A stretch of 47,634 nucleotides of DNA from Sedimentisphaerales bacterium. GTDB taxonomy: Bacteria; Planctomycetota; Phycisphaerae; Sedimentisphaerales; Anaerobacaceae. The notes under the pieces are model-generated. The model was not told the DNA's origin. It made no database searches and saw nothing but the letters and a program-made list of their open reading frames with translations. Location of the stretch: positions 1 through 47,634 of the forward strand of contig JAFGDN010000070.1 in assembly GCA_016932095.1 (NCBI GenBank). The letters are read 5' to 3'. The first letter of the stretch is position 1. Every line of letters starts with the position of its first letter. A program made the position numbers and the translations under genes. Of the stretch, positions 1 through 47,634 are shown one piece after another.

Positions 1-368
1 ATATTCGTTACTGCAGCCCTCCGTGGAGGTCCGGGCAGTGTCTCAGTCCCGATGAGGCGGGCCGACCTCTCAGCCCCGCTACCCGTCAAAGCCTTGGTGG
101 GCCGTTACCTCACCAACAAGCTGATAGGCGATAGGCCGCTCCCAGGCCAACATATTTTTGGTCATAAATCACGCGAATTATGACATTATTCGGTATTATC
201 GCCCCTTTCGGGGCGCTATTCCGAAGCCCGGGGTACGTTACCTATCTATTACGCACCCTTTCGCCACTAACCACCCTCTCGATTGCTCAATTGGATGGTC
301 CGTTCGACTTGCATGTCTTAGCCACGCCGCCAGCGTTCGTTCTGAGCCAGGATCAAACCCTTCAGTTT
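1..368 (-). rRNA. 16S ribosomal RNA, 5' portion (partial)
   Basis: Read on the minus strand, the segment starts near 368 and contains the conserved 5' block GGGTTTGATCCTGGCTCAG at about 340-358, followed by the conserved AACGAACGCTGG. The gene runs off the left edge near E. coli position 370, so about three quarters is missing. The site equivalent to the EUB338 probe region (13-30 on the plus strand) reads GCAGCCCTCCGTGGAGGT. It shares the GCAGCC start of planctomycete-type sequences and departs from the standard bacterial site. No 23S, 5S or tRNA gene is visible upstream. Confidence 0.95.
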
Positions 369-661
369 GATTCATCGATAACCCCGCCGCCTTCTTGCGA
401 AAGCAAGACGCGGGGTTGGTCGTCTTATAGAATCCCGGCCGAAGCCAGGATTTGGCTCAACACTCTCAAAAATTGGCACAACAATGAAAGTGCTGAAGAA
501 CCCCCCAATAAATTGGGGGGCTAAACAAATGCACTTTCGCTGCTGTTTGGCTTAACTGTTAACTTTTAAAAGAACGTTCTCAATGCTCGATACTTGATGC
601 TCGATACTCGGATAGACAGTAATGGCCAAGCGCGTTAGACAAACGAAGCTTGACCATTTAG
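369..661 (-). other. 16S rRNA leader with processing/antitermination-type hairpins
   Basis: No coding region is credible between the 16S 5' end and its promoter. Two hairpins stand out. At 381-416 ACCCCGC pairs with GCGGGGT, with an inner CTTGC/GCAAG stem closed by a GAAA loop. At 486-538 an outer stem GAAAGTGC/GCACTTTC encloses an inner CCCCCCAAT/ATTGGGGGG hairpin. Such stems in rRNA leaders usually serve RNase III processing or antitermination; that role is inferred. Near 582-608 a short 'GATACTTGATGCTCGATACT' word repeat occurs. Confidence 0.55.
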
Positions 662-668
662 CACCCCA

Positions 669-696
669 ATTCTACTCTATATACGGCAGGCGTCAA
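669..696 (-). promoter_or_regulatory. Probable rRNA promoter
   Basis: On the minus strand TTGACG (691-696) and TAGAAT (669-674) are separated by exactly 16 bp, a good sigma-70-type match. Transcription would begin near 662, giving a leader of about 290 nt before the mature 16S 5' end. No other pair as good lies between here and the rRNA. Confidence 0.6.
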
Positions 697-731
697 GGGG
701 TATTTTGATATTTTTGAAAAATTTTTTACTA

Positions 732-921
732 CCGCGTTTTCACCGCAGAGACCGCTAAGAACGCAGAGGTTTCATATTGCTACAAAAAGACACGAAGAAA
801 AATCACAGATTTCACAGATTGCACAGATTTTAAGGAAAAAGGCAGAAGTTAGAAGGCAGAAGAGAGAAGGAAAACGAGGATTTTTGATACTGGATGCTGG
901 ATACTGATTGCTGATTGCGTT
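732..921. repeat. Quasi-periodic intergenic word repeats
   Basis: This stretch between the rRNA promoter and the RCC1 gene is built of short recurring words: a CCGCAGAGACCGCTAAGAACG block (732-768), CACAGATTTCACAGATTGCACAGATT (about 804-830), AGAAGGCAGAAGAGAGAAGG (about 851-870) and GATACTGGATGCTGGATACT (about 887-906). Similar words recur at 5341-5365, 7000-7080 and 39010-39045. No gene is supported from 700 to 1003. Confidence 0.6.
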
Positions 922-1003
922 AAACGGTTTCGGTTCCGACTCCGCTGCGCTACGACGGACAAGTATCCAATACTGCATTTCGAATGTCAAAGTAAACGGA
1001 CAA

Positions 1004-2878
1004 TTAAAGACCGGAGAGCCAGAGAGAGGAGAATTTGGCGAGATCGGCGATATCGACGAGGCCGGAATGGTCGAAGTCGCAGCCGCGGCACCAGCCGGGG
1101 GAATAGCAGGGCTGGTTCCATTGCTTTGCGAAGACGCTTAAATCAGAAAAGTTGGTTCCATAAAGGGTAAAAGAACGAAAAAATCCAGCTGCAATGGCGA
1201 TGAAGCCGTTTCCATCAGGCGGTATCGCCTGACCATGACGAGGGGTATCGGGAGCAAAATCTTCTCCGAGACCCCAGCCGACGATAGAGCCGTCGGATTT
1301 GAGCGCAAGAGCGTGTAAACTTCCTGCTGTAATGGCGATGAAATCGTTTCCTGCAGGCGGAGGTGTTATTGGGACATAATCATTGCAGCCCCATACGACA
1401 ATAGAACCGTTAGATTTTAATGCAAGGGAAAAATATTGACCTGCTGAAATGGCCGTGAAATCATTTCCCAAGGGTGGCGATGCCTGACCACAATCATTTC
1501 TTCCCCAGCCGACGATGGAACCATCAGATTTGAGTGCAATTGAATGCTCGCGACCTGCCGCAATAGCAATATAATCGTTTCCATCCGGAGGAGATATCTG
1601 ACCATAAGGATTATCGCCCCAGCCGACAATAGAGCCGTCGGATTTAATAGCAAGAGAATGATACCCACCCACCGCGATGGCAATAAAACCATTTCCGTCC
1701 GGCGTATTCGTCTCGCCATTATTATTATAACCCCATCCGACGACAGAACCGTCGGACTTGAGGGCAAGAGAATGTCGCCTGCCAGCCGCAATAGCGATAA
1801 AGTCGTTTCCCACAGGCGGCGTCGCCTGGCCGTGGTCATTTAAACCCCAGCCGAAAACAGAGCCGTCGGATTTGAGCGCAAGAGCATATCCCTCACCAGC
1901 CGCAACGGTGATAAAGTCGTTTCCCACAGGAGGTGAGAACATATTACCCCAGCACAAGAGAGAACCATCGGACTTAAGTGCAAAGCTATAATTATAATTA
2001 GCCGAAATTGCAATAAAACCATTATTTGGCTCAGGGACGTTACACTGACCCCAGCCGTTATACCCCCAAGTGATAATGGAACCATCTGATTTAAGTGCAA
2101 GAGAATGGTCCCAACCTGCCGCTACAGCAATAAAGTCATTTCCTTCGGGAGGAGTAGCCTGACCAGCAGCATTATAACCCCAGCAGACGATTGAGCCGTC
2201 GGATTTAAGGGCAAGAGAATGATAACATCCTGCCGCAACAGCAATAAAATCATTTCCATCAGGCGGCGTCGCCTGGCCTTTACCATTCCAGCCCCAGCCG
2301 ACGATAGAGCCGTCGGATTTAATAGCAAGAGAATGAGCATAACCAGCCGCAATTGTGATAAAATCGTTTCCATCAGGAGGCGTTGCCTGACCATCTTCAT
2401 TGTAGCCCCAGCCGACGATAGAGCCGTCGGATTTGAGGGCAAGAGAATGCCACATTCCTGCAGCGATATCAATGAAGTCATTTCCCGAAGGAGATGTTGC
2501 CTCGCCATGAGGATTATAACCCCATGCAACGATAGAATTATCGGACTTGAGGGCAAGACCGTATCCTCCTCCAGCAGCAATGGCGACAAAATTGTTTCCA
2601 GATGGTGGTTCTGCCAGACCGATCCAATTCCCATAATTATCATAGTTGACACCCCAAGCGGCAAGCGAGCCATCGGATTTAAGGACGAGAGAATGAGCTG
2701 CACCAGCGGAAATAGAAACAAACGGGCTACCAATAAAATCTGAACCATCAAAATTCATTTCTCCCCAGATTTTGATAAAGGCGGCGAAAAGGGGCGATGG
2801 GATGAGGTAAAAGCAAAAAGTAAAAAGTAAAGAGCAAAAAATCGCCTTTTGCCCCCTATGGCGAGTTTGAATACGCAT
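1004..2878 (-). CDS. Secreted RCC1-like beta-propeller protein with C-terminal dockerin-like motif
   Basis: 624-aa exported protein. The start at 2878 is chosen because GGAGG lies 8 bases upstream and the ATG leads directly into a signal peptide (about residues 1-32); a further upstream ATG at 2950 has no ribosome-binding site. The mature part holds thirteen near-identical units of about 41 residues centred on 'HSLALKSDGSIVGWG', plus a degenerate terminal unit. This is the RCC1/BNR-type pattern and is enough for about two seven-bladed propellers. The C-terminus ends in an EF-hand/dockerin-like calcium motif (CDFDHSGLVDIADL). RCC1-like folds in bacteria are mostly binding scaffolds; the ligand is unknown. 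Strong DNA similarity between units opens long spurious frames on both strands. No operon partner is present. Confidence 0.88.
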   Translation of the reverse strand: MRIQTRHRGQKAIFCSLLFTFCFYLIPSPLFAAFIKIWGEMNFDGSDFIGSPFVSISAGAAHSLVLKSDGSLAAWGVNYDNYGNWIGLAEPPSGNNFVAIAAGGGYGLALKSDNSIVAWGYNPHGEATSPSGNDFIDIAAGMWHSLALKSDGSIVGWGYNEDGQATPPDGNDFITIAAGYAHSLAIKSDGSIVGWGWNGKGQATPPDGNDFIAVAAGCYHSLALKSDGSIVCWGYNAAGQATPPEGNDFIAVAAGWDHSLALKSDGSIITWGYNGWGQCNVPEPNNGFIAISANYNYSFALKSDGSLLCWGNMFSPPVGNDFITVAAGEGYALALKSDGSVFGWGLNDHGQATPPVGNDFIAIAAGRRHSLALKSDGSVVGWGYNNNGETNTPDGNGFIAIAVGGYHSLAIKSDGSIVGWGDNPYGQISPPDGNDYIAIAAGREHSIALKSDGSIVGWGRNDCGQASPPLGNDFTAISAGQYFSLALKSNGSIVVWGCNDYVPITPPPAGNDFIAITAGSLHALALKSDGSIVGWGLGEDFAPDTPRHGQAIPPDGNGFIAIAAGFFRSFTLYGTNFSDLSVFAKQWNQPCYSPGWCRGCDFDHSGLVDIADLAKFSSLWLSGL

Positions 2879-2963
2879 TTTCCGTTCCTCCAACCTCAAT
2901 TTCAATTGAAGAACAACCCAATCGCCGCAGGAACGGCGGCGGATAAACATCGAATATATATTG

Positions 2964-2993
2964 AATATACCGCATTGTATAGCTGATTTGCAA
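2964..2993 (-). promoter_or_regulatory. Possible promoter of the RCC1-like gene
   Basis: On the minus strand TTGCAA (2988-2993) and TATATT (2964-2969) lie 18 bp apart, about 80 bases before the chosen start codon. The match is moderate and the region is AT-rich, so this is tentative. Confidence 0.3.
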
Positions 2994-3029
2994 GAGGATT
3001 TAATTTATGAATTATGATTTTAAGTCGGA

Positions 3030-3120
3030 AGACAAAGGGCGAGATGTCAAATCAGAAACAGCAAATCCCAAACAAATTACAATGAGCAAAAAGAATCAAA
3101 ATTCAAAACGAGAAAAACCT
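3030..3120. repeat. Word repeat of the 'AAATCCCAAACAAATT' family
   Basis: AT-rich words such as AAATCCCAAACAAATT, AAAAAGAATC and AAAATTCAAAAC recur with slight variation. The stretch is open in one frame (3007-3192), but composition and the lack of a ribosome-binding site argue against a gene. A related stretch lies at 38800-38880. Confidence 0.5.
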
Positions 3121-3220
3121 GTATTTGCGGAACGTTGGCGGTTAAACAGTGCTGTAACATCATTATTTACAAGGACTTATGGTGTTATGTAAATAATTTT
3201 CAAAAATTCTCACTTTTTCA

Positions 3221-3249
3221 TTGACAAAGAGACGAGGGATTGGTATAAT
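3221..3249 (+). promoter_or_regulatory. Consensus-like promoter of a structured RNA
   Basis: A perfect TTGACA (3221-3226) and a perfect TATAAT (3244-3249) are separated by 17 bp, the best promoter match in the window. Transcription should start near 3256, exactly where a run of stable hairpins begins. The next plausible start codon is about 480 bases downstream. Confidence 0.8.
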
Positions 3250-3255
3250 ACTCGG

Positions 3256-3366
3256 CCGTCGGGTCAAAAGCCCGGCGGTAACAGCCCCAGAAGGGGCAAG
3301 GCCCTAAACCACGTTGGGTTTAGGGTAGCGCAGAAGCGCAAGAGCAGTGGGGAGAGAAATCCCGGC
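3256..3366 (+). ncRNA. Five-hairpin structured RNA upstream of an HNH-AP2 endonuclease gene
   Basis: Hairpins follow one another with almost no spacer. GCCGTCGGG/CCCGGCGGT (255-263 with 271-279 of the 3200s) is a 9-bp stem. GCCCC/GGGGC (3284-3288, 3293-3297) has an AGAA loop. CCCTAAACC/GGTTTAGGG (3302-3310, 3317-3325) is 9 bp. GCGC/GCGC (3328-3331, 3336-3339) again has an AGAA loop, and a short GGG/CCC stem closes near 3349-3363. CCCGGC at 3361 could instead pair with the first stem, giving a pseudoknot. The dense folding, the consensus promoter and absence of an ORF support a noncoding RNA. Placement upstream of an HNH gene recalls HEARO/omega RNAs, but that identity is not shown. Confidence 0.6.
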
Positions 3367-3482
3367 AAATGGAAGACAGAAGACAGAGGACGGAAGACAG
3401 AGGACAGAAGACAGAGGACGGAAGACAGAGGACAGAAGACGGAAGAGAAAATTGAGAATTTAGAATGAAGAATTCAGAATTT
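3367..3482. repeat. GGAAGACAGA tandem words and an AATTGAGAATTT-type repeat
   Basis: From about 3370 to 3447 the plus strand is a purine-rich tandem of GAAGACAGA/GGACAGAAGACA units. From 3449 to 3482 it changes to AAATTGAGAATTTAGAATGA-type words. The first family has a faint copy near 24283-24312, the second inside the coding region at 37972-38056. Confidence 0.65.
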
Positions 3483-3583
3483 ATTCCCTGCTACCTGCCA
3501 AGCCAGCAGGCACTCCCCCGACGGAGGAACCAAAATGGTTGGCTCCCCGCCAACAGCATGCGGGGATTTCCGCTGCGCTCCAA

Positions 3584-3722
3584 GAGGGCAGGCGGGGATA
3601 TTCGCTACGCTACGAAAAAAAGGTGGGTCCCCTGCTGCGGAACCAAAGGAGCGGGTTCTCCCCCGATTGCAAAACCAAGGGAGCAGCAATCGAGGGCAGG
3701 CGGGGATATTCGCTACTCTACG
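3584..3722. repeat. 31-bp direct repeat pair before the HNH gene
   Basis: A 31-bp sequence beginning GAGGGCAGGCGGGGATATTC occurs at 3584-3614 and again at 3692-3722. The copies differ by one base and are separated by 77 bp. The second copy ends immediately before the ribosome-binding site of the HNH-AP2 gene. GAGGGCAGGCG also occurs near 6952. Confidence 0.65.
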
Positions 3723-3733
3723 AGGAGCGGGAA

Positions 3734-4321
3734 ATGGAAACGACGGTTGTAAAAATCAGGATGAAAGTGCCGAAATGGCTGGACCGGGTTTGCGCGCGGC
3801 CTGTGATTGCTTACCGGAAATATAAATACGGGTACGGCTTTCGCAAGATACCGCTAACCGACTGGAAATGGGCGATGGTTGACGAAGAGGATTACTACCG
3901 GCTCAACGAGTTCGACTGGACGGCGATGGGAAGAGAAGGACATATTTACGCGGGGCGAACCGTATGGAACAAAAGAGGGAAAATGAAGACGATACTGATG
4001 CACAGGGAAATAATGAAGCCGCCTAAGCGCAAATTAGTTGACCACAGGAACAAAAACGCATTAGACAATCGAAGGGAAAACCTGCGACCGGCGACGCCAT
4101 CGCAGAACGCCTGCAACAGCAAAAGAGACAAATCAAAGACAACGTCAAAGTATCGAGGGGTGTGCTGGAGCAAGAGAAAGAAGAAATGGTTCGCGATGAT
4201 ACGGGTGCGAGGGAAAAGAATATGGCTGGGGTATTTCGACAGTGAAATCGAGGCGGCGAGGGCATACGACGCGGCGGCGAGGAAATATCACGGGGAGTTT
4301 GCGCAGTTGAATTTTCCGTAA
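3734..4321 (+). CDS. HNH endonuclease with C-terminal AP2 DNA-binding domain
   Basis: 195 aa. ATG 3734 is preceded by GAGGAG at 6 bases; the frame stays open upstream to 3539, but that part translates repeat sequence. Residues about 35-80 form the N-terminal module usual in this family ([16 protein letters not shown]). Residues about 85-120 carry the HNH core ([10 protein letters not shown] ... [17 protein letters not shown]). Residues about 135-195 are an AP2/ERF-type domain ([20 protein letters not shown] to [12 protein letters not shown]). Proteins of this architecture are homing-type nucleases that nick DNA and move themselves. It is complete and stands alone, without an intron or intein host gene visible. 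Its relation to the structured RNA upstream is open. Confidence 0.88.
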
Positions 4322-4449
4322 TTGACCGCCGAGAACGCCCCCTGCTTACGACTTGCAGGGGCAGGCGAGGCCGCAGAAGATTTTAAGCCGGACGGGTCGG
4401 ACTTGTCGGACAGGTCAGACCGGTTTATGCGGTCTCTGCGATAAAAATA

Positions 4450-5322
4450 TTATTTCAGCAGGCCGTAGTCCTGGAGGGTTTTTTGAAGGACGGTTTTTTT
4501 GGCCTCATCCATCGGCACCAGGGGCAGGCGCATCTCCTCGGGCGAGAGGTTCATCATAGCCATAGCGGCCTTTACGGGTATGGGATTAGTCGCCAGGGAA
4601 AGCATACCGCGGCTGAGGCCGAAAAGTTTTTTGTGCCATTTCAGGGCGCTTGTAAAATCGCCTTCGAGAATCGCGTCTGTCAGGGCCTTTACGTCGGCGG
4701 GGACAATGTTGGCGACGACGCTGATTACGCCTTTGCCGCCGACGGAGGCGATGGGCAGGGTCATCGAGTCATCGCCTGAGAGGACGGTCATATTGCAGCG
4801 CGTGGCGATTTCGCTGACGTGGTCCATCTGGCCTGTGGCGTCCTTTATGCCGACGATATTTTCGATTTCGGAGAGGCGCACAATCGTATCGACGGTCATA
4901 CCGGCGCCGCATCGGCCGGGGATGTCGTAGAGGATGATGGGCAAATCCACTTCTTCGGCTATTGACCTGAAGTGCTGGTAAAAGCCCTCCTGCGTGGGTT
5001 TGTTGTAATATGGGTCAACCTGCAGCGTTGCGTCTGCGCCGACTTTTTTTGCAAAGGCAGTAAGCTCGATGGCCTCAGCCGTCGAGTTGGAGCCGGCGCC
5101 GGCGATAACGGGGACCTGGCCTGCGACGGTTTTGACAACGCGTTCGATAACTTTTTTGTGCTCGTCGTGGCTGAGCGTGGGACATTCGCCGGTCGTTCCC
5201 ACCGGCACTATGCCGTCTATGCCGCCTTCGAGCTGAAACTCGAGCAGCTCATCGAGGGTTTCAAAATCCACCCGGCCATCCCTGAAAGGCGTGATTAACG
5301 CCGTCATCGCACCTGCAAACAT
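4450..5322 (-). CDS. dapA: 4-hydroxy-tetrahydrodipicolinate synthase
   Basis: 290 aa, normal length for the family. It condenses pyruvate with aspartate semialdehyde in diaminopimelate/lysine synthesis, in the cytoplasm. Visible hallmarks are GTTGE (42-46), the catalytic tyrosine in YDIPGR (Y132) and the Schiff-base lysine in GIKDATGQ (K160). ATG 5322 follows AAGGA by 8 bases. The frame also runs 22 codons upstream to 5388, but that extension translates an ACAGATTTCACAGATTAC-type repeat and overlaps pdxJ, so it is excluded. It lies 43 bp behind pdxJ on the same strand and is probably co-transcribed. The next lysine-pathway gene, dapB, is 35 kb away. Confidence 0.97.
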   Translation of the reverse strand: MFAGAMTALITPFRDGRVDFETLDELLEFQLEGGIDGIVPVGTTGECPTLSHDEHKKVIERVVKTVAGQVPVIAGAGSNSTAEAIELTAFAKKVGADATLQVDPYYNKPTQEGFYQHFRSIAEEVDLPIILYDIPGRCGAGMTVDTIVRLSEIENIVGIKDATGQMDHVSEIATRCNMTVLSGDDSMTLPIASVGGKGVISVVANIVPADVKALTDAILEGDFTSALKWHKKLFGLSRGMLSLATNPIPVKAAMAMMNLSPEEMRLPLVPMDEAKKTVLQKTLQDYGLLK

Positions 5323-5339
5323 TGTCTTTTCCTTTTTCT

Positions 5340-5365
5340 TTCTGGGTAATCTGTGAAATCTGTGA
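5340..5365. repeat. Short ACAGATT-type repeat filling the pdxJ-dapA spacer
   Basis: The plus strand reads GTAATCTGTGAAATCTGTGA here, the reverse of the ACAGATTTCACAGATTAC words at 804-830 and 7003-7025. It takes up more than half of the 43-bp spacer between the two genes, directly upstream of the dapA ribosome-binding site. Confidence 0.55.
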
Positions 5366-6094
5366 TTAAGTTTTACCAAACTTATCAATCAGGCGAATCA
5401 TTTCGGCTGCGGCCTCTCTTATTCCGACAAAAACGCTTCTGGCGATGATGCTGTGGCCGATGTTCAGCTCGCTAAGGTCTTGCATCGCGGCTATGGGTGC
5501 GATATTGCGATAAGTCAGGCCGTGGCCGGCGTGGACGAGCATTTTCTTTTTGAGGCCGAGGTCTCTGGCGGCTTCAAGGCGTTTGAGCTGCTGGTAAATC
5601 TCTTTGGGCGTTTCGGCGTTGGCATATTGGCCGGTGTGAAGCTCTATGGCGTCGCAGCCGTGACGGGCAGCGGCGATTATATGCTTTTTTTCCGGCGTAA
5701 TGAATGCGCTGACTAATACGCCCCGTTTGTGCATTCTTCGGACGACCTCTTTAAGCCGGCTGGCCCAGGTGACGCAATCGAGGCCGCCCTCGGTGGTCAA
5801 TTCCTCGCGTTTTTCAGGGACGAGCGTTACCTGTTCGGGCTGGATGCCTTCGGCAACGCAGACGATTTCCTCTTCCATCGACATTTCGAGGTTGAGCTTG
5901 CAGGCGACGGTTTCGGCGAGGACCTGGACGTCACGGTCGTTAATATGACGCCTGTCCTGGCGGAGGTGGACGGTGATTCCGTTTGCGCCGGCCAGCTCGC
6001 ACTGGGCGGCGGCCCAGACGGGGTCCGGCTCATCGGCGCGTCTGGCCTGTCTGACCGTCGCAATATGGTCAATATTTATGTTGAGAACCGGCAT
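5366..6094 (-). CDS. pdxJ: Pyridoxine 5'-phosphate synthase
   Basis: 242 aa, typical length. It forms pyridoxine 5'-phosphate from 1-deoxyxylulose 5-phosphate and 3-amino-2-oxopropyl phosphate in the DXP-dependent vitamin B6 route. The N-terminus (LNINIDHIATVRQARR) is diagnostic and the phosphate/substrate loop TVHLRQDRRHINDRD lies at 41-55. Late motifs include IELHTGQYA and LNIGHSIIARSVFVG. AAGG lies about 9 bases before ATG 6094. It is first gene of a two-gene operon with dapA and is driven by the promoter at 6119-6146. Confidence 0.97.
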   Translation of the reverse strand: MPVLNINIDHIATVRQARRADEPDPVWAAAQCELAGANGITVHLRQDRRHINDRDVQVLAETVACKLNLEMSMEEEIVCVAEGIQPEQVTLVPEKREELTTEGGLDCVTWASRLKEVVRRMHKRGVLVSAFITPEKKHIIAAARHGCDAIELHTGQYANAETPKEIYQQLKRLEAARDLGLKKKMLVHAGHGLTYRNIAPIAAMQDLSELNIGHSIIARSVFVGIREAAAEMIRLIDKFGKT

Positions 6095-6118
6095 AAAATT
6101 TACCTTAAAAGCGGGTCA

Positions 6119-6146
6119 ATTATAACGCGGAAATGTTTTTCGGCAA
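6119..6146 (-). promoter_or_regulatory. Promoter of pdxJ-dapA
   Basis: On the minus strand TTGCCG (6141-6146) and a perfect TATAAT (6119-6124) are spaced 16 bp, about 25 bases before the pdxJ start codon. It lies back to back with the pgsA promoter, 12 bp away. Confidence 0.65.
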
Positions 6147-6157
6147 GAATTATCCTG

Positions 6158-6187
6158 TTGCCTGAGTGAGTTTTAGGTCTGTATAAT
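6158..6187 (+). promoter_or_regulatory. Promoter of the pgsA-like gene
   Basis: TTGCCT (6158-6163) and perfect TATAAT (6182-6187) are separated by 18 bp. The start codon at 6220 follows about 25 bases after the expected transcription start. Confidence 0.6.
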
Positions 6188-6219
6188 CCGCCAGCGAACC
6201 GAGTTAATAAGAATAAAAT

Positions 6220-6840
6220 ATGAGGTTAAACTGGGCAAACCGATTTACTATTCTGCGAATACTGCTGATAGCGCCTTTTGTCAGTTGCATGCTGCAGATA
6301 AACGACCCGTCGCTGAGCGGGAATATCCGTCATTTTATTCGTTACTCTGCGGTGGCGATATTCTTTCTTATGGCGATAAGCGACGGGCTGGACGGTTTTT
6401 TGGCGCGTAAAAAGGGGCAGGCGACCAAACTTGGGGCGTTTCTGGACCCGACGGCGGACAAGCTGCTGATTACGTCGGCGTGCCTGCTTCTGGCCTCGCA
6501 GCACTCCGGCGTCGAGGGTTTCGTTCTGCCGCCTACCGTAGTCGTTCTCATTATCGGAAAAGACATTCTCATTTTCATCGGCTTTCTGATTGTTTATTTT
6601 CTCACGGGTAAAATCCGCATCGTCCCTGTCTTTGCCGGCAAGGCGTCCACGGCGCTTCAACTGACGATGGTGCCGGCTATTCTCATAGCGCCGGAGGCGT
6701 CCCGTGCTTTACCTTTCTGGGGATATTTTGTGCATGTCTTGTGGTGGTCGGCGGCGGCGGCGGCAGTATTAGCGACGCTTGTCTATATCCGCGTCGGTTC
6801 CAGATTCATCGAACAATTCGAGCAAAGCAACAATCATTAG
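6220..6840 (+). CDS. pgsA: CDP-diacylglycerol--glycerol-3-phosphate 3-phosphatidyltransferase-like protein
   Basis: 206-aa integral membrane enzyme of the CDP-alcohol phosphatidyltransferase family. The complete family signature D-x2-DG-x2-AR-x8-G-x3-D-x3-D is present (D55, D58-G59, A62-R63, G72, D76, D80). Hydrophobic stretches before and after it fit the six-helix fold. The N-terminus (NWANRFTILRILLIAPF) is the usual amphipathic entry of PgsA proteins. It would make phosphatidylglycerol phosphate at the inner membrane. Other CDP-alcohol transferases share the signature, so the head group is an inference. It is transcribed alone, divergently from pdxJ. Confidence 0.85.
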   Translation: MRLNWANRFTILRILLIAPFVSCMLQINDPSLSGNIRHFIRYSAVAIFFLMAISDGLDGFLARKKGQATKLGAFLDPTADKLLITSACLLLASQHSGVEGFVLPPTVVVLIIGKDILIFIGFLIVYFLTGKIRIVPVFAGKASTALQLTMVPAILIAPEASRALPFWGYFVHVLWWSAAAAAVLATLVYIRVGSRFIEQFEQSNNH

Positions 6841-7198
6841 CCGCGAAAACCAAACGGTAATCGGTTGGGGTTGCGCGGCTCGTTACGTTAAGCGTGGCTC
6901 GTGAAGCGGCGTTAAGAACAACCCCGCCAACGACCCCCCGATAACAACATTCGAGGGCAGGCGTGCTGGGGCAGGCAAAAAGCACAAGGCAAAAGGCAAC
7001 CACGGATTACACAGATTTTCACAGATTCTACGCTAAAAATTAAGGGAATTTCCTGGTGTCTTTGTGACTTAGTGGCGAGAAAATTAGAAAAAATGCTTGC
7101 TAATTCAGGGGATTCGGATAAACTAACTATATGCGGCAGGAGAAACACCCTGTAAAGAAAATACGCATCAGGCCGCGTTCCCAGAGAAGGAGAAAAAT
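6841..7198. other. Intergenic region with word repeats, no gene
   Basis: 358 bp without a credible ORF. It contains GAGGGCAGGCG (about 6952, shared with the 31-bp repeat near 3584), purine words (AAAAGCACAAGGCAAAAGGC, about 6978-6997), GGATTACACAGATTTTCACA (7004-7023) and CTTTGTGACTTAGTGGCGAG (about 7061-7080). A GAGAAGGAG ribosome-binding site precedes the ATG at 7199. No confident promoter is seen. Confidence 0.5.
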
Positions 7199-10100
7199 AT
7201 GTTTGATAAAGATTATCGTAGGACCTCCCCTCTAAATAAGAAACAATACAAGCCATTGCTCATTGGCATTGCAATTTTGTTTTTTGCGAGCTCGGCCAAA
7301 GCGATGGAAGATTCAAATTCAATAAATGGAGTATCTTTGAAGGTTTTGGAACTCGTCAAAGAACCTTGGAATGAAAATTCCTTCGTTAAATCTTTATCCG
7401 TTATTCAGGACAAACGTGAGTCGATTCGTTCGCGCCGATTAATTCTTGAAAAACTAAACAGCAATGCCAAGCGGCTGGAGATGAAAGAACGACAACAGTT
7501 GTTACAAAATAACATTGCTATTGCGAAAGATGCAAACGAATCGCCGTTTCTTTCCGCTTTAGCAATAAGAAATATGGCAGGCGTATCCCGAATGATGTAT
7601 GAAAAAGGAGAAATCACCCGAGACAACGCAACGAGTGAAAAAGCATTTTTAATTGAAACGGCGGCAGATAAAAAAAGGGATTTACAATTACGCTCTTCCG
7701 CTGTCAAAGCCATCGAAATTCTGAAGATTAACGAAGCTATACCCGTGCTGGAGTCGTTGCTTTCAGATGCAAATAACTTTGATGTGCCGGAAATTGCGAG
7801 AAGTTCAACCCTTTCACTAACGCGATTGTCAGAAACACAAGCTTTTCCATACATTCACAAAGTAGCGAAGAATACAGCCGATGCTTACGTATTTGAAACT
7901 GCCGCTTATTGTCTTGGACAGATGAGAACGGTAAACGCTATGAATTCGCTGGTACAAAACAGCGGAAGGTTTATTGATACGGGCTCCTGCGATTTTACTC
8001 TTGTTGAAATGGAGGATATTATTATCGACGCGTTGAAACAGCCATTTTCTTCTGATGTTACCTCTGCGATACACGCCACAAAACATCTCTGGAAGAAAGG
8101 GCAGAAAGAAAAGTATATTCCTTTACTTTACGACCTTATTGCAAAAGCTCCGGTCCCCGTAAAAATAGAAGCAATAAAAAGGATTCTTTCTATAGCTGAA
8201 AAGCTAAACTATAAAGAGGAGAAAAGTATCTTATCTGAAGCATTATCGAAAATAGATAATATTCCTGAGATGAAATATTATTCCGATGAAATTCGAAAAC
8301 GCCTCGGGGCGAAATTACTGGTCCCACAAATATCTTCGATGCTAAAGCTGGCGAATGAAAGCATTTTACGAGAACGGGCAGCGGCCTTGGCAGTTTCAGA
8401 TTACGGCAATATGACTGCTCAGGAATACGGTGATGCCGTATATCGCTTCTTGGATGCCTGGGGGCTGGGGCAGTTGGCAAATTACAACCATGCAGGGCTC
8501 TTTGCAGGAATAGACAGTGCGGATTCCTTCCGAGTATTTCACGCAGCAGATTATTATCCTTGTGTCCAGAATGCGGGCTTTAATGCAGAGTTCAAGAACA
8601 GTCAGGAATATTATGGCGCCTATACACATTCGGAATTAGACTTGGATTTCTTCGACCGCAAGGCAATTGTGAAAACTGCTCATGATTTGGCTGCCGCTAA
8701 TGTCTATTACACAATCTGGAACGCCATTGACCCGTTAACAAGCGAAATTCCAATTACTATCAGTAACATTGATAATATTCGCTGCGATGGCGTTGTGGAG
8801 TACTGTTATGAAGCCCAAGATTTTGTGGTATGGGAACCAGCAAACGACAGGGATAAATGGAATATTCTTTATTTTCCTGACGCACATAATGATATGCCAA
8901 GCATATTTTCTTTGAACCCGGATATAGAGTTATCTCCCTGGGCCCAACGCGGAGCCCCGGCAAACACTGGTCCCTGGTATTTCGGAGGAACAAATCCGAA
9001 CAACGCCTATCTAATGCCTGCCGAAATCGATATGCCAACGTATGAGGTTCAAAGCTGGCCAGGCAATGGTTGTATGGTTGTCCAAATTAAGGCAAAGGAT
9101 AGAACTTCCGGCATTCATCGTATCGGCTATATGCGTCCAGGTGAGGTACAATGGAGTTACAGTAGAAATACCCAACATCCTGATTCAGATACGTTTACTC
9201 GACACTATAATGTATATCAAAAGGGTTGGTTCTATTATTTTGCCCAAGACAATGGCGGCAATTTTCCCGAATATTCAGAAAGCGTATACATAGATTTTTC
9301 AAACGGCGCATTGCCATGTAGGTTCGGAGCTATCGAAGGAAAGAACGTTAAGATTATTCTGAAGGATTGCAACAATAATGATGTAACATTCAGCTTAACA
9401 GGAGGCGGTTATGGTGAGATAAACTGCGACGACTGCACTTTCTCAAATATTGATTTATTCGATACTACCGAGAAATCGATTTTAACAATCAAGACAAAAG
9501 GCAACGTGGGGACCAGTGTCGGTGATATAATTTGCAACGGGCCGATTAAAGGTATAAATGCCAAAACAATTGACCTTTTGGGCAATGTCGAAATCGGCTC
9601 ATCTTTGAATCCGAAGGCGGCCGTGACAATTGTGTTCGATGAGGCAAGCGACCTGACAATCGACAGTGAAATGCCAATCAAATCAATTTCGGCGACGGAA
9701 TGGCTCACTGGCTCAATTAACGCACCCTTGGTCGGAAGCTTGACAATCAAAGGTGACAAGAAGCGTGGTATTTCGGGTGATTTGGCTGATGTCAATTTGA
9801 ATTTGAGTCAACAGCCGGATACGAAGGTAATGGCGTTAGGGAAACTGACGGTCAAGGGCTGGATTGATTATTTTCAAATAATATCGACGGGAAATATTGG
9901 CAGGGTTACTGCGGGTGCAATTGCTGATTCAAGCTGCTTTGCGGGTGTTACTGATACAAACGATTCAGACACGGACGGAGTTCTGGATTTACCCGACCCG
10001 GCTGTGCATATCAATTATGTCGAGCCGGCTACTATAAAGAAAATTACAATAAAGGGTATCAAAGGCGAACCGTATCCGTATTATATCAACAGCAATATCG

Positions 10101-10291
10101 CTGCTGCGCAGATATTAAGCGTTTCTTTGAGTTATCCGGAAAATGATAATAACGATGTTCCCTTTGGATTGTCTGCTGGTTTTATTAAATCGCTCAAGAT
10201 TAAGGACGCAGAAGGGACTGTATCGTATAAGAATCTCGACAAACCGGGTGACTCGAAAAAATTTGAGGACGCCGAAATCCGGCTGTATTAG
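7199..10291 (+). CDS. Large exported HEAT-repeat protein with C-terminal repetitive beta domain
   Basis: 1030 aa, good GGAGA ribosome-binding site. A signal/anchor segment lies at residues about 20-36 (LLIGIAILFFASSAKA). Residues about 45-400 are helical and repeat-like (HEAT/armadillo style, for example 'LQLRSSAVKAIEILKINEAIPVLESLL'-type units). A middle part (about 400-700) is rich in aromatic residues, with an Ig/fibronectin-like stretch near 620-700. The last 330 residues are a low-complexity beta-rich region with recurring 'LTIKGD', 'SGNIGRV'-like strands and a DTNDSDTDGVLDLPDP acidic loop, as in many planctomycete surface proteins. No catalytic motif is recognised. It is probably a cell-surface or periplasmic scaffold and stands alone. 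Confidence 0.8.
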   Translation: MFDKDYRRTSPLNKKQYKPLLIGIAILFFASSAKAMEDSNSINGVSLKVLELVKEPWNENSFVKSLSVIQDKRESIRSRRLILEKLNSNAKRLEMKERQQLLQNNIAIAKDANESPFLSALAIRNMAGVSRMMYEKGEITRDNATSEKAFLIETAADKKRDLQLRSSAVKAIEILKINEAIPVLESLLSDANNFDVPEIARSSTLSLTRLSETQAFPYIHKVAKNTADAYVFETAAYCLGQMRTVNAMNSLVQNSGRFIDTGSCDFTLVEMEDIIIDALKQPFSSDVTSAIHATKHLWKKGQKEKYIPLLYDLIAKAPVPVKIEAIKRILSIAEKLNYKEEKSILSEALSKIDNIPEMKYYSDEIRKRLGAKLLVPQISSMLKLANESILRERAAALAVSDYGNMTAQEYGDAVYRFLDAWGLGQLANYNHAGLFAGIDSADSFRVFHAADYYPCVQNAGFNAEFKNSQEYYGAYTHSELDLDFFDRKAIVKTAHDLAAANVYYTIWNAIDPLTSEIPITISNIDNIRCDGVVEYCYEAQDFVVWEPANDRDKWNILYFPDAHNDMPSIFSLNPDIELSPWAQRGAPANTGPWYFGGTNPNNAYLMPAEIDMPTYEVQSWPGNGCMVVQIKAKDRTSGIHRIGYMRPGEVQWSYSRNTQHPDSDTFTRHYNVYQKGWFYYFAQDNGGNFPEYSESVYIDFSNGALPCRFGAIEGKNVKIILKDCNNNDVTFSLTGGGYGEINCDDCTFSNIDLFDTTEKSILTIKTKGNVGTSVGDIICNGPIKGINAKTIDLLGNVEIGSSLNPKAAVTIVFDEASDLTIDSEMPIKSISATEWLTGSINAPLVGSLTIKGDKKRGISGDLADVNLNLSQQPDTKVMALGKLTVKGWIDYFQIISTGNIGRVTAGAIADSSCFAGVTDTNDSDTDGVLDLPDPAVHINYVEPATIKKITIKGIKGEPYPYYINSNIAAAQILSVSLSYPENDNNDVPFGLSAGFIKSLKIKDAEGTVSYKNLDKPGDSKKFEDAEIRLY

Positions 10292-10351
10292 GGAAAAACT
10301 CCGCCATAAATGCCGGGGCTATATATAACGGCGAAAAACAAGTGAATCACA

Positions 10352-11302
10352 TTAAAAAGCGATGTCTTTGGCGTCGAAGACGGGGCCGTCTTTGCAGCAG
10401 AGCTTGTAAATGGTCTGACCCGGGGTTTGGGCCCTGCATTTGACGACGCAGCTCTGGCAAAGACCTATGCCGCAGGCCATCATTTCCTCCATACTGACCT
10501 GGCAATCAATTTGTTTTTCGGCAGCAATTTGGGCGATACGGGCAAGCATCGGCTGGGGGCCGCAGGCGTAAATGACTACCTGGGCGGGCTCGGGGTTGTT
10601 TCGGGTGAACCAGTCGAGAAGGCAGTCGATAACGGTACCTTTGAAGCCCGCGGAGCCGTCGTCGGTGGCTAAAAATGACCTGACGACGTATCGGCCAAAT
10701 TCGGCAATTGAAAATTCCAGCTCCCGCGAAATTTCATCCAACTGCTTTTCGAAGGGCATATCGAACCTGCTTTTTGCGCCGACAAAAGCAATTGGCTCGG
10801 TTTCCCTGTAATGGGTCGTTAAAAACTGGGTAAGGTGTTCCAGCGGAGGAAAGCCCATACCGCCGGCGACGAGGAGGGCGAGTTTTTTTCCCTGCGGGAC
10901 CGTGAAGCCCCGGCCTAAAGGGCCAATGACGCTGACCGTATCGCCTTTGGCGAGGGTCATCATTCGCAGGGTGCCCGGCCCGAGGACCTGATAAATAATT
11001 TCGACCGCCGTTTTATTTGCCTCTTTTATTACCCTGGCAAAGCTGAAGGGCCTGCGTAAAATGACCTGCCGGGTCGATACGTCCTTTAAGTCCTGTGGAA
11101 TCGTTTCCGGCGAGGGAGTTGCCATATTTGAGACGTCAAACTGGGCGAACTGGCCGGGTATTGTTTTTTCAAAGGCCGACGCGCCGGGGCCTTCGAGGAG
11201 CAGTCCCAGCCGATAGAAGCGCTCATTTAACTTTTTATGAAAAGTAACTTTGGCCTCGAAACGTCCTTTTTGCTGAGTTATTTGTTCTTCCATAATCGTC
11301 AT
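10352..11302 (-). CDS. pyrK: Dihydroorotate dehydrogenase electron-transfer subunit (PyrK-like)
   Basis: 316 aa. A ferredoxin-reductase-type FAD domain comes first, with the flavin motif RRPFSFARV (about residues 88-96). A nucleotide-binding domain follows (LLVAGGMGFPPLEHL; later YACGPQPMLARIA). The C-terminus has the [2Fe-2S] cluster C-x4-C-x2-C (CGIGLCQSC) plus a later cysteine (KLCCKDGPVF). PyrK passes electrons from class 1B dihydroorotate dehydrogenase to NAD+ in pyrimidine synthesis. No pyrD is adjacent here, so a related NAD(P)H oxidoreductase subunit is possible. ATG 11302 or the in-frame ATG 11293 could start translation; neither has a strong ribosome-binding site. Confidence 0.85.
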   Translation of the reverse strand: MTIMEEQITQQKGRFEAKVTFHKKLNERFYRLGLLLEGPGASAFEKTIPGQFAQFDVSNMATPSPETIPQDLKDVSTRQVILRRPFSFARVIKEANKTAVEIIYQVLGPGTLRMMTLAKGDTVSVIGPLGRGFTVPQGKKLALLVAGGMGFPPLEHLTQFLTTHYRETEPIAFVGAKSRFDMPFEKQLDEISRELEFSIAEFGRYVVRSFLATDDGSAGFKGTVIDCLLDWFTRNNPEPAQVVIYACGPQPMLARIAQIAAEKQIDCQVSMEEMMACGIGLCQSCVVKCRAQTPGQTIYKLCCKDGPVFDAKDIAF

Positions 11303-11676
11303 TTTCGTCGTTTAAGGTAATGCAAGAACACGATTATAACCAGGCCGGCCTGTAACGCAAGCCATAACGGCTGAAGCTGGTGATTTTGGGGATTGGTTGA
11401 AAAACCGAAAGGGCCGCAGGCGACTGCTACACGATAGCATTCCATATCGCTGCGGCCCTTCTTCGACTTCGGCGACAAAGTCGAATCGCGGCGGGTAATT
11501 TCTCTTTCTATTACTTCGCTGAGTCCTTTCAGAACCTTTTCTTCTATAGCTAAAGTCCCGATGTCTTTTCTTCGTTACACTGTTTTTTTCAGATTTTTCA
11601 GTATTTTCCTGAAATTTCTGAAAAGGCCGTTTTTGGGGCTGTTTTCAGCCTTTTTGCCGTCTCGAAATGCATAAAA
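11303..11676. other. Gene-free region with two inverted repeats
   Basis: No credible coding region. GGGCCGCAG (11411-11419) pairs with CTGCGGCCC (11450-11458) around a 30-base loop, and TTCGACTT/AAGTCGAA follows near 11463-11485. The remainder is T-rich on the plus strand, with TTTTTCAG/CTGAAA words near 11585-11625. Function unknown; the first repeat could act as a transcriptional or processing stem. Confidence 0.4.
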
Positions 11677-11709
11677 GAAAGCCGCGGGTCAAATTTCCCC
11701 GCGGCTTTC
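11677..11709 (-). terminator. Rho-independent terminator of the PEP-CTERM gene
   Basis: A 12-bp perfect stem GAAAGCCGCGGG/CCCGCGGCTTTC (11677-11688 with 11698-11709), loop of 9. On the minus strand it is followed by a CTTTCTTTTAT run. It lies 31 bp past the stop codon of the upstream gene. Confidence 0.8.
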
Positions 11710-11739
11710 GTCTTTACGCCTTCTGCAGAAAAGTGACGT

Positions 11740-12300
11740 TTATCGACGCCGTTTCAGGATTAACGCACCCAATCCGAGCAGGACGAGCGTCGTCGGCTCG
11801 GGAATTAACACGTAAATCTGCTGCACGGCAATCGGCTCCGAATCGATTGGTTCTCCATCCCCGTCAAACAGGTTCAGTGTTATTAAACCAACGGTTGTAG
11901 GCGACAGCCAAATATTCTCAACAAGCTGACCCAGCAGCGGCGTTGGAGTTTCCGGGGGCATAACGGGATCACTTAATTGAATATTCAGGGCCGGGTATTC
12001 AACATCGAGATAATCTGCTATCCACTGTTCTTCCTCATAGATTACCCACTTTGACCAGCCCGTATATAAAATGTTTACAGATGAAATATCAAAAGTTGCT
12101 GGACTTCCGGTTTCAACGCCCATAAAAAATAATCCTCCCACCAAGATTTCCCCGTCGCCCCATAGGCCGATGTCGAGAACGTCATTTATAGTAATGACAA
12201 TCGGGTCGGGATTCATTTCGCCTTCAACTGTGATGAACACCCCCGCGCTGGCTGTGCCGGCCATCAAAATGACCAAAGCAAAAATCGATATGCGTCTCAT
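11740..12300 (-). CDS. PEP-CTERM-anchored exported protein
   Basis: 186 aa. Signal peptide 1-19 (MRRISIFALVILMAGTASA), a beta-rich middle without a recognised domain, and a PEP-CTERM tail: IPEPTT, a hydrophobic stretch LVLLGLGALIL and a terminal KRRR. Proteins with this tail are sorted by exosortase and end up at the surface or in the extracellular matrix; the sorting enzyme is not in the window. A strong AGGAGG ribosome-binding site, an upstream promoter (12355-12384) and a terminator (11677-11709) define a monocistronic unit. Function of the middle part is unknown. Confidence 0.88.
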   Translation of the reverse strand: MRRISIFALVILMAGTASAGVFITVEGEMNPDPIVITINDVLDIGLWGDGEILVGGLFFMGVETGSPATFDISSVNILYTGWSKWVIYEEEQWIADYLDVEYPALNIQLSDPVMPPETPTPLLGQLVENIWLSPTTVGLITLNLFDGDGEPIDSEPIAVQQIYVLIPEPTTLVLLGLGALILKRRR

Positions 12301-12354
12301 TTCTATTTCCTCCTAAATTTCAGTTAAACTATATTTCGTCCAATATTAATTTGT

Positions 12355-12384
12355 ATTATACCCCCTTTTTTGCCTTTTTGACAA
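12355..12384 (-). promoter_or_regulatory. Promoter of the PEP-CTERM gene
   Basis: On the minus strand TTGTCA (12379-12384) and perfect TATAAT (12355-12360) are separated by 18 bp of purine-rich spacer. Transcription would start near 12348, leaving a leader of about 48 nt. Confidence 0.65.
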
Positions 12385-12565
12385 CAAAAAAATTGCCTTT
12401 ACGTAAAAAATATCACGCAGCACCTGCCGCCTTTCGTAAAATTAAGTCCTTAAATTACCCCCGCGTCATCTTTTTCCCTGATTTTCGCGATTCTTCGAAC
12501 TCAAACTGAACGATTTTGAAATTGAATTTTGCATAACTAACGCCTGTTAAAGGGGTTAACGCTAA

Positions 12566-12639
12566 TTGTCATTCACGCGAAAGCGAGAATCCAGAATACT
12601 ATATAAACCACTGAATACCTGCTTTCGCGGTTATGACAA
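12566..12639. repeat. Hairpin repeat of the GTCATTCxCGCGAAAGC type
   Basis: TTGTCATTCACGCGAAAGC (12566-12584) faces GCTTTCGCGGTTATGACAA (12621-12639), giving an imperfect palindrome of about 74 bp. It resembles the widespread REP-like family with GTCATTCCCGCGAAAGCGGG ends. No ORF lies within it. Confidence 0.6.
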
Positions 12640-12718
12640 GTCATATCGGTCAGTCTGAGTTAGTAAGTGCTTTTTCTATATGTACAAATACTACAAATAT
12701 TTAGGCCCTCTCGCCTTA

Positions 12719-12750
12719 TAAAATCAGAAAACCCGGTGGAATATCCGGGT
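12719..12750 (-). terminator. Terminator of the secreted protease gene
   Basis: ACCCGG (12731-12736) pairs with CCGGGT (12745-12750), loop of 8. Read on the minus strand, the stem is followed by TTTTCTGATTTT. It lies 60 bp past the stop codon of the large protease gene. Confidence 0.65.
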
Positions 12751-12809
12751 CAGGATGCTGCGAGCTTGCAGATTTGGCTCACAGCACCCTTATCTTTCCG
12801 GAAATAGCT

Positions 12810-15800
12810 CTATCGTAGCCAATATCCACAGAACGTCATCAGGTCATCGATATCGACGCAGAAATCCTTGTTGAAATCGCACTGATAGAACCACGGCTCT
12901 AGCTCGTATTGAACCTCTAGGTTATCAATGTACAGGTACATTCGAACCTTGCCCCCCGTCTGTAAGCGTATCATTGTTGTCGGAGAGATAAAATCGCTGA
13001 TATCAAGGTCAGCGTGACCAGAGCCCGAAGAGGCACTGTAGGCGCCGACGCTGGTCCAGTTATTCCCGTCCGCAGAAACTTCGACGGTTACAAGACCAGT
13101 ATGGGAGGGTATGCCGACCGCGTAGTCATAGCTGAGTGTCGCTCTAATGGCGCCGGTCAGGTCAGCCTGTCTGGTCAAACTTGTAGTAGGATAGGTTGTA
13201 TTACTTTTGCCGCCAATTCTCAGACAGCAGTGTGGGCTGGTGACGACCTGGAACAGACCTGATGTTGGCCCATCCGCCTCGCCTGATTCGACCCAGTCAC
13301 TGGAGAAGTCAATCGTCCCGTCATTGTTACAGTAGGAGATGGCGCTGAATTTGTCTGCAACCGTCTCGAAAGAGTTTCCGTCATATTGCAGTTTCCAGTA
13401 TTCCGCAAACAGCGAGAAATCCCGCTGGTCAACCTGTAAATCGGCATTAAGGTCGGCTTCGAGGTCATAAGGACCATAAGTTGTGAAGTCGGATTCGATA
13501 AAGAAGGCCGGCTGGCCCTGGCCATCCGACAAACCTACAAGGCCGTCTTTGGCCGCAATGTCGAGCAAAGTCAGAACTATCTTGCCGCTGTATAACATTT
13601 CAATTTGAAAGTTATTGGCGTTCAAGAGGCCAAACTCCGGCACATCCTCAAACGTTACTACCACGCGATCTTCAAGCTGCATAACTGACACCGTTCCTCC
13701 CGCCGACGGGTCAAGGTCGTCGAACAGCGCTGAAATTCGCGGCAGAGCGAAGTGCCCCTCGAGCGACTCTGCCCTCGCTATGTCGCCGTTTTCGAACGTT
13801 ATGTACCCATTGCTGCCGATGAAAAATCTGTCATACTCCCGGCCATAATGTTTGAGCGTAGCGCCATCCAGAATCACCTCTATATAGTCGTCGTCGCCCA
13901 AGGTAACAACTGTGCCCCCAGCAGGGTCAATCCTGAAACCGTTTGCCTCATCGACGCAGGCGTTATAGTAGCTTACGGAACTGTCGGGGCTGAACAAAAT
14001 AGTGTAGTAAGCAACGTCGTTGCAGTTGGGGTCACCGGGGTCGATAGGCAAGCACGGGTAGAACAACTCGGTGAAGTAGTCCACACGCTCAACAACCATC
14101 GTTACCGGTATATATGATTCCGGCACGAATGGGTCGTTGGAGGTTACCTTGATATATCCCTCATAAGTTCCTGGCTCGCACTGGCCATTGAAAATCACGC
14201 TAACGTCGTAAGTGCTGGCAACAGGCACTGTCCCGGACTGCGGTATAAATCCAATCCAGGCGGCAGTGCTTTGTTCTCTCGCCTTGGTGACTGCGTTATA
14301 GAGATTGAGCCGTCCCCCTGAGACACATCTGCCGTTGAGCACCGCAAGCGGGTCAACCGTGCTCAACAGGATATCCTTGACCTGCGTGTGGAGGAGCGAA
14401 GGACTCATCGACAGAATCACGGCACAGGCGCCTGACACGTGCGGACAGGCCATTGAAGTTCCGTAGACGTAATAGTAGCCAGCGCCCAAATAGCAACTAT
14501 AAATCTTCAAGCTTGTGTCTCCGCCTGGCGCGCCGAGGTCAACCGAGACAGGACCCCAGCAAGAATAGGAAGACCTATTATCCAGGTAATTAGTGGCAAG
14601 GACTGATATTATGTTTTGGCAGGGGTAGCTGGCCGGATAGTGAGGTTCTATATCGTTGTCGACGGCGTCGTTGCCGGCCGCTGCGACAAACAATATGCCG
14701 GCACTATTGGCGGCTTCAATCGAGTCCCTCAAAGCGGCGCTATAGGAGGTGCCGCCCCAGGAGTTGCTCATAACGTCAACTTTCATGAGAGCGGCATATT
14801 CAATTGAGTCAATTGCGTCGCTGTCATAGCCGGAACCGCTTGAGTTGAGAAATTTCACAGCCATTATTTTGACTTTGGATGCGACTCCCGCTACGCCCAC
14901 TCCGTTATCCGCAGTTGCGCCGATGATGCCGGAGCAGTGTGTGCCGTGTCCGTTGTCATCCTTCGGGTCGGAGTCCCTCGTTTTGCCGTTTGTGCAGAAG
15001 TCGTATCCGTATATATCATCGATGTAGCCGTTGCCGTCGTCGTCAACGCCTTGTGTTCCGTTCTTTTCGGCCTGATTGGTCCACATCTGCGCCGCAAGGT
15101 CGGGATGCGTGTATTCGACGCCGGTATCGATAACTGCGACCACAACGGTATTTTCCTGGTTGGCCGCGTCCCATCCCTCGGGGGCATCGATGTCGGCATC
15201 AATTTTGCCGCCGCTCTGACCTGTGTTGTGCATATTCCACTGCAACGAAAAGCTCGGGTCGTTGGGAATCTTCTGCCCTCCATCCAGCGCGTGGACCTCG
15301 TAATCCGGCTCTGCATATATCACTTTGCCCGACGCCTTCAAAGCCGCGACTGCATCATCAACTTTTTTATCTGAGGGAAGCTCCACAAGGCACAAACCTT
15401 TGACAAGCGAAAAACTCTTTTTGACTTTACCAAGCCCCAAATCGCTGATAACCCGCTCGTGACGAGAGACAACCTGTTCGAAAATCTCGTTTTCACCTTC
15501 TGATACGAAGCGGACAAGCAGCCGACCCGGCGCAAAGCTCGCGCCAGCTGCAATGCTGAAATCTTCCGTCATTAAGTCGGCGGAATAGTCGGTCTCCGCG
15601 ACCTGATTGACGTCGGACTCTTCGCTCGGCGGGGTAAAACTCGTTTGCCTGCTGGATGCCGAGAAGTCGAGATCTAACCCGCCGCCGTTTCCTATAGTCA
15701 TTATCTCGCTTCGGATCTGACCGCAAGGAACAGTTACGCTGAATGACTCGGGCCACAACCATATCTTCGGCTCAGTATAAACATACAGCAGAACGACTCT

Positions 15801-18098
15801 GTTATGTTCCTTGCCTGTGTTGATATTTTTAAACGTCAGGTTGGCTGAATGCCACCCTATCGGGAAAGTTTTGGCCTCAGAATTTGTAGTTACCGACACG
15901 CTGGCGGAGATGCCCGGCTCGATTGTCCCGCTGCTTGGGGATAGATTCAGCCAGTTAACGTCGCAGGTAACCATCCAGTTCAGAAGCGCCTCCCCCGTGT
16001 TAGTGAGCCAATAGTGATGATAGGTTGGCACGAACGGCCCGCCGGGATGACCGGAGAACTCCAAGTTTGCGTCGGGAATTACCTCAAGATAGTCATTGAT
16101 GCCTCTGCCGCTCAACTGTACTTCAATTTCCGGCTTATCCGCGTCGGAACTGTTTACTATCAATGCTTTTTCATAATCTTCGGCCTCCGCCGGGGTGAAA
16201 TTAACATCGAAAGTAATGCTGCCCAGCGGCGGTATCATAACCGGAAATTCGGGGACATTCTCCAAGCGGAAACCGTCCAAAGATAGCTTTACGTATTGGG
16301 CAGGCGGAAGTTCCTGCTCACCCGGGTATTTCGGCGGGGCCCAGTTTTCGGGAACAACCTCAAGAGTACCGCCTTCACAAGGGTGCTCGTTGTACCATTG
16401 CTGCTCGTCACTTATGGTTTGTGAAGTAGTTACGGGTTTGGTAACAAGTACGTTGTCAAAATAGTGGGTTGTCAGTGAGGTAGAGCCGCTATATCCGAGC
16501 AATCCAATTCTTCCCTCAGCTATAATACTGCCGTCAGTTCCTGACCATGCCAAATTGCCGTTGAAATAGACATCAATTGACGAGCCGTCAATGTTGAACA
16601 TTACGACGTTAGAAACCTCGCCGGCATTCAGATGCGCCGAGTAAACCCACCCGTTCGTAAGAAAGGCGAATGAGCCGGAAATCCATTTGCCTACCCAGTA
16701 ATGCTGGTTGCCACTTATACCAACCCCATATCCGGAGCCGAGTCTCCCCGGATAACTGAAGTCGTCACTGGCGCGCACGACTAAGCCTGCCATACTGCCC
16801 AAGTAACCGGTCCGTCGCATAGTAACCTGCGCCGAACAATCCTGCCATAACTGCCCCGAATACAGTGACTGTAGAACCACTTCGGCGGCGCCCACCATTG
16901 CGCGATATTCGCCGGAAACCACATCCCAATAGCTTGGCACCAGTGGCTGCCAGTCCTGGGCTAACCCATCATTGAAATCTTCGAAGTATCCACCGCCAAG
17001 GGAAATATCGGTAACCACAAGACTATAGGGGTTGGTATTGGTCAGGGTAATCTGCTCTGTTCGTGACAGTCCTATGATAACATCACCGAAAGGCATATTC
17101 AGGTCGTCAACGGGCGGAATTGAATCGGTAACCTCAATCTCGCCTGGGATACACCTATTCAGGAATGTAAGAACAGGATAACCTTCTTCAACCGGCATCT
17201 GCCAGTAATCGCAGTTGCCGTTGGCCGATTCACCGAGAAAATCCCAGCCGATGAAACTTTCCTGCTGCTTCATTTGCTCATCGGTCAATGGCTCACCATA
17301 TCCGTTATCCGGTCCGCTGGTGACAAGAAAATAGCAACCGATGATACTTCCACCATTGTATCCCGCCAGTCCGCCGACATAAGAAGAGCCGCTGACACTG
17401 CCCGTCGAATAACAATTGGTAATACAAGACCTGTTGTTTCCCAGCAGACCGCCGACACAACAAGAGCCGCTGACACTGCCCGTCGAATAACAATTAATGA
17501 TGCTGCCAGCGTTGTTGCCCCCCGCCAGACCGCCGACACAAGAAGAGCCGCTGACACTGCCCGTCGAATAACAACTACTGATGCTGCCGGCATTGTTGTT
17601 CCCCGCCAGACCACCAACATAAAAAGAGCCGTTGACACTGCCCGTCGAATAACAACCTATGATAATGCCGTCATTATCCCCCGCCAGACCGCCGACATAA
17701 GTGCGGCCGGTAATATTGATATCCTCTTCGCCGAGGTTTTTGATCGAGCCGATGGAACCAACTCGAGCGAATAAGCCGATGAGATCTTTACTTTCGCCTT
17801 TGATTGTAAAATTAGTGATTTTGAAATTGTTTCCGTCAAATGTTCCGGTAAATTCCGCTGCACCAATGATAGCATCCGTGAAAACCTGTCCGTCCATATC
17901 AATGTCTGCCGTCAGGATAAAGCACTTGTCATAATCCGCAGCAGTTGCGGCCAATTCCAGCAAATCCGCTTTTGAGTCAATTTTGTAAGGGTCGTCGGCA
18001 GTGCCTGAACCGCCGGAGTAAGCAACAACATTTGAAACAAAGCAAAGGGCTTGGCCAGCCAAAAACAGGATTATTGTGGTTAAAATCGACTTTTTCAT
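12810..18098 (-). CDS. Large secreted multidomain subtilisin-like serine protease
   Basis: 1762 aa with a signal peptide (1-26). Order of parts: five 24-residue GLUG repeats (about 130-260, VGGLAG...CYSTGSVSG); an ASH/choice-of-anchor-type domain (about 300-650) interrupted by a concanavalin-like insert (FEDFNDGLAQDW ... HYFDNVLV); two BACON-like domains (about 670-830); an I9-like propeptide (about 870-955); and a peptidase S8 domain. The catalytic triad is visible: Asp in VAVIDTGVEYTHPD (near 989), His in NGHGTHCSG (near 1051) and Ser in YGTSMACPHVSGA (near 1214), with SNSWGG and AAAGND between. The C-terminus carries two dockerin/EF-hand-like motifs (DLNADLQVDQRDFSLF; CDFNKDFCVDIDDL). AAAGGA precedes the ATG. 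It probably digests extracellular protein; the terminal motifs suggest surface attachment or complex assembly. Confidence 0.92.
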   Translation of the reverse strand: MKKSILTTIILFLAGQALCFVSNVVAYSGGSGTADDPYKIDSKADLLELAATAADYDKCFILTADIDMDGQVFTDAIIGAAEFTGTFDGNNFKITNFTIKGESKDLIGLFARVGSIGSIKNLGEEDINITGRTYVGGLAGDNDGIIIGCYSTGSVNGSFYVGGLAGNNNAGSISSCYSTGSVSGSSCVGGLAGGNNAGSIINCYSTGSVSGSCCVGGLLGNNRSCITNCYSTGSVSGSSYVGGLAGYNGGSIIGCYFLVTSGPDNGYGEPLTDEQMKQQESFIGWDFLGESANGNCDYWQMPVEEGYPVLTFLNRCIPGEIEVTDSIPPVDDLNMPFGDVIIGLSRTEQITLTNTNPYSLVVTDISLGGGYFEDFNDGLAQDWQPLVPSYWDVVSGEYRAMVGAAEVVLQSLYSGQLWQDCSAQVTMRRTGYLGSMAGLVVRASDDFSYPGRLGSGYGVGISGNQHYWVGKWISGSFAFLTNGWVYSAHLNAGEVSNVVMFNIDGSSIDVYFNGNLAWSGTDGSIIAEGRIGLLGYSGSTSLTTHYFDNVLVTKPVTTSQTISDEQQWYNEHPCEGGTLEVVPENWAPPKYPGEQELPPAQYVKLSLDGFRLENVPEFPVMIPPLGSITFDVNFTPAEAEDYEKALIVNSSDADKPEIEVQLSGRGINDYLEVIPDANLEFSGHPGGPFVPTYHHYWLTNTGEALLNWMVTCDVNWLNLSPSSGTIEPGISASVSVTTNSEAKTFPIGWHSANLTFKNINTGKEHNRVVLLYVYTEPKIWLWPESFSVTVPCGQIRSEIMTIGNGGGLDLDFSASSRQTSFTPPSEESDVNQVAETDYSADLMTEDFSIAAGASFAPGRLLVRFVSEGENEIFEQVVSRHERVISDLGLGKVKKSFSLVKGLCLVELPSDKKVDDAVAALKASGKVIYAEPDYEVHALDGGQKIPNDPSFSLQWNMHNTGQSGGKIDADIDAPEGWDAANQENTVVVAVIDTGVEYTHPDLAAQMWTNQAEKNGTQGVDDDGNGYIDDIYGYDFCTNGKTRDSDPKDDNGHGTHCSGIIGATADNGVGVAGVASKVKIMAVKFLNSSGSGYDSDAIDSIEYAALMKVDVMSNSWGGTSYSAALRDSIEAANSAGILFVAAAGNDAVDNDIEPHYPASYPCQNIISVLATNYLDNRSSYSCWGPVSVDLGAPGGDTSLKIYSCYLGAGYYYVYGTSMACPHVSGACAVILSMSPSLLHTQVKDILLSTVDPLAVLNGRCVSGGRLNLYNAVTKAREQSTAAWIGFIPQSGTVPVASTYDVSVIFNGQCEPGTYEGYIKVTSNDPFVPESYIPVTMVVERVDYFTELFYPCLPIDPGDPNCNDVAYYTILFSPDSSVSYYNACVDEANGFRIDPAGGTVVTLGDDDYIEVILDGATLKHYGREYDRFFIGSNGYITFENGDIARAESLEGHFALPRISALFDDLDPSAGGTVSVMQLEDRVVVTFEDVPEFGLLNANNFQIEMLYSGKIVLTLLDIAAKDGLVGLSDGQGQPAFFIESDFTTYGPYDLEADLNADLQVDQRDFSLFAEYWKLQYDGNSFETVADKFSAISYCNNDGTIDFSSDWVESGEADGPTSGLFQVVTSPHCCLRIGGKSNTTYPTTSLTRQADLTGAIRATLSYDYAVGIPSHTGLVTVEVSADGNNWTSVGAYSASSGSGHADLDISDFISPTTMIRLQTGGKVRMYLYIDNLEVQYELEPWFYQCDFNKDFCVDIDDLMTFCGYWLR

Positions 18099-18353
18099 AG
18101 GAATGTCCTTTCCGAATTAAAATGAATTATGACTCTAAAAAGCGTTCTCTCTGTTCCGCCGTGTAAGTCCGAAAGGAGAAAATCGAATTTAAGATTACCT
18201 GCCCGCCGCCGTCCTTTCATAATATGAAGTCCACGAATACCCCCCGGCGTTACGGGAATTCTGCTTATTTTTCGCAAAATTTTGAAAAAAAATGTAAAAT
18301 AGGGTGTAACGGATACCTCAAAAGTGGGACTATATACGTAGAAACCTTAAAAA

Positions 18354-19202
18354 ATGAGCAGCGTAACGCTACAAATCAGTCCCGGGCTGGTTCACGAGGC
18401 GCAGCTCGGCAACAAGTACAGCATTAACCGGCTCACCGAGCTGGTGAGGGAGCGTCTGTTCGCATACATTTACCGCCTGACGCTCGACGAGGCGCTGACG
18501 CAGGACCTTTTACAGGAGACAATACTTTATATGCTTCAATCGATTAATCAGCTCGAACACACAGACCATTTCTGGCCCTGGCTTTACCGGACGGCCTTAG
18601 GGAAAATCCAGCATCATTACCGCGACCTGAAACGCAAGAAAAATATGGAGCTAAACGAGGCCGAGCGCACGCGGATACATATGCGGGTTACCGCCGAATT
18701 CAACGACGGCCTAAGCGAGCTATTGCGAAAGGAGCTTTCCGACGCAGTGTTCAAGGCGATGAAACGGCTGAATCTCAAGTATCGAAACGTCCTCATCCTT
18801 CGATGCTTCGAGAACCTCGAATATTCCCAAATCGCGTCAATGCTGAACTGCTCGGAATTGCGCTCGCGTGTGCTTTTTTTCCGCGCCAAAAACTCGCTTA
18901 GAAGGCAATTGGCCGTGCAGGGTTTCGGTCAATGCTATTTCCTTATTGCGCTGGCGCTATTCGGATTTGTTACCACCTCTGCAAAGGCCGCCTCTTCCAC
19001 TATAACTGCCGCTTCCCTCGACGTGGGCTTCGCCGCCGCCTTTATCGCCGCCCTATCCAGCAAAGCCGGCATAGCCGCCACGGCGGGACTGGCCACTTTG
19101 GCATTTGCCGTGCCTCTGCAGATATTTCTTTCTGTTATTGCCTTAAGCTGTCTGGCCGGCATACTTATCTTCCTTGTTTGCCTGCTGGGCATCTACGGGT
19201 AA
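18354..19202 (+). CDS. ECF-like sigma factor with a C-terminal membrane domain
   Basis: 282 aa. Residues about 25-100 resemble sigma region 2 (LTQDLLQETILYMLQSINQL, HFWPWLYRTALGKIQHHYRD). Residues about 135-185 match region 4 with its helix-turn-helix (LKYRNVLILRCFENLEYSQIASMLNCS). The last 90 residues are strongly hydrophobic with several possible transmembrane helices and an Ala-rich loop. Fusion of an ECF sigma core to membrane segments suggests that it is held at the membrane and regulated without a separate anti-sigma factor; that is inference. It is divergent from the secreted protease gene, a possible target. No clear ribosome-binding site precedes the ATG, so the start is only probable. 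Confidence 0.85.
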   Translation: MSSVTLQISPGLVHEAQLGNKYSINRLTELVRERLFAYIYRLTLDEALTQDLLQETILYMLQSINQLEHTDHFWPWLYRTALGKIQHHYRDLKRKKNMELNEAERTRIHMRVTAEFNDGLSELLRKELSDAVFKAMKRLNLKYRNVLILRCFENLEYSQIASMLNCSELRSRVLFFRAKNSLRRQLAVQGFGQCYFLIALALFGFVTTSAKAASSTITAASLDVGFAAAFIAALSSKAGIAATAGLATLAFAVPLQIFLSVIALSCLAGILIFLVCLLGIYG

Positions 19203-19294
19203 GCGAACCTGCCAAAAATCACTTGAAGCGCGCGGCTTTTTCGGATAAACAAATCATTTGCGCAAATAATATAAATACCGAAAGGAACGAACCT

Positions 19295-20500
19295 ATGGCA
19301 GGCGCGACAAAAAAGGCGAAAGGGCATCACAACCGGTCTTCTATGGCAACGAGAGCGGTTCACGCGGGAGAACCCCGAAAGAAATACGCCGATTCCCTGA
19401 CTACGCCTATCGTCCAGACCTCGACTTTTACCTTCAAAAACAGCAAGGCCATCGAGGACTACACCCAAAAAGGCAAGGAACATTACGAATACGGCCGATA
19501 CGGCAACCCGACGGCGAAAATCGCCGAGCAGCGATTAGCCGACCTCGAAGGCGCCGAGGACTGCGTGGTGTTTTCCTCCGGTATGAGCGCGATTACCACT
19601 ACCATTTTGTCGCTGGTCCATTCAGGCGACCATATCGTCGTTACCGACGACAGCTACAAAAAGACGCTGGAGTTTTGCCGGTCATACCTCAAGCAGTTCG
19701 CCATCGACTGCACAATCGTTCCCTTCGGCGATTACAATGTCATCGACAGGGCCATCAGGAAAAACACCCGCTTTATTTTCTCCGAATCGCCGACCAATCC
19801 GTATCTGAATATCTTCGACCTGGTTAAAATCAGGAAAATCGCCGACAAGCACAAAATCCTTACGCTCATCGACTCGACCTTCGCGACGCCATACAATCAA
19901 AGACCGATTGAGTTCGGTATGGACCTGGTCCTGCAAAGCTGCACCAAGTATTTGTCGGGTCATAACGACATACTGGCCGGCGCGGTCCTGGGCAGGGAGG
20001 AGCTTGTCGAAAAGATACGCGATTTACACAAATCAATGGGGGGCACGATTGACCCGCACTGCTGCTACCTTCTTTTACGGGGTCTAAAGACATTCCCCCT
20101 TCGTGTTCGCCAGCAAAATGAGTCGGCTTTGAGAATCGCCGAATGGCTTGGGGCGCATCCGGCCATCAGGCGGGTCTATTATCCCTTCCTGCCGAGCCAT
20201 CGGCATTACGAAGTTGCAATCGAGCAGATGGAAGGGGGCGGGGGAGTGGTTTCATTCGATATCAAGGGCAGTTTGGCTGACGCAAAACGGCTTCTCGACC
20301 GGCTTAAACTTATTCATATAGGCCCTTCGTTTGGCGGGGTCGAATCGCTGATAACCCATCCGGCCTTAGTCAGCTATTATGACCATACCCGGAAAGACCG
20401 TTACGCCCTGGGCATAACCGACACGCTTTTCCGACTGGCCGTGGGCATTGAGGATACCGATGATTTAATCGCCGACCTCAACCTGGCGCTGAAACATTGA
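19295..20500 (+). CDS. Cys/Met-metabolism PLP-dependent enzyme (cystathionine gamma-synthase/lyase type)
   Basis: 401 aa. The start at 19295 has AAAGGAA 7-8 bases upstream; the frame is open farther upstream but there overlaps the sigma gene. The family motif YGRYGNPT lies at 66-73, an SGMSA turn at 95-99, the cofactor-binding Asp near 193 (LIDSTFATPYNQRP) and the PLP lysine in SCTKYLSGHND (K218). The fold-type I enzymes of this family exchange or eliminate the gamma substituent of homoserine esters or cystathionine. Whether this one is cystathionine gamma-synthase, a beta/gamma-lyase or an O-acetylhomoserine sulfhydrylase cannot be settled from sequence alone. It stands 92 bp behind the sigma factor gene. 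Confidence 0.92.
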   Translation: MAGATKKAKGHHNRSSMATRAVHAGEPRKKYADSLTTPIVQTSTFTFKNSKAIEDYTQKGKEHYEYGRYGNPTAKIAEQRLADLEGAEDCVVFSSGMSAITTTILSLVHSGDHIVVTDDSYKKTLEFCRSYLKQFAIDCTIVPFGDYNVIDRAIRKNTRFIFSESPTNPYLNIFDLVKIRKIADKHKILTLIDSTFATPYNQRPIEFGMDLVLQSCTKYLSGHNDILAGAVLGREELVEKIRDLHKSMGGTIDPHCCYLLLRGLKTFPLRVRQQNESALRIAEWLGAHPAIRRVYYPFLPSHRHYEVAIEQMEGGGGVVSFDIKGSLADAKRLLDRLKLIHIGPSFGGVESLITHPALVSYYDHTRKDRYALGITDTLFRLAVGIEDTDDLIADLNLALKH

Positions 20501-20613
20501 TTTTCTCGACAAGTTTTTATAATTTTACTTGAAATAAAATAACCACAAAGGTTAAATAATGGCGGCGGAGAGAAAACCGCCAGTAAAAAGTGAATCACTG
20601 AGATTTCAGACGT

Positions 20614-20734
20614 TCCACTCCAAACCGCAAGAATGGTTCAGGAAACGTTTGGAAGGCTCGGTGCTCTTTGTTTGTTTGCAAAGGGCACCGATTGCTTTCA
20701 CGTTCTTGAAAAGCTCTTGCGGGCTTGGAGTGGG
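20614..20734 (+). ncRNA. Long near-continuous hairpin, candidate noncoding RNA
   Basis: Pairing runs almost unbroken from the base to the loop: CCACTCCAA/TTGGAGTGG (20615-20623 with 20725-20733), CCGCAAGA/TCTTGCGG (20625-20632, 20715-20722), an imperfect TTCAGGAAACGT/ACGTTCTTGAA (20637-20648, 20700-20710), GAAGGC/GCTTTC (20652-20657, 20694-20699) and CGGTGCTCTTTG/CAAAGGGCACCG (20659-20670, 20679-20690) around an 8-base loop. The 119 bases therefore form about 46 base pairs. The strand is not known, because the inverted repeat folds in both. A frame crossing it (20559-20861) lacks a credible start and is probably not translated. It could be an RNA, a MITE-like element or a terminator stem. Confidence 0.5.
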
Positions 20735-20778
20735 CGTGATTGCGGCGGTGTCCTTTTTAATTGGCACGCCGAAAAAGA

Positions 20779-20813
20779 TTGATATTCTCAATAGTTTAGG
20801 TGTAATATACACC
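20779..20813 (+). promoter_or_regulatory. Promoter with a palindrome over its -10 box
   Basis: TTGATA (20779-20784) and TAATAT (20803-20808) are 18 bp apart. The -10 box lies inside a perfect inverted repeat GGTGTA-ATA-TACACC (20799-20813), a plausible operator. The start codon of the next gene is 45 bases farther on. Confidence 0.5.
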
Positions 20814-20857
20814 CGTAATCCGCCTCGGCGGATAAATTTGAAAAAAGGAGAATCGCC

Positions 20858-21742
20858 ATGAATATTCGAAAATGTATATTCACAATCTTACTCGTGTCCT
20901 TTACATACCAATACAGTATTTTTGCACATGCGAAAGATTCCAATGAATCCGATATGTATATGGCCATTCTATCAGGGAAATCTGGAGGTTCAACGCCAGA
21001 AAGCGATAAGCTGGGCGAACCCAACGACTTTATCACCGAACTGATTCCTCAAAGCGAAGAATACTTTGTGGGTAAGCCAATGAAATTCGATCTTGTCCTG
21101 AAAAACGTCAGAGATTCAGTAAAGAAATATGACTACGGCGTCATCTTCTACCGTCCGCTTATAGTTAAAGCCGCTGATAATAACGAACCTTATTATAAAT
21201 TAAGCCCCGGTCAGATGGTGGATTCGTGGCGTTCCATCGGTCCCAATGAGGTTGTTCCTTTGTTTGAAAACCTCAATATCGCCAATGAGTTTGTGATAAT
21301 AAAACCCGGCAAATACAAGGTTCAATTTCGCGGCGGAAGAAATCTTCCCGAATCAAACGTTATCGAGATTGAGGTCAAGCCGGGAACGCCGAATCAACGC
21401 GACTATTTAATTTATTTGCTTGTCGATGTTATTCCTGATGCAAACTGGCACGCAGAAATCCGACCGATGTTTCGTAGTGCTCCCGCCGGTCGAAAAGAAG
21501 AGGCGATTTCGATTGCTCTCAGACATCCCCATCCCGATCGATATGCAGGCGTTTTCGTAACCCTGTGGCAAACAAGGATGCCGGCTGAAGTAATTGAAAA
21601 CGCGGATGACAGGGAGATAAGCGAATATTTAGGAAAGAATCCTTCAGGTTATTTCTATTTAGAGATACCCCCTGAGGCATTGGATTACTGGCCTAAAATA
21701 AAAGAAGATATTGCAAAGGCACTTAAGCTTGACAGCCATTAG
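20858..21742 (+). CDS. Exported protein of unknown function
   Basis: 294 aa, with AAGGAG about 8 bases upstream of the ATG. A signal peptide is visible (1-24, ending IFAHA). Residues about 60-175 look like a beta-sandwich (YFVGKPMKFDLVLKNV ... GKYKVQFRGGRNLPESNVIEIEVKPG), as in predicted carbohydrate- or peptide-binding Ig-like domains. The last 100 residues are more helical. No catalytic motif is recognised. It is the first of three exported-protein genes in a row (gaps 22 and 46 bp), which suggests an operon. Confidence 0.75.
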   Translation: MNIRKCIFTILLVSFTYQYSIFAHAKDSNESDMYMAILSGKSGGSTPESDKLGEPNDFITELIPQSEEYFVGKPMKFDLVLKNVRDSVKKYDYGVIFYRPLIVKAADNNEPYYKLSPGQMVDSWRSIGPNEVVPLFENLNIANEFVIIKPGKYKVQFRGGRNLPESNVIEIEVKPGTPNQRDYLIYLLVDVIPDANWHAEIRPMFRSAPAGRKEEAISIALRHPHPDRYAGVFVTLWQTRMPAEVIENADDREISEYLGKNPSGYFYLEIPPEALDYWPKIKEDIAKALKLDSH

Positions 21743-21764
21743 ATTTGGGGAAAGGAGAAGAATT

Positions 21765-22724
21765 ATGCGAAAGGGAAAAATAATTTTGCTGGTCATTGTG
21801 GTTATGGGGATTCTGCCTCGATTAGCATCGGGGTCCGCCGATTTTGACGAGAATCTCATTGTGGATTTGAATGACTTTTCGATGTTTGTAGATTACTGGC
21901 TTTACGATTATGATGATAACCAGCAGTGCGAATTATGGGATTTGGATGACAACGACCAAATTGACCTTTACGACCTTGATATAATGGCTGAGTATTGGCT
22001 GGCTGATTACGATTTTGAAAGTTTTTCGGATTTTGCGGAGTATTGGCGAAAAACGGTGGATTACAGGTTTATGGACACACGCTTTGACCTTGCTGCAAGC
22101 GGCCTCGTTGATTTCGGGGACTTTTCAGCACTTGCCGCAGAATGGCTGGTACCTATAAGTTGTTGTGACGATAACAGTTTTCCCGACCCTACTGATAGTG
22201 ATAATTGGGAGGACATAACCTTTACCGGCATTGTCGAGGGCTGCGCAGCAGATACTTGCTGGATTTGGGGGGATGATTACAGCGACCCGTGCTGGGATGG
22301 TTGTGCTAACGTGATACTTAAGGCGTGCGAGGAAACCCCGGATTTAGGTTATACTTGCGCTTATAATTATTGGTTTAACATCGGCGAGCGTGTCGGCTTA
22401 TGCGTTTATCTTTGCGGGAGAAATAATTTTCAGGTTTTGAAAAACACCGGCAGATGTCGTTTCATTTATACGAGGCATCGGACACGTGATATGCCGCCAC
22501 AAGACCCGGAATGTGACCCGTGGGACTGTGACGAAGATTGTGACCAGGGAACCCTTGGTTACTATAACTGGCAGGTTGTTGTTTACTGTCCCAGTTGTTC
22601 CCCTGAGTATAGAAAGGTCGGTATTTGCCGGCAGTCGTTGACAAAGCCAAGTTACAACTGGGGATGGCAATCAAGTGAAGGTGAGCCCGGCCCCTGTAAA
22701 TATCATTGGTGGCCGTACCCATAA
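21765..22724 (+). CDS. Exported Cys-rich protein with N-terminal tandem dockerin-like motifs
   Basis: 319 aa. ATG 21765 follows GGAGA at about 6-7 bases; an upstream in-frame ATG at 21711 lies inside the preceding gene. After a signal peptide (1-23) come two EF-hand/dockerin-like units (DFDENLIVDLNDFSMF; DLDDNDQIDLYDLDIM) and a degenerate third (DLAASGLVDFGDFSAL). In other proteins here such motifs are C-terminal, so the N-terminal position is unusual. The rest is Cys-rich (ISCCDDNSF, CDPWDCDEDCD) and rich in aromatics, probably disulfide-bonded. Function unknown; paired motifs suggest calcium binding. Confidence 0.78.
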   Translation: MRKGKIILLVIVVMGILPRLASGSADFDENLIVDLNDFSMFVDYWLYDYDDNQQCELWDLDDNDQIDLYDLDIMAEYWLADYDFESFSDFAEYWRKTVDYRFMDTRFDLAASGLVDFGDFSALAAEWLVPISCCDDNSFPDPTDSDNWEDITFTGIVEGCAADTCWIWGDDYSDPCWDGCANVILKACEETPDLGYTCAYNYWFNIGERVGLCVYLCGRNNFQVLKNTGRCRFIYTRHRTRDMPPQDPECDPWDCDEDCDQGTLGYYNWQVVVYCPSCSPEYRKVGICRQSLTKPSYNWGWQSSEGEPGPCKYHWWPYP

Positions 22725-22770
22725 ATGGAACAAAAATTTTCGCCTATGGCGGGAAAGGAAGGATTAAATC

Positions 22771-24174
22771 ATGTGTAAAAGAAAAATGAAAACAGCGGCT
22801 TTTACATTTATCTTAAGCAATTTCTTACTGGGGACAGCAGAATTATTGGCGAGGCCTTGTTCTGATGCCCCGCCGAAAGTGCCGGCAGAGGAAAAGTGTT
22901 GTATTAATTTTACAGGCGAGGCATCGGGAGGAACCTTGATATTCTACAGATATCGCGGTAGTAATGCAAAATGTGCGGCTGTTGAAACGACGGCAGGTGA
23001 GCCGGCGGAAAAGGTAGTAAGCCGACTGGCAGACGTTATTGAAGAGAATAATCCATTCGGCTGGATAATTGTTCGCGGCGGCAGCCGGGGAACCGGGGCA
23101 AGAGTCGTTATCTCATCAGGAGGTGAATTGAAAGGATTAGTAGGCGATTGCCATCAGTATATAGTTGCTGGAACGGAAATTGGCTTGGGTATTCCTCAGC
23201 CGCCAAGTTCATTAACCAGCAATTACGACCCAGAGGTCAACAATATTACTTTAAGGTGGGTTAATCCTTCGCCAAACGCTTACGATTATATTAGAATTAA
23301 TCTTCACAAAGGAGCCGGAGCCGTAGTTCCTACGGTCCCAGGAAATTCAGAAAGTTGTGTCCTCGACTTGAAAAAATATACGGAGAGTGTGAAAGCTGGC
23401 GCTGATTTTTACTCAAGATTAACGCCTCCGAATTCGAAAATAATATATAAAGATAAGCCGGGCGATATTAAGATATGGGTATTTGGGGTCCGTAACGATA
23501 TCCCGTCTAACGCTGCGACTATTCTTGTTAATAAAAACGTCCAGGAAGAACTCTTTGGCATTCCATTTACCGGCGGAATAGCCCCAAACTGGCAACGTTG
23601 GTCTCTTGATACCAACGATGGCATAATTCGGCTGGAGGAGGGCAAAAGAGAAGGGGGTACAAACATCCCTCCTAACAAGTATAAACCGGCAAGCACATTT
23701 GATAAAAATTCGTTTTATCAGGTTATAAATACCGGGGCAAAAGGATGCACGGGAGGCGTTTACAGGAAATTCATCGGTCTTACGCAGGGGCACACTTACA
23801 GGATAAAAACACGAGTCGCAACATTAAGCGAACCGAATGAAAAGGGATGGTCTGTTTCTGTACATGCAGCAGCGAATGGCCCTGATGGCCGAGACCTCAG
23901 CCCCAGACAAATGGCCAGCCTCGATGCTTTACCCATCGGAAGTAAAGATTTTGCAGAAGGCAGAATGGCTCTTTACGATTCATCGCTTAATACTAAAGGA
24001 GAGTTTTCGGAAATATCGACTGGCAAAACGGTTCGTGGGCAAGAGATTAAGGATATTACTTTGCCAATGGGGGTTGACTCGATTACGGTGTGGGTGAAAT
24101 GCTCGAGTTCGGAGTCGCTATCTGCTGCCATTGACTGGATATCGCTCGAAGATTTATCAGTGCAAAAACTGTAA
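22771..24174 (+). CDS. Exported protein with fibronectin-like and jelly-roll-like parts
   Basis: 467 aa. The start ATG follows GGAAGG at 9 bases. A signal peptide ends near residue 28. Residues about 145-250 have a fibronectin-III-like strand pattern (PQPPSSLTSNYDPEVNNITLRWVNPSP). Residues about 290-465 look like a carbohydrate-binding-module-type jelly roll (FYQVINTGAKGCTGGVYRKF, YRIKTRVATL, SITVWVKCSSSESL). No enzyme motif was recognised. It lies 46 bp behind the dockerin-motif protein, so the three exported proteins probably form one transcription unit. Function unknown. Confidence 0.75.
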   Translation: MCKRKMKTAAFTFILSNFLLGTAELLARPCSDAPPKVPAEEKCCINFTGEASGGTLIFYRYRGSNAKCAAVETTAGEPAEKVVSRLADVIEENNPFGWIIVRGGSRGTGARVVISSGGELKGLVGDCHQYIVAGTEIGLGIPQPPSSLTSNYDPEVNNITLRWVNPSPNAYDYIRINLHKGAGAVVPTVPGNSESCVLDLKKYTESVKAGADFYSRLTPPNSKIIYKDKPGDIKIWVFGVRNDIPSNAATILVNKNVQEELFGIPFTGGIAPNWQRWSLDTNDGIIRLEEGKREGGTNIPPNKYKPASTFDKNSFYQVINTGAKGCTGGVYRKFIGLTQGHTYRIKTRVATLSEPNEKGWSVSVHAAANGPDGRDLSPRQMASLDALPIGSKDFAEGRMALYDSSLNTKGEFSEISTGKTVRGQEIKDITLPMGVDSITVWVKCSSSESLSAAIDWISLEDLSVQKL

Positions 24175-24359
24175 TTCACAGTCAGGACTTGTTTTTTGCC
24201 GGAGTTCTTTGCAAATCCAAACTGCCCATGTAGGGGAATCGCGGACCTCAACTCGGCGTTGAAACCATAAAAACAGAGAATGGAGGACAGAAGATGGAAA
24301 AGGGAGGGCAGAAGGCGGTCATCCGTCATTTGTCCTCCGTTGATTTTTTAGTCTTTCCT

Positions 24360-24797
24360 TTATGAACGCCAGCCCTGCGCTACCGCCGGATTTGCCGGTG
24401 TAAACTGAGGGGCATTTGTGCTGCCGGCGGCTGGAGAACCTGGAACCGACAAGTAATTGGCGTTGCCGAACGCTAAAATCGGGATAAAGATAAACGGCAA
24501 AAAGATTAGCCCAATTGCGAAGCCGGTGCCTTTGCCGAAATTTGTCGCGATACTGACGCACATCAGGATGGTCATAACAAGAGACCACACAATATTAACG
24601 ATTGGAACGAACAACAACACAATCCACCAGCCGGGCTTGTCGGCGATTTTAAGCATTACGTAAAGGTTGTAAATGGGTATTAATATTGCCCAGCCCGGCT
24701 GGCCGGCCTTTTTGAAAAGCGTCCAAAAAGCGCCAATCTCGACAATCAGCACCACCACCCAAAATATCTGATAAATGAACTTAATTGTGTCTTCCAT
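24360..24797 (-). CDS. DUF5684-type small membrane protein
   Basis: 145 aa with about four hydrophobic helices. The core motif FKKAGQPGWAILIPIYNLYVM followed by DKPGWW is typical of DUF5684 proteins, whose function is unknown. AAAGGG lies 8 bases before the ATG. The C-terminal 30 residues are a polar Pro/Ala/Asn-rich tail. It is divergent from the tetR operon, sharing a 250-bp region with the 13-bp array. A shorter relative may lie at 39090-39422. Confidence 0.85.
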   Translation of the reverse strand: MEDTIKFIYQIFWVVVLIVEIGAFWTLFKKAGQPGWAILIPIYNLYVMLKIADKPGWWIVLLFVPIVNIVWSLVMTILMCVSIATNFGKGTGFAIGLIFLPFIFIPILAFGNANYLSVPGSPAAGSTNAPQFTPANPAVAQGWRS

Positions 24798-24931
24798 CGT
24801 AAGGCCCTTTCAAAACTTGTTTTTTCTCTCTCGTTTTTTCAACCTTAGGACAGTATTATCGACTGCTTGAAGATGGTGATTAAGAGTAACTTTTCAATAT
24901 CGCTTGACTCTGTCCCGTAAACCGGATGTCC

Positions 24932-25035
24932 AAAACAACTGTTTTATACAACTGTTTAAAACAAATGTTTTATACTATTGTATGAAACAAGTGTTTCATA
25001 CAACTGTTTTATACAAGTGTTTGAGGCAAGCGTTT
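24932..25035 (+). repeat. Eight-unit 13-bp tandem array, candidate operator of the efflux operon
   Basis: Eight 13-bp units follow without gap: 24932 AAAACAACTGTTT, 24945 TATACAACTGTTT, 24958 AAAACAAATGTTT, 24971 TATACTATTGTAT, 24984 GAAACAAGTGTTT, 24997 CATACAACTGTTT, 25010 TATACAAGTGTTT, 25023 GAGGCAAGCGTTT. Each has a two-fold-symmetric core ACA-NN-TGT; the unit 5 core extends to TATGAAACA/TGTTTCATA. The array stops one base-step before the AAGGAG of the tetR gene, so it lies in the 5' leader or over the promoter. Sites of this type are TetR-family operators in other organisms, which makes autoregulation the natural guess. The 13-bp period is seen directly; binding is inferred. Confidence 0.85.
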
Positions 25036-25047
25036 AAGGAGATAGAT

Positions 25048-25725
25048 ATGCCCGGTTTGGATACTGAAAACGCCCCTAATTTAACAAAAGAGGCCAAAGT
25101 AACGATGCAGCGGCTGCTGAATGCTGCCGAGGAACTATTTGCCCAAAAGGGCTTTGACGGAACCACAATTCGAGATATTACCACTAAAGCGAAGCGTAAT
25201 ACGGCTGCTATTAACTACTTTTTTGGCGACAAACAAGTCCTGTATGAGGAGCTATTTCGCAGGCGCCTTCGGGAAATGCGTGAAACCCGTCTAAAAAGCA
25301 TAAAAGCCGTGATGTCCGATAAAAACAAGCCCGATATTGAGAAACTGCTGAAATCGTATGCCGTGGCATTTCTCGAGCCATTCACCGATTCTGCCCGAAA
25401 CAAGATATTTATGCAGCTTTTCGCCCGTGAGCTTGTCGAGCAGCAACTGCCCAAGACAATGTTTATCGAGGAAATGGCGGCGCCGGTAATGAGCGCCCTC
25501 GAAGAGGCATTATCCGTTGTTTGCCCCACTCTCCAAAAGCAGGACTGCCAGATGTGCATTCATTCTCTAATCGGGCAGCTTATTCACATTGTGCATATAA
25601 ACGCAATGTTCGAGGGGATTCAAGCGAACTTCAGGACAAATTTCGACCTTGAGGAAGCCATCAACCATATAGTTAACTTCTCAGTCGCAGGTATCAGGGC
25701 TCTGGCAAAGGGAAATCAGAAATGA
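25048..25725 (+). CDS. TetR-family transcriptional regulator of the efflux operon
   Basis: 225 aa. ATG 25048 follows AAGGAG at 7 bases; an upstream frame to 24904 translates the 13-bp array and is discarded. Residues 20-65 hold the TetR DNA-binding domain (LLNAAEELFAQKGFDGTTIRDITTKAKRNTAAINYFFGDK, seen in pieces), with the recognition helix near 46-57. The C-terminal part is all-helical with a DUF1956/CecR-like layout (FARELVEQQLP, QLIHIVHINAMFEGI). It overlaps the TolC gene by four bases (ATGA), so both are translationally coupled. It most likely represses the operon and responds to a pump substrate. Confidence 0.93.
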   Translation: MPGLDTENAPNLTKEAKVTMQRLLNAAEELFAQKGFDGTTIRDITTKAKRNTAAINYFFGDKQVLYEELFRRRLREMRETRLKSIKAVMSDKNKPDIEKLLKSYAVAFLEPFTDSARNKIFMQLFARELVEQQLPKTMFIEEMAAPVMSALEEALSVVCPTLQKQDCQMCIHSLIGQLIHIVHINAMFEGIQANFRTNFDLEEAINHIVNFSVAGIRALAKGNQK

Positions 25726-27200
25726 AAATGAAGAAAGGAGCACAAGTCACAAATGCACAAGTGCACAAGTTACGAGCGCACAGGCAACTTACGCTCTTGC
25801 GCTGCTGTGCTCTTCTCTTACTGTCCGGCTGCGTCAGCAAAGAGCGGTATTTCGACGATGTTACTCTGTCGCGGGAATCGGCTTATGAACAGTGGGAAAA
25901 CCGCAAGCAGGCCGAAAAGCAAATTCAGTCGGTCATCACCGGACAACTCTCTCTCGATGACTGTATCAAGCTGACGCTAACAAACAACAAAGCGCTGTTG
26001 AAAACACTGGAAGAAAAGGAGGTCGCACGCGGCGCGGAAATCGGCTCATATTCGGCGATACTGCCGAGCGTTGACCTCATTGTAAATTATGAACGGCTTG
26101 ACAAGATACAGTCGTTTGGCCCGATTTCACTGGGGTCCCTTGACAATTACTCAGCGAATCTTCGTGTAACACAGCCATTGTTTGCGGGAGGGGCGATACC
26201 GGCCAGAATCAACGCCGCCCGGCTCGGCTTACTGCTGGCCGACCAAACCGTTTGTCGAGTCGTGCAGGACACGGTTTACTTCGCACAACTTGATTACTAT
26301 GCGGTCCTGCTGTATCAGCACCTCAATACCATAAGCGACGACGCCGTAAAATCATCGAAGGCGCACTTAGAGGACGTGAGGACCAAAAAGGAGGCGGGCG
26401 TCGCCGCCGATTTTGACGTTCTGCGAGCGGAGGTTGAGCTGTCGAATTTCACCGCCGACCTTATTCGCACCAGAAACGCCATAAACGTGGCGAAATCCAC
26501 CCTGATTAAAGTAATGGGCGTTTCTCAGGACAGCAATTTTATCTTGTCCGATGAACTTACATATTCCGTTTTTAATATCACGATGGAAGAGGCAGTGTCA
26601 AACGCCTACCGGAATCGACCGGATTTGTTTACAAGGGAGATTAACATCCGGCAGCAAAAAGAGCTTCTGGCAATAGCGCAAAGTCAATATTTTCCGGTTA
26701 TAAGCGCGTTTTATCAAAATACGTGGTCCAAACCGGACCCGCACAACAGGACGTTCATCGACTGGGGCGAGGCCTGGAGCACGGGTCTTACGGCTGCGTG
26801 GCCATTGTTTGACGGATTCGCCCGTGAGGGAAGCATTATCGAGCAAAAAGCCCGCGTGAAACAATCACAGATAGACCTCGTAGATACAGAAGAAACCGCC
26901 CTGTTCGAGCTTACGAGAGAAATCCTGAGTATTCAGGACGCCAATGAATTCGTCGAGAGCCAGAGGATGAACCTGACGAGGGCCGAGGAAGGTTTGCGTC
27001 TGGCGGAAGTGGGTTACCACGAGGGCATAAATACACAGGTCGAAATGCTTGACGCGCAGTCGGCGTTAACGGAAGCCAAGGCAAATTATTACCAGGCGAT
27101 TTACAATCACCTCAGGTCGAAACTCGACCTGCACCGGGCAATGGGCACACTAACGAGATTTGAGACGAAAACCGGCAATTATTCATCGAAGAACGAGTAA
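25722..27200 (+). CDS. TolC-family outer-membrane efflux lipoprotein
   Basis: 492 aa. The two outer-membrane efflux protein repeats (about 75-270 and 290-480) carry the expected coiled-coil heptads. A lipobox LLSGC at 33-37 marks C37 as the lipidated residue, with a basic n-region before it. The N-terminal coding part (25740-25795) is built of GCACAAGT words, like other word repeats in the window. The family forms a trimeric channel through the outer membrane. Overlap of 4 bp with tetR and 12-bp gap to the adaptor gene show a single operon. Confidence 0.93.
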   Translation: MKMKKGAQVTNAQVHKLRAHRQLTLLRCCALLLLSGCVSKERYFDDVTLSRESAYEQWENRKQAEKQIQSVITGQLSLDDCIKLTLTNNKALLKTLEEKEVARGAEIGSYSAILPSVDLIVNYERLDKIQSFGPISLGSLDNYSANLRVTQPLFAGGAIPARINAARLGLLLADQTVCRVVQDTVYFAQLDYYAVLLYQHLNTISDDAVKSSKAHLEDVRTKKEAGVAADFDVLRAEVELSNFTADLIRTRNAINVAKSTLIKVMGVSQDSNFILSDELTYSVFNITMEEAVSNAYRNRPDLFTREINIRQQKELLAIAQSQYFPVISAFYQNTWSKPDPHNRTFIDWGEAWSTGLTAAWPLFDGFAREGSIIEQKARVKQSQIDLVDTEETALFELTREILSIQDANEFVESQRMNLTRAEEGLRLAEVGYHEGINTQVEMLDAQSALTEAKANYYQAIYNHLRSKLDLHRAMGTLTRFETKTGNYSSKNE

Positions 27201-27212
27201 CGAGGCAACGAA

Positions 27213-28358
27213 ATGGAAATGACCAAGACAAAATTCTGGCTTGTAATTATCGCGGTACTGGCGCTGACGTTCTGGTTCGGCTACTTTCACAAAAAAGCCC
27301 CAAAACCACAGGAGAAAAAAATTGTGCCGGTCGAGGTAGAGACCGTAACCGCCGGTCCCATCGAGCAAACCATCGAGCTTACCGGCTGGATAAAGGCCAG
27401 CCAGGTGGTTGACGTTGCTTCCAAGGTCGCCGGCAGGGTCGAATCGCTGGAGGTCGTTGACGCAAACGGCAACAAGCAGTCCGTTGAGGAAGGGCTGATA
27501 GTCAAAAAAGGTCAGCTTCTTGCCGTAATTGACCACGACGTATATCTCGCCCAGTTAGCCGCCGCGAAGGCCGCTGTCGAGGCGAGCACCGTCGAATTGA
27601 ACGAGGCCGAGCGCGAGGAAAACCGGATGCTCGTTTTGTATAAGTCCGGCTCTGCAACAGAACAGGCCAAAGACAAGGCCGTCACCGCAGCCCAGCTTGC
27701 CGCTGCCGCTCTGAACGCCGCAAAAGCAAACCTTGAGCTTGCCCGTGTAAATCTGCAGGAGTCCGAAGTCAACTCGCCGATAGACGGTATCGTAATCGCA
27801 AAACACATCGACCCGGGCAATATGATAAATCCCGGAAACAAAATTGTTACGGTAGCAGACCTTACAACCGTTAAAGTCATCGCCGCGGTCGCAGAAAAAT
27901 ACGCCGGACAAATCGCCGTCGGCACCCCGGCTGGGCTAAGCGTTGACGCGTATCCCGACCGCGTCTTCAAGTCATCGGTGTATTCGGTGTATCCGGCGCT
28001 CGACGAGCAAACCCATACCATTCAAATCGAAATCCGCTTCGATAACGAGCAGAAGCTGTTAAAACCCGGTATGTTCGCCAAAGTTTTGCTCATTACCAAC
28101 AGTAAAGAAGATGTCGTCGTCATACCTAAAGACGTCATCCTTGGGGGCAAGATTGACAAGCCATACGTTTACGTCGTCGAAAACGCCAGTGAAGAGAAAA
28201 AGGCGCACAAGCGCATCGTCAAAATCGGCTTCGTTCAGGCCGACAAATGCGAAATCATCGAAGGCATCAAACCCGGCGAGACGCTGGTCGTCAACGGAAT
28301 GCAATACTTGGCCGACGGCATCGACGTCGAGGTCGTCAATATGAAGGATATCAAATGA
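27213..28358 (+). CDS. RND efflux periplasmic adaptor (MFP) subunit
   Basis: 381 aa, with GAGG 8 bases before the ATG. An N-terminal anchor helix lies at about 10-27. A lipoyl/barrel-sandwich half (IELTGWIKASQVVDVASKVAG) is followed by an alpha-helical hairpin (about 110-190), the second lipoyl half (VNSPIDGIVIAKHIDPGNMI) and beta-barrel and membrane-proximal domains (KMGF-type VVIPKDVILGG). The adaptor bridges the RND pump and TolC. It overlaps the RND gene by four bases (ATGA). Confidence 0.95.
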   Translation: MEMTKTKFWLVIIAVLALTFWFGYFHKKAPKPQEKKIVPVEVETVTAGPIEQTIELTGWIKASQVVDVASKVAGRVESLEVVDANGNKQSVEEGLIVKKGQLLAVIDHDVYLAQLAAAKAAVEASTVELNEAEREENRMLVLYKSGSATEQAKDKAVTAAQLAAAALNAAKANLELARVNLQESEVNSPIDGIVIAKHIDPGNMINPGNKIVTVADLTTVKVIAAVAEKYAGQIAVGTPAGLSVDAYPDRVFKSSVYSVYPALDEQTHTIQIEIRFDNEQKLLKPGMFAKVLLITNSKEDVVVIPKDVILGGKIDKPYVYVVENASEEKKAHKRIVKIGFVQADKCEIIEGIKPGETLVVNGMQYLADGIDVEVVNMKDIK

Positions 28359-31300
28359 AGCTTGCCGAGTGGTCGGTAAACAAACCTGTTACAACGCTGA
28401 TGATATATATCGCGATTGTCGTGCTGGGTCTTGTATCGATACCTCTTCTCGGGCTGGACTTTATGCCCGATATCGAAATTCCGGCCGTCAGCGTGCTTAC
28501 GTCATACGAGGGCGCAGGCCCCGAGGAAATCGAGACGCTGATAACCAAGCCAATCGAGGACGCGGTAAGCACCGTTTCCGGGGCCGACGAGGTAACCTCA
28601 CTGTCGAAAGAAGGCATCTCGGCCGTTACTCTTCAGTTCAAATGGGGGCAAAACATCGACGAGACCATAAACGACGTGCGCGACAAGGTCGGCCAGGCCG
28701 AGGCGCTTTTGCCCGACGACGCCGAAAAGCCCTTTATCGTAAAATTCGACCTTGCCATGTCGCCGATTCAAATCATCAGCATTACCGCCGAAGACACCTT
28801 CCCCCGCCTCGAACGTCTCGTCGAGGACCAGATTGTTGACCCGCTCAAGCGCATCAAGGGCGTCGCCGCCGCCACCGCGAGGGGCGGCCTGCAAAGGCAA
28901 ATCCGCGTTGACATCGACCACTCGCGTCTGGCCGCACTGGGCGTTTCGCTGGAACAGCTAAAAGCGATTCTCGCAACGCAAAATATCTCCACCCCCGGCG
29001 GCAACATCAAAACCGGCTACAAGGATTACCTGCTTCGCACGCCCGAAGAATTCTCGACCCCCGAAGAAGTCGCAAACGTAATCATCGCCCAGCGAAACGG
29101 CGTTCCCGTCCGGCTAAAAGACGTGGCGGAGGTCAGCGATTTCTTTAAGGAACAAACCTACGACGTCAGCGTGAACGGCCGAAAAGGTATGGCCGTATTC
29201 ATCCAGAAACAATCCGGCGAAAACACCGTCGAGGTCGCCACGCGAGTCGCCGCGGAGCTTGAGCAAATCAAAAAAAATCTCCCCCCGGACGTCATTGCAA
29301 AAATCGTCATCGACAACTCCGAATTTATTCTCGCTTCCGTCAAAAATCTTCGCGACAGCGTCCTGTGGGCGGTCCTTTTCGTGTTCCTGGTCCTGCTTTT
29401 CTTTCTGCGGGACCTGCGCTCGGCAATAATCGTCGCCGCCTCGATTCCGACCTCGCTGATTGTAACGTTTCTTTTGATGTGGCTGGCCGGCTACACTATC
29501 AACACCAATTCGCTCGCGTCGCTGGCGGTTGTTACCGGCATGGTTGTCGATAACGCCATTGTTATTGTCGATAACGTCTATCGCCATCGACAGAGAGGTC
29601 AGCGAGCAAAAGAGGCGGCGATTTACGGCTCAGCCGAGGTCGGCGTAGCGGTTATGGCGTCATCCCTTACAACAATCGCCATTTTCGCACCCATTATGTT
29701 CGTCGGCGGCATCACGGCCATAATCTTCGGCCAATTCGCCGCCGTCGTTACAATGGCTCTGGTCGTGTCTCTGTTTACAGCCCTTATGCTGGTCCCGATG
29801 CTCTGCTCCAAATTCCTGAAAATACAGGAAGAAAAGAAGCACCACCCCCTGCTCGAACGTTTCTACAAGTGGGGCGAGATTACGCTTGCGACCCTCGAAA
29901 ACAGATACGTCCGCTTAATCGAATGGGCGTTACGAAACCGAAAAACAGTCCTTGCCGCCTGTGGTATTTTGTTTGTCTGGGCAATCGGCCTGAGCGGCTT
30001 TTTAGGCACTGAGTTTTTCCCGGAAGAAGACCAGAACCGCATTATGATTTCCTACGAGCTGCCCATCGGCACAAGGGTCGAGCGCACCGGCGAGGTCGGC
30101 AGGCAGCTCGAAACTATCATCAACAACAACACTCCCGAAAAAAGAGACCTTTTTGTTCGATGGGGCGTATTCGGCGGCGTTCGAAACACCTTCGCGGCAC
30201 AGGATGAGTCCTACAAGGGTTTTGCGTTCATTCGCCTGGTCGATAAGGAAGACCGCGACGCATCGCCGCCCGAGATTATCCAACGGCTGCGCAAAATCGC
30301 GGGGAAACTCCCTGGAGCGACAGTTCGTTTCAGCTCAGAAGACCCCCTTATGTCCATTATGTTCGGCGGCGGCCGCGAGCTTGCCATCGAACTCTACGGC
30401 CACGATATGAAAGCGGGCCGGCAATACGCCGAGGCCGTAAAAAACGCCATCAGCGCCATCGAGGGCGTCAGCGATATTGAAATCAGCCGGGAAGAAGAAA
30501 ATCCCGAAGTCAAGGTCCTCGTTGACCGCGACAAGGCCTCCCGCCTCGGTCTCGACGTCCGCTCTGTCGGCAAAACCATCGAAACCCTCTTTGCCGGCGA
30601 CACCGCCACAAGATACCGCGAAGCGGGCGACGAATACGACGTCGAAGTCCGCCTGCGACCTGAAGACAGGACCAAACTCGAAGACCTCCGCGATGTCTAT
30701 ATTGACCTGCCCTCGGGCGCAAAGGTCCCTCTTGCCAACATCGCTGCAATCGAAACGGGCCTGGGCCCGACGAAAATCGAAAGAAAAGACCAGGCAAGAT
30801 ACATCACTGTATCGGCGGATGTTACGGGCCGCGACCTCGGCCACGTTGTCAAAGACGCAAAAAGCGCCCTGGCCAAAATCCCGCCTCCGGTGGGCTTCGG
30901 CTACAAATTCGGCGGCGCTGAAAAAGAAAAACAGGAGGCCTTCCGGCTGCTCATTATGGCCACGGCGCTCGGTATGGTCCTGGTTTATATGGTTATGGCC
31001 TCGCAGTTCGAGAGCTTCCGCGACCCGTTCATTATCTTCCTTTCAATTCCCTTCGGCATCATCGGCGTCATTATCGGCCTAGTGGCGACGGGACAGACAA
31101 TGAACGTCATCAGCTTTATTGCGCTGATTCTGCTGGTAGGCATAGTCGTCAATAACGGCATTGTCCTCATCAGCTACATCGGGATTCTCCGCAAACGAGG
31201 CCTGGACATATACACGGCGATAATTCAAGGCGGCAAAAGCCGGCTGCGTCCGGTCCTTTCAACCACCATCACCACGATGCTTGGTATGCTGCCCCTGGCT

Positions 31301-31477
31301 CTGTCTCGCGGCAGCGGTTCAGAGATATGGGTTCCATTCGCCATAACTTCCATCTCCGGCCTGATTTTCGGCACCGTAGTTACGCTGATTCTTATGCCCA
31401 CGCTTTACAGCATATTCGAGGGCTTCCACCCTAAACAGTTGGCTCCAAAAAGGAACTTCCCATTGCCGCAGGAGTAA
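28355..31477 (+). CDS. RND-family efflux transporter (AcrB/MexB/HAE1 type)
   Basis: 1040 aa, normal length. ATG 28355 overlaps the adaptor stop. Twelve transmembrane segments and two large periplasmic loops are evident. The N-terminus (WSVNKPVTTLMIYIAIVVLG) is typical. The proton-relay aspartates appear in GMVVDNAIVIVDNVYRHR in TM4. The second half has FGGAEKEKQEAF, FIALILLVGIVVNNGIVLI and RLRPVLSTTITTMLGMLPLA. It exports drugs or other amphiphiles with proton influx, together with the adaptor and TolC protein. Substrate cannot be told. Confidence 0.96.
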   Translation: MKLAEWSVNKPVTTLMIYIAIVVLGLVSIPLLGLDFMPDIEIPAVSVLTSYEGAGPEEIETLITKPIEDAVSTVSGADEVTSLSKEGISAVTLQFKWGQNIDETINDVRDKVGQAEALLPDDAEKPFIVKFDLAMSPIQIISITAEDTFPRLERLVEDQIVDPLKRIKGVAAATARGGLQRQIRVDIDHSRLAALGVSLEQLKAILATQNISTPGGNIKTGYKDYLLRTPEEFSTPEEVANVIIAQRNGVPVRLKDVAEVSDFFKEQTYDVSVNGRKGMAVFIQKQSGENTVEVATRVAAELEQIKKNLPPDVIAKIVIDNSEFILASVKNLRDSVLWAVLFVFLVLLFFLRDLRSAIIVAASIPTSLIVTFLLMWLAGYTINTNSLASLAVVTGMVVDNAIVIVDNVYRHRQRGQRAKEAAIYGSAEVGVAVMASSLTTIAIFAPIMFVGGITAIIFGQFAAVVTMALVVSLFTALMLVPMLCSKFLKIQEEKKHHPLLERFYKWGEITLATLENRYVRLIEWALRNRKTVLAACGILFVWAIGLSGFLGTEFFPEEDQNRIMISYELPIGTRVERTGEVGRQLETIINNNTPEKRDLFVRWGVFGGVRNTFAAQDESYKGFAFIRLVDKEDRDASPPEIIQRLRKIAGKLPGATVRFSSEDPLMSIMFGGGRELAIELYGHDMKAGRQYAEAVKNAISAIEGVSDIEISREEENPEVKVLVDRDKASRLGLDVRSVGKTIETLFAGDTATRYREAGDEYDVEVRLRPEDRTKLEDLRDVYIDLPSGAKVPLANIAAIETGLGPTKIERKDQARYITVSADVTGRDLGHVVKDAKSALAKIPPPVGFGYKFGGAEKEKQEAFRLLIMATALGMVLVYMVMASQFESFRDPFIIFLSIPFGIIGVIIGLVATGQTMNVISFIALILLVGIVVNNGIVLISYIGILRKRGLDIYTAIIQGGKSRLRPVLSTTITTMLGMLPLALSRGSGSEIWVPFAITSISGLIFGTVVTLILMPTLYSIFEGFHPKQLAPKRNFPLPQE

Positions 31478-31478
31478 T

Positions 31479-31769
31479 ATGAAAGCCGTTCTGATAGTTC
31501 ACAATATGGCCATAGACGAGGACATAAACGAGGCGATTGCTACCGCCGGCGTTGACTCCTATACTAAATTCCCCAATACCCTCGGTAAAGGCAAGCTCAG
31601 CGAGCCGCACCTCAACAGCGAGGTATGGCCCGAAACCAACTGCTGCACATTAGCCATTACCGACCCCGAAAAGGCCGCAGAACTTATGAAAATCATCGCT
31701 GATTTACGCTCCCGCCTCGGCGCCGAAGGCATCAAGGCATTTCTCTGGAACATTGAACAAATTACCTGA
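31479..31769 (+). CDS. PG0541/PII-like small protein linked to the RND pump
   Basis: 96 aa, starting one base after the RND stop codon. It fits the PII-like ferredoxin-fold small proteins (KAVLIVHNMAIDEDINEAI; CCTLAITDPEKAAELMKIIADLR) found as the last gene of many RND efflux operons in anaerobes, annotated as PG0541 transporter-associated. Its role is not established; a sensor of a small metabolite or of pump activity is an inference. It overlaps the lactonase gene by 17 bp. Confidence 0.8.
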   Translation: MKAVLIVHNMAIDEDINEAIATAGVDSYTKFPNTLGKGKLSEPHLNSEVWPETNCCTLAITDPEKAAELMKIIADLRSRLGAEGIKAFLWNIEQIT

Positions 31770-32532
31770 AAAAGCCGCTAAAAAACCGAATATCGAGGTC
31801 CTTGCCGATGCGGACGCGGTTGGCGGCAGGTGTCTTGAAATTTTTATCGCTTCTGCTGAAAAGGCCTTAAAAACCCAAACACGTTTCAATTTCGCAATCC
31901 CAGGCGGGCGGAGTCCTGAAAAATTCTTCAAATTGTTGGCCAAAGACCCAGCAGCAAAGGCGCTTGCCTGGAGTAAAATCCATATTTTCTGGGCTGACGA
32001 GCGATACGTCCCGCACGACTCGCCTTTGAGCAATTACCGGCTCGCAGCAGACACGTTCCTTTGTAAAATCCCAATACCCGAAAAAAATATTCATCCGGTT
32101 CCAACCGACCTTGCAGACATCAAAAAAGCCGCCCGCCAATACGAAAAAACGATTCGTTGCGTCTTTCACCTAAAGGCCAGCCAACTGCCGCGATTCGACC
32201 TCATTATTCTCGGCCTGGGCGGCGACGGCCACATCGCCTCGCTTTTGCCATATTCCGATGCCCTATTAAACACCTCCAAAATCGCCTGCCCCGTTTATAT
32301 CAACGACCAGAAACCGCCCGACCCGCCAGTCAATAGAATCACACTCACCCGGCCCGCCCTATGCTCTGCTTCACGGCTGATTATCATCGTAACAGGCAAG
32401 GAGAAAGCCCAAATCTTAAAAGATGTTGTTAATTTTCCCTCTGAAGAGCTTCGTTACCCCGTCCATTATCTCTGGCAAGCCCTCAAGAAAATCTCCTGGC
32501 TGGTTGATACCAAAGCCGGCAAGCTCCTCTAA
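31753..32532 (+). CDS. pgl: 6-phosphogluconolactonase
   Basis: 259 aa from a TTG start at 31753 inside the preceding gene, with TGGAA upstream. It hydrolyses 6-phosphogluconolactone in the oxidative pentose phosphate pathway (cytoplasm). Motifs: FAIPGGRSPEKFF near 37-49, the catalytic-site IHIFWADERYVP, and LIILGLGGDGHIASLLP. DevB/SOL-type. The TTG start is my choice because no later ATG keeps the N-terminal strand. Placing it at the end of an efflux operon is unusual; no zwf or gnd is nearby. Confidence 0.9.
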   Translation: MNKLPEKAAKKPNIEVLADADAVGGRCLEIFIASAEKALKTQTRFNFAIPGGRSPEKFFKLLAKDPAAKALAWSKIHIFWADERYVPHDSPLSNYRLAADTFLCKIPIPEKNIHPVPTDLADIKKAARQYEKTIRCVFHLKASQLPRFDLIILGLGGDGHIASLLPYSDALLNTSKIACPVYINDQKPPDPPVNRITLTRPALCSASRLIIIVTGKEKAQILKDVVNFPSEELRYPVHYLWQALKKISWLVDTKAGKLL

Positions 32533-32540
32533 ATCCCCTG

Positions 32541-32720
32541 TAATACCAATTGCGTTAAATATATGCGCCTTTGAAAGGGCGAGTTGTCATTTCGAGGCCT
32601 TTGAAAAAGGCCGTGGCAATCTGAAAAGCCAGATTGCTTCGATTCCGCTACACCAGCCAAGGCGGCGGACAGGTCGTTCGCAACTACGCCAAGCGCACTT
32701 TCTAATTTCAATTGGTATTA
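32541..32720. mobile_element. 180-bp MITE-like element
   Basis: Perfect 12-bp terminal inverted repeats TAATACCAATTG (32541-32552) and CAATTGGTATTA (32709-32720) enclose 156 bp with no ORF. Inside, GCGCCTTTGAAAGGGC and GGCCTTTGAAAAAGGCC palindromes and a GGCAATCT/AGATTGC hairpin with GTCATTTCGAGG form the type of hairpin seen in REP-like repeats. The end sequence TAATACCAATTG suggests a TA target site. No transposase is in the window, so it would depend on another element for movement. Confidence 0.65.
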
Positions 32721-32895
32721 GACCCCGGATGTTTTTTAGTCAACAGTCCTATAAAATCAATCCCGAAAGTGAAATACTCTAAAAGGAAAAAATATTTTTT
32801 CAATTCACTCAAATTGCCCATTTTTGCTAAACTTCCCAGATTAACGCTGCCGATAAATTCTTCTGTAATATGTGCTCAATTTTGGAGATAAAAGA

Positions 32896-33222
32896 ATGGA
32901 GACGATGGTAGAGCAACGGAAAAGTTTACGCACTGAAGTGGCCTGGCCCGTCAGCGTCTGGCTTCCCGAAGCGAACCGGTTTATCAACGGCCGAAGCGCT
33001 AACATCAGCAAGACAGGCGTCCTGCTTCGCCTTCCAGCCACTACGCCATTGAACGCCGGCAATATAGTCGAGCTTAATTTCCCACGGACGATGACGCTGG
33101 CAAAGAAAAAAGGCGGCTTCGCTCGCATTAAAAGCGGTAAAGTCGTCCGAGTTGACCGCGGAGGCCTGCTTGATGACGCCTCAATATCCGTCGGCGTCGC
33201 ATTCGAGGAAATCGAATATTAA
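32896..33222 (+). CDS. PilZ-domain protein (c-di-GMP binding)
   Basis: 108 aa from ATG 32896, with GGAG 8 bases upstream. Both PilZ binding motifs are present: RKSLR (R8-x3-R12) and NISKTG (N36-x-S38-x-x-G41). The remaining beta strands (IVELNFPRTM; GVAFEEIEY) fit the small domain. As a stand-alone PilZ protein it is probably an effector relaying c-di-GMP level, in the cytoplasm. No cyclase or phosphodiesterase is nearby. A terminator follows at 33288-33330. Confidence 0.88.
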   Translation: METMVEQRKSLRTEVAWPVSVWLPEANRFINGRSANISKTGVLLRLPATTPLNAGNIVELNFPRTMTLAKKKGGFARIKSGKVVRVDRGGLLDDASISVGVAFEEIEY

Positions 33223-33287
33223 CCTATTGAAATTAGCAAACTGAACTACATGTTTGCTGTCAGCATTTAGGCCGGGGATAAAAACGA

Positions 33288-33330
33288 ATGACCGGCGATA
33301 CCGAAATCAGCGATATCGCCGGTCATTTTG
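33288..33330. terminator. Bidirectional terminator between convergent genes
   Basis: A 13-bp perfect stem ATGACCGGCGATA/TATCGCCGGTCAT (33288-33300 with 33314-33326) is followed by TTTTG on the plus strand, and by TTCGTTTTTAT on the minus strand. It sits between the converging PilZ and small-protein genes. Confidence 0.7.
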
Positions 33331-33389
33331 CCTGCCTCTTTTAAGAATACCCAGGTCTGCCGGCCTCAGTCAGCTATTTCCATCTAAAC

Positions 33390-33599
33390 CTAATAAGGCA
33401 GCATTTCAATTTTTATTTGCTGCTTTTCAGGTTCTTCCCTATTTTCATCATTCTCGGAAACGGCTGTAAACGTCTCATCCGTGAACGGCCCCGGGTAAAC
33501 CGGCTCATAAAACTTATGGACCTGATTATCGAAGTCAACCCACTCTTCGAGATGAATACCTGTATTCGTCGGCCACTTTATTGTGCTGTTACTACTCAC
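33390..33599 (-). CDS. Small hypothetical protein
   Basis: 69 aa from a GTG start at 33599, with AAGGAG 9 bases upstream. Acidic, with aromatic residues in the first half (GIHLEEWVDFDNQVHKFYEP) and an E/K/Q-rich end; no signal peptide or known domain. The good ribosome-binding site and the shared terminator support expression. Function unknown. Confidence 0.55.
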   Translation of the reverse strand: MSSNSTIKWPTNTGIHLEEWVDFDNQVHKFYEPVYPGPFTDETFTAVSENDENREEPEKQQIKIEMLPY

Positions 33600-33776
33600 T
33601 TTAACCAGCTCCTTGTCATATTATCTTTGATATTATTACGCCTATAATTTTAATCGGTTCTTTTTTAATCATCCTGAATTCATTTTTTTCCAACTTTGTG
33701 AATTTTCGAACCCGCTTTTTTCGCAGATTTTGTTTCAAACGCCTTTTTAAACGAAAAAAATACTTGCAAATTATAA

Positions 33777-33805
33777 TTGACTATGAGAACTTGCCGCGTT
33801 AGTAT
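33777..33805 (+). promoter_or_regulatory. Promoter of the CBM48 gene
   Basis: TTGACT (33777-33782) and TAGTAT (33800-33805) are separated by exactly 17 bp. The start codon is about 75 bases downstream and follows AAAGGAG. Confidence 0.55.
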
Positions 33806-33882
33806 AACGTAGTTTATAATTTTAAGCGAGTTCCAGGAACTTTCAAAGAATTGGTTATGTGGTTTTCTTAAAGGAGTAAGTT

Positions 33883-34257
33883 ATGAAACCGTCAAAAACC
33901 GTAAAATTCAAATCAAAAGACAGTATTCAGCCCGTATCGGGGCCAGAGTTCAAACCCGCAGCACCCGTTGCCATACAGTCGTTAGGCCCCCGCCGCATTG
34001 CAAATAGCGTTCTTTTCGTCGCTTCCTTCCCCAACGCCAAATCCGTCAACATCGCCGGCGATTTCAACGGCTGGAAGCCCGAAAAAAATCCTATGAGCAA
34101 GGCCAACGATGGAACCTGGCAGGTTTCCATTCCTCTGGCCAGGGGCGTCTATAAGTACCGTTTCGTTGTTGACGGGAAATGGCATCAGGACCCGCATAAC
34201 AAAAAGACCGAACCCAACGAATACGGCGACCTAAACTCCGTCCTGAAGGTCGATTAA
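33883..34257 (+). CDS. Glycogen-binding (CBM48/AMPK-beta type) domain protein
   Basis: 124 aa with AAAGGAG 6-7 bases before the ATG. The first 45 residues are polar linker; the rest is a CBM48 early-set domain: VLFVASFPNAKSVNIAGDFNGW (strands with the sugar-binding Trp), GTWQVSIPLARGVYKYRFVV and WHQDPHNKK. This domain binds alpha-glucans. As a stand-alone domain it might direct partner proteins to glycogen, or act as regulatory subunit. No kinase or glucan enzyme is adjacent. Confidence 0.9.
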   Translation: MKPSKTVKFKSKDSIQPVSGPEFKPAAPVAIQSLGPRRIANSVLFVASFPNAKSVNIAGDFNGWKPEKNPMSKANDGTWQVSIPLARGVYKYRFVVDGKWHQDPHNKKTEPNEYGDLNSVLKVD

Positions 34258-34567
34258 AAACAAAAAAAAGCGGTTTTTGGGCGTACTCCGCGAGCAGAAC
34301 ACCGATGTTTTTGCGTCGGAAGGCGTGGTTGTCTGCAAATATCTCAACACCGCGTATCAGCTCTGTCCCGATGATTTTTATAACACCTTTCCATCAAATC
34401 TGGATTTTTCGGCCTATTCAACACAGTGATAATCTTTAAGTGCCGCCCGTCAAATGCCGAAAATAATCTGGCCTGCTCTCATCCCTGGAATATGTCAGCG
34501 AAGTTATACGTGCGGCGACTTCATACGAGGACGGGTTGTAAATTGGCGATTCGCAAACAATGTCTTT
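34258..34567. other. Gene-free region
   Basis: 310 bp without a supported gene. It begins with an A-rich tract (AAAACAAAAAAAAGCGG) followed by a short T run. A frame from 34454 is open into the next gene but lacks a ribosome-binding site. Nothing else recognisable. Confidence 0.35.
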
Positions 34568-35008
34568 ATGAACAACGGTATGAAAAAAAGAACGATTGTA
34601 ATCACTTTTGCAACAGGTATGTTTCTCGGCACGCTGTTCACAAGCATTTCATATTCGGCCTGGAAGTGGTGTTCCGCCAAAAAAGCTCTCTTCTACGACA
34701 CCTCCGTGCAGGCAAAGATGATTTCATCAAACATCAAATGCTCGCTGGCCTTCAATGACATAAAAGACGCAAATGACATCCTCAACTCGCTTAAAATCCA
34801 GTATTTTGTGGTTTTCGCCGGCATTTACGACGGCCAGGGCAACCTCTTCGCATCCTACTACAGACGAGACGTCAACCAGGCCACCTTCAAACCTCCGCCG
34901 CCTACGAAAGCCAGATTCAAATTCCGCAACGGCTACATTATCGTTACGGAACCTGTTATTGACGAAAAAGAAATCATCGGCACCGTCTGCCTCTGGGCCA
35001 AGCCATAA
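34568..35008 (+). CDS. CHASE8-like sensor-domain protein without output domain
   Basis: 146 aa from ATG 34568 (alternative ATG 34580, MKKRT). One transmembrane helix (about 8-28) is followed by an exported domain (QAKMISSNIKCSLAFNDIKD, VVFAGIYDGQGNLFASYYRR, KEIIGTVCLW), the pattern of CHASE8 sensor domains. In the usual proteins a second helix and a HAMP-kinase or cyclase part follow; here translation stops right after the sensor domain. It could be a truncated gene or an independent ligand-binding protein. No strong ribosome-binding site. Confidence 0.55.
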   Translation: MNNGMKKRTIVITFATGMFLGTLFTSISYSAWKWCSAKKALFYDTSVQAKMISSNIKCSLAFNDIKDANDILNSLKIQYFVVFAGIYDGQGNLFASYYRRDVNQATFKPPPPTKARFKFRNGYIIVTEPVIDEKEIIGTVCLWAKP

Positions 35009-35035
35009 TTACACTTTTATCGCTGCGGCGGTCCG

Positions 35036-35399
35036 TTATTTTATAACAGCTTTCTGTCCTGCAAGCACCCTGTCGGCTACGGCCTGAAGTTTACCTGCCT
35101 GCTTGCGCCGTTTAGAGAAGCGATTGCGTGAGGGTGTCGTAGTTGGTGTACCGCCTGTCAAAAGAAATGGCTTTACGAAAGGTCTCCTCGGCGGCAGCGG
35201 TCATTCCCATCCCATCATAAGTAATGGCCAGACCAGCGTATGGGTCCGCGTCGTCGGCAACAATCTGCTGAAGGTCGTCATAAACAAAATCCGCCCTGAG
35301 AACCGGCAGATATAACACGGCCGCAATACAGGCAATGATTATGGCAAAGGCGGAGAACTTCGATTCAACGTTCGCTTTTACAGCTTGCACAGCCCGCAC
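35036..35399 (-). pseudogene. Internally deleted, frameshifted remnant of a TMTC-like TPR membrane protein
   Basis: The 95-codon frame 35112-35399 begins with a hydrophobic helix followed by VLRADFVYDDLQQIVADD, the same layout as the start of the full-length gene at 36564-38678 (VYGFSFVNYDDAEYVCQN). It then jumps straight to a TPR tail (AGLAITYDGMGMTAAAEETF, AISFDRRYTNYDTL). The middle, about 500 residues, is missing. It stops at 35112, but in the next frame a fitting basic tail (RFSKRRKQAGKLQAVADRVL) continues to a stop at 35036, so a one-base shift occurred as well. Its start overlaps the GT9 gene end by 22 bp. Confidence 0.6.
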
Positions 35400-36577
35400 A
35401 GTAAATCAAAAACCTCGTCAACGCTGATTCGCTTCATACAAATATTATCGTTACAAACCGAAATGCGGTTATTGTATGCGCTTACGCAGGGACTGCAGGG
35501 AATATCCTTCCAGATAATATGAGAATGCGGCGTCTCCGCGCCGAACAGCCGGGGCGTTTCCGGCCCGAACAGCGTTATGACCTCGATATTCGTCAGCGTG
35601 GCGAAATGCGCCGGGCCGCTGTCGTTGGTTACCAGCGCATCGGCAAGACAATAGAGCATCATAAGTTGCCGCAGCGTGGTTTTGCCGGTCATAGAAAAAC
35701 ACCTCCGGCTTGCGACCGCCTCGACAAGTTTCTGCGAATGTTCGGCCTCATTGGGCGCGCCCGTAAAAGCAATATGCACGTCCGACGATTTTGCGATTAG
35801 CCGGCGGGCAAGCTCTATATAACGCTGCGTCGGCCAGCGGCGCAGAGGCAGCATATCAGAGGCGTTGGCGTTGAGGAGTATCAGCGGCGAATAATTCTTT
35901 GTTCCAGCGTGATTTTCGAGCGCCGCTTTAAATTCATTCAATTCCTCCCGGCCGGGCGTAAAACGCGATTCCACGCGACGCGGTTTTGGCGGGTCCATAT
36001 TCAGTCGCGGCGTCTCTTCGGCAGGCAGCTTAATCGCCTCAACCATCGCCTCGAACATCCGGCTGGTATGCAGGTGCGGGTTATAGTTCAGCCGATGCGT
36101 CATCAAATCGCCGCGATAGGGAGCCCCGCCGCCAAAACCGTGTAACCCGACCCGAATGCCCGCACCGCTGAGCCACGTCAGGATTGCCGAGAATCTCGCA
36201 AAAAATTCAAAATCAACCGCCGCGTCAATACGCAGCTTGCGGATTCGACGCATCGCCCCGATTGCGCCGATAAGCAGCGACAAAAAACTTGCGTCGGGAA
36301 TCGTTATGACGTTGGCTTGCGGAATAATATCCATCACGTCGAGGATAAACCTGTTCTGCTCGAAGACGAGGAAATACACGTTTTCTTTTCCCGCCATTTG
36401 CACCGCCCGTCGAATCGCCGCGTCGGCCAAGACGGTCGCTCCCTGCTCGGCGAGCTTGACAAAAAGAATGCTTTTGACTTTTTGGGGCCGGGGTTTTTTC
36501 AGAAAAGGCAGCAGCTTGCGAACGGCAGTCAGAAGAAAACAGGCCGGCACGCCTAACAATCGGTCAATTTGTCGCAT
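35378..36577 (-). CDS. Glycosyltransferase family 9 (heptosyltransferase-like)
   Basis: 399 aa from ATG 36577, which overlaps the upstream gene's stop by 14 bp; an upstream in-frame ATG at 36685 is inside that gene. GT-B fold of the ADP-heptose:LPS transferase type: first Rossmann half (KSILFVKLAEQGATVLADAA), a linker PLRRWPTQRYIELARRLI, then the second half with LADALVTNDSGPAHFATLTN, the GT9 signature. The C-terminus is Cys-rich (IPCSPCVS ... VCNDNICMKRI), like other GT9 proteins that act on surface glycans. Sugar and acceptor unknown. Second gene of the minus-strand operon. Confidence 0.9.
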   Translation of the reverse strand: MRQIDRLLGVPACFLLTAVRKLLPFLKKPRPQKVKSILFVKLAEQGATVLADAAIRRAVQMAGKENVYFLVFEQNRFILDVMDIIPQANVITIPDASFLSLLIGAIGAMRRIRKLRIDAAVDFEFFARFSAILTWLSGAGIRVGLHGFGGGAPYRGDLMTHRLNYNPHLHTSRMFEAMVEAIKLPAEETPRLNMDPPKPRRVESRFTPGREELNEFKAALENHAGTKNYSPLILLNANASDMLPLRRWPTQRYIELARRLIAKSSDVHIAFTGAPNEAEHSQKLVEAVASRRCFSMTGKTTLRQLMMLYCLADALVTNDSGPAHFATLTNIEVITLFGPETPRLFGAETPHSHIIWKDIPCSPCVSAYNNRISVCNDNICMKRISVDEVFDLLCGLCKL

Positions 36578-38678
36578 CGTCGATACTTTCACCGGACGCT
36601 CCCGTTGTATCCTTTTTCTGAAGTTTTTCCTTTTCAGCCAGCGCAAAATCGAGATTGGTTTTCGCCGCCGAGTTGTTTGGGTCAATTTGAAGCGCCTGCT
36701 TAAAATGCGCGACGGCCTCGTCTAATTTCCCCTGTTTGAATAATGCGACCCCTGCCTCGCTTTGCGCTATCGCGTTTCTCGGCTCTGCTTTCAAAACCTT
36801 TTCATACTCCTTCACCGCCTCCGCGTATTTCTCCTTGCCGATAAACGCAAATCCCAAGTTAAGATTCGCTTCAGTCAGCCCCGGCGCGATTTCCAGCGCC
36901 TTATTGGAAATCGTGATTGCCTCGTCATATTCCCCGTTTCGCGCCAGTGCATTGCCTAACTTGCTCATCACGTTAGGGTCGCCAGGCGTCATCGCCAAAA
37001 CCTTGCGATATTCCGCTATCGCTTCAGGATATCGCCCGAGCTTAAGCAGCGAAATCCCCAGAAATTTCCGCGTGTGAATTAAATCCATCGTCTTCAGCAC
37101 GATTCTGCACTGCTCTATCGCCTCATTATACCTGCCCGTCGTCACAAATATCGCCGCCAGGTTCTCTCGCATCACCGCGAAATCCGGCTTCATCGTAAGC
37201 AGCCGCTCATAACAGCTTATCGCCTCGTCGAACCTGCCCAGCCGGCACAGCCCCACACCCAGGTTATTATACGCCTCATAGCACTTCGGCTCGATGCGTA
37301 TCGCCTCGTTTGCGTGCTCGATTGCCTCCTCAAACCGCCCCTGCTTCAATAACACCAGCGTAATACAGAAATGCGCCCTGTAATTCTTGTCCGTCACCTT
37401 CAGCGCGTGCTCACAAAGCGCTATCGTATTCTTCCAGTATTGGGCCTGGATATGCGCGCTCACCCCCAGCGCAGCCAATACCGCAACAGCCCCCGCCCAC
37501 AGGATTTGCTTTCGATAATGCCATCGGCAAAGCAGTTCCGGAATCCCCCAGGCAATAATAATAAATAAGCCCGTCAGCGTAACGTAGCTGTAACGGTCGG
37601 CCATCGCGTGGTTACCCACCTGGATAATGCCGATGACGGGCATGAACGTGCCGATATACCAAAACCAGCCCGTGAAAAGGTATCGATGATTCCTCGAAAA
37701 TATAATTATCAAAATCGTTATCGCCAGCAGGACAACAGCCGATACAACGGCGAATAAAATTGATACGTCCCTGCCGGGGTGCGGGTAAAACATCGCGAGG
37801 CGCGCGGGCCAAACCATTTTGATTATATACTGAATATAAGAAATGCAGGCGTTGGCGAGGCGAATCGGTAAAGCGAAATTTTCACCCGATGGTATGCCTT
37901 TGCCCTGCTTCTGGGCGATATATGCGACTATGCTTGCTCCAAATGCCATTGCAAACAGCGGAACCTTCTCAAAAATTAAATTCAGAATTGAGAATTTGGA
38001 ATTTAGAGCTTTTTTCCTTAATTCTTCATTCTCGGTTCTTAATTCTTCGTTTTTATTTCGGAACCGGTCGAGCGGCCAGTAATCCAGAAGCAAAAGCACA
38101 AACGGCAGCGTAACCAGCATCGGCTTTGACATCATACCGAGGGCGAAAAACACGAGCACAAGCAAATACCGGCTTACACTCGGCTTATCGGCGTATCTCG
38201 CGTATGCCCACATTGTAAGCAGCCAGAAGAACGTGCTCAGCACGTCTTTACGTTCCGAAACCCACGCCACCGACTCGACGTGCAGGGGGTGAATGGCGAA
38301 CAAGGCCGACACAAATGCACTTGGCCAGATTGCCTTTGTTAATTTTTTGAAAACTAAAAACATAATCAGGGTGTTTGCGACGTGAATAAAAACGGCGGTG
38401 ATATGATGACCCGCCGGCTTGGCCCCGAACAACTGCCAGTCCAGTGCGTGCGAAAGCCATGTTATAGGGTGCCAGAAGCATGCGTAACCCGTCGTGAAGG
38501 CCCATCTGACGGCGGCAGGCGTAAGGCCCTCTTTGATATACGGGTTTTGACAGACGTATTCTGCGTCGTCGTAATTAACGAACGAAAAGCCGTAAACCTG
38601 ATAATAAACGCCGAGCGTCGCCAACGCCAATATCAGGCAAATCAACAAAGTCCTTTTTGTGTCTGAGTTTAAGCCCAT
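36564..38678 (-). CDS. TMTC-like polytopic membrane protein with C-terminal TPR repeats
   Basis: 704 aa. The first ~400 residues have about ten membrane helices in the arrangement of GT-C/TMTC O-mannosyltransferase-like proteins: NYDDAEYVCQNPYIKEG in the first loop, HPITWLSHALDWQLFG and HPLHVESVAWVSERKDVLS. About eight TPR units of 34 residues follow (GRFEEAIEHANEAIRIEPKC, YPEAIAEYRKVLAMTPGD, and so on). The C-terminus is polar. Residues about 208-236 are encoded by a low-complexity repeat (NEELRTENEELRKKALNSKF). Proposed role: transfer of a lipid-linked sugar to protein or surface glycan, together with the overlapping GT9 enzyme; this is inferred. The start codon lacks a clear ribosome-binding site. 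Confidence 0.85.
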   Translation of the reverse strand: MGLNSDTKRTLLICLILALATLGVYYQVYGFSFVNYDDAEYVCQNPYIKEGLTPAAVRWAFTTGYACFWHPITWLSHALDWQLFGAKPAGHHITAVFIHVANTLIMFLVFKKLTKAIWPSAFVSALFAIHPLHVESVAWVSERKDVLSTFFWLLTMWAYARYADKPSVSRYLLVLVFFALGMMSKPMLVTLPFVLLLLDYWPLDRFRNKNEELRTENEELRKKALNSKFSILNLIFEKVPLFAMAFGASIVAYIAQKQGKGIPSGENFALPIRLANACISYIQYIIKMVWPARLAMFYPHPGRDVSILFAVVSAVVLLAITILIIIFSRNHRYLFTGWFWYIGTFMPVIGIIQVGNHAMADRYSYVTLTGLFIIIAWGIPELLCRWHYRKQILWAGAVAVLAALGVSAHIQAQYWKNTIALCEHALKVTDKNYRAHFCITLVLLKQGRFEEAIEHANEAIRIEPKCYEAYNNLGVGLCRLGRFDEAISCYERLLTMKPDFAVMRENLAAIFVTTGRYNEAIEQCRIVLKTMDLIHTRKFLGISLLKLGRYPEAIAEYRKVLAMTPGDPNVMSKLGNALARNGEYDEAITISNKALEIAPGLTEANLNLGFAFIGKEKYAEAVKEYEKVLKAEPRNAIAQSEAGVALFKQGKLDEAVAHFKQALQIDPNNSAAKTNLDFALAEKEKLQKKDTTGASGESIDDATN
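37972..38056 (-). repeat. AATTCAGAATTGAGAATTT-type repeat inside a coding gene
   Basis: The plus strand reads AATTCAGAATTGAGAATTTG followed by ATTTAGAGC and AATTCTTCATTCTCGGTTCT-type words. This is the repeat type seen in noncoding DNA at 3449-3482. Here it lies inside the TMTC-like gene, in frame, translated as residues about 208-236 between two membrane helices. Confidence 0.6.
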
Positions 38679-39089
38679 TCATTCAGGGAGTATCAACACT
38701 GGCTTTTTATCCGCCTCAGGCGGATTTCTCTGCAAACGTAATGGAATTATAGCGGTTTTTTACAGAACCGGTAACAAAAATCAGCGTTCAGCGGTCGGTT
38801 CAAAATCCGAAATCCTAAATCTGAAACTCGAAACAAACCTGAATTACCAAAAAAAGAAATTCCAAACAAACCATCGCAAATCTTGCCCAGATTAACGTTG
38901 TTTTGCCACATCGAAAAGCCATTTTTTTACGTTAAGAATCGAACTATGTGATAGTATGCGCTTGTATGCAAAGGTTTTGTGTCGTGCAAAGTTGCGTTTT
39001 GACGCTAAAAACGCAGATGGACACAGATAGACACAGTTGGACAAGGCTTTGTCGGCGGCAAAGTAAAATCGACTCTCGTTCGACTCCGC
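38679..39089. other. Gene-free region with word repeats
   Basis: 411 bp without a credible gene. ATCCGCC/GGCGGAT forms a small hairpin at 38709-38725. 38800-38880 holds AAATCCGAAATCCTAAATC words (family of 3030-3120). 38993-39010 has GCGTTTT/AAAACGC hairpin, and 39010-39045 GATGGACACAGATAGACACA-type words. Promoters are not clear. Confidence 0.45.
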
Positions 39090-39422
39090 TCAGGGCAAAC
39101 AGCCCCCGTTTTCTTCTAAGAATAGATGCCCAAAACAAGTAAATAACTCATACTGACTGATTTTTGAAAGAGTTATAGTAACCATTATGAAACAAAACCG
39201 GCCTGTTCTGACGATAACGCCTTTGATAACAAGAAAATATCGAAGGACAGGCCGGTCGCCAAGCCCGAGGACCCAGTTATAACCGGCCTTTGAAAAAATC
39301 CTGCAGTAAAGCCAAGTAACCGCGATGGTTACGAACAAGCAAATCAGCAGCGCAAAAACCACAAACCCGATTACGATTACCGGCGCCGCCGTGCCCCGGT
39401 TTTGTATATCGGCACAGGCCAT
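39090..39422 (-). CDS. Small membrane protein, probably truncated
   Basis: 110 aa from ATG 39422, which follows GAAAGGGGAC (upstream ATG 39437 lacks a site). One strong helix (PVIVIGFVVFALLICLFVTIAV in part) is followed by CRIFSKAGYNWVLGLG, resembling the start of the DUF5684 proteins (FKKAGQPGWAIL at 24360). From there the frame passes through a 10-bp inverted repeat ACCGGCCTGT/ACAGGCCGGT (39197-39206 with 39247-39256) and ends in unrelated sequence, so an inserted hairpin element may have cut the gene. Expression is possible, function unknown. Confidence 0.5.
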   Translation of the reverse strand: MACADIQNRGTAAPVIVIGFVVFALLICLFVTIAVTWLYCRIFSKAGYNWVLGLGDRPVLRYFLVIKGVIVRTGRFCFIMVTITLSKISQYELFTCFGHLFLEENGGCLP

Positions 39423-39540
39423 ATCGTCCCCTTTCAACTAAAAGGTTCAGCGAACAGTGCATCTTTTCGATTGCTATTTGAAAAGGGCATAGTTTTTTTC
39501 ATCAGAGGGGTGTTCCTTTCTGGAGATATTAGAGAGTTGA

Positions 39541-39569
39541 TTGCATCCAACGCTATCGGTGGTTATAAT
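39541..39569 (+). promoter_or_regulatory. Promoter of the DUF3795 gene, giving a leaderless transcript
   Basis: TTGCAT (39541-39546) and perfect TATAAT (39564-39569) are 17 bp apart. The ATG at 39579 is 10 bases past the -10 box, so transcription would begin at or next to the start codon. No ribosome-binding site could fit. Confidence 0.6.
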
Positions 39570-39578
39570 TTTGCACTT

Positions 39579-40043
39579 ATGACCGAGCTGACTTTGGTTA
39601 CTTATTGCGGACTATACTGTGGACTGTGCGCACAGCGAGGACGTATTCCACAGCGTGCGGAAGCGCTCAAGCAGGCGATGACGGGGGAGGGATATGATTT
39701 TTGGGGTGTTGAAATCCCCGGTTTCAACGAGTTCTGGAAATTTCTCAATAATATCTGTGACCCCGACAAGTCCTGTCCCGGCTGCAGGCAAAATGGCGGT
39801 TATCCTGACTGCTCAATCAGAAAATGTGCCCGCAGCATAAAAATCGATATCTGCCCTTTCTGCGACCAGTATCCCTGCCGCCGTATTGAGGCGCTCGCAA
39901 AAGGGTATCCCACTCTTATTCCTGACGGCAAACGCTTAAAAGAAATCGGAATCGACAAATGGCTCGAAGAGCAAAGGAAACGCATCCAAACCGGCTTTCA
40001 GTACGCCGATATTCGCTGCCACCCCTACGAAATCCCCGAATAA
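39579..40043 (+). CDS. DUF3795-type cysteine-rich protein
   Basis: 154 aa from ATG 39579. Cysteine pairs are spread through the protein: YCGLYCGLCAQRG (8-20), ICDPDKSCPGCRQNGGYPDC (about 65-84), RKCARSIKIDICPFCDQYPC. This layout is characteristic of DUF3795 proteins, thought to bind metal or an iron-sulfur cluster; function is not known. The start codon has no ribosome-binding site but lies just after a good promoter. No operon partner. Confidence 0.85.
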   Translation: MTELTLVTYCGLYCGLCAQRGRIPQRAEALKQAMTGEGYDFWGVEIPGFNEFWKFLNNICDPDKSCPGCRQNGGYPDCSIRKCARSIKIDICPFCDQYPCRRIEALAKGYPTLIPDGKRLKEIGIDKWLEEQRKRIQTGFQYADIRCHPYEIPE

Positions 40044-40239
40044 GGTTTTACTCTCAGGCCGTTTCTGTATTTTCCGAATCCCCGTCCGCTCTGCGGGATA
40101 ACCGGCAGTTGAAGACAGAACCTTGGTTTTAATACTCCATATTCTCGTTCATAAAGCAGTGTCTCTGTTTTGGCTGTTTTCTGTCTCTGTGATGTTTAGC
40201 GTTTCCCTTTGAGGTGTGGAATTCAAGCCGAAAACGGGC

Positions 40240-40268
40240 TTGTAAGCGTATCTTAAAGCGGTTAAAAT
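40240..40268 (+). promoter_or_regulatory. Possible dapB promoter
   Basis: TTGTAA (40240-40245) and TAAAAT (40263-40268) are separated by 17 bp, about 26 bases before the dapB start codon. A CAAGCC/GGGCTTG hairpin (about 40224-40242) overlaps the -35 box. The interval 40044-40239 holds nothing else recognisable. Confidence 0.45.
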
Positions 40269-40294
40269 CATCCCGTCTTTAGGAATGAAAGCAG

Positions 40295-41104
40295 ATGAGC
40301 GCGAAAAGTAAATCAAAACTTGTGGTATGTGGGGCGGCGGGCCGTATGGGCAGGCGTATTTTGGCCCTTGCCGGCGGGGAAGGCAGATTTGAGGTCATCG
40401 GCGCAATCGAAAAGGAGGGGCATTCTGACATCGGCAAGGACGCCGGCATTTTAGCGGGTATCCAGCAGCTTAACGTAGCGATAGCGGCAGATTATCCTGC
40501 AAAAGCCGATATTGTGATTGATTTCTCGTTGCCGGAGGCCGCCGAGAGGACGGTTGATTACTGCGTTAAGCAAAACGCGGCCTTGGTGCTGGGCACGACG
40601 GGGCTTGGCGAAAAACAGCATAAGACCATCAGGAGCGCATCATCGAAAATAGCTATTGTTTGCGCGACTAATATGAGCGTCGGGATGAACACGCTTTTTG
40701 CGCTCGCCGGCAAAGTGGCCGCGATGCTGGGCGCGGATTACGACATTGAAATTATAGAGCAGCACCACCGCTTTAAAAAGGACGCCCCGAGCGGCTCGGC
40801 CTTTACGCTGGCGCAGAATATCTGCAAGGCGACGCGCAGGCCTTATCCCGATTCTCTGGTTTACGGCAGGCAGGGTAAAGACGCCCTTCGCGCCAAAGGC
40901 CAAATTGGTATGCACGCAGTTCGCGCGGGCGATATAACAGGCGTTCACTCGATACTTTTCAGCACGCCGGGCGAGACGATTACGCTTGAGCATACGGCCA
41001 ACAGCAGGGACACCTTTGCACGAGGCGCACTTCGCGCCGCCGACTGGCTCATCAACAAAAAAGCGGGTCTTTACTCAATGACCGACGTGCTGGGTCTCAA
41101 GTAA
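40295..41104 (+). CDS. dapB: 4-hydroxy-tetrahydrodipicolinate reductase
   Basis: 269 aa. It reduces the product of DapA with NAD(P)H in diaminopimelate/lysine synthesis. Nucleotide-binding loop VCGAAGRMGRRI (11-22), catalytic region EQHHRFKKDAPSGSA with H157-H158 and the conserved lysine after it, and a VHSILFSTPGE region that closes the fold. AGGA lies upstream. dapA is 35 kb away on the other strand, so the pathway is not clustered. The small gene 63 bp behind it may share its transcript. Confidence 0.96.
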   Translation: MSAKSKSKLVVCGAAGRMGRRILALAGGEGRFEVIGAIEKEGHSDIGKDAGILAGIQQLNVAIAADYPAKADIVIDFSLPEAAERTVDYCVKQNAALVLGTTGLGEKQHKTIRSASSKIAIVCATNMSVGMNTLFALAGKVAAMLGADYDIEIIEQHHRFKKDAPSGSAFTLAQNICKATRRPYPDSLVYGRQGKDALRAKGQIGMHAVRAGDITGVHSILFSTPGETITLEHTANSRDTFARGALRAADWLINKKAGLYSMTDVLGLK

Positions 41105-41166
41105 TCGAACTCGTTTTAAGGATTGGAGCTAAAAAAGACAGATAGCTTGACAGGAGAAACAGACCT

Positions 41167-41358
41167 ATGAATACGATATTAGAACTGATAGCGATAGTGG
41201 GCGGGGGAATAGGGTCGCTTGTTGCGTATAAAATCGTCCCTTTAGACAGGTTTGTCGAACCGGGCGAGGCAGCGATCTGGTATGAAAAATACGGCAAACT
41301 TTTCAGGATTTTATTCCCGGCGGCTTTGATTATCGGATTAGTGCTTCTGCTGTTTTAG
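41167..41358 (+). CDS. Small two-helix membrane protein
   Basis: 63 aa. AGGAG lies 11 bases before the ATG. Two hydrophobic segments (LELIAIVGGGIGSLVAY and LFRILFPAALIIGLVLLLF) flank a short charged loop (DRFVEPGEAAIWYEKYGK). No family is recognised. Position between dapB and the ABC exporter genes suggests co-transcription with either. Confidence 0.6.
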   Translation: MNTILELIAIVGGGIGSLVAYKIVPLDRFVEPGEAAIWYEKYGKLFRILFPAALIIGLVLLLF

Positions 41359-41429
41359 CGAATCAGCCGGCGATTCTCCTCAAGAGTTGTATATCCTGTC
41401 TGAGGCAACTCTGTGTGCCGGATTTTTGT

Positions 41430-42359
41430 ATGTCTCAAACTGCTATAAAAGTCCAAAACGTCGGCAAGAACTTCGGCAAGGTCTGCGCGGTACAAGACCT
41501 GAGCTTCGATGTCGCGGCCAACACCTGCTTCGGGCTTTTGGGGCCAAACGGGGCGGGCAAGACCACGATGATGAAAATCATCTATGGCAAGTGCACCCTC
41601 GACAACTCAAACGGCTCTTGCGTCAATGTTTTCGGTTATAACCCTGTAACCGATGAGCTTGCCATAAAATATCTTTCCGGCGTCGTTCCGCAGGATGACA
41701 ATCTCGACGACGAGCTGAACGTAGTTCAAAATCTGCGGATTTACGCGAAGTTTTATGCCCTGTCGGCAAAGAATACTAATGAACGAATAAAGTACCTGCT
41801 CGATTTCCTGGAACTGACGGAAAAACGCAAGGCCAGCATCAAGCATCTTTCGGGCGGGATGAAACGCCGGCTGATTATCGCCCGCGCCCTTCTCAACAAT
41901 CCGAAACTGCTCATCCTCGATGAGCCGACAACAGGCCTTGACCCGCAGGTGCGACACCTGATTTGGGACAAGCTCAGACAGCTTAAAAAGCAGGGCACGA
42001 CCATTTTGCTGACGACCCATTATATGGAGGAGGCCTTCGCCCTGTGCGATGCGGTCCTGATTATGGACAGGGGCAGGGAAGTAATACAGGGAACCCCCGC
42101 GGAGCTGCTTGAGCGAAACATCGAAAAATTCGTGCTTGAGCTTACCGGCAGCCACGCGATAAGCGACATTGAAGAACCCGTTAAAACCGGGATTCGTGTT
42201 GACCGCGGCCAGGAAAGCACCCGACTTTACAGCAACGACGCCGACCGGCTCAAACGGCTGGCGGCAAAACTCGAAGGCGCCCATTATTTTTTGAGACAGA
42301 CCAATCTCGAAGACGTCTTTTTGAAGGCAACAGGCAGGGAGCTTAATGAGAAACAATAA
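41430..42359 (+). CDS. ABC transporter ATP-binding protein (NodI type)
   Basis: 309 aa from ATG 41430; a GTG five codons upstream (41415), with GAGG before it, is an alternative. Walker A GPNGAGKT (38-45), signature LSGGM (140-144), Walker B LLILDEP (160-166) and the switch histidine in LLTTHYMEEAF are all present. Best fit is the ABC-2/NodI-type exporter family. It drives the permease encoded next, with which it overlaps by 14 bp. Substrate unknown; lipid-linked sugar or drug export are usual for the family. Confidence 0.93.
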   Translation: MSQTAIKVQNVGKNFGKVCAVQDLSFDVAANTCFGLLGPNGAGKTTMMKIIYGKCTLDNSNGSCVNVFGYNPVTDELAIKYLSGVVPQDDNLDDELNVVQNLRIYAKFYALSAKNTNERIKYLLDFLELTEKRKASIKHLSGGMKRRLIIARALLNNPKLLILDEPTTGLDPQVRHLIWDKLRQLKKQGTTILLTTHYMEEAFALCDAVLIMDRGREVIQGTPAELLERNIEKFVLELTGSHAISDIEEPVKTGIRVDRGQESTRLYSNDADRLKRLAAKLEGAHYFLRQTNLEDVFLKATGRELNEKQ

Positions 42360-43137
42360 CGCTTATCCCTATCCTCCGCTTGCCAGCCGATTGTATGGCG
42401 TTTGGTTTCGCCATATGCGGGTCTATACGCAGAACATCTTCAGCAACGGCCTGCCGCCATTCCTGGAGCCGATTTTGTTTTTAGCGGGTATCGGCCTGGG
42501 CCTCGGCAAATACATAACTGAGTCGATGGAAGGGCTTGCCTATATTGAGTTTTTAGGCACCGGACTGCTTATGACCTCGGCGATGTTTACGGCGACATTC
42601 GAGTGCACGTTCGGCACGTTTATCCGGCTCGAGTTTGAGAAGGTTTACGACGGGATGCTGGCCGCTCCTGTCACGGCCAATAACCTCATTATCGGCGAAA
42701 TGCTCTGGGCGGGCACCAAGGGTTTGTTTTTCTCGTTCGCGGTCTTGTGCATACTGGCTTTGTTCGGCATAGTGTCGCTGCCGAAGAGTTTGCTTGCGCC
42801 GTTTGTCGGCTTCATTACGGGATTGATGTTCTCGACGCTTGCTCTTTTGGTGACGTCATTTGTCAAGACGATTAACCATTTCAATTTTTATTTCACCGGC
42901 TTAATATCGCCGATGTTTTTCTTTTCGGGCGTGGTATTTCCCATTTCAAACCTGCCCGGTTACGTGCGGCCTTTCGCCGAGGTCGTCCCGCTTACTCATT
43001 CGGTTCGTCTCGTCCGCGCTGTCTGCACGCACCGGTATTCGCCGCATCTGCTGTTTGACCTGCTTTACATTATCGTTTTCACCCTTGTCATCGGGTATTT
43101 TGCCGTCAGACGCCTCAAAAAACGGCTGGTTTATTGA
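42346..43137 (+). CDS. ABC-2-type permease (NodJ type)
   Basis: 263 aa with six membrane helices, of the NodJ/ABC-2 permease layout. Typical positions: EPILFLAGIGLGLGKYI early, FECTFGTFIRLEFEKVYDGM between helices 2 and 3, MFFFSGVVFPISNLPGYVRP and VVPLTHSVRLVRAVC near the end. It forms the membrane part of the exporter with the ATPase encoded upstream. Its end overlaps the convergent CPBP gene by 7 bp. Confidence 0.92.
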   Translation: MRNNNAYPYPPLASRLYGVWFRHMRVYTQNIFSNGLPPFLEPILFLAGIGLGLGKYITESMEGLAYIEFLGTGLLMTSAMFTATFECTFGTFIRLEFEKVYDGMLAAPVTANNLIIGEMLWAGTKGLFFSFAVLCILALFGIVSLPKSLLAPFVGFITGLMFSTLALLVTSFVKTINHFNFYFTGLISPMFFFSGVVFPISNLPGYVRPFAEVVPLTHSVRLVRAVCTHRYSPHLLFDLLYIIVFTLVIGYFAVRRLKKRLVY

Positions 43138-43976
43138 CCTAAGGCGACGAAGACGCTTAAGGCGTTGAACATTGAATGAAGCAAAACCGGGCGAAAAAGT
43201 GAGCCGGTTTTTTCGTATGAGTAGCCCAGGCACAGGGAAAGCATAAACAGCGCCGGCCAGTGCTGCGGGTTTTCGTGAAAGATGATGAAAACAAGCGAGG
43301 TTAAAACAATCGCCGGCCAGGGCCGAGTGATATACGACCGCAGAAGCGTCTGGAATATCCCGCGGAAAACCATTTCCTCGGTAACAGGCACAATCAAAAT
43401 CGTCGCGATGAGAATCAAAACCCGGACTGAAAGCTGCGGATAGGCCGTTATTTGCCTTAGCCCCTCGTGCTGCTGGATATGAAAATCAGGGCCGATGATG
43501 AGCTTGCCGGCTATGGTCGTCAGGAAAAGTGCGGCAAAAAGGACCGGCAGAATCGCAAGCAGGTTGAGCAATGCCGCGAGCAGGTCGCCGCCGATTGTTT
43601 TGGGATTAAGTCCGAAGCCCTTTAGCCCGCGGGCAAAGTGCAGCCGGCCTATGACCAAAATTGTAGTAATCGGCGGGGCCGCCGCCAGTATCATTATAAG
43701 ATTCTCCGTTAAGGTATCCTGCCAGCCGGATAAATCCGGGAAAACCGTTTTTTTCGCGGAGTCAAGCGCCCAAAACGCAGCAATCCATATAATAAACGGT
43801 ATTAACGCCAGATGTATCGGCATATTGTTTCGCCGCGAAGGCGCATTGGCCAGCGATTGAACGCCGAAAGACGTTCTGATTAGCCATATTGCCAGAACGG
43901 TTATCCCTGCCGGGCATACGATTAAATCAACGATGGTTACCTGGCCTGCAAGCTCTTGAATAATCTCTTTAAACAC
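43131..43976 (-). CDS. CPBP-family intramembrane metalloprotease
   Basis: 281 aa, eight or so hydrophobic helices. All three conserved motifs are there: EE-x3-R (E200-E201, R205 in TEEMVFRG), F-x3-H (FIIFH, 230-234) and H-x3-N (H267, N271 in HSMFN). The family (Abi/Rce1-like) cleaves membrane proteins or prenylated peptides; in bacteria the substrates are seldom known. It starts at GTG 43976, with AAGGA about 10 bases upstream. Convergent with the ABC permease gene and divergent from murA. Confidence 0.92.
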   Translation of the reverse strand: MFKEIIQELAGQVTIVDLIVCPAGITVLAIWLIRTSFGVQSLANAPSRRNNMPIHLALIPFIIWIAAFWALDSAKKTVFPDLSGWQDTLTENLIMILAAAPPITTILVIGRLHFARGLKGFGLNPKTIGGDLLAALLNLLAILPVLFAALFLTTIAGKLIIGPDFHIQQHEGLRQITAYPQLSVRVLILIATILIVPVTEEMVFRGIFQTLLRSYITRPWPAIVLTSLVFIIFHENPQHWPALFMLSLCLGYSYEKTGSLFRPVLLHSMFNALSVFVALGQ

Positions 43977-44065
43977 CTCAGAAGATTCCTTTATGAAACA
44001 GCGTTTTTTTGGTAAATTGAATCAAATTAAAGAACTCAGGGCCTGTTTTTGCAAGGGAAATAAAT

Positions 44066-45334
44066 ATGGATGTATTCCGCATCGAAGGACCGGTTCGATT
44101 GAGCGGCACAATAACCGTCAATGGTTCAAAAAATGCGTCGCTTCCGATTATGGCCGCGGCGGTCCTGGCGCCGGGGAAATCCCGGCTCAAGGGCGCTCCC
44201 CGGCTTTCAGATATAACGGTTTTTGCACAATTGCTTGAAGACATCGGCTGCAAGGTATCTACCGAATCCGATGGCACAGTTTCTATCGATTCGACGTCAA
44301 TAGGCAAACCCGTCGGTGAATACGACATTGTCCGCAAAATGCGGGCGGGTATTTGTATATTAGGCCCGCTTCTGGCCCGCGTCGGTCGGGCGCAGGTCTC
44401 AATGCCCGGCGGCTGCGCAATCGGCTATCGACCGGTCGATATTCACCTTCGCGGCCTTCGGGAATTAGGCGCACAAATCCGCCTCGAAAACGGGTACATC
44501 GTCGCCGACGCTATGCGAGGTCTTTGTGGCAACGAGATTTTTCTTGGCGGGCCTTTCGGCTCGACCGTATTGGGAACCGCCAATGTGATGATGGCTGCGA
44601 CATTGGCAAAAGGCACAACCGTTATCGAATCCGCCGCCTGTGAGCCCGAGATTACCGACCTTGCCAACTGCCTCAATACGATGGGGGCTAAAATAACGGG
44701 TATCGGCTCGCCTCGCCTCGTAATAGAGGGCGTTAAACAGCTTAAACCCTTCGATTACCAGGTCATACCCGACCGCATTGAGGGCGGGACATTTATGGTT
44801 GCCGCCGCCATCACGAAGGGCTGCCTGCACATACGAAACTGCCGGCTCGGCGACCTTATGGCCGTCGCCGCGCTGCTTCGCAATATCGGAGTAACGGTCG
44901 AGACCGAAAACTCCGGCTGCATCGTCGCCTGCTCAGGTCCCGTCAAACCCACCGATATTACAACACAGCCATACCCGGGCTTTCCTACAGACCTTCAGGC
45001 GCAGTTTATGGCTTTACTGGCTTTGGCCGAAGGCAACAGCATTATTATCGAAAAAATCTTCACAGACAGGTTTATGCACGTTGCCGAGCTTGCCCGAATG
45101 GCCGCAGACCTGCGAAAAGAGGGCTCCGCGGTAATTGTATCGGGCGTGAAAAAGCTCATAGCCGCCCCTGTAATGGCTTCTGATTTGCGTGCCTCAGCGG
45201 CCCTTGTCCTGGCGGGATTGGCTGCCGAGGGCACAACGGTTGTCAACAGGGTTTATCATATCGACCGCGGTTACGAAAAAATAGAGGAACGCCTCAACCC
45301 CGTGGGCGCCAAAATAATCCGCGAGAGCGACTAA
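44066..45334 (+). CDS. murA: UDP-N-acetylglucosamine 1-carboxyvinyltransferase
   Basis: 422 aa, normal length. It starts peptidoglycan synthesis by adding enolpyruvate to UDP-GlcNAc. Seen: K22-N23 in VNGSKNASLP, the active-site Cys117 in MPGGCAIGYRPVD (the fosfomycin target), a PDRIEGGTFMVAAAI loop, and GFPTDLQAQFMAL in the second domain. AAGGGA precedes the ATG. Planctomycetes were once doubted to have peptidoglycan; presence of an intact MurA together with dapA/dapB fits an ordinary wall. Transcription ends at 45338-45357. Confidence 0.97.
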   Translation: MDVFRIEGPVRLSGTITVNGSKNASLPIMAAAVLAPGKSRLKGAPRLSDITVFAQLLEDIGCKVSTESDGTVSIDSTSIGKPVGEYDIVRKMRAGICILGPLLARVGRAQVSMPGGCAIGYRPVDIHLRGLRELGAQIRLENGYIVADAMRGLCGNEIFLGGPFGSTVLGTANVMMAATLAKGTTVIESAACEPEITDLANCLNTMGAKITGIGSPRLVIEGVKQLKPFDYQVIPDRIEGGTFMVAAAITKGCLHIRNCRLGDLMAVAALLRNIGVTVETENSGCIVACSGPVKPTDITTQPYPGFPTDLQAQFMALLALAEGNSIIIEKIFTDRFMHVAELARMAADLRKEGSAVIVSGVKKLIAAPVMASDLRASAALVLAGLAAEGTTVVNRVYHIDRGYEKIEERLNPVGAKIIRESD

Positions 45335-45337
45335 CCT

Positions 45338-45360
45338 AAAAAGGGCACTCCCTTTTTCAC
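45338..45360 (+). terminator. Terminator of murA
   Basis: AAAAAGGG (45338-45345) pairs with CCCTTTTT (45350-45357) around CACT, four bases after the murA stop. Also usable on the opposite strand for the converging gene. Confidence 0.75.
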
Positions 45361-45440
45361 CTGTCGGACTTGCATGCCCGTGCCTGCCTCCGCGTCTCTC
45401 GACGCGAGCCGGCAGGTGAGCACTTGGCAGGGATCTGACG

Positions 45441-46853
45441 TTAATTTGACGAATCGTTCGGCTCGGTCTTGATATCATTTTTTTCAGGTAAAGGCGACTT
45501 TTTAACGGACTCGAGACGTTCTATATAGTCAAGGATTTTTTGTGCTTCCTCACGGACATTTGGGTCTTCGTCATTTTTGAGAATCGTTGCTGTATCTTTT
45601 AATTCGTTCGGGTCCTTAGCCAAAAGGTGTTCCAGAACCTGCAGAGACATCAATCTAATGCTATCTGACTCATATCCAAGAAGTTCTTTTAATGCCTCGA
45701 TATCTTTTGCCTTTGCAGCTTTTCTGAACTTCTGAACGCCACCCTCAAAGCCACCCTTTTCTCGTATTATCTTTCTCGTGCCATTAGGATCGACTTCAAC
45801 AATCTCATAGTCAACAGGCGGACTGAATGTAAATGTCTCTTTTGGAATAGGAACATTTATTTGAACATTTTGAATCTGATAATGCTCACTATACTTTACT
45901 TTCCCTTCCTTGTCATATCTTGTTTCTATAACATTGTGTGGAAATCCTTGTGAATCAAAATCACGACATATTCTTGTTGATATAAGTTGGTGCATTGCGA
46001 CATTACGAGTTTCATGGTAATAAACTCTTGAGTAATCCTCCTTGGCACAAACCATAATTGATTTCAAAAACGGATCGTTTGAATCTTTTGCATAGAATCC
46101 CATTAGAACCTTTTCTTTTACATTAGGATCATTTTCATCGGGACTGATTTCAATGCTCATACCATCAAGTTTACCGGAACACATTTGGTCTATTTTTGTC
46201 GTATTGACTTCGTAAGGTCCTTGTGGCAGGCCGCTTTTGGAAATTCCCAGTTTCATTTTTAAAAATAAAGCATTGGGAATCATCGCAAAACTTGTTACTG
46301 GGGCTTTTGAAACGTCTTGTTTTTCTTTGATATTTATGCTTCTTTTTGTTGCATTTTTGCCCTCATAGTTATATTCAAATCGCTCAATGGTCCCATTCGG
46401 GTCTGCCACCTCAATAGAGGAGAACTGGAAGGGTATATTGGAATCAAATGGCCTAAGCGAACAACCCCAAATATCGGCTCTATCTACTCTAAGACGATTT
46501 TCCTCGAAACGAATTCTGTAAGTGACTTTTCTCCCCCCTTCTTTTTGTTCGCCAAGAAAACGGCTGACGTTCTTTTGCACTGTTTCTTCCCTATGTTGTG
46601 CTAAATAGGGTGACGATTTTTCATTTGTACCATGAAGTTGGTCATACGCATCTTCATATATCTTCCGTATATCCTGTTCGGTTTTTGTGTTGTCTTCAAA
46701 TGTCACACAGTATGTCACATCCATAGTTATAGGAGGTGACTTCCAAGCGGCCGCTACAAGTTTTTCCGCCTGTTCATGGGTTGGAAATCCTGATACATTG
46801 TCTATAATACAAATGTTAAAAGCTATGAACATAATGATAATTGTCTTCTTCAT
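45441..46853 (-). CDS. Exported protein with a C-terminal HEAT-like segment
   Basis: 470 aa. AAAGGAGA is 6-8 bases before the ATG. Signal peptide 1-22. The central 300 residues are beta-rich with repeated antiparallel strand patterns (EENRLRVDRADIWG, QVTYRIRFEE-like), reminiscent of LolA/outer-membrane lipoprotein-sorting folds, but no clear family. Residues about 395-455 form two HEAT-like helical hairpins (LKELLGYESDSIRLMSLQVL, LKNDEDPNVREEAQKILDYI). The tail is Pro/Asp/Lys-rich. It lies 27 bp behind the Asp-Thr-repeat gene and is probably co-transcribed. Function unknown. Confidence 0.75.
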   Translation of the reverse strand: MKKTIIIMFIAFNICIIDNVSGFPTHEQAEKLVAAAWKSPPITMDVTYCVTFEDNTKTEQDIRKIYEDAYDQLHGTNEKSSPYLAQHREETVQKNVSRFLGEQKEGGRKVTYRIRFEENRLRVDRADIWGCSLRPFDSNIPFQFSSIEVADPNGTIERFEYNYEGKNATKRSINIKEKQDVSKAPVTSFAMIPNALFLKMKLGISKSGLPQGPYEVNTTKIDQMCSGKLDGMSIEISPDENDPNVKEKVLMGFYAKDSNDPFLKSIMVCAKEDYSRVYYHETRNVAMHQLISTRICRDFDSQGFPHNVIETRYDKEGKVKYSEHYQIQNVQINVPIPKETFTFSPPVDYEIVEVDPNGTRKIIREKGGFEGGVQKFRKAAKAKDIEALKELLGYESDSIRLMSLQVLEHLLAKDPNELKDTATILKNDEDPNVREEAQKILDYIERLESVKKSPLPEKNDIKTEPNDSSN

Positions 46854-46880
46854 TTATTATCTCCTTTTATTGCAGCAAAA

Positions 46881-47634
46881 CTAAGGGTAACAGAATTTCA
46901 TTCCCGGCTTCCAATCAACAATATCTTCTTGATACGGGAAGGAACAACTCTCCCATTCATAACAATGGATACACTGCTCGATGTAAAAACATGCATGAGG
47001 TTCTACGCAAGTGTAATCGGCAGTGATCAACTCAACTAAACACGCACAGCAGGAAAACTCATCCACACCCCCTGACAATATGCATGAGATACAATCGCTT
47101 GTCTGCATCCCGACATCAATTGCGCAAGCAATAATAGCACTTACATTCACTCCATCCCCCCTGCAGAACGTATGAACACCCACATTTACATTATAAGCCA
47201 TAGGAGTTCCACATATTCCCATTTCACCATGTGCTGGTTCTTCGCCTGTAAAATGTGAATGTTCCACTTTTATCCAGACATGGCTTGAATAACATCTTCC
47301 CATTTCGTCATTGCACACAGGACAATAAGGTAATGAATTTGGATAATGGTCAACCCACGCAGAACAGGTATCACAATCAGTATCTGTATCGGTATCAGTA
47401 TCTGTATCGGTATCAGTGTCCGTATCGGTATCTGTTCCGGTTCCTGTGTCCGTATCAGTATCCGTGTTTGTATTTGTGTCGGTGTTAGTATCCGTATCCG
47501 TACTTGTATCCGTTTCTGTGCTCGTGTCTGTGTCGGTACTCGTATCTGTGCTGGTTTCTGTGCCTGTATCCGTATCCGTGCTGGTGTCGGTGCTTGTGTC
47601 CGTATCTGTATCGGTGTCTGTATCGTCAACGCAG
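46881..47634 (-). CDS. Exported Cys-rich protein with an Asp-Thr repeat, 5' end missing
   Basis: 250 residues lie in the window; the start codon is beyond the right edge. The first 84 residues (47376-47627) are almost purely alternating Asp-Thr, with S, E, N or G now and then. The rest is Cys-rich: CDTCSAWVDHYP, YCPVCNDEMGRCYSS, CISCILSGGVDEFSCCACLV, CFYIEQCIHCYEWESC. Alternating DT stretches are flexible, acidic linkers likely to bind calcium or be glycosylated. The cysteine clusters suggest disulfides or metal binding. The GTG inside the Cys-rich part (47318) is not a start. It is followed at 27 bp by the HEAT-tail gene. Confidence 0.8.
   Translation of the reverse strand, partial: CVDDTDTDTDTDTSTDTSTDTDTGTETSTDTSTDTDTSTETDTSTDTDTNTDTNTNTDTDTDTGTGTDTDTDTDTDTDTDTDTDTDCDTCSAWVDHYPNSLPYCPVCNDEMGRCYSSHVWIKVEHSHFTGEEPAHGEMGICGTPMAYNVNVGVHTFCRGDGVNVSAIIACAIDVGMQTSDCISCILSGGVDEFSCCACLVELITADYTCVEPHACFYIEQCIHCYEWESCSFPYQEDIVDWKPGMKFCYP
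47376..47627 (-). repeat. Asp-Thr coding repeat (6-bp period)
   Basis: The plus strand is a run of GTATCG/GTATCT/GTGTCC-type hexamers with variation mainly in third codon positions, so that the Asp-Thr pattern is preserved while DNA identity drifts. About 42 hexamers. It continues at least to the window edge. Confidence 0.85.

Follow-up and report, generated by a model that had tools for sequence, protein, structure and literature searches.

The 47,634-nucleotide stretch of DNA analysed here, referred to as the window, contains a strong promoter that leads into an array of small hairpins upstream of an HNH-AP2 gene. We lean towards the view that the promoter and its tandem AGNA-loop hairpins constitute a portable mRNA leader, which an HNH-AP2 gene of selfish type would have acquired in this genus. 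The promoter would give rise to a transcript starting at about the first hairpin, and the unit would be an mRNA gene with a conserved hairpin array as its 5' leader, with mostly AGNA loops and with (C)AAG or short linkers; a variable spacer and then the ORF would follow behind the array on the same mRNA. Such a leader may guard the 5' end of mRNAs from multi-copy genes that are probably selfish, and perhaps regulate these mRNAs. In the window's genus, the passenger would be an HNH-AP2 endonuclease, predicted to be of the homing type, with turnover between copies.

The initial annotation had named TTGACA-17-TATAAT as the best promoter of the window. The promoter scan bore this out; the sigma-70-type promoter at 3221-3249 on the plus strand (TTGACA at 3221-3226, a 17-nt spacer and TATAAT at 3244-3249) was the sole 12/12 consensus match in the window, and a TG was marked ahead of its second hexamer. 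Promoters resembling it recur ahead of other RNA copies. The RNA of 3250-3372 (123 nt) showed a folding energy of -64.9 kcal/mol and a z-score of -6.67, which was reached by 0 of 200 shuffles, and none of the 2376 tiles of the window, on either strand, folded as low as the 120-nt stretch from 3250. The approximately 110 nt of consecutive hairpins with two AGAA loops described earlier were found again as five plus-strand hairpins, two of which carried this loop. In particular, folding placed the 5'-terminal hairpin hp1 (10 bp, 3255-3279) approximately 6 nt past the -10 box and placed an hpB-type hairpin, GCCCC-AGAA-GGGGC followed by AAGG, at 3284-3297. The next hairpin, of 10 bp (GCCCUAAACC...GGUUUAGGGU, 3301-3326), was specific to the window copy and partly common to contig C15. 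It was followed by hpA (GCGC-AGAA-GCGC and then AAG, 3328-3339), which occurs across copies in the covarying forms GCAC/GUGC, GCGG/CCGC and GCCC/GGGC, and by the 3' hairpin hpC (GGGA-GAGAAA-UCCC, 3350-3363), with the covarying forms GGAAC-AGAA-GUUCC and GGGUU-AGCA-AACCC. Upstream of several paralogues, we found the same succession of a TTGACA/TATAAT promoter, AGNA-loop stems each with (C)AAG, and a last hairpin. Because this layout of promoter, hairpins and ORF recurs at many loci, a chance origin of the unit is excluded, and the observation that promoter, hairpins, repeats and HNH-AP2 ORF belong to one unit was confirmed.

Rfam was used to identify known RNA families. At gathering thresholds, the window revealed only the 16S rRNA at the contig end (window 1-368, minus strand, the start of a gene at which the contig breaks off) and no HEARO. 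A cmscan of 3150-3780 returned neither HEARO (RF02033) nor anything credible even at E<=10; matches to U4 and the L2 leader were dismissed as chance. The suggestion that the array is a stand-alone copy of a known RNA was thus contradicted, as no Rfam family matches, and its separation from HEARO was upheld. The literature searched held no paper on the hairpin RNA or on leaders of HNH-AP2 genes.

We then compared homologous copies. The RNA modules were present at about 20 of 80 relatives, nearly all of which came from Phycisphaerae or other planctomycete assemblies, and seven sequences, all taken beside HNH-AP2 genes, served to build a first covariance model covering the last two hairpins. The homologues found by covariance model search covary: among 40 matches, in an alignment that was fitted to the model and leans towards structure, 95.7% of cells were paired and 8 of 9 base pairs showed double-sided, compensatory change. 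None of 500 shuffles reached any of five measures, and slid-partner controls were far lower. In a plain MAFFT alignment of three hairpins from 14 family copies, 94.2% of cells were paired, with 16 double-changed cells against a shuffled mean of 4.8. Covariation was found in the first and last hairpins of this set, with the middle hairpin invariant and one pair of the last helix usually unpaired; one of the five measures, the number of pair types, was not above shuffles. With a second covariance model, the RNA was detected within the order in 15 of 148 genomes, which all belonged to one family; within the class, it was detected in 5 of 198 genomes, four of which were in the same family and one of which was marginal. 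As judged from its covariation and distribution, the hairpin RNA is a new structured family, absent from Rfam and nearly confined to one bacterial family. The compensatory change in 8 of 9 pairs also counts for the leader reading.

Stems of this kind would covary as DNA too, and the hairpins might act in that form, as REP-like palindromes or as operators bound by a protein, possibly by an AP2 domain. REP/RAYT palindromes are short stems that occur in multiple intergenic copies, and the hairpins described here are likewise short, multi-copy, intergenic and often flanked by TAG; from general knowledge, TAG ahead of the stems and AAG behind them recall REP sequences. Their palindromic modules also vary in number and order between copies. 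However, the hairpins differ from REP/RAYT elements in being promoter-tied and in having a fixed orientation, which in the genus is constant relative to the ORF; hp1 covaries in the wider family with G-U pairs included, and many family copies keep an almost constant spacing from promoter to hairpin. We therefore consider a role as DNA improbable. Outside the genus, many of the 39 copies read have the first hairpin 6-9 nt past the -10 box of a TTGACT-16/17-TATAAT or TAAAAT promoter, about where a transcript would be expected to start, and this position counts for the leader. Bacterial mRNAs are known to carry 5'-terminal stabilising stem-loops of the ompA type. The array is similar in that the presumed transcript would open with a hairpin and continue with more of them, although it differs in that it forms a conserved family, has AGNA loops and (C)AAG linkers, and stands ahead of unrelated genes.

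The HNH-AP2 gene reported beside the RNA was identified at 3734-4321 on the plus strand by Pfam and paralogue alignment, with an ATG start and GGAG a few nt upstream. A start at TTG 3539 was rejected; the paralogue alignment places the homologous start at ATG 3734, and the protein therefore has 195 aa. Pfam revealed HNH_3 (7e-7) and AP2 (2e-11) as its only domains, without a RuvC match. The AlphaFold model (pLDDT 87.5) showed an AP2 domain like those of AtERF1 and TEM1 and no further RuvC-sized domain, and both results agree with the earlier statement that the protein is not IscB, lacks RuvC and carries AP2 instead. The HNH part gave no strong match to PDB structures, and I-PpoI was a weak one. 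Among 16 paralogues, D103, H104, N112 and N125 were invariant and H90 was nearly invariant, so that the window protein combines the conserved HNH His/Asn residues and the AP2 DNA-binding domain of HNH-AP2 homing endonucleases. It is probably, by sequence prediction, a homing-type, selfish-type endonuclease. As in the free-standing homing endonucleases with HNH-AP2 that phages and bacteria carry, HNH_3 is joined to AP2, relatives occur on viral contigs and scattered copies appear to turn over; the difference here is that a bacterial genome holds up to 27 copies (about 20 in the genome of the window), many with a conserved structured leader, of a kind for which no precedent among these enzymes appeared in the literature searched. 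Relatives with 41-46% identity were found on IMG/VR viral contigs (L078, L079 and L080), and such contigs are a possible source of the gene. A group I intron with an endonuclease ORF was also considered and rejected, as the window matched no intron family and the unit lies between genes and has a promoter of its own.

To relate the RNA to this gene, whole genomes of the genus were searched gene-blind at E<=0.01. Of 42 RNA matches in four congeneric genomes, 41 were followed by an HNH-AP2 gene in the same orientation at a distance of 73-383 nt, and the single exception had an E-value of 0.009; when the seed sequences were removed, 34 of 35 matches lay upstream of HNH-AP2. This sense-strand placement counts for the leader reading. 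Many dispersed repeats lie in the intergenic regions of the window's own genome, and the array might be a by-product of hairpin-rich repeats accumulating in such genomes; this is very unlikely, since the strong matches in the genus were confined genome-wide to HNH-AP2 loci and come with covariation and promoters. The expectation that RNA homologues sit beside HNH-AP2 genes holds in this genus and fails elsewhere in the bacterial family (0 of 39 copies). On genome comparison, the RNA is promoter-linked, and its tie to HNH-AP2 is limited to this genus.

A structured RNA in many copies per genome with an HNH gene directly downstream might suggest a guide RNA for the nuclease in the fashion of omega RNA and IscB. 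HEARO/omega RNA resembles the present RNA in its position by an HNH gene, its many copies and the existence of stand-alone copies. In contrast, the present RNA has no Rfam match, stands beside a 195-aa HNH-AP2 protein without RuvC, and is optional and not co-inherited: it was present at 34 of the 84 HNH-AP2 matches compared, leaving about 60% of those listed without it. When RNA presence was mapped on a tree built from 57 HNH-AP2 proteins, it required 17 changes against a shuffled mean of 18.8, with 108 of 500 label shuffles as low, a count that degenerate RNAs missed by the model would shift; well-supported branches alone force 10 changes. A strict RNA-protein pairing is hard to keep on this tree. 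Moreover, the RNA occurs in four genomes in which HNH-AP2 was not detected (G017, G023, G141 and G122). Inspection revealed no guide segment by the scaffold; in the window and in many copies the first hairpin follows directly on the promoter, which leaves no space for a guide on the 5' side, and many copies have the sequence beyond hpC on the 3' side in common. A guide function is the least probable of the readings considered. Of the initial proposal of a new RNA tied to a homing-type nuclease, the new, covarying RNA and its repeated link within the genus stood, and a role as guide or obligate partner did not, given the copies without RNA, the tree and the lack of an HNH-AP2 neighbour in any RNA copy read in 11 other genomes of the family.

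Outside the genus, the 39 copies were read with downstream DNA where the contig allowed, and three further loci had been read earlier. As the RNA label is scattered on the protein tree and none of the 39 copies precedes HNH-AP2, the leader appears independent of its passenger. In genomes that have both, the RNA and HNH-AP2 lie apart; in G092, 13 HNH-AP2 matches and four RNA copies were found, none adjacent by coordinates. Five copies (L224, L226, L238, L250 and L253) precede the gene of a 'STGPRT' protein, a family of about 180-200 aa with the motif NRLNAQKSTGPRTxEGK..NSxKHGL. Its fold model was mostly helical and of low confidence (pLDDT 58), and the query used revealed no such protein in the window's own genome. 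Most copies precede dispersed, CAAACCCAAT-rich A/C-rich repeats; at L235-L257, approximately 100-350 nt past the RNA, a dispersed repeat tail carries ATTATGCAAAACAAACCCAAT and further CAAACCCAAT units. 'KTNPIQTQFKP' ORFs in these repeats were rejected as a protein family, as their frames shift between copies, which marks them as a DNA/RNA repeat; neither the STGPRT nor the repeat-ORF proteins belong to a Pfam or NCBIfam family. As judged from these copies, the promoter-plus-hairpins module is wider than the HNH-AP2 link and heads different sequences in different genera. Because most copies outside the genus precede non-coding repeats with no clear ORF, the leader role is not general. These repeats without a conserved ORF, together with up to 15 RNA copies per genome, would suit a small RNA that acts in trans on its own, or a dispersed element whose longer non-coding RNA begins with the array, with promoter sharing by HNH-AP2 in this genus incidental. 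We regard this as a less likely but serious alternative, against which stand the near absolute HNH-AP2 link in the genus and the rarity of terminator-like sites past the RNA.

Such sites occurred between RNA and ORF at 1 of 17 loci (expected 0.3), which counts for the leader, and the window unit has none on the sense strand; a Rho-dependent ending would be compatible with the absent intrinsic terminator. The RNA-to-ORF spacer is long and variable, which counts against the leader. In the window, it carries a plus-strand 14-nt tandem repeat of the GAAGACAGAGGACG type (about 3372-3450), which is dispersed genome-wide with dozens of recurrences and is not unit-specific. The direct repeat pair reported as 31 bp was recovered as 32 nt with 97% identity on the plus strand (3584-3723; copies at 3584-3615 and 3692-3723), and a weaker third copy is at 3552; similar repeats stand ahead of the ORFs in other copies.

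The leader reading is also weakened by the many genus copies without a TTGACA-type promoter, in which a TATATATAGAGG box takes its place. In the window, a AAGGACTTATG box lies upstream of the promoter on the plus strand (approximately 3161-3171, about 53-63 nt ahead of the -35 hexamer). AAGRACTTA boxes were found on the sense strand, <=620 nt upstream, in 32 of 58 HNH-AP2 loci of the genus, compared with 4 matches in 81 kb of downstream sequence. In other genus copies, with and without RNA, a TATATATAGAGG-type box follows exactly 69 nt after the AAGRACTTA box. This pairing of AAGRACTTA with an ATATAYAGAGG-type box upstream of HNH-AP2 genes (L085, L088, L091, L094, L097, L100, L106, L118, L127, L130, L131, L140, L141, L081 and L086) may represent an undescribed promoter or element end.

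Comparison of shared sites pointed to turnover of the gene, which counts for the leader. At several sites, the flanks were approximately 87-93% identical and the HNH-AP2 sequences there approximately 66-81%, and same-site comparisons showed that one species can have the RNA where another lacks it. Beside dapA, three congeners had no HNH-AP2 match; the left flank was unmatched at the same place, and the comparison therefore speaks only to the absence of a match beside dapA. We also observed that the HNH-AP2 orientation relative to the same neighbouring gene was opposite in sister species (L010 compared with L109/L118). A further possibility, which we consider rather doubtful, is that the promoter and AGNA array itself spreads, with a host or element protein recognising it as RNA, and attaches itself to different selfish genes, namely HNH-AP2 here and STGPRT elsewhere; if so, the leader would mark transcripts for mobility or control.

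Taken with the portable-leader reading, these results provide a covariation-supported RNA family, missing from Rfam, from a poorly studied planctomycete group. Searches for RNA-guided enzymes repeatedly have to decide whether an RNA next to a nuclease gene is a guide or a portable leader, and mapping RNA presence on the protein tree offers a way to do so. For the family itself, the finding would mean that one RNA leader is common to unrelated multi-copy genes.
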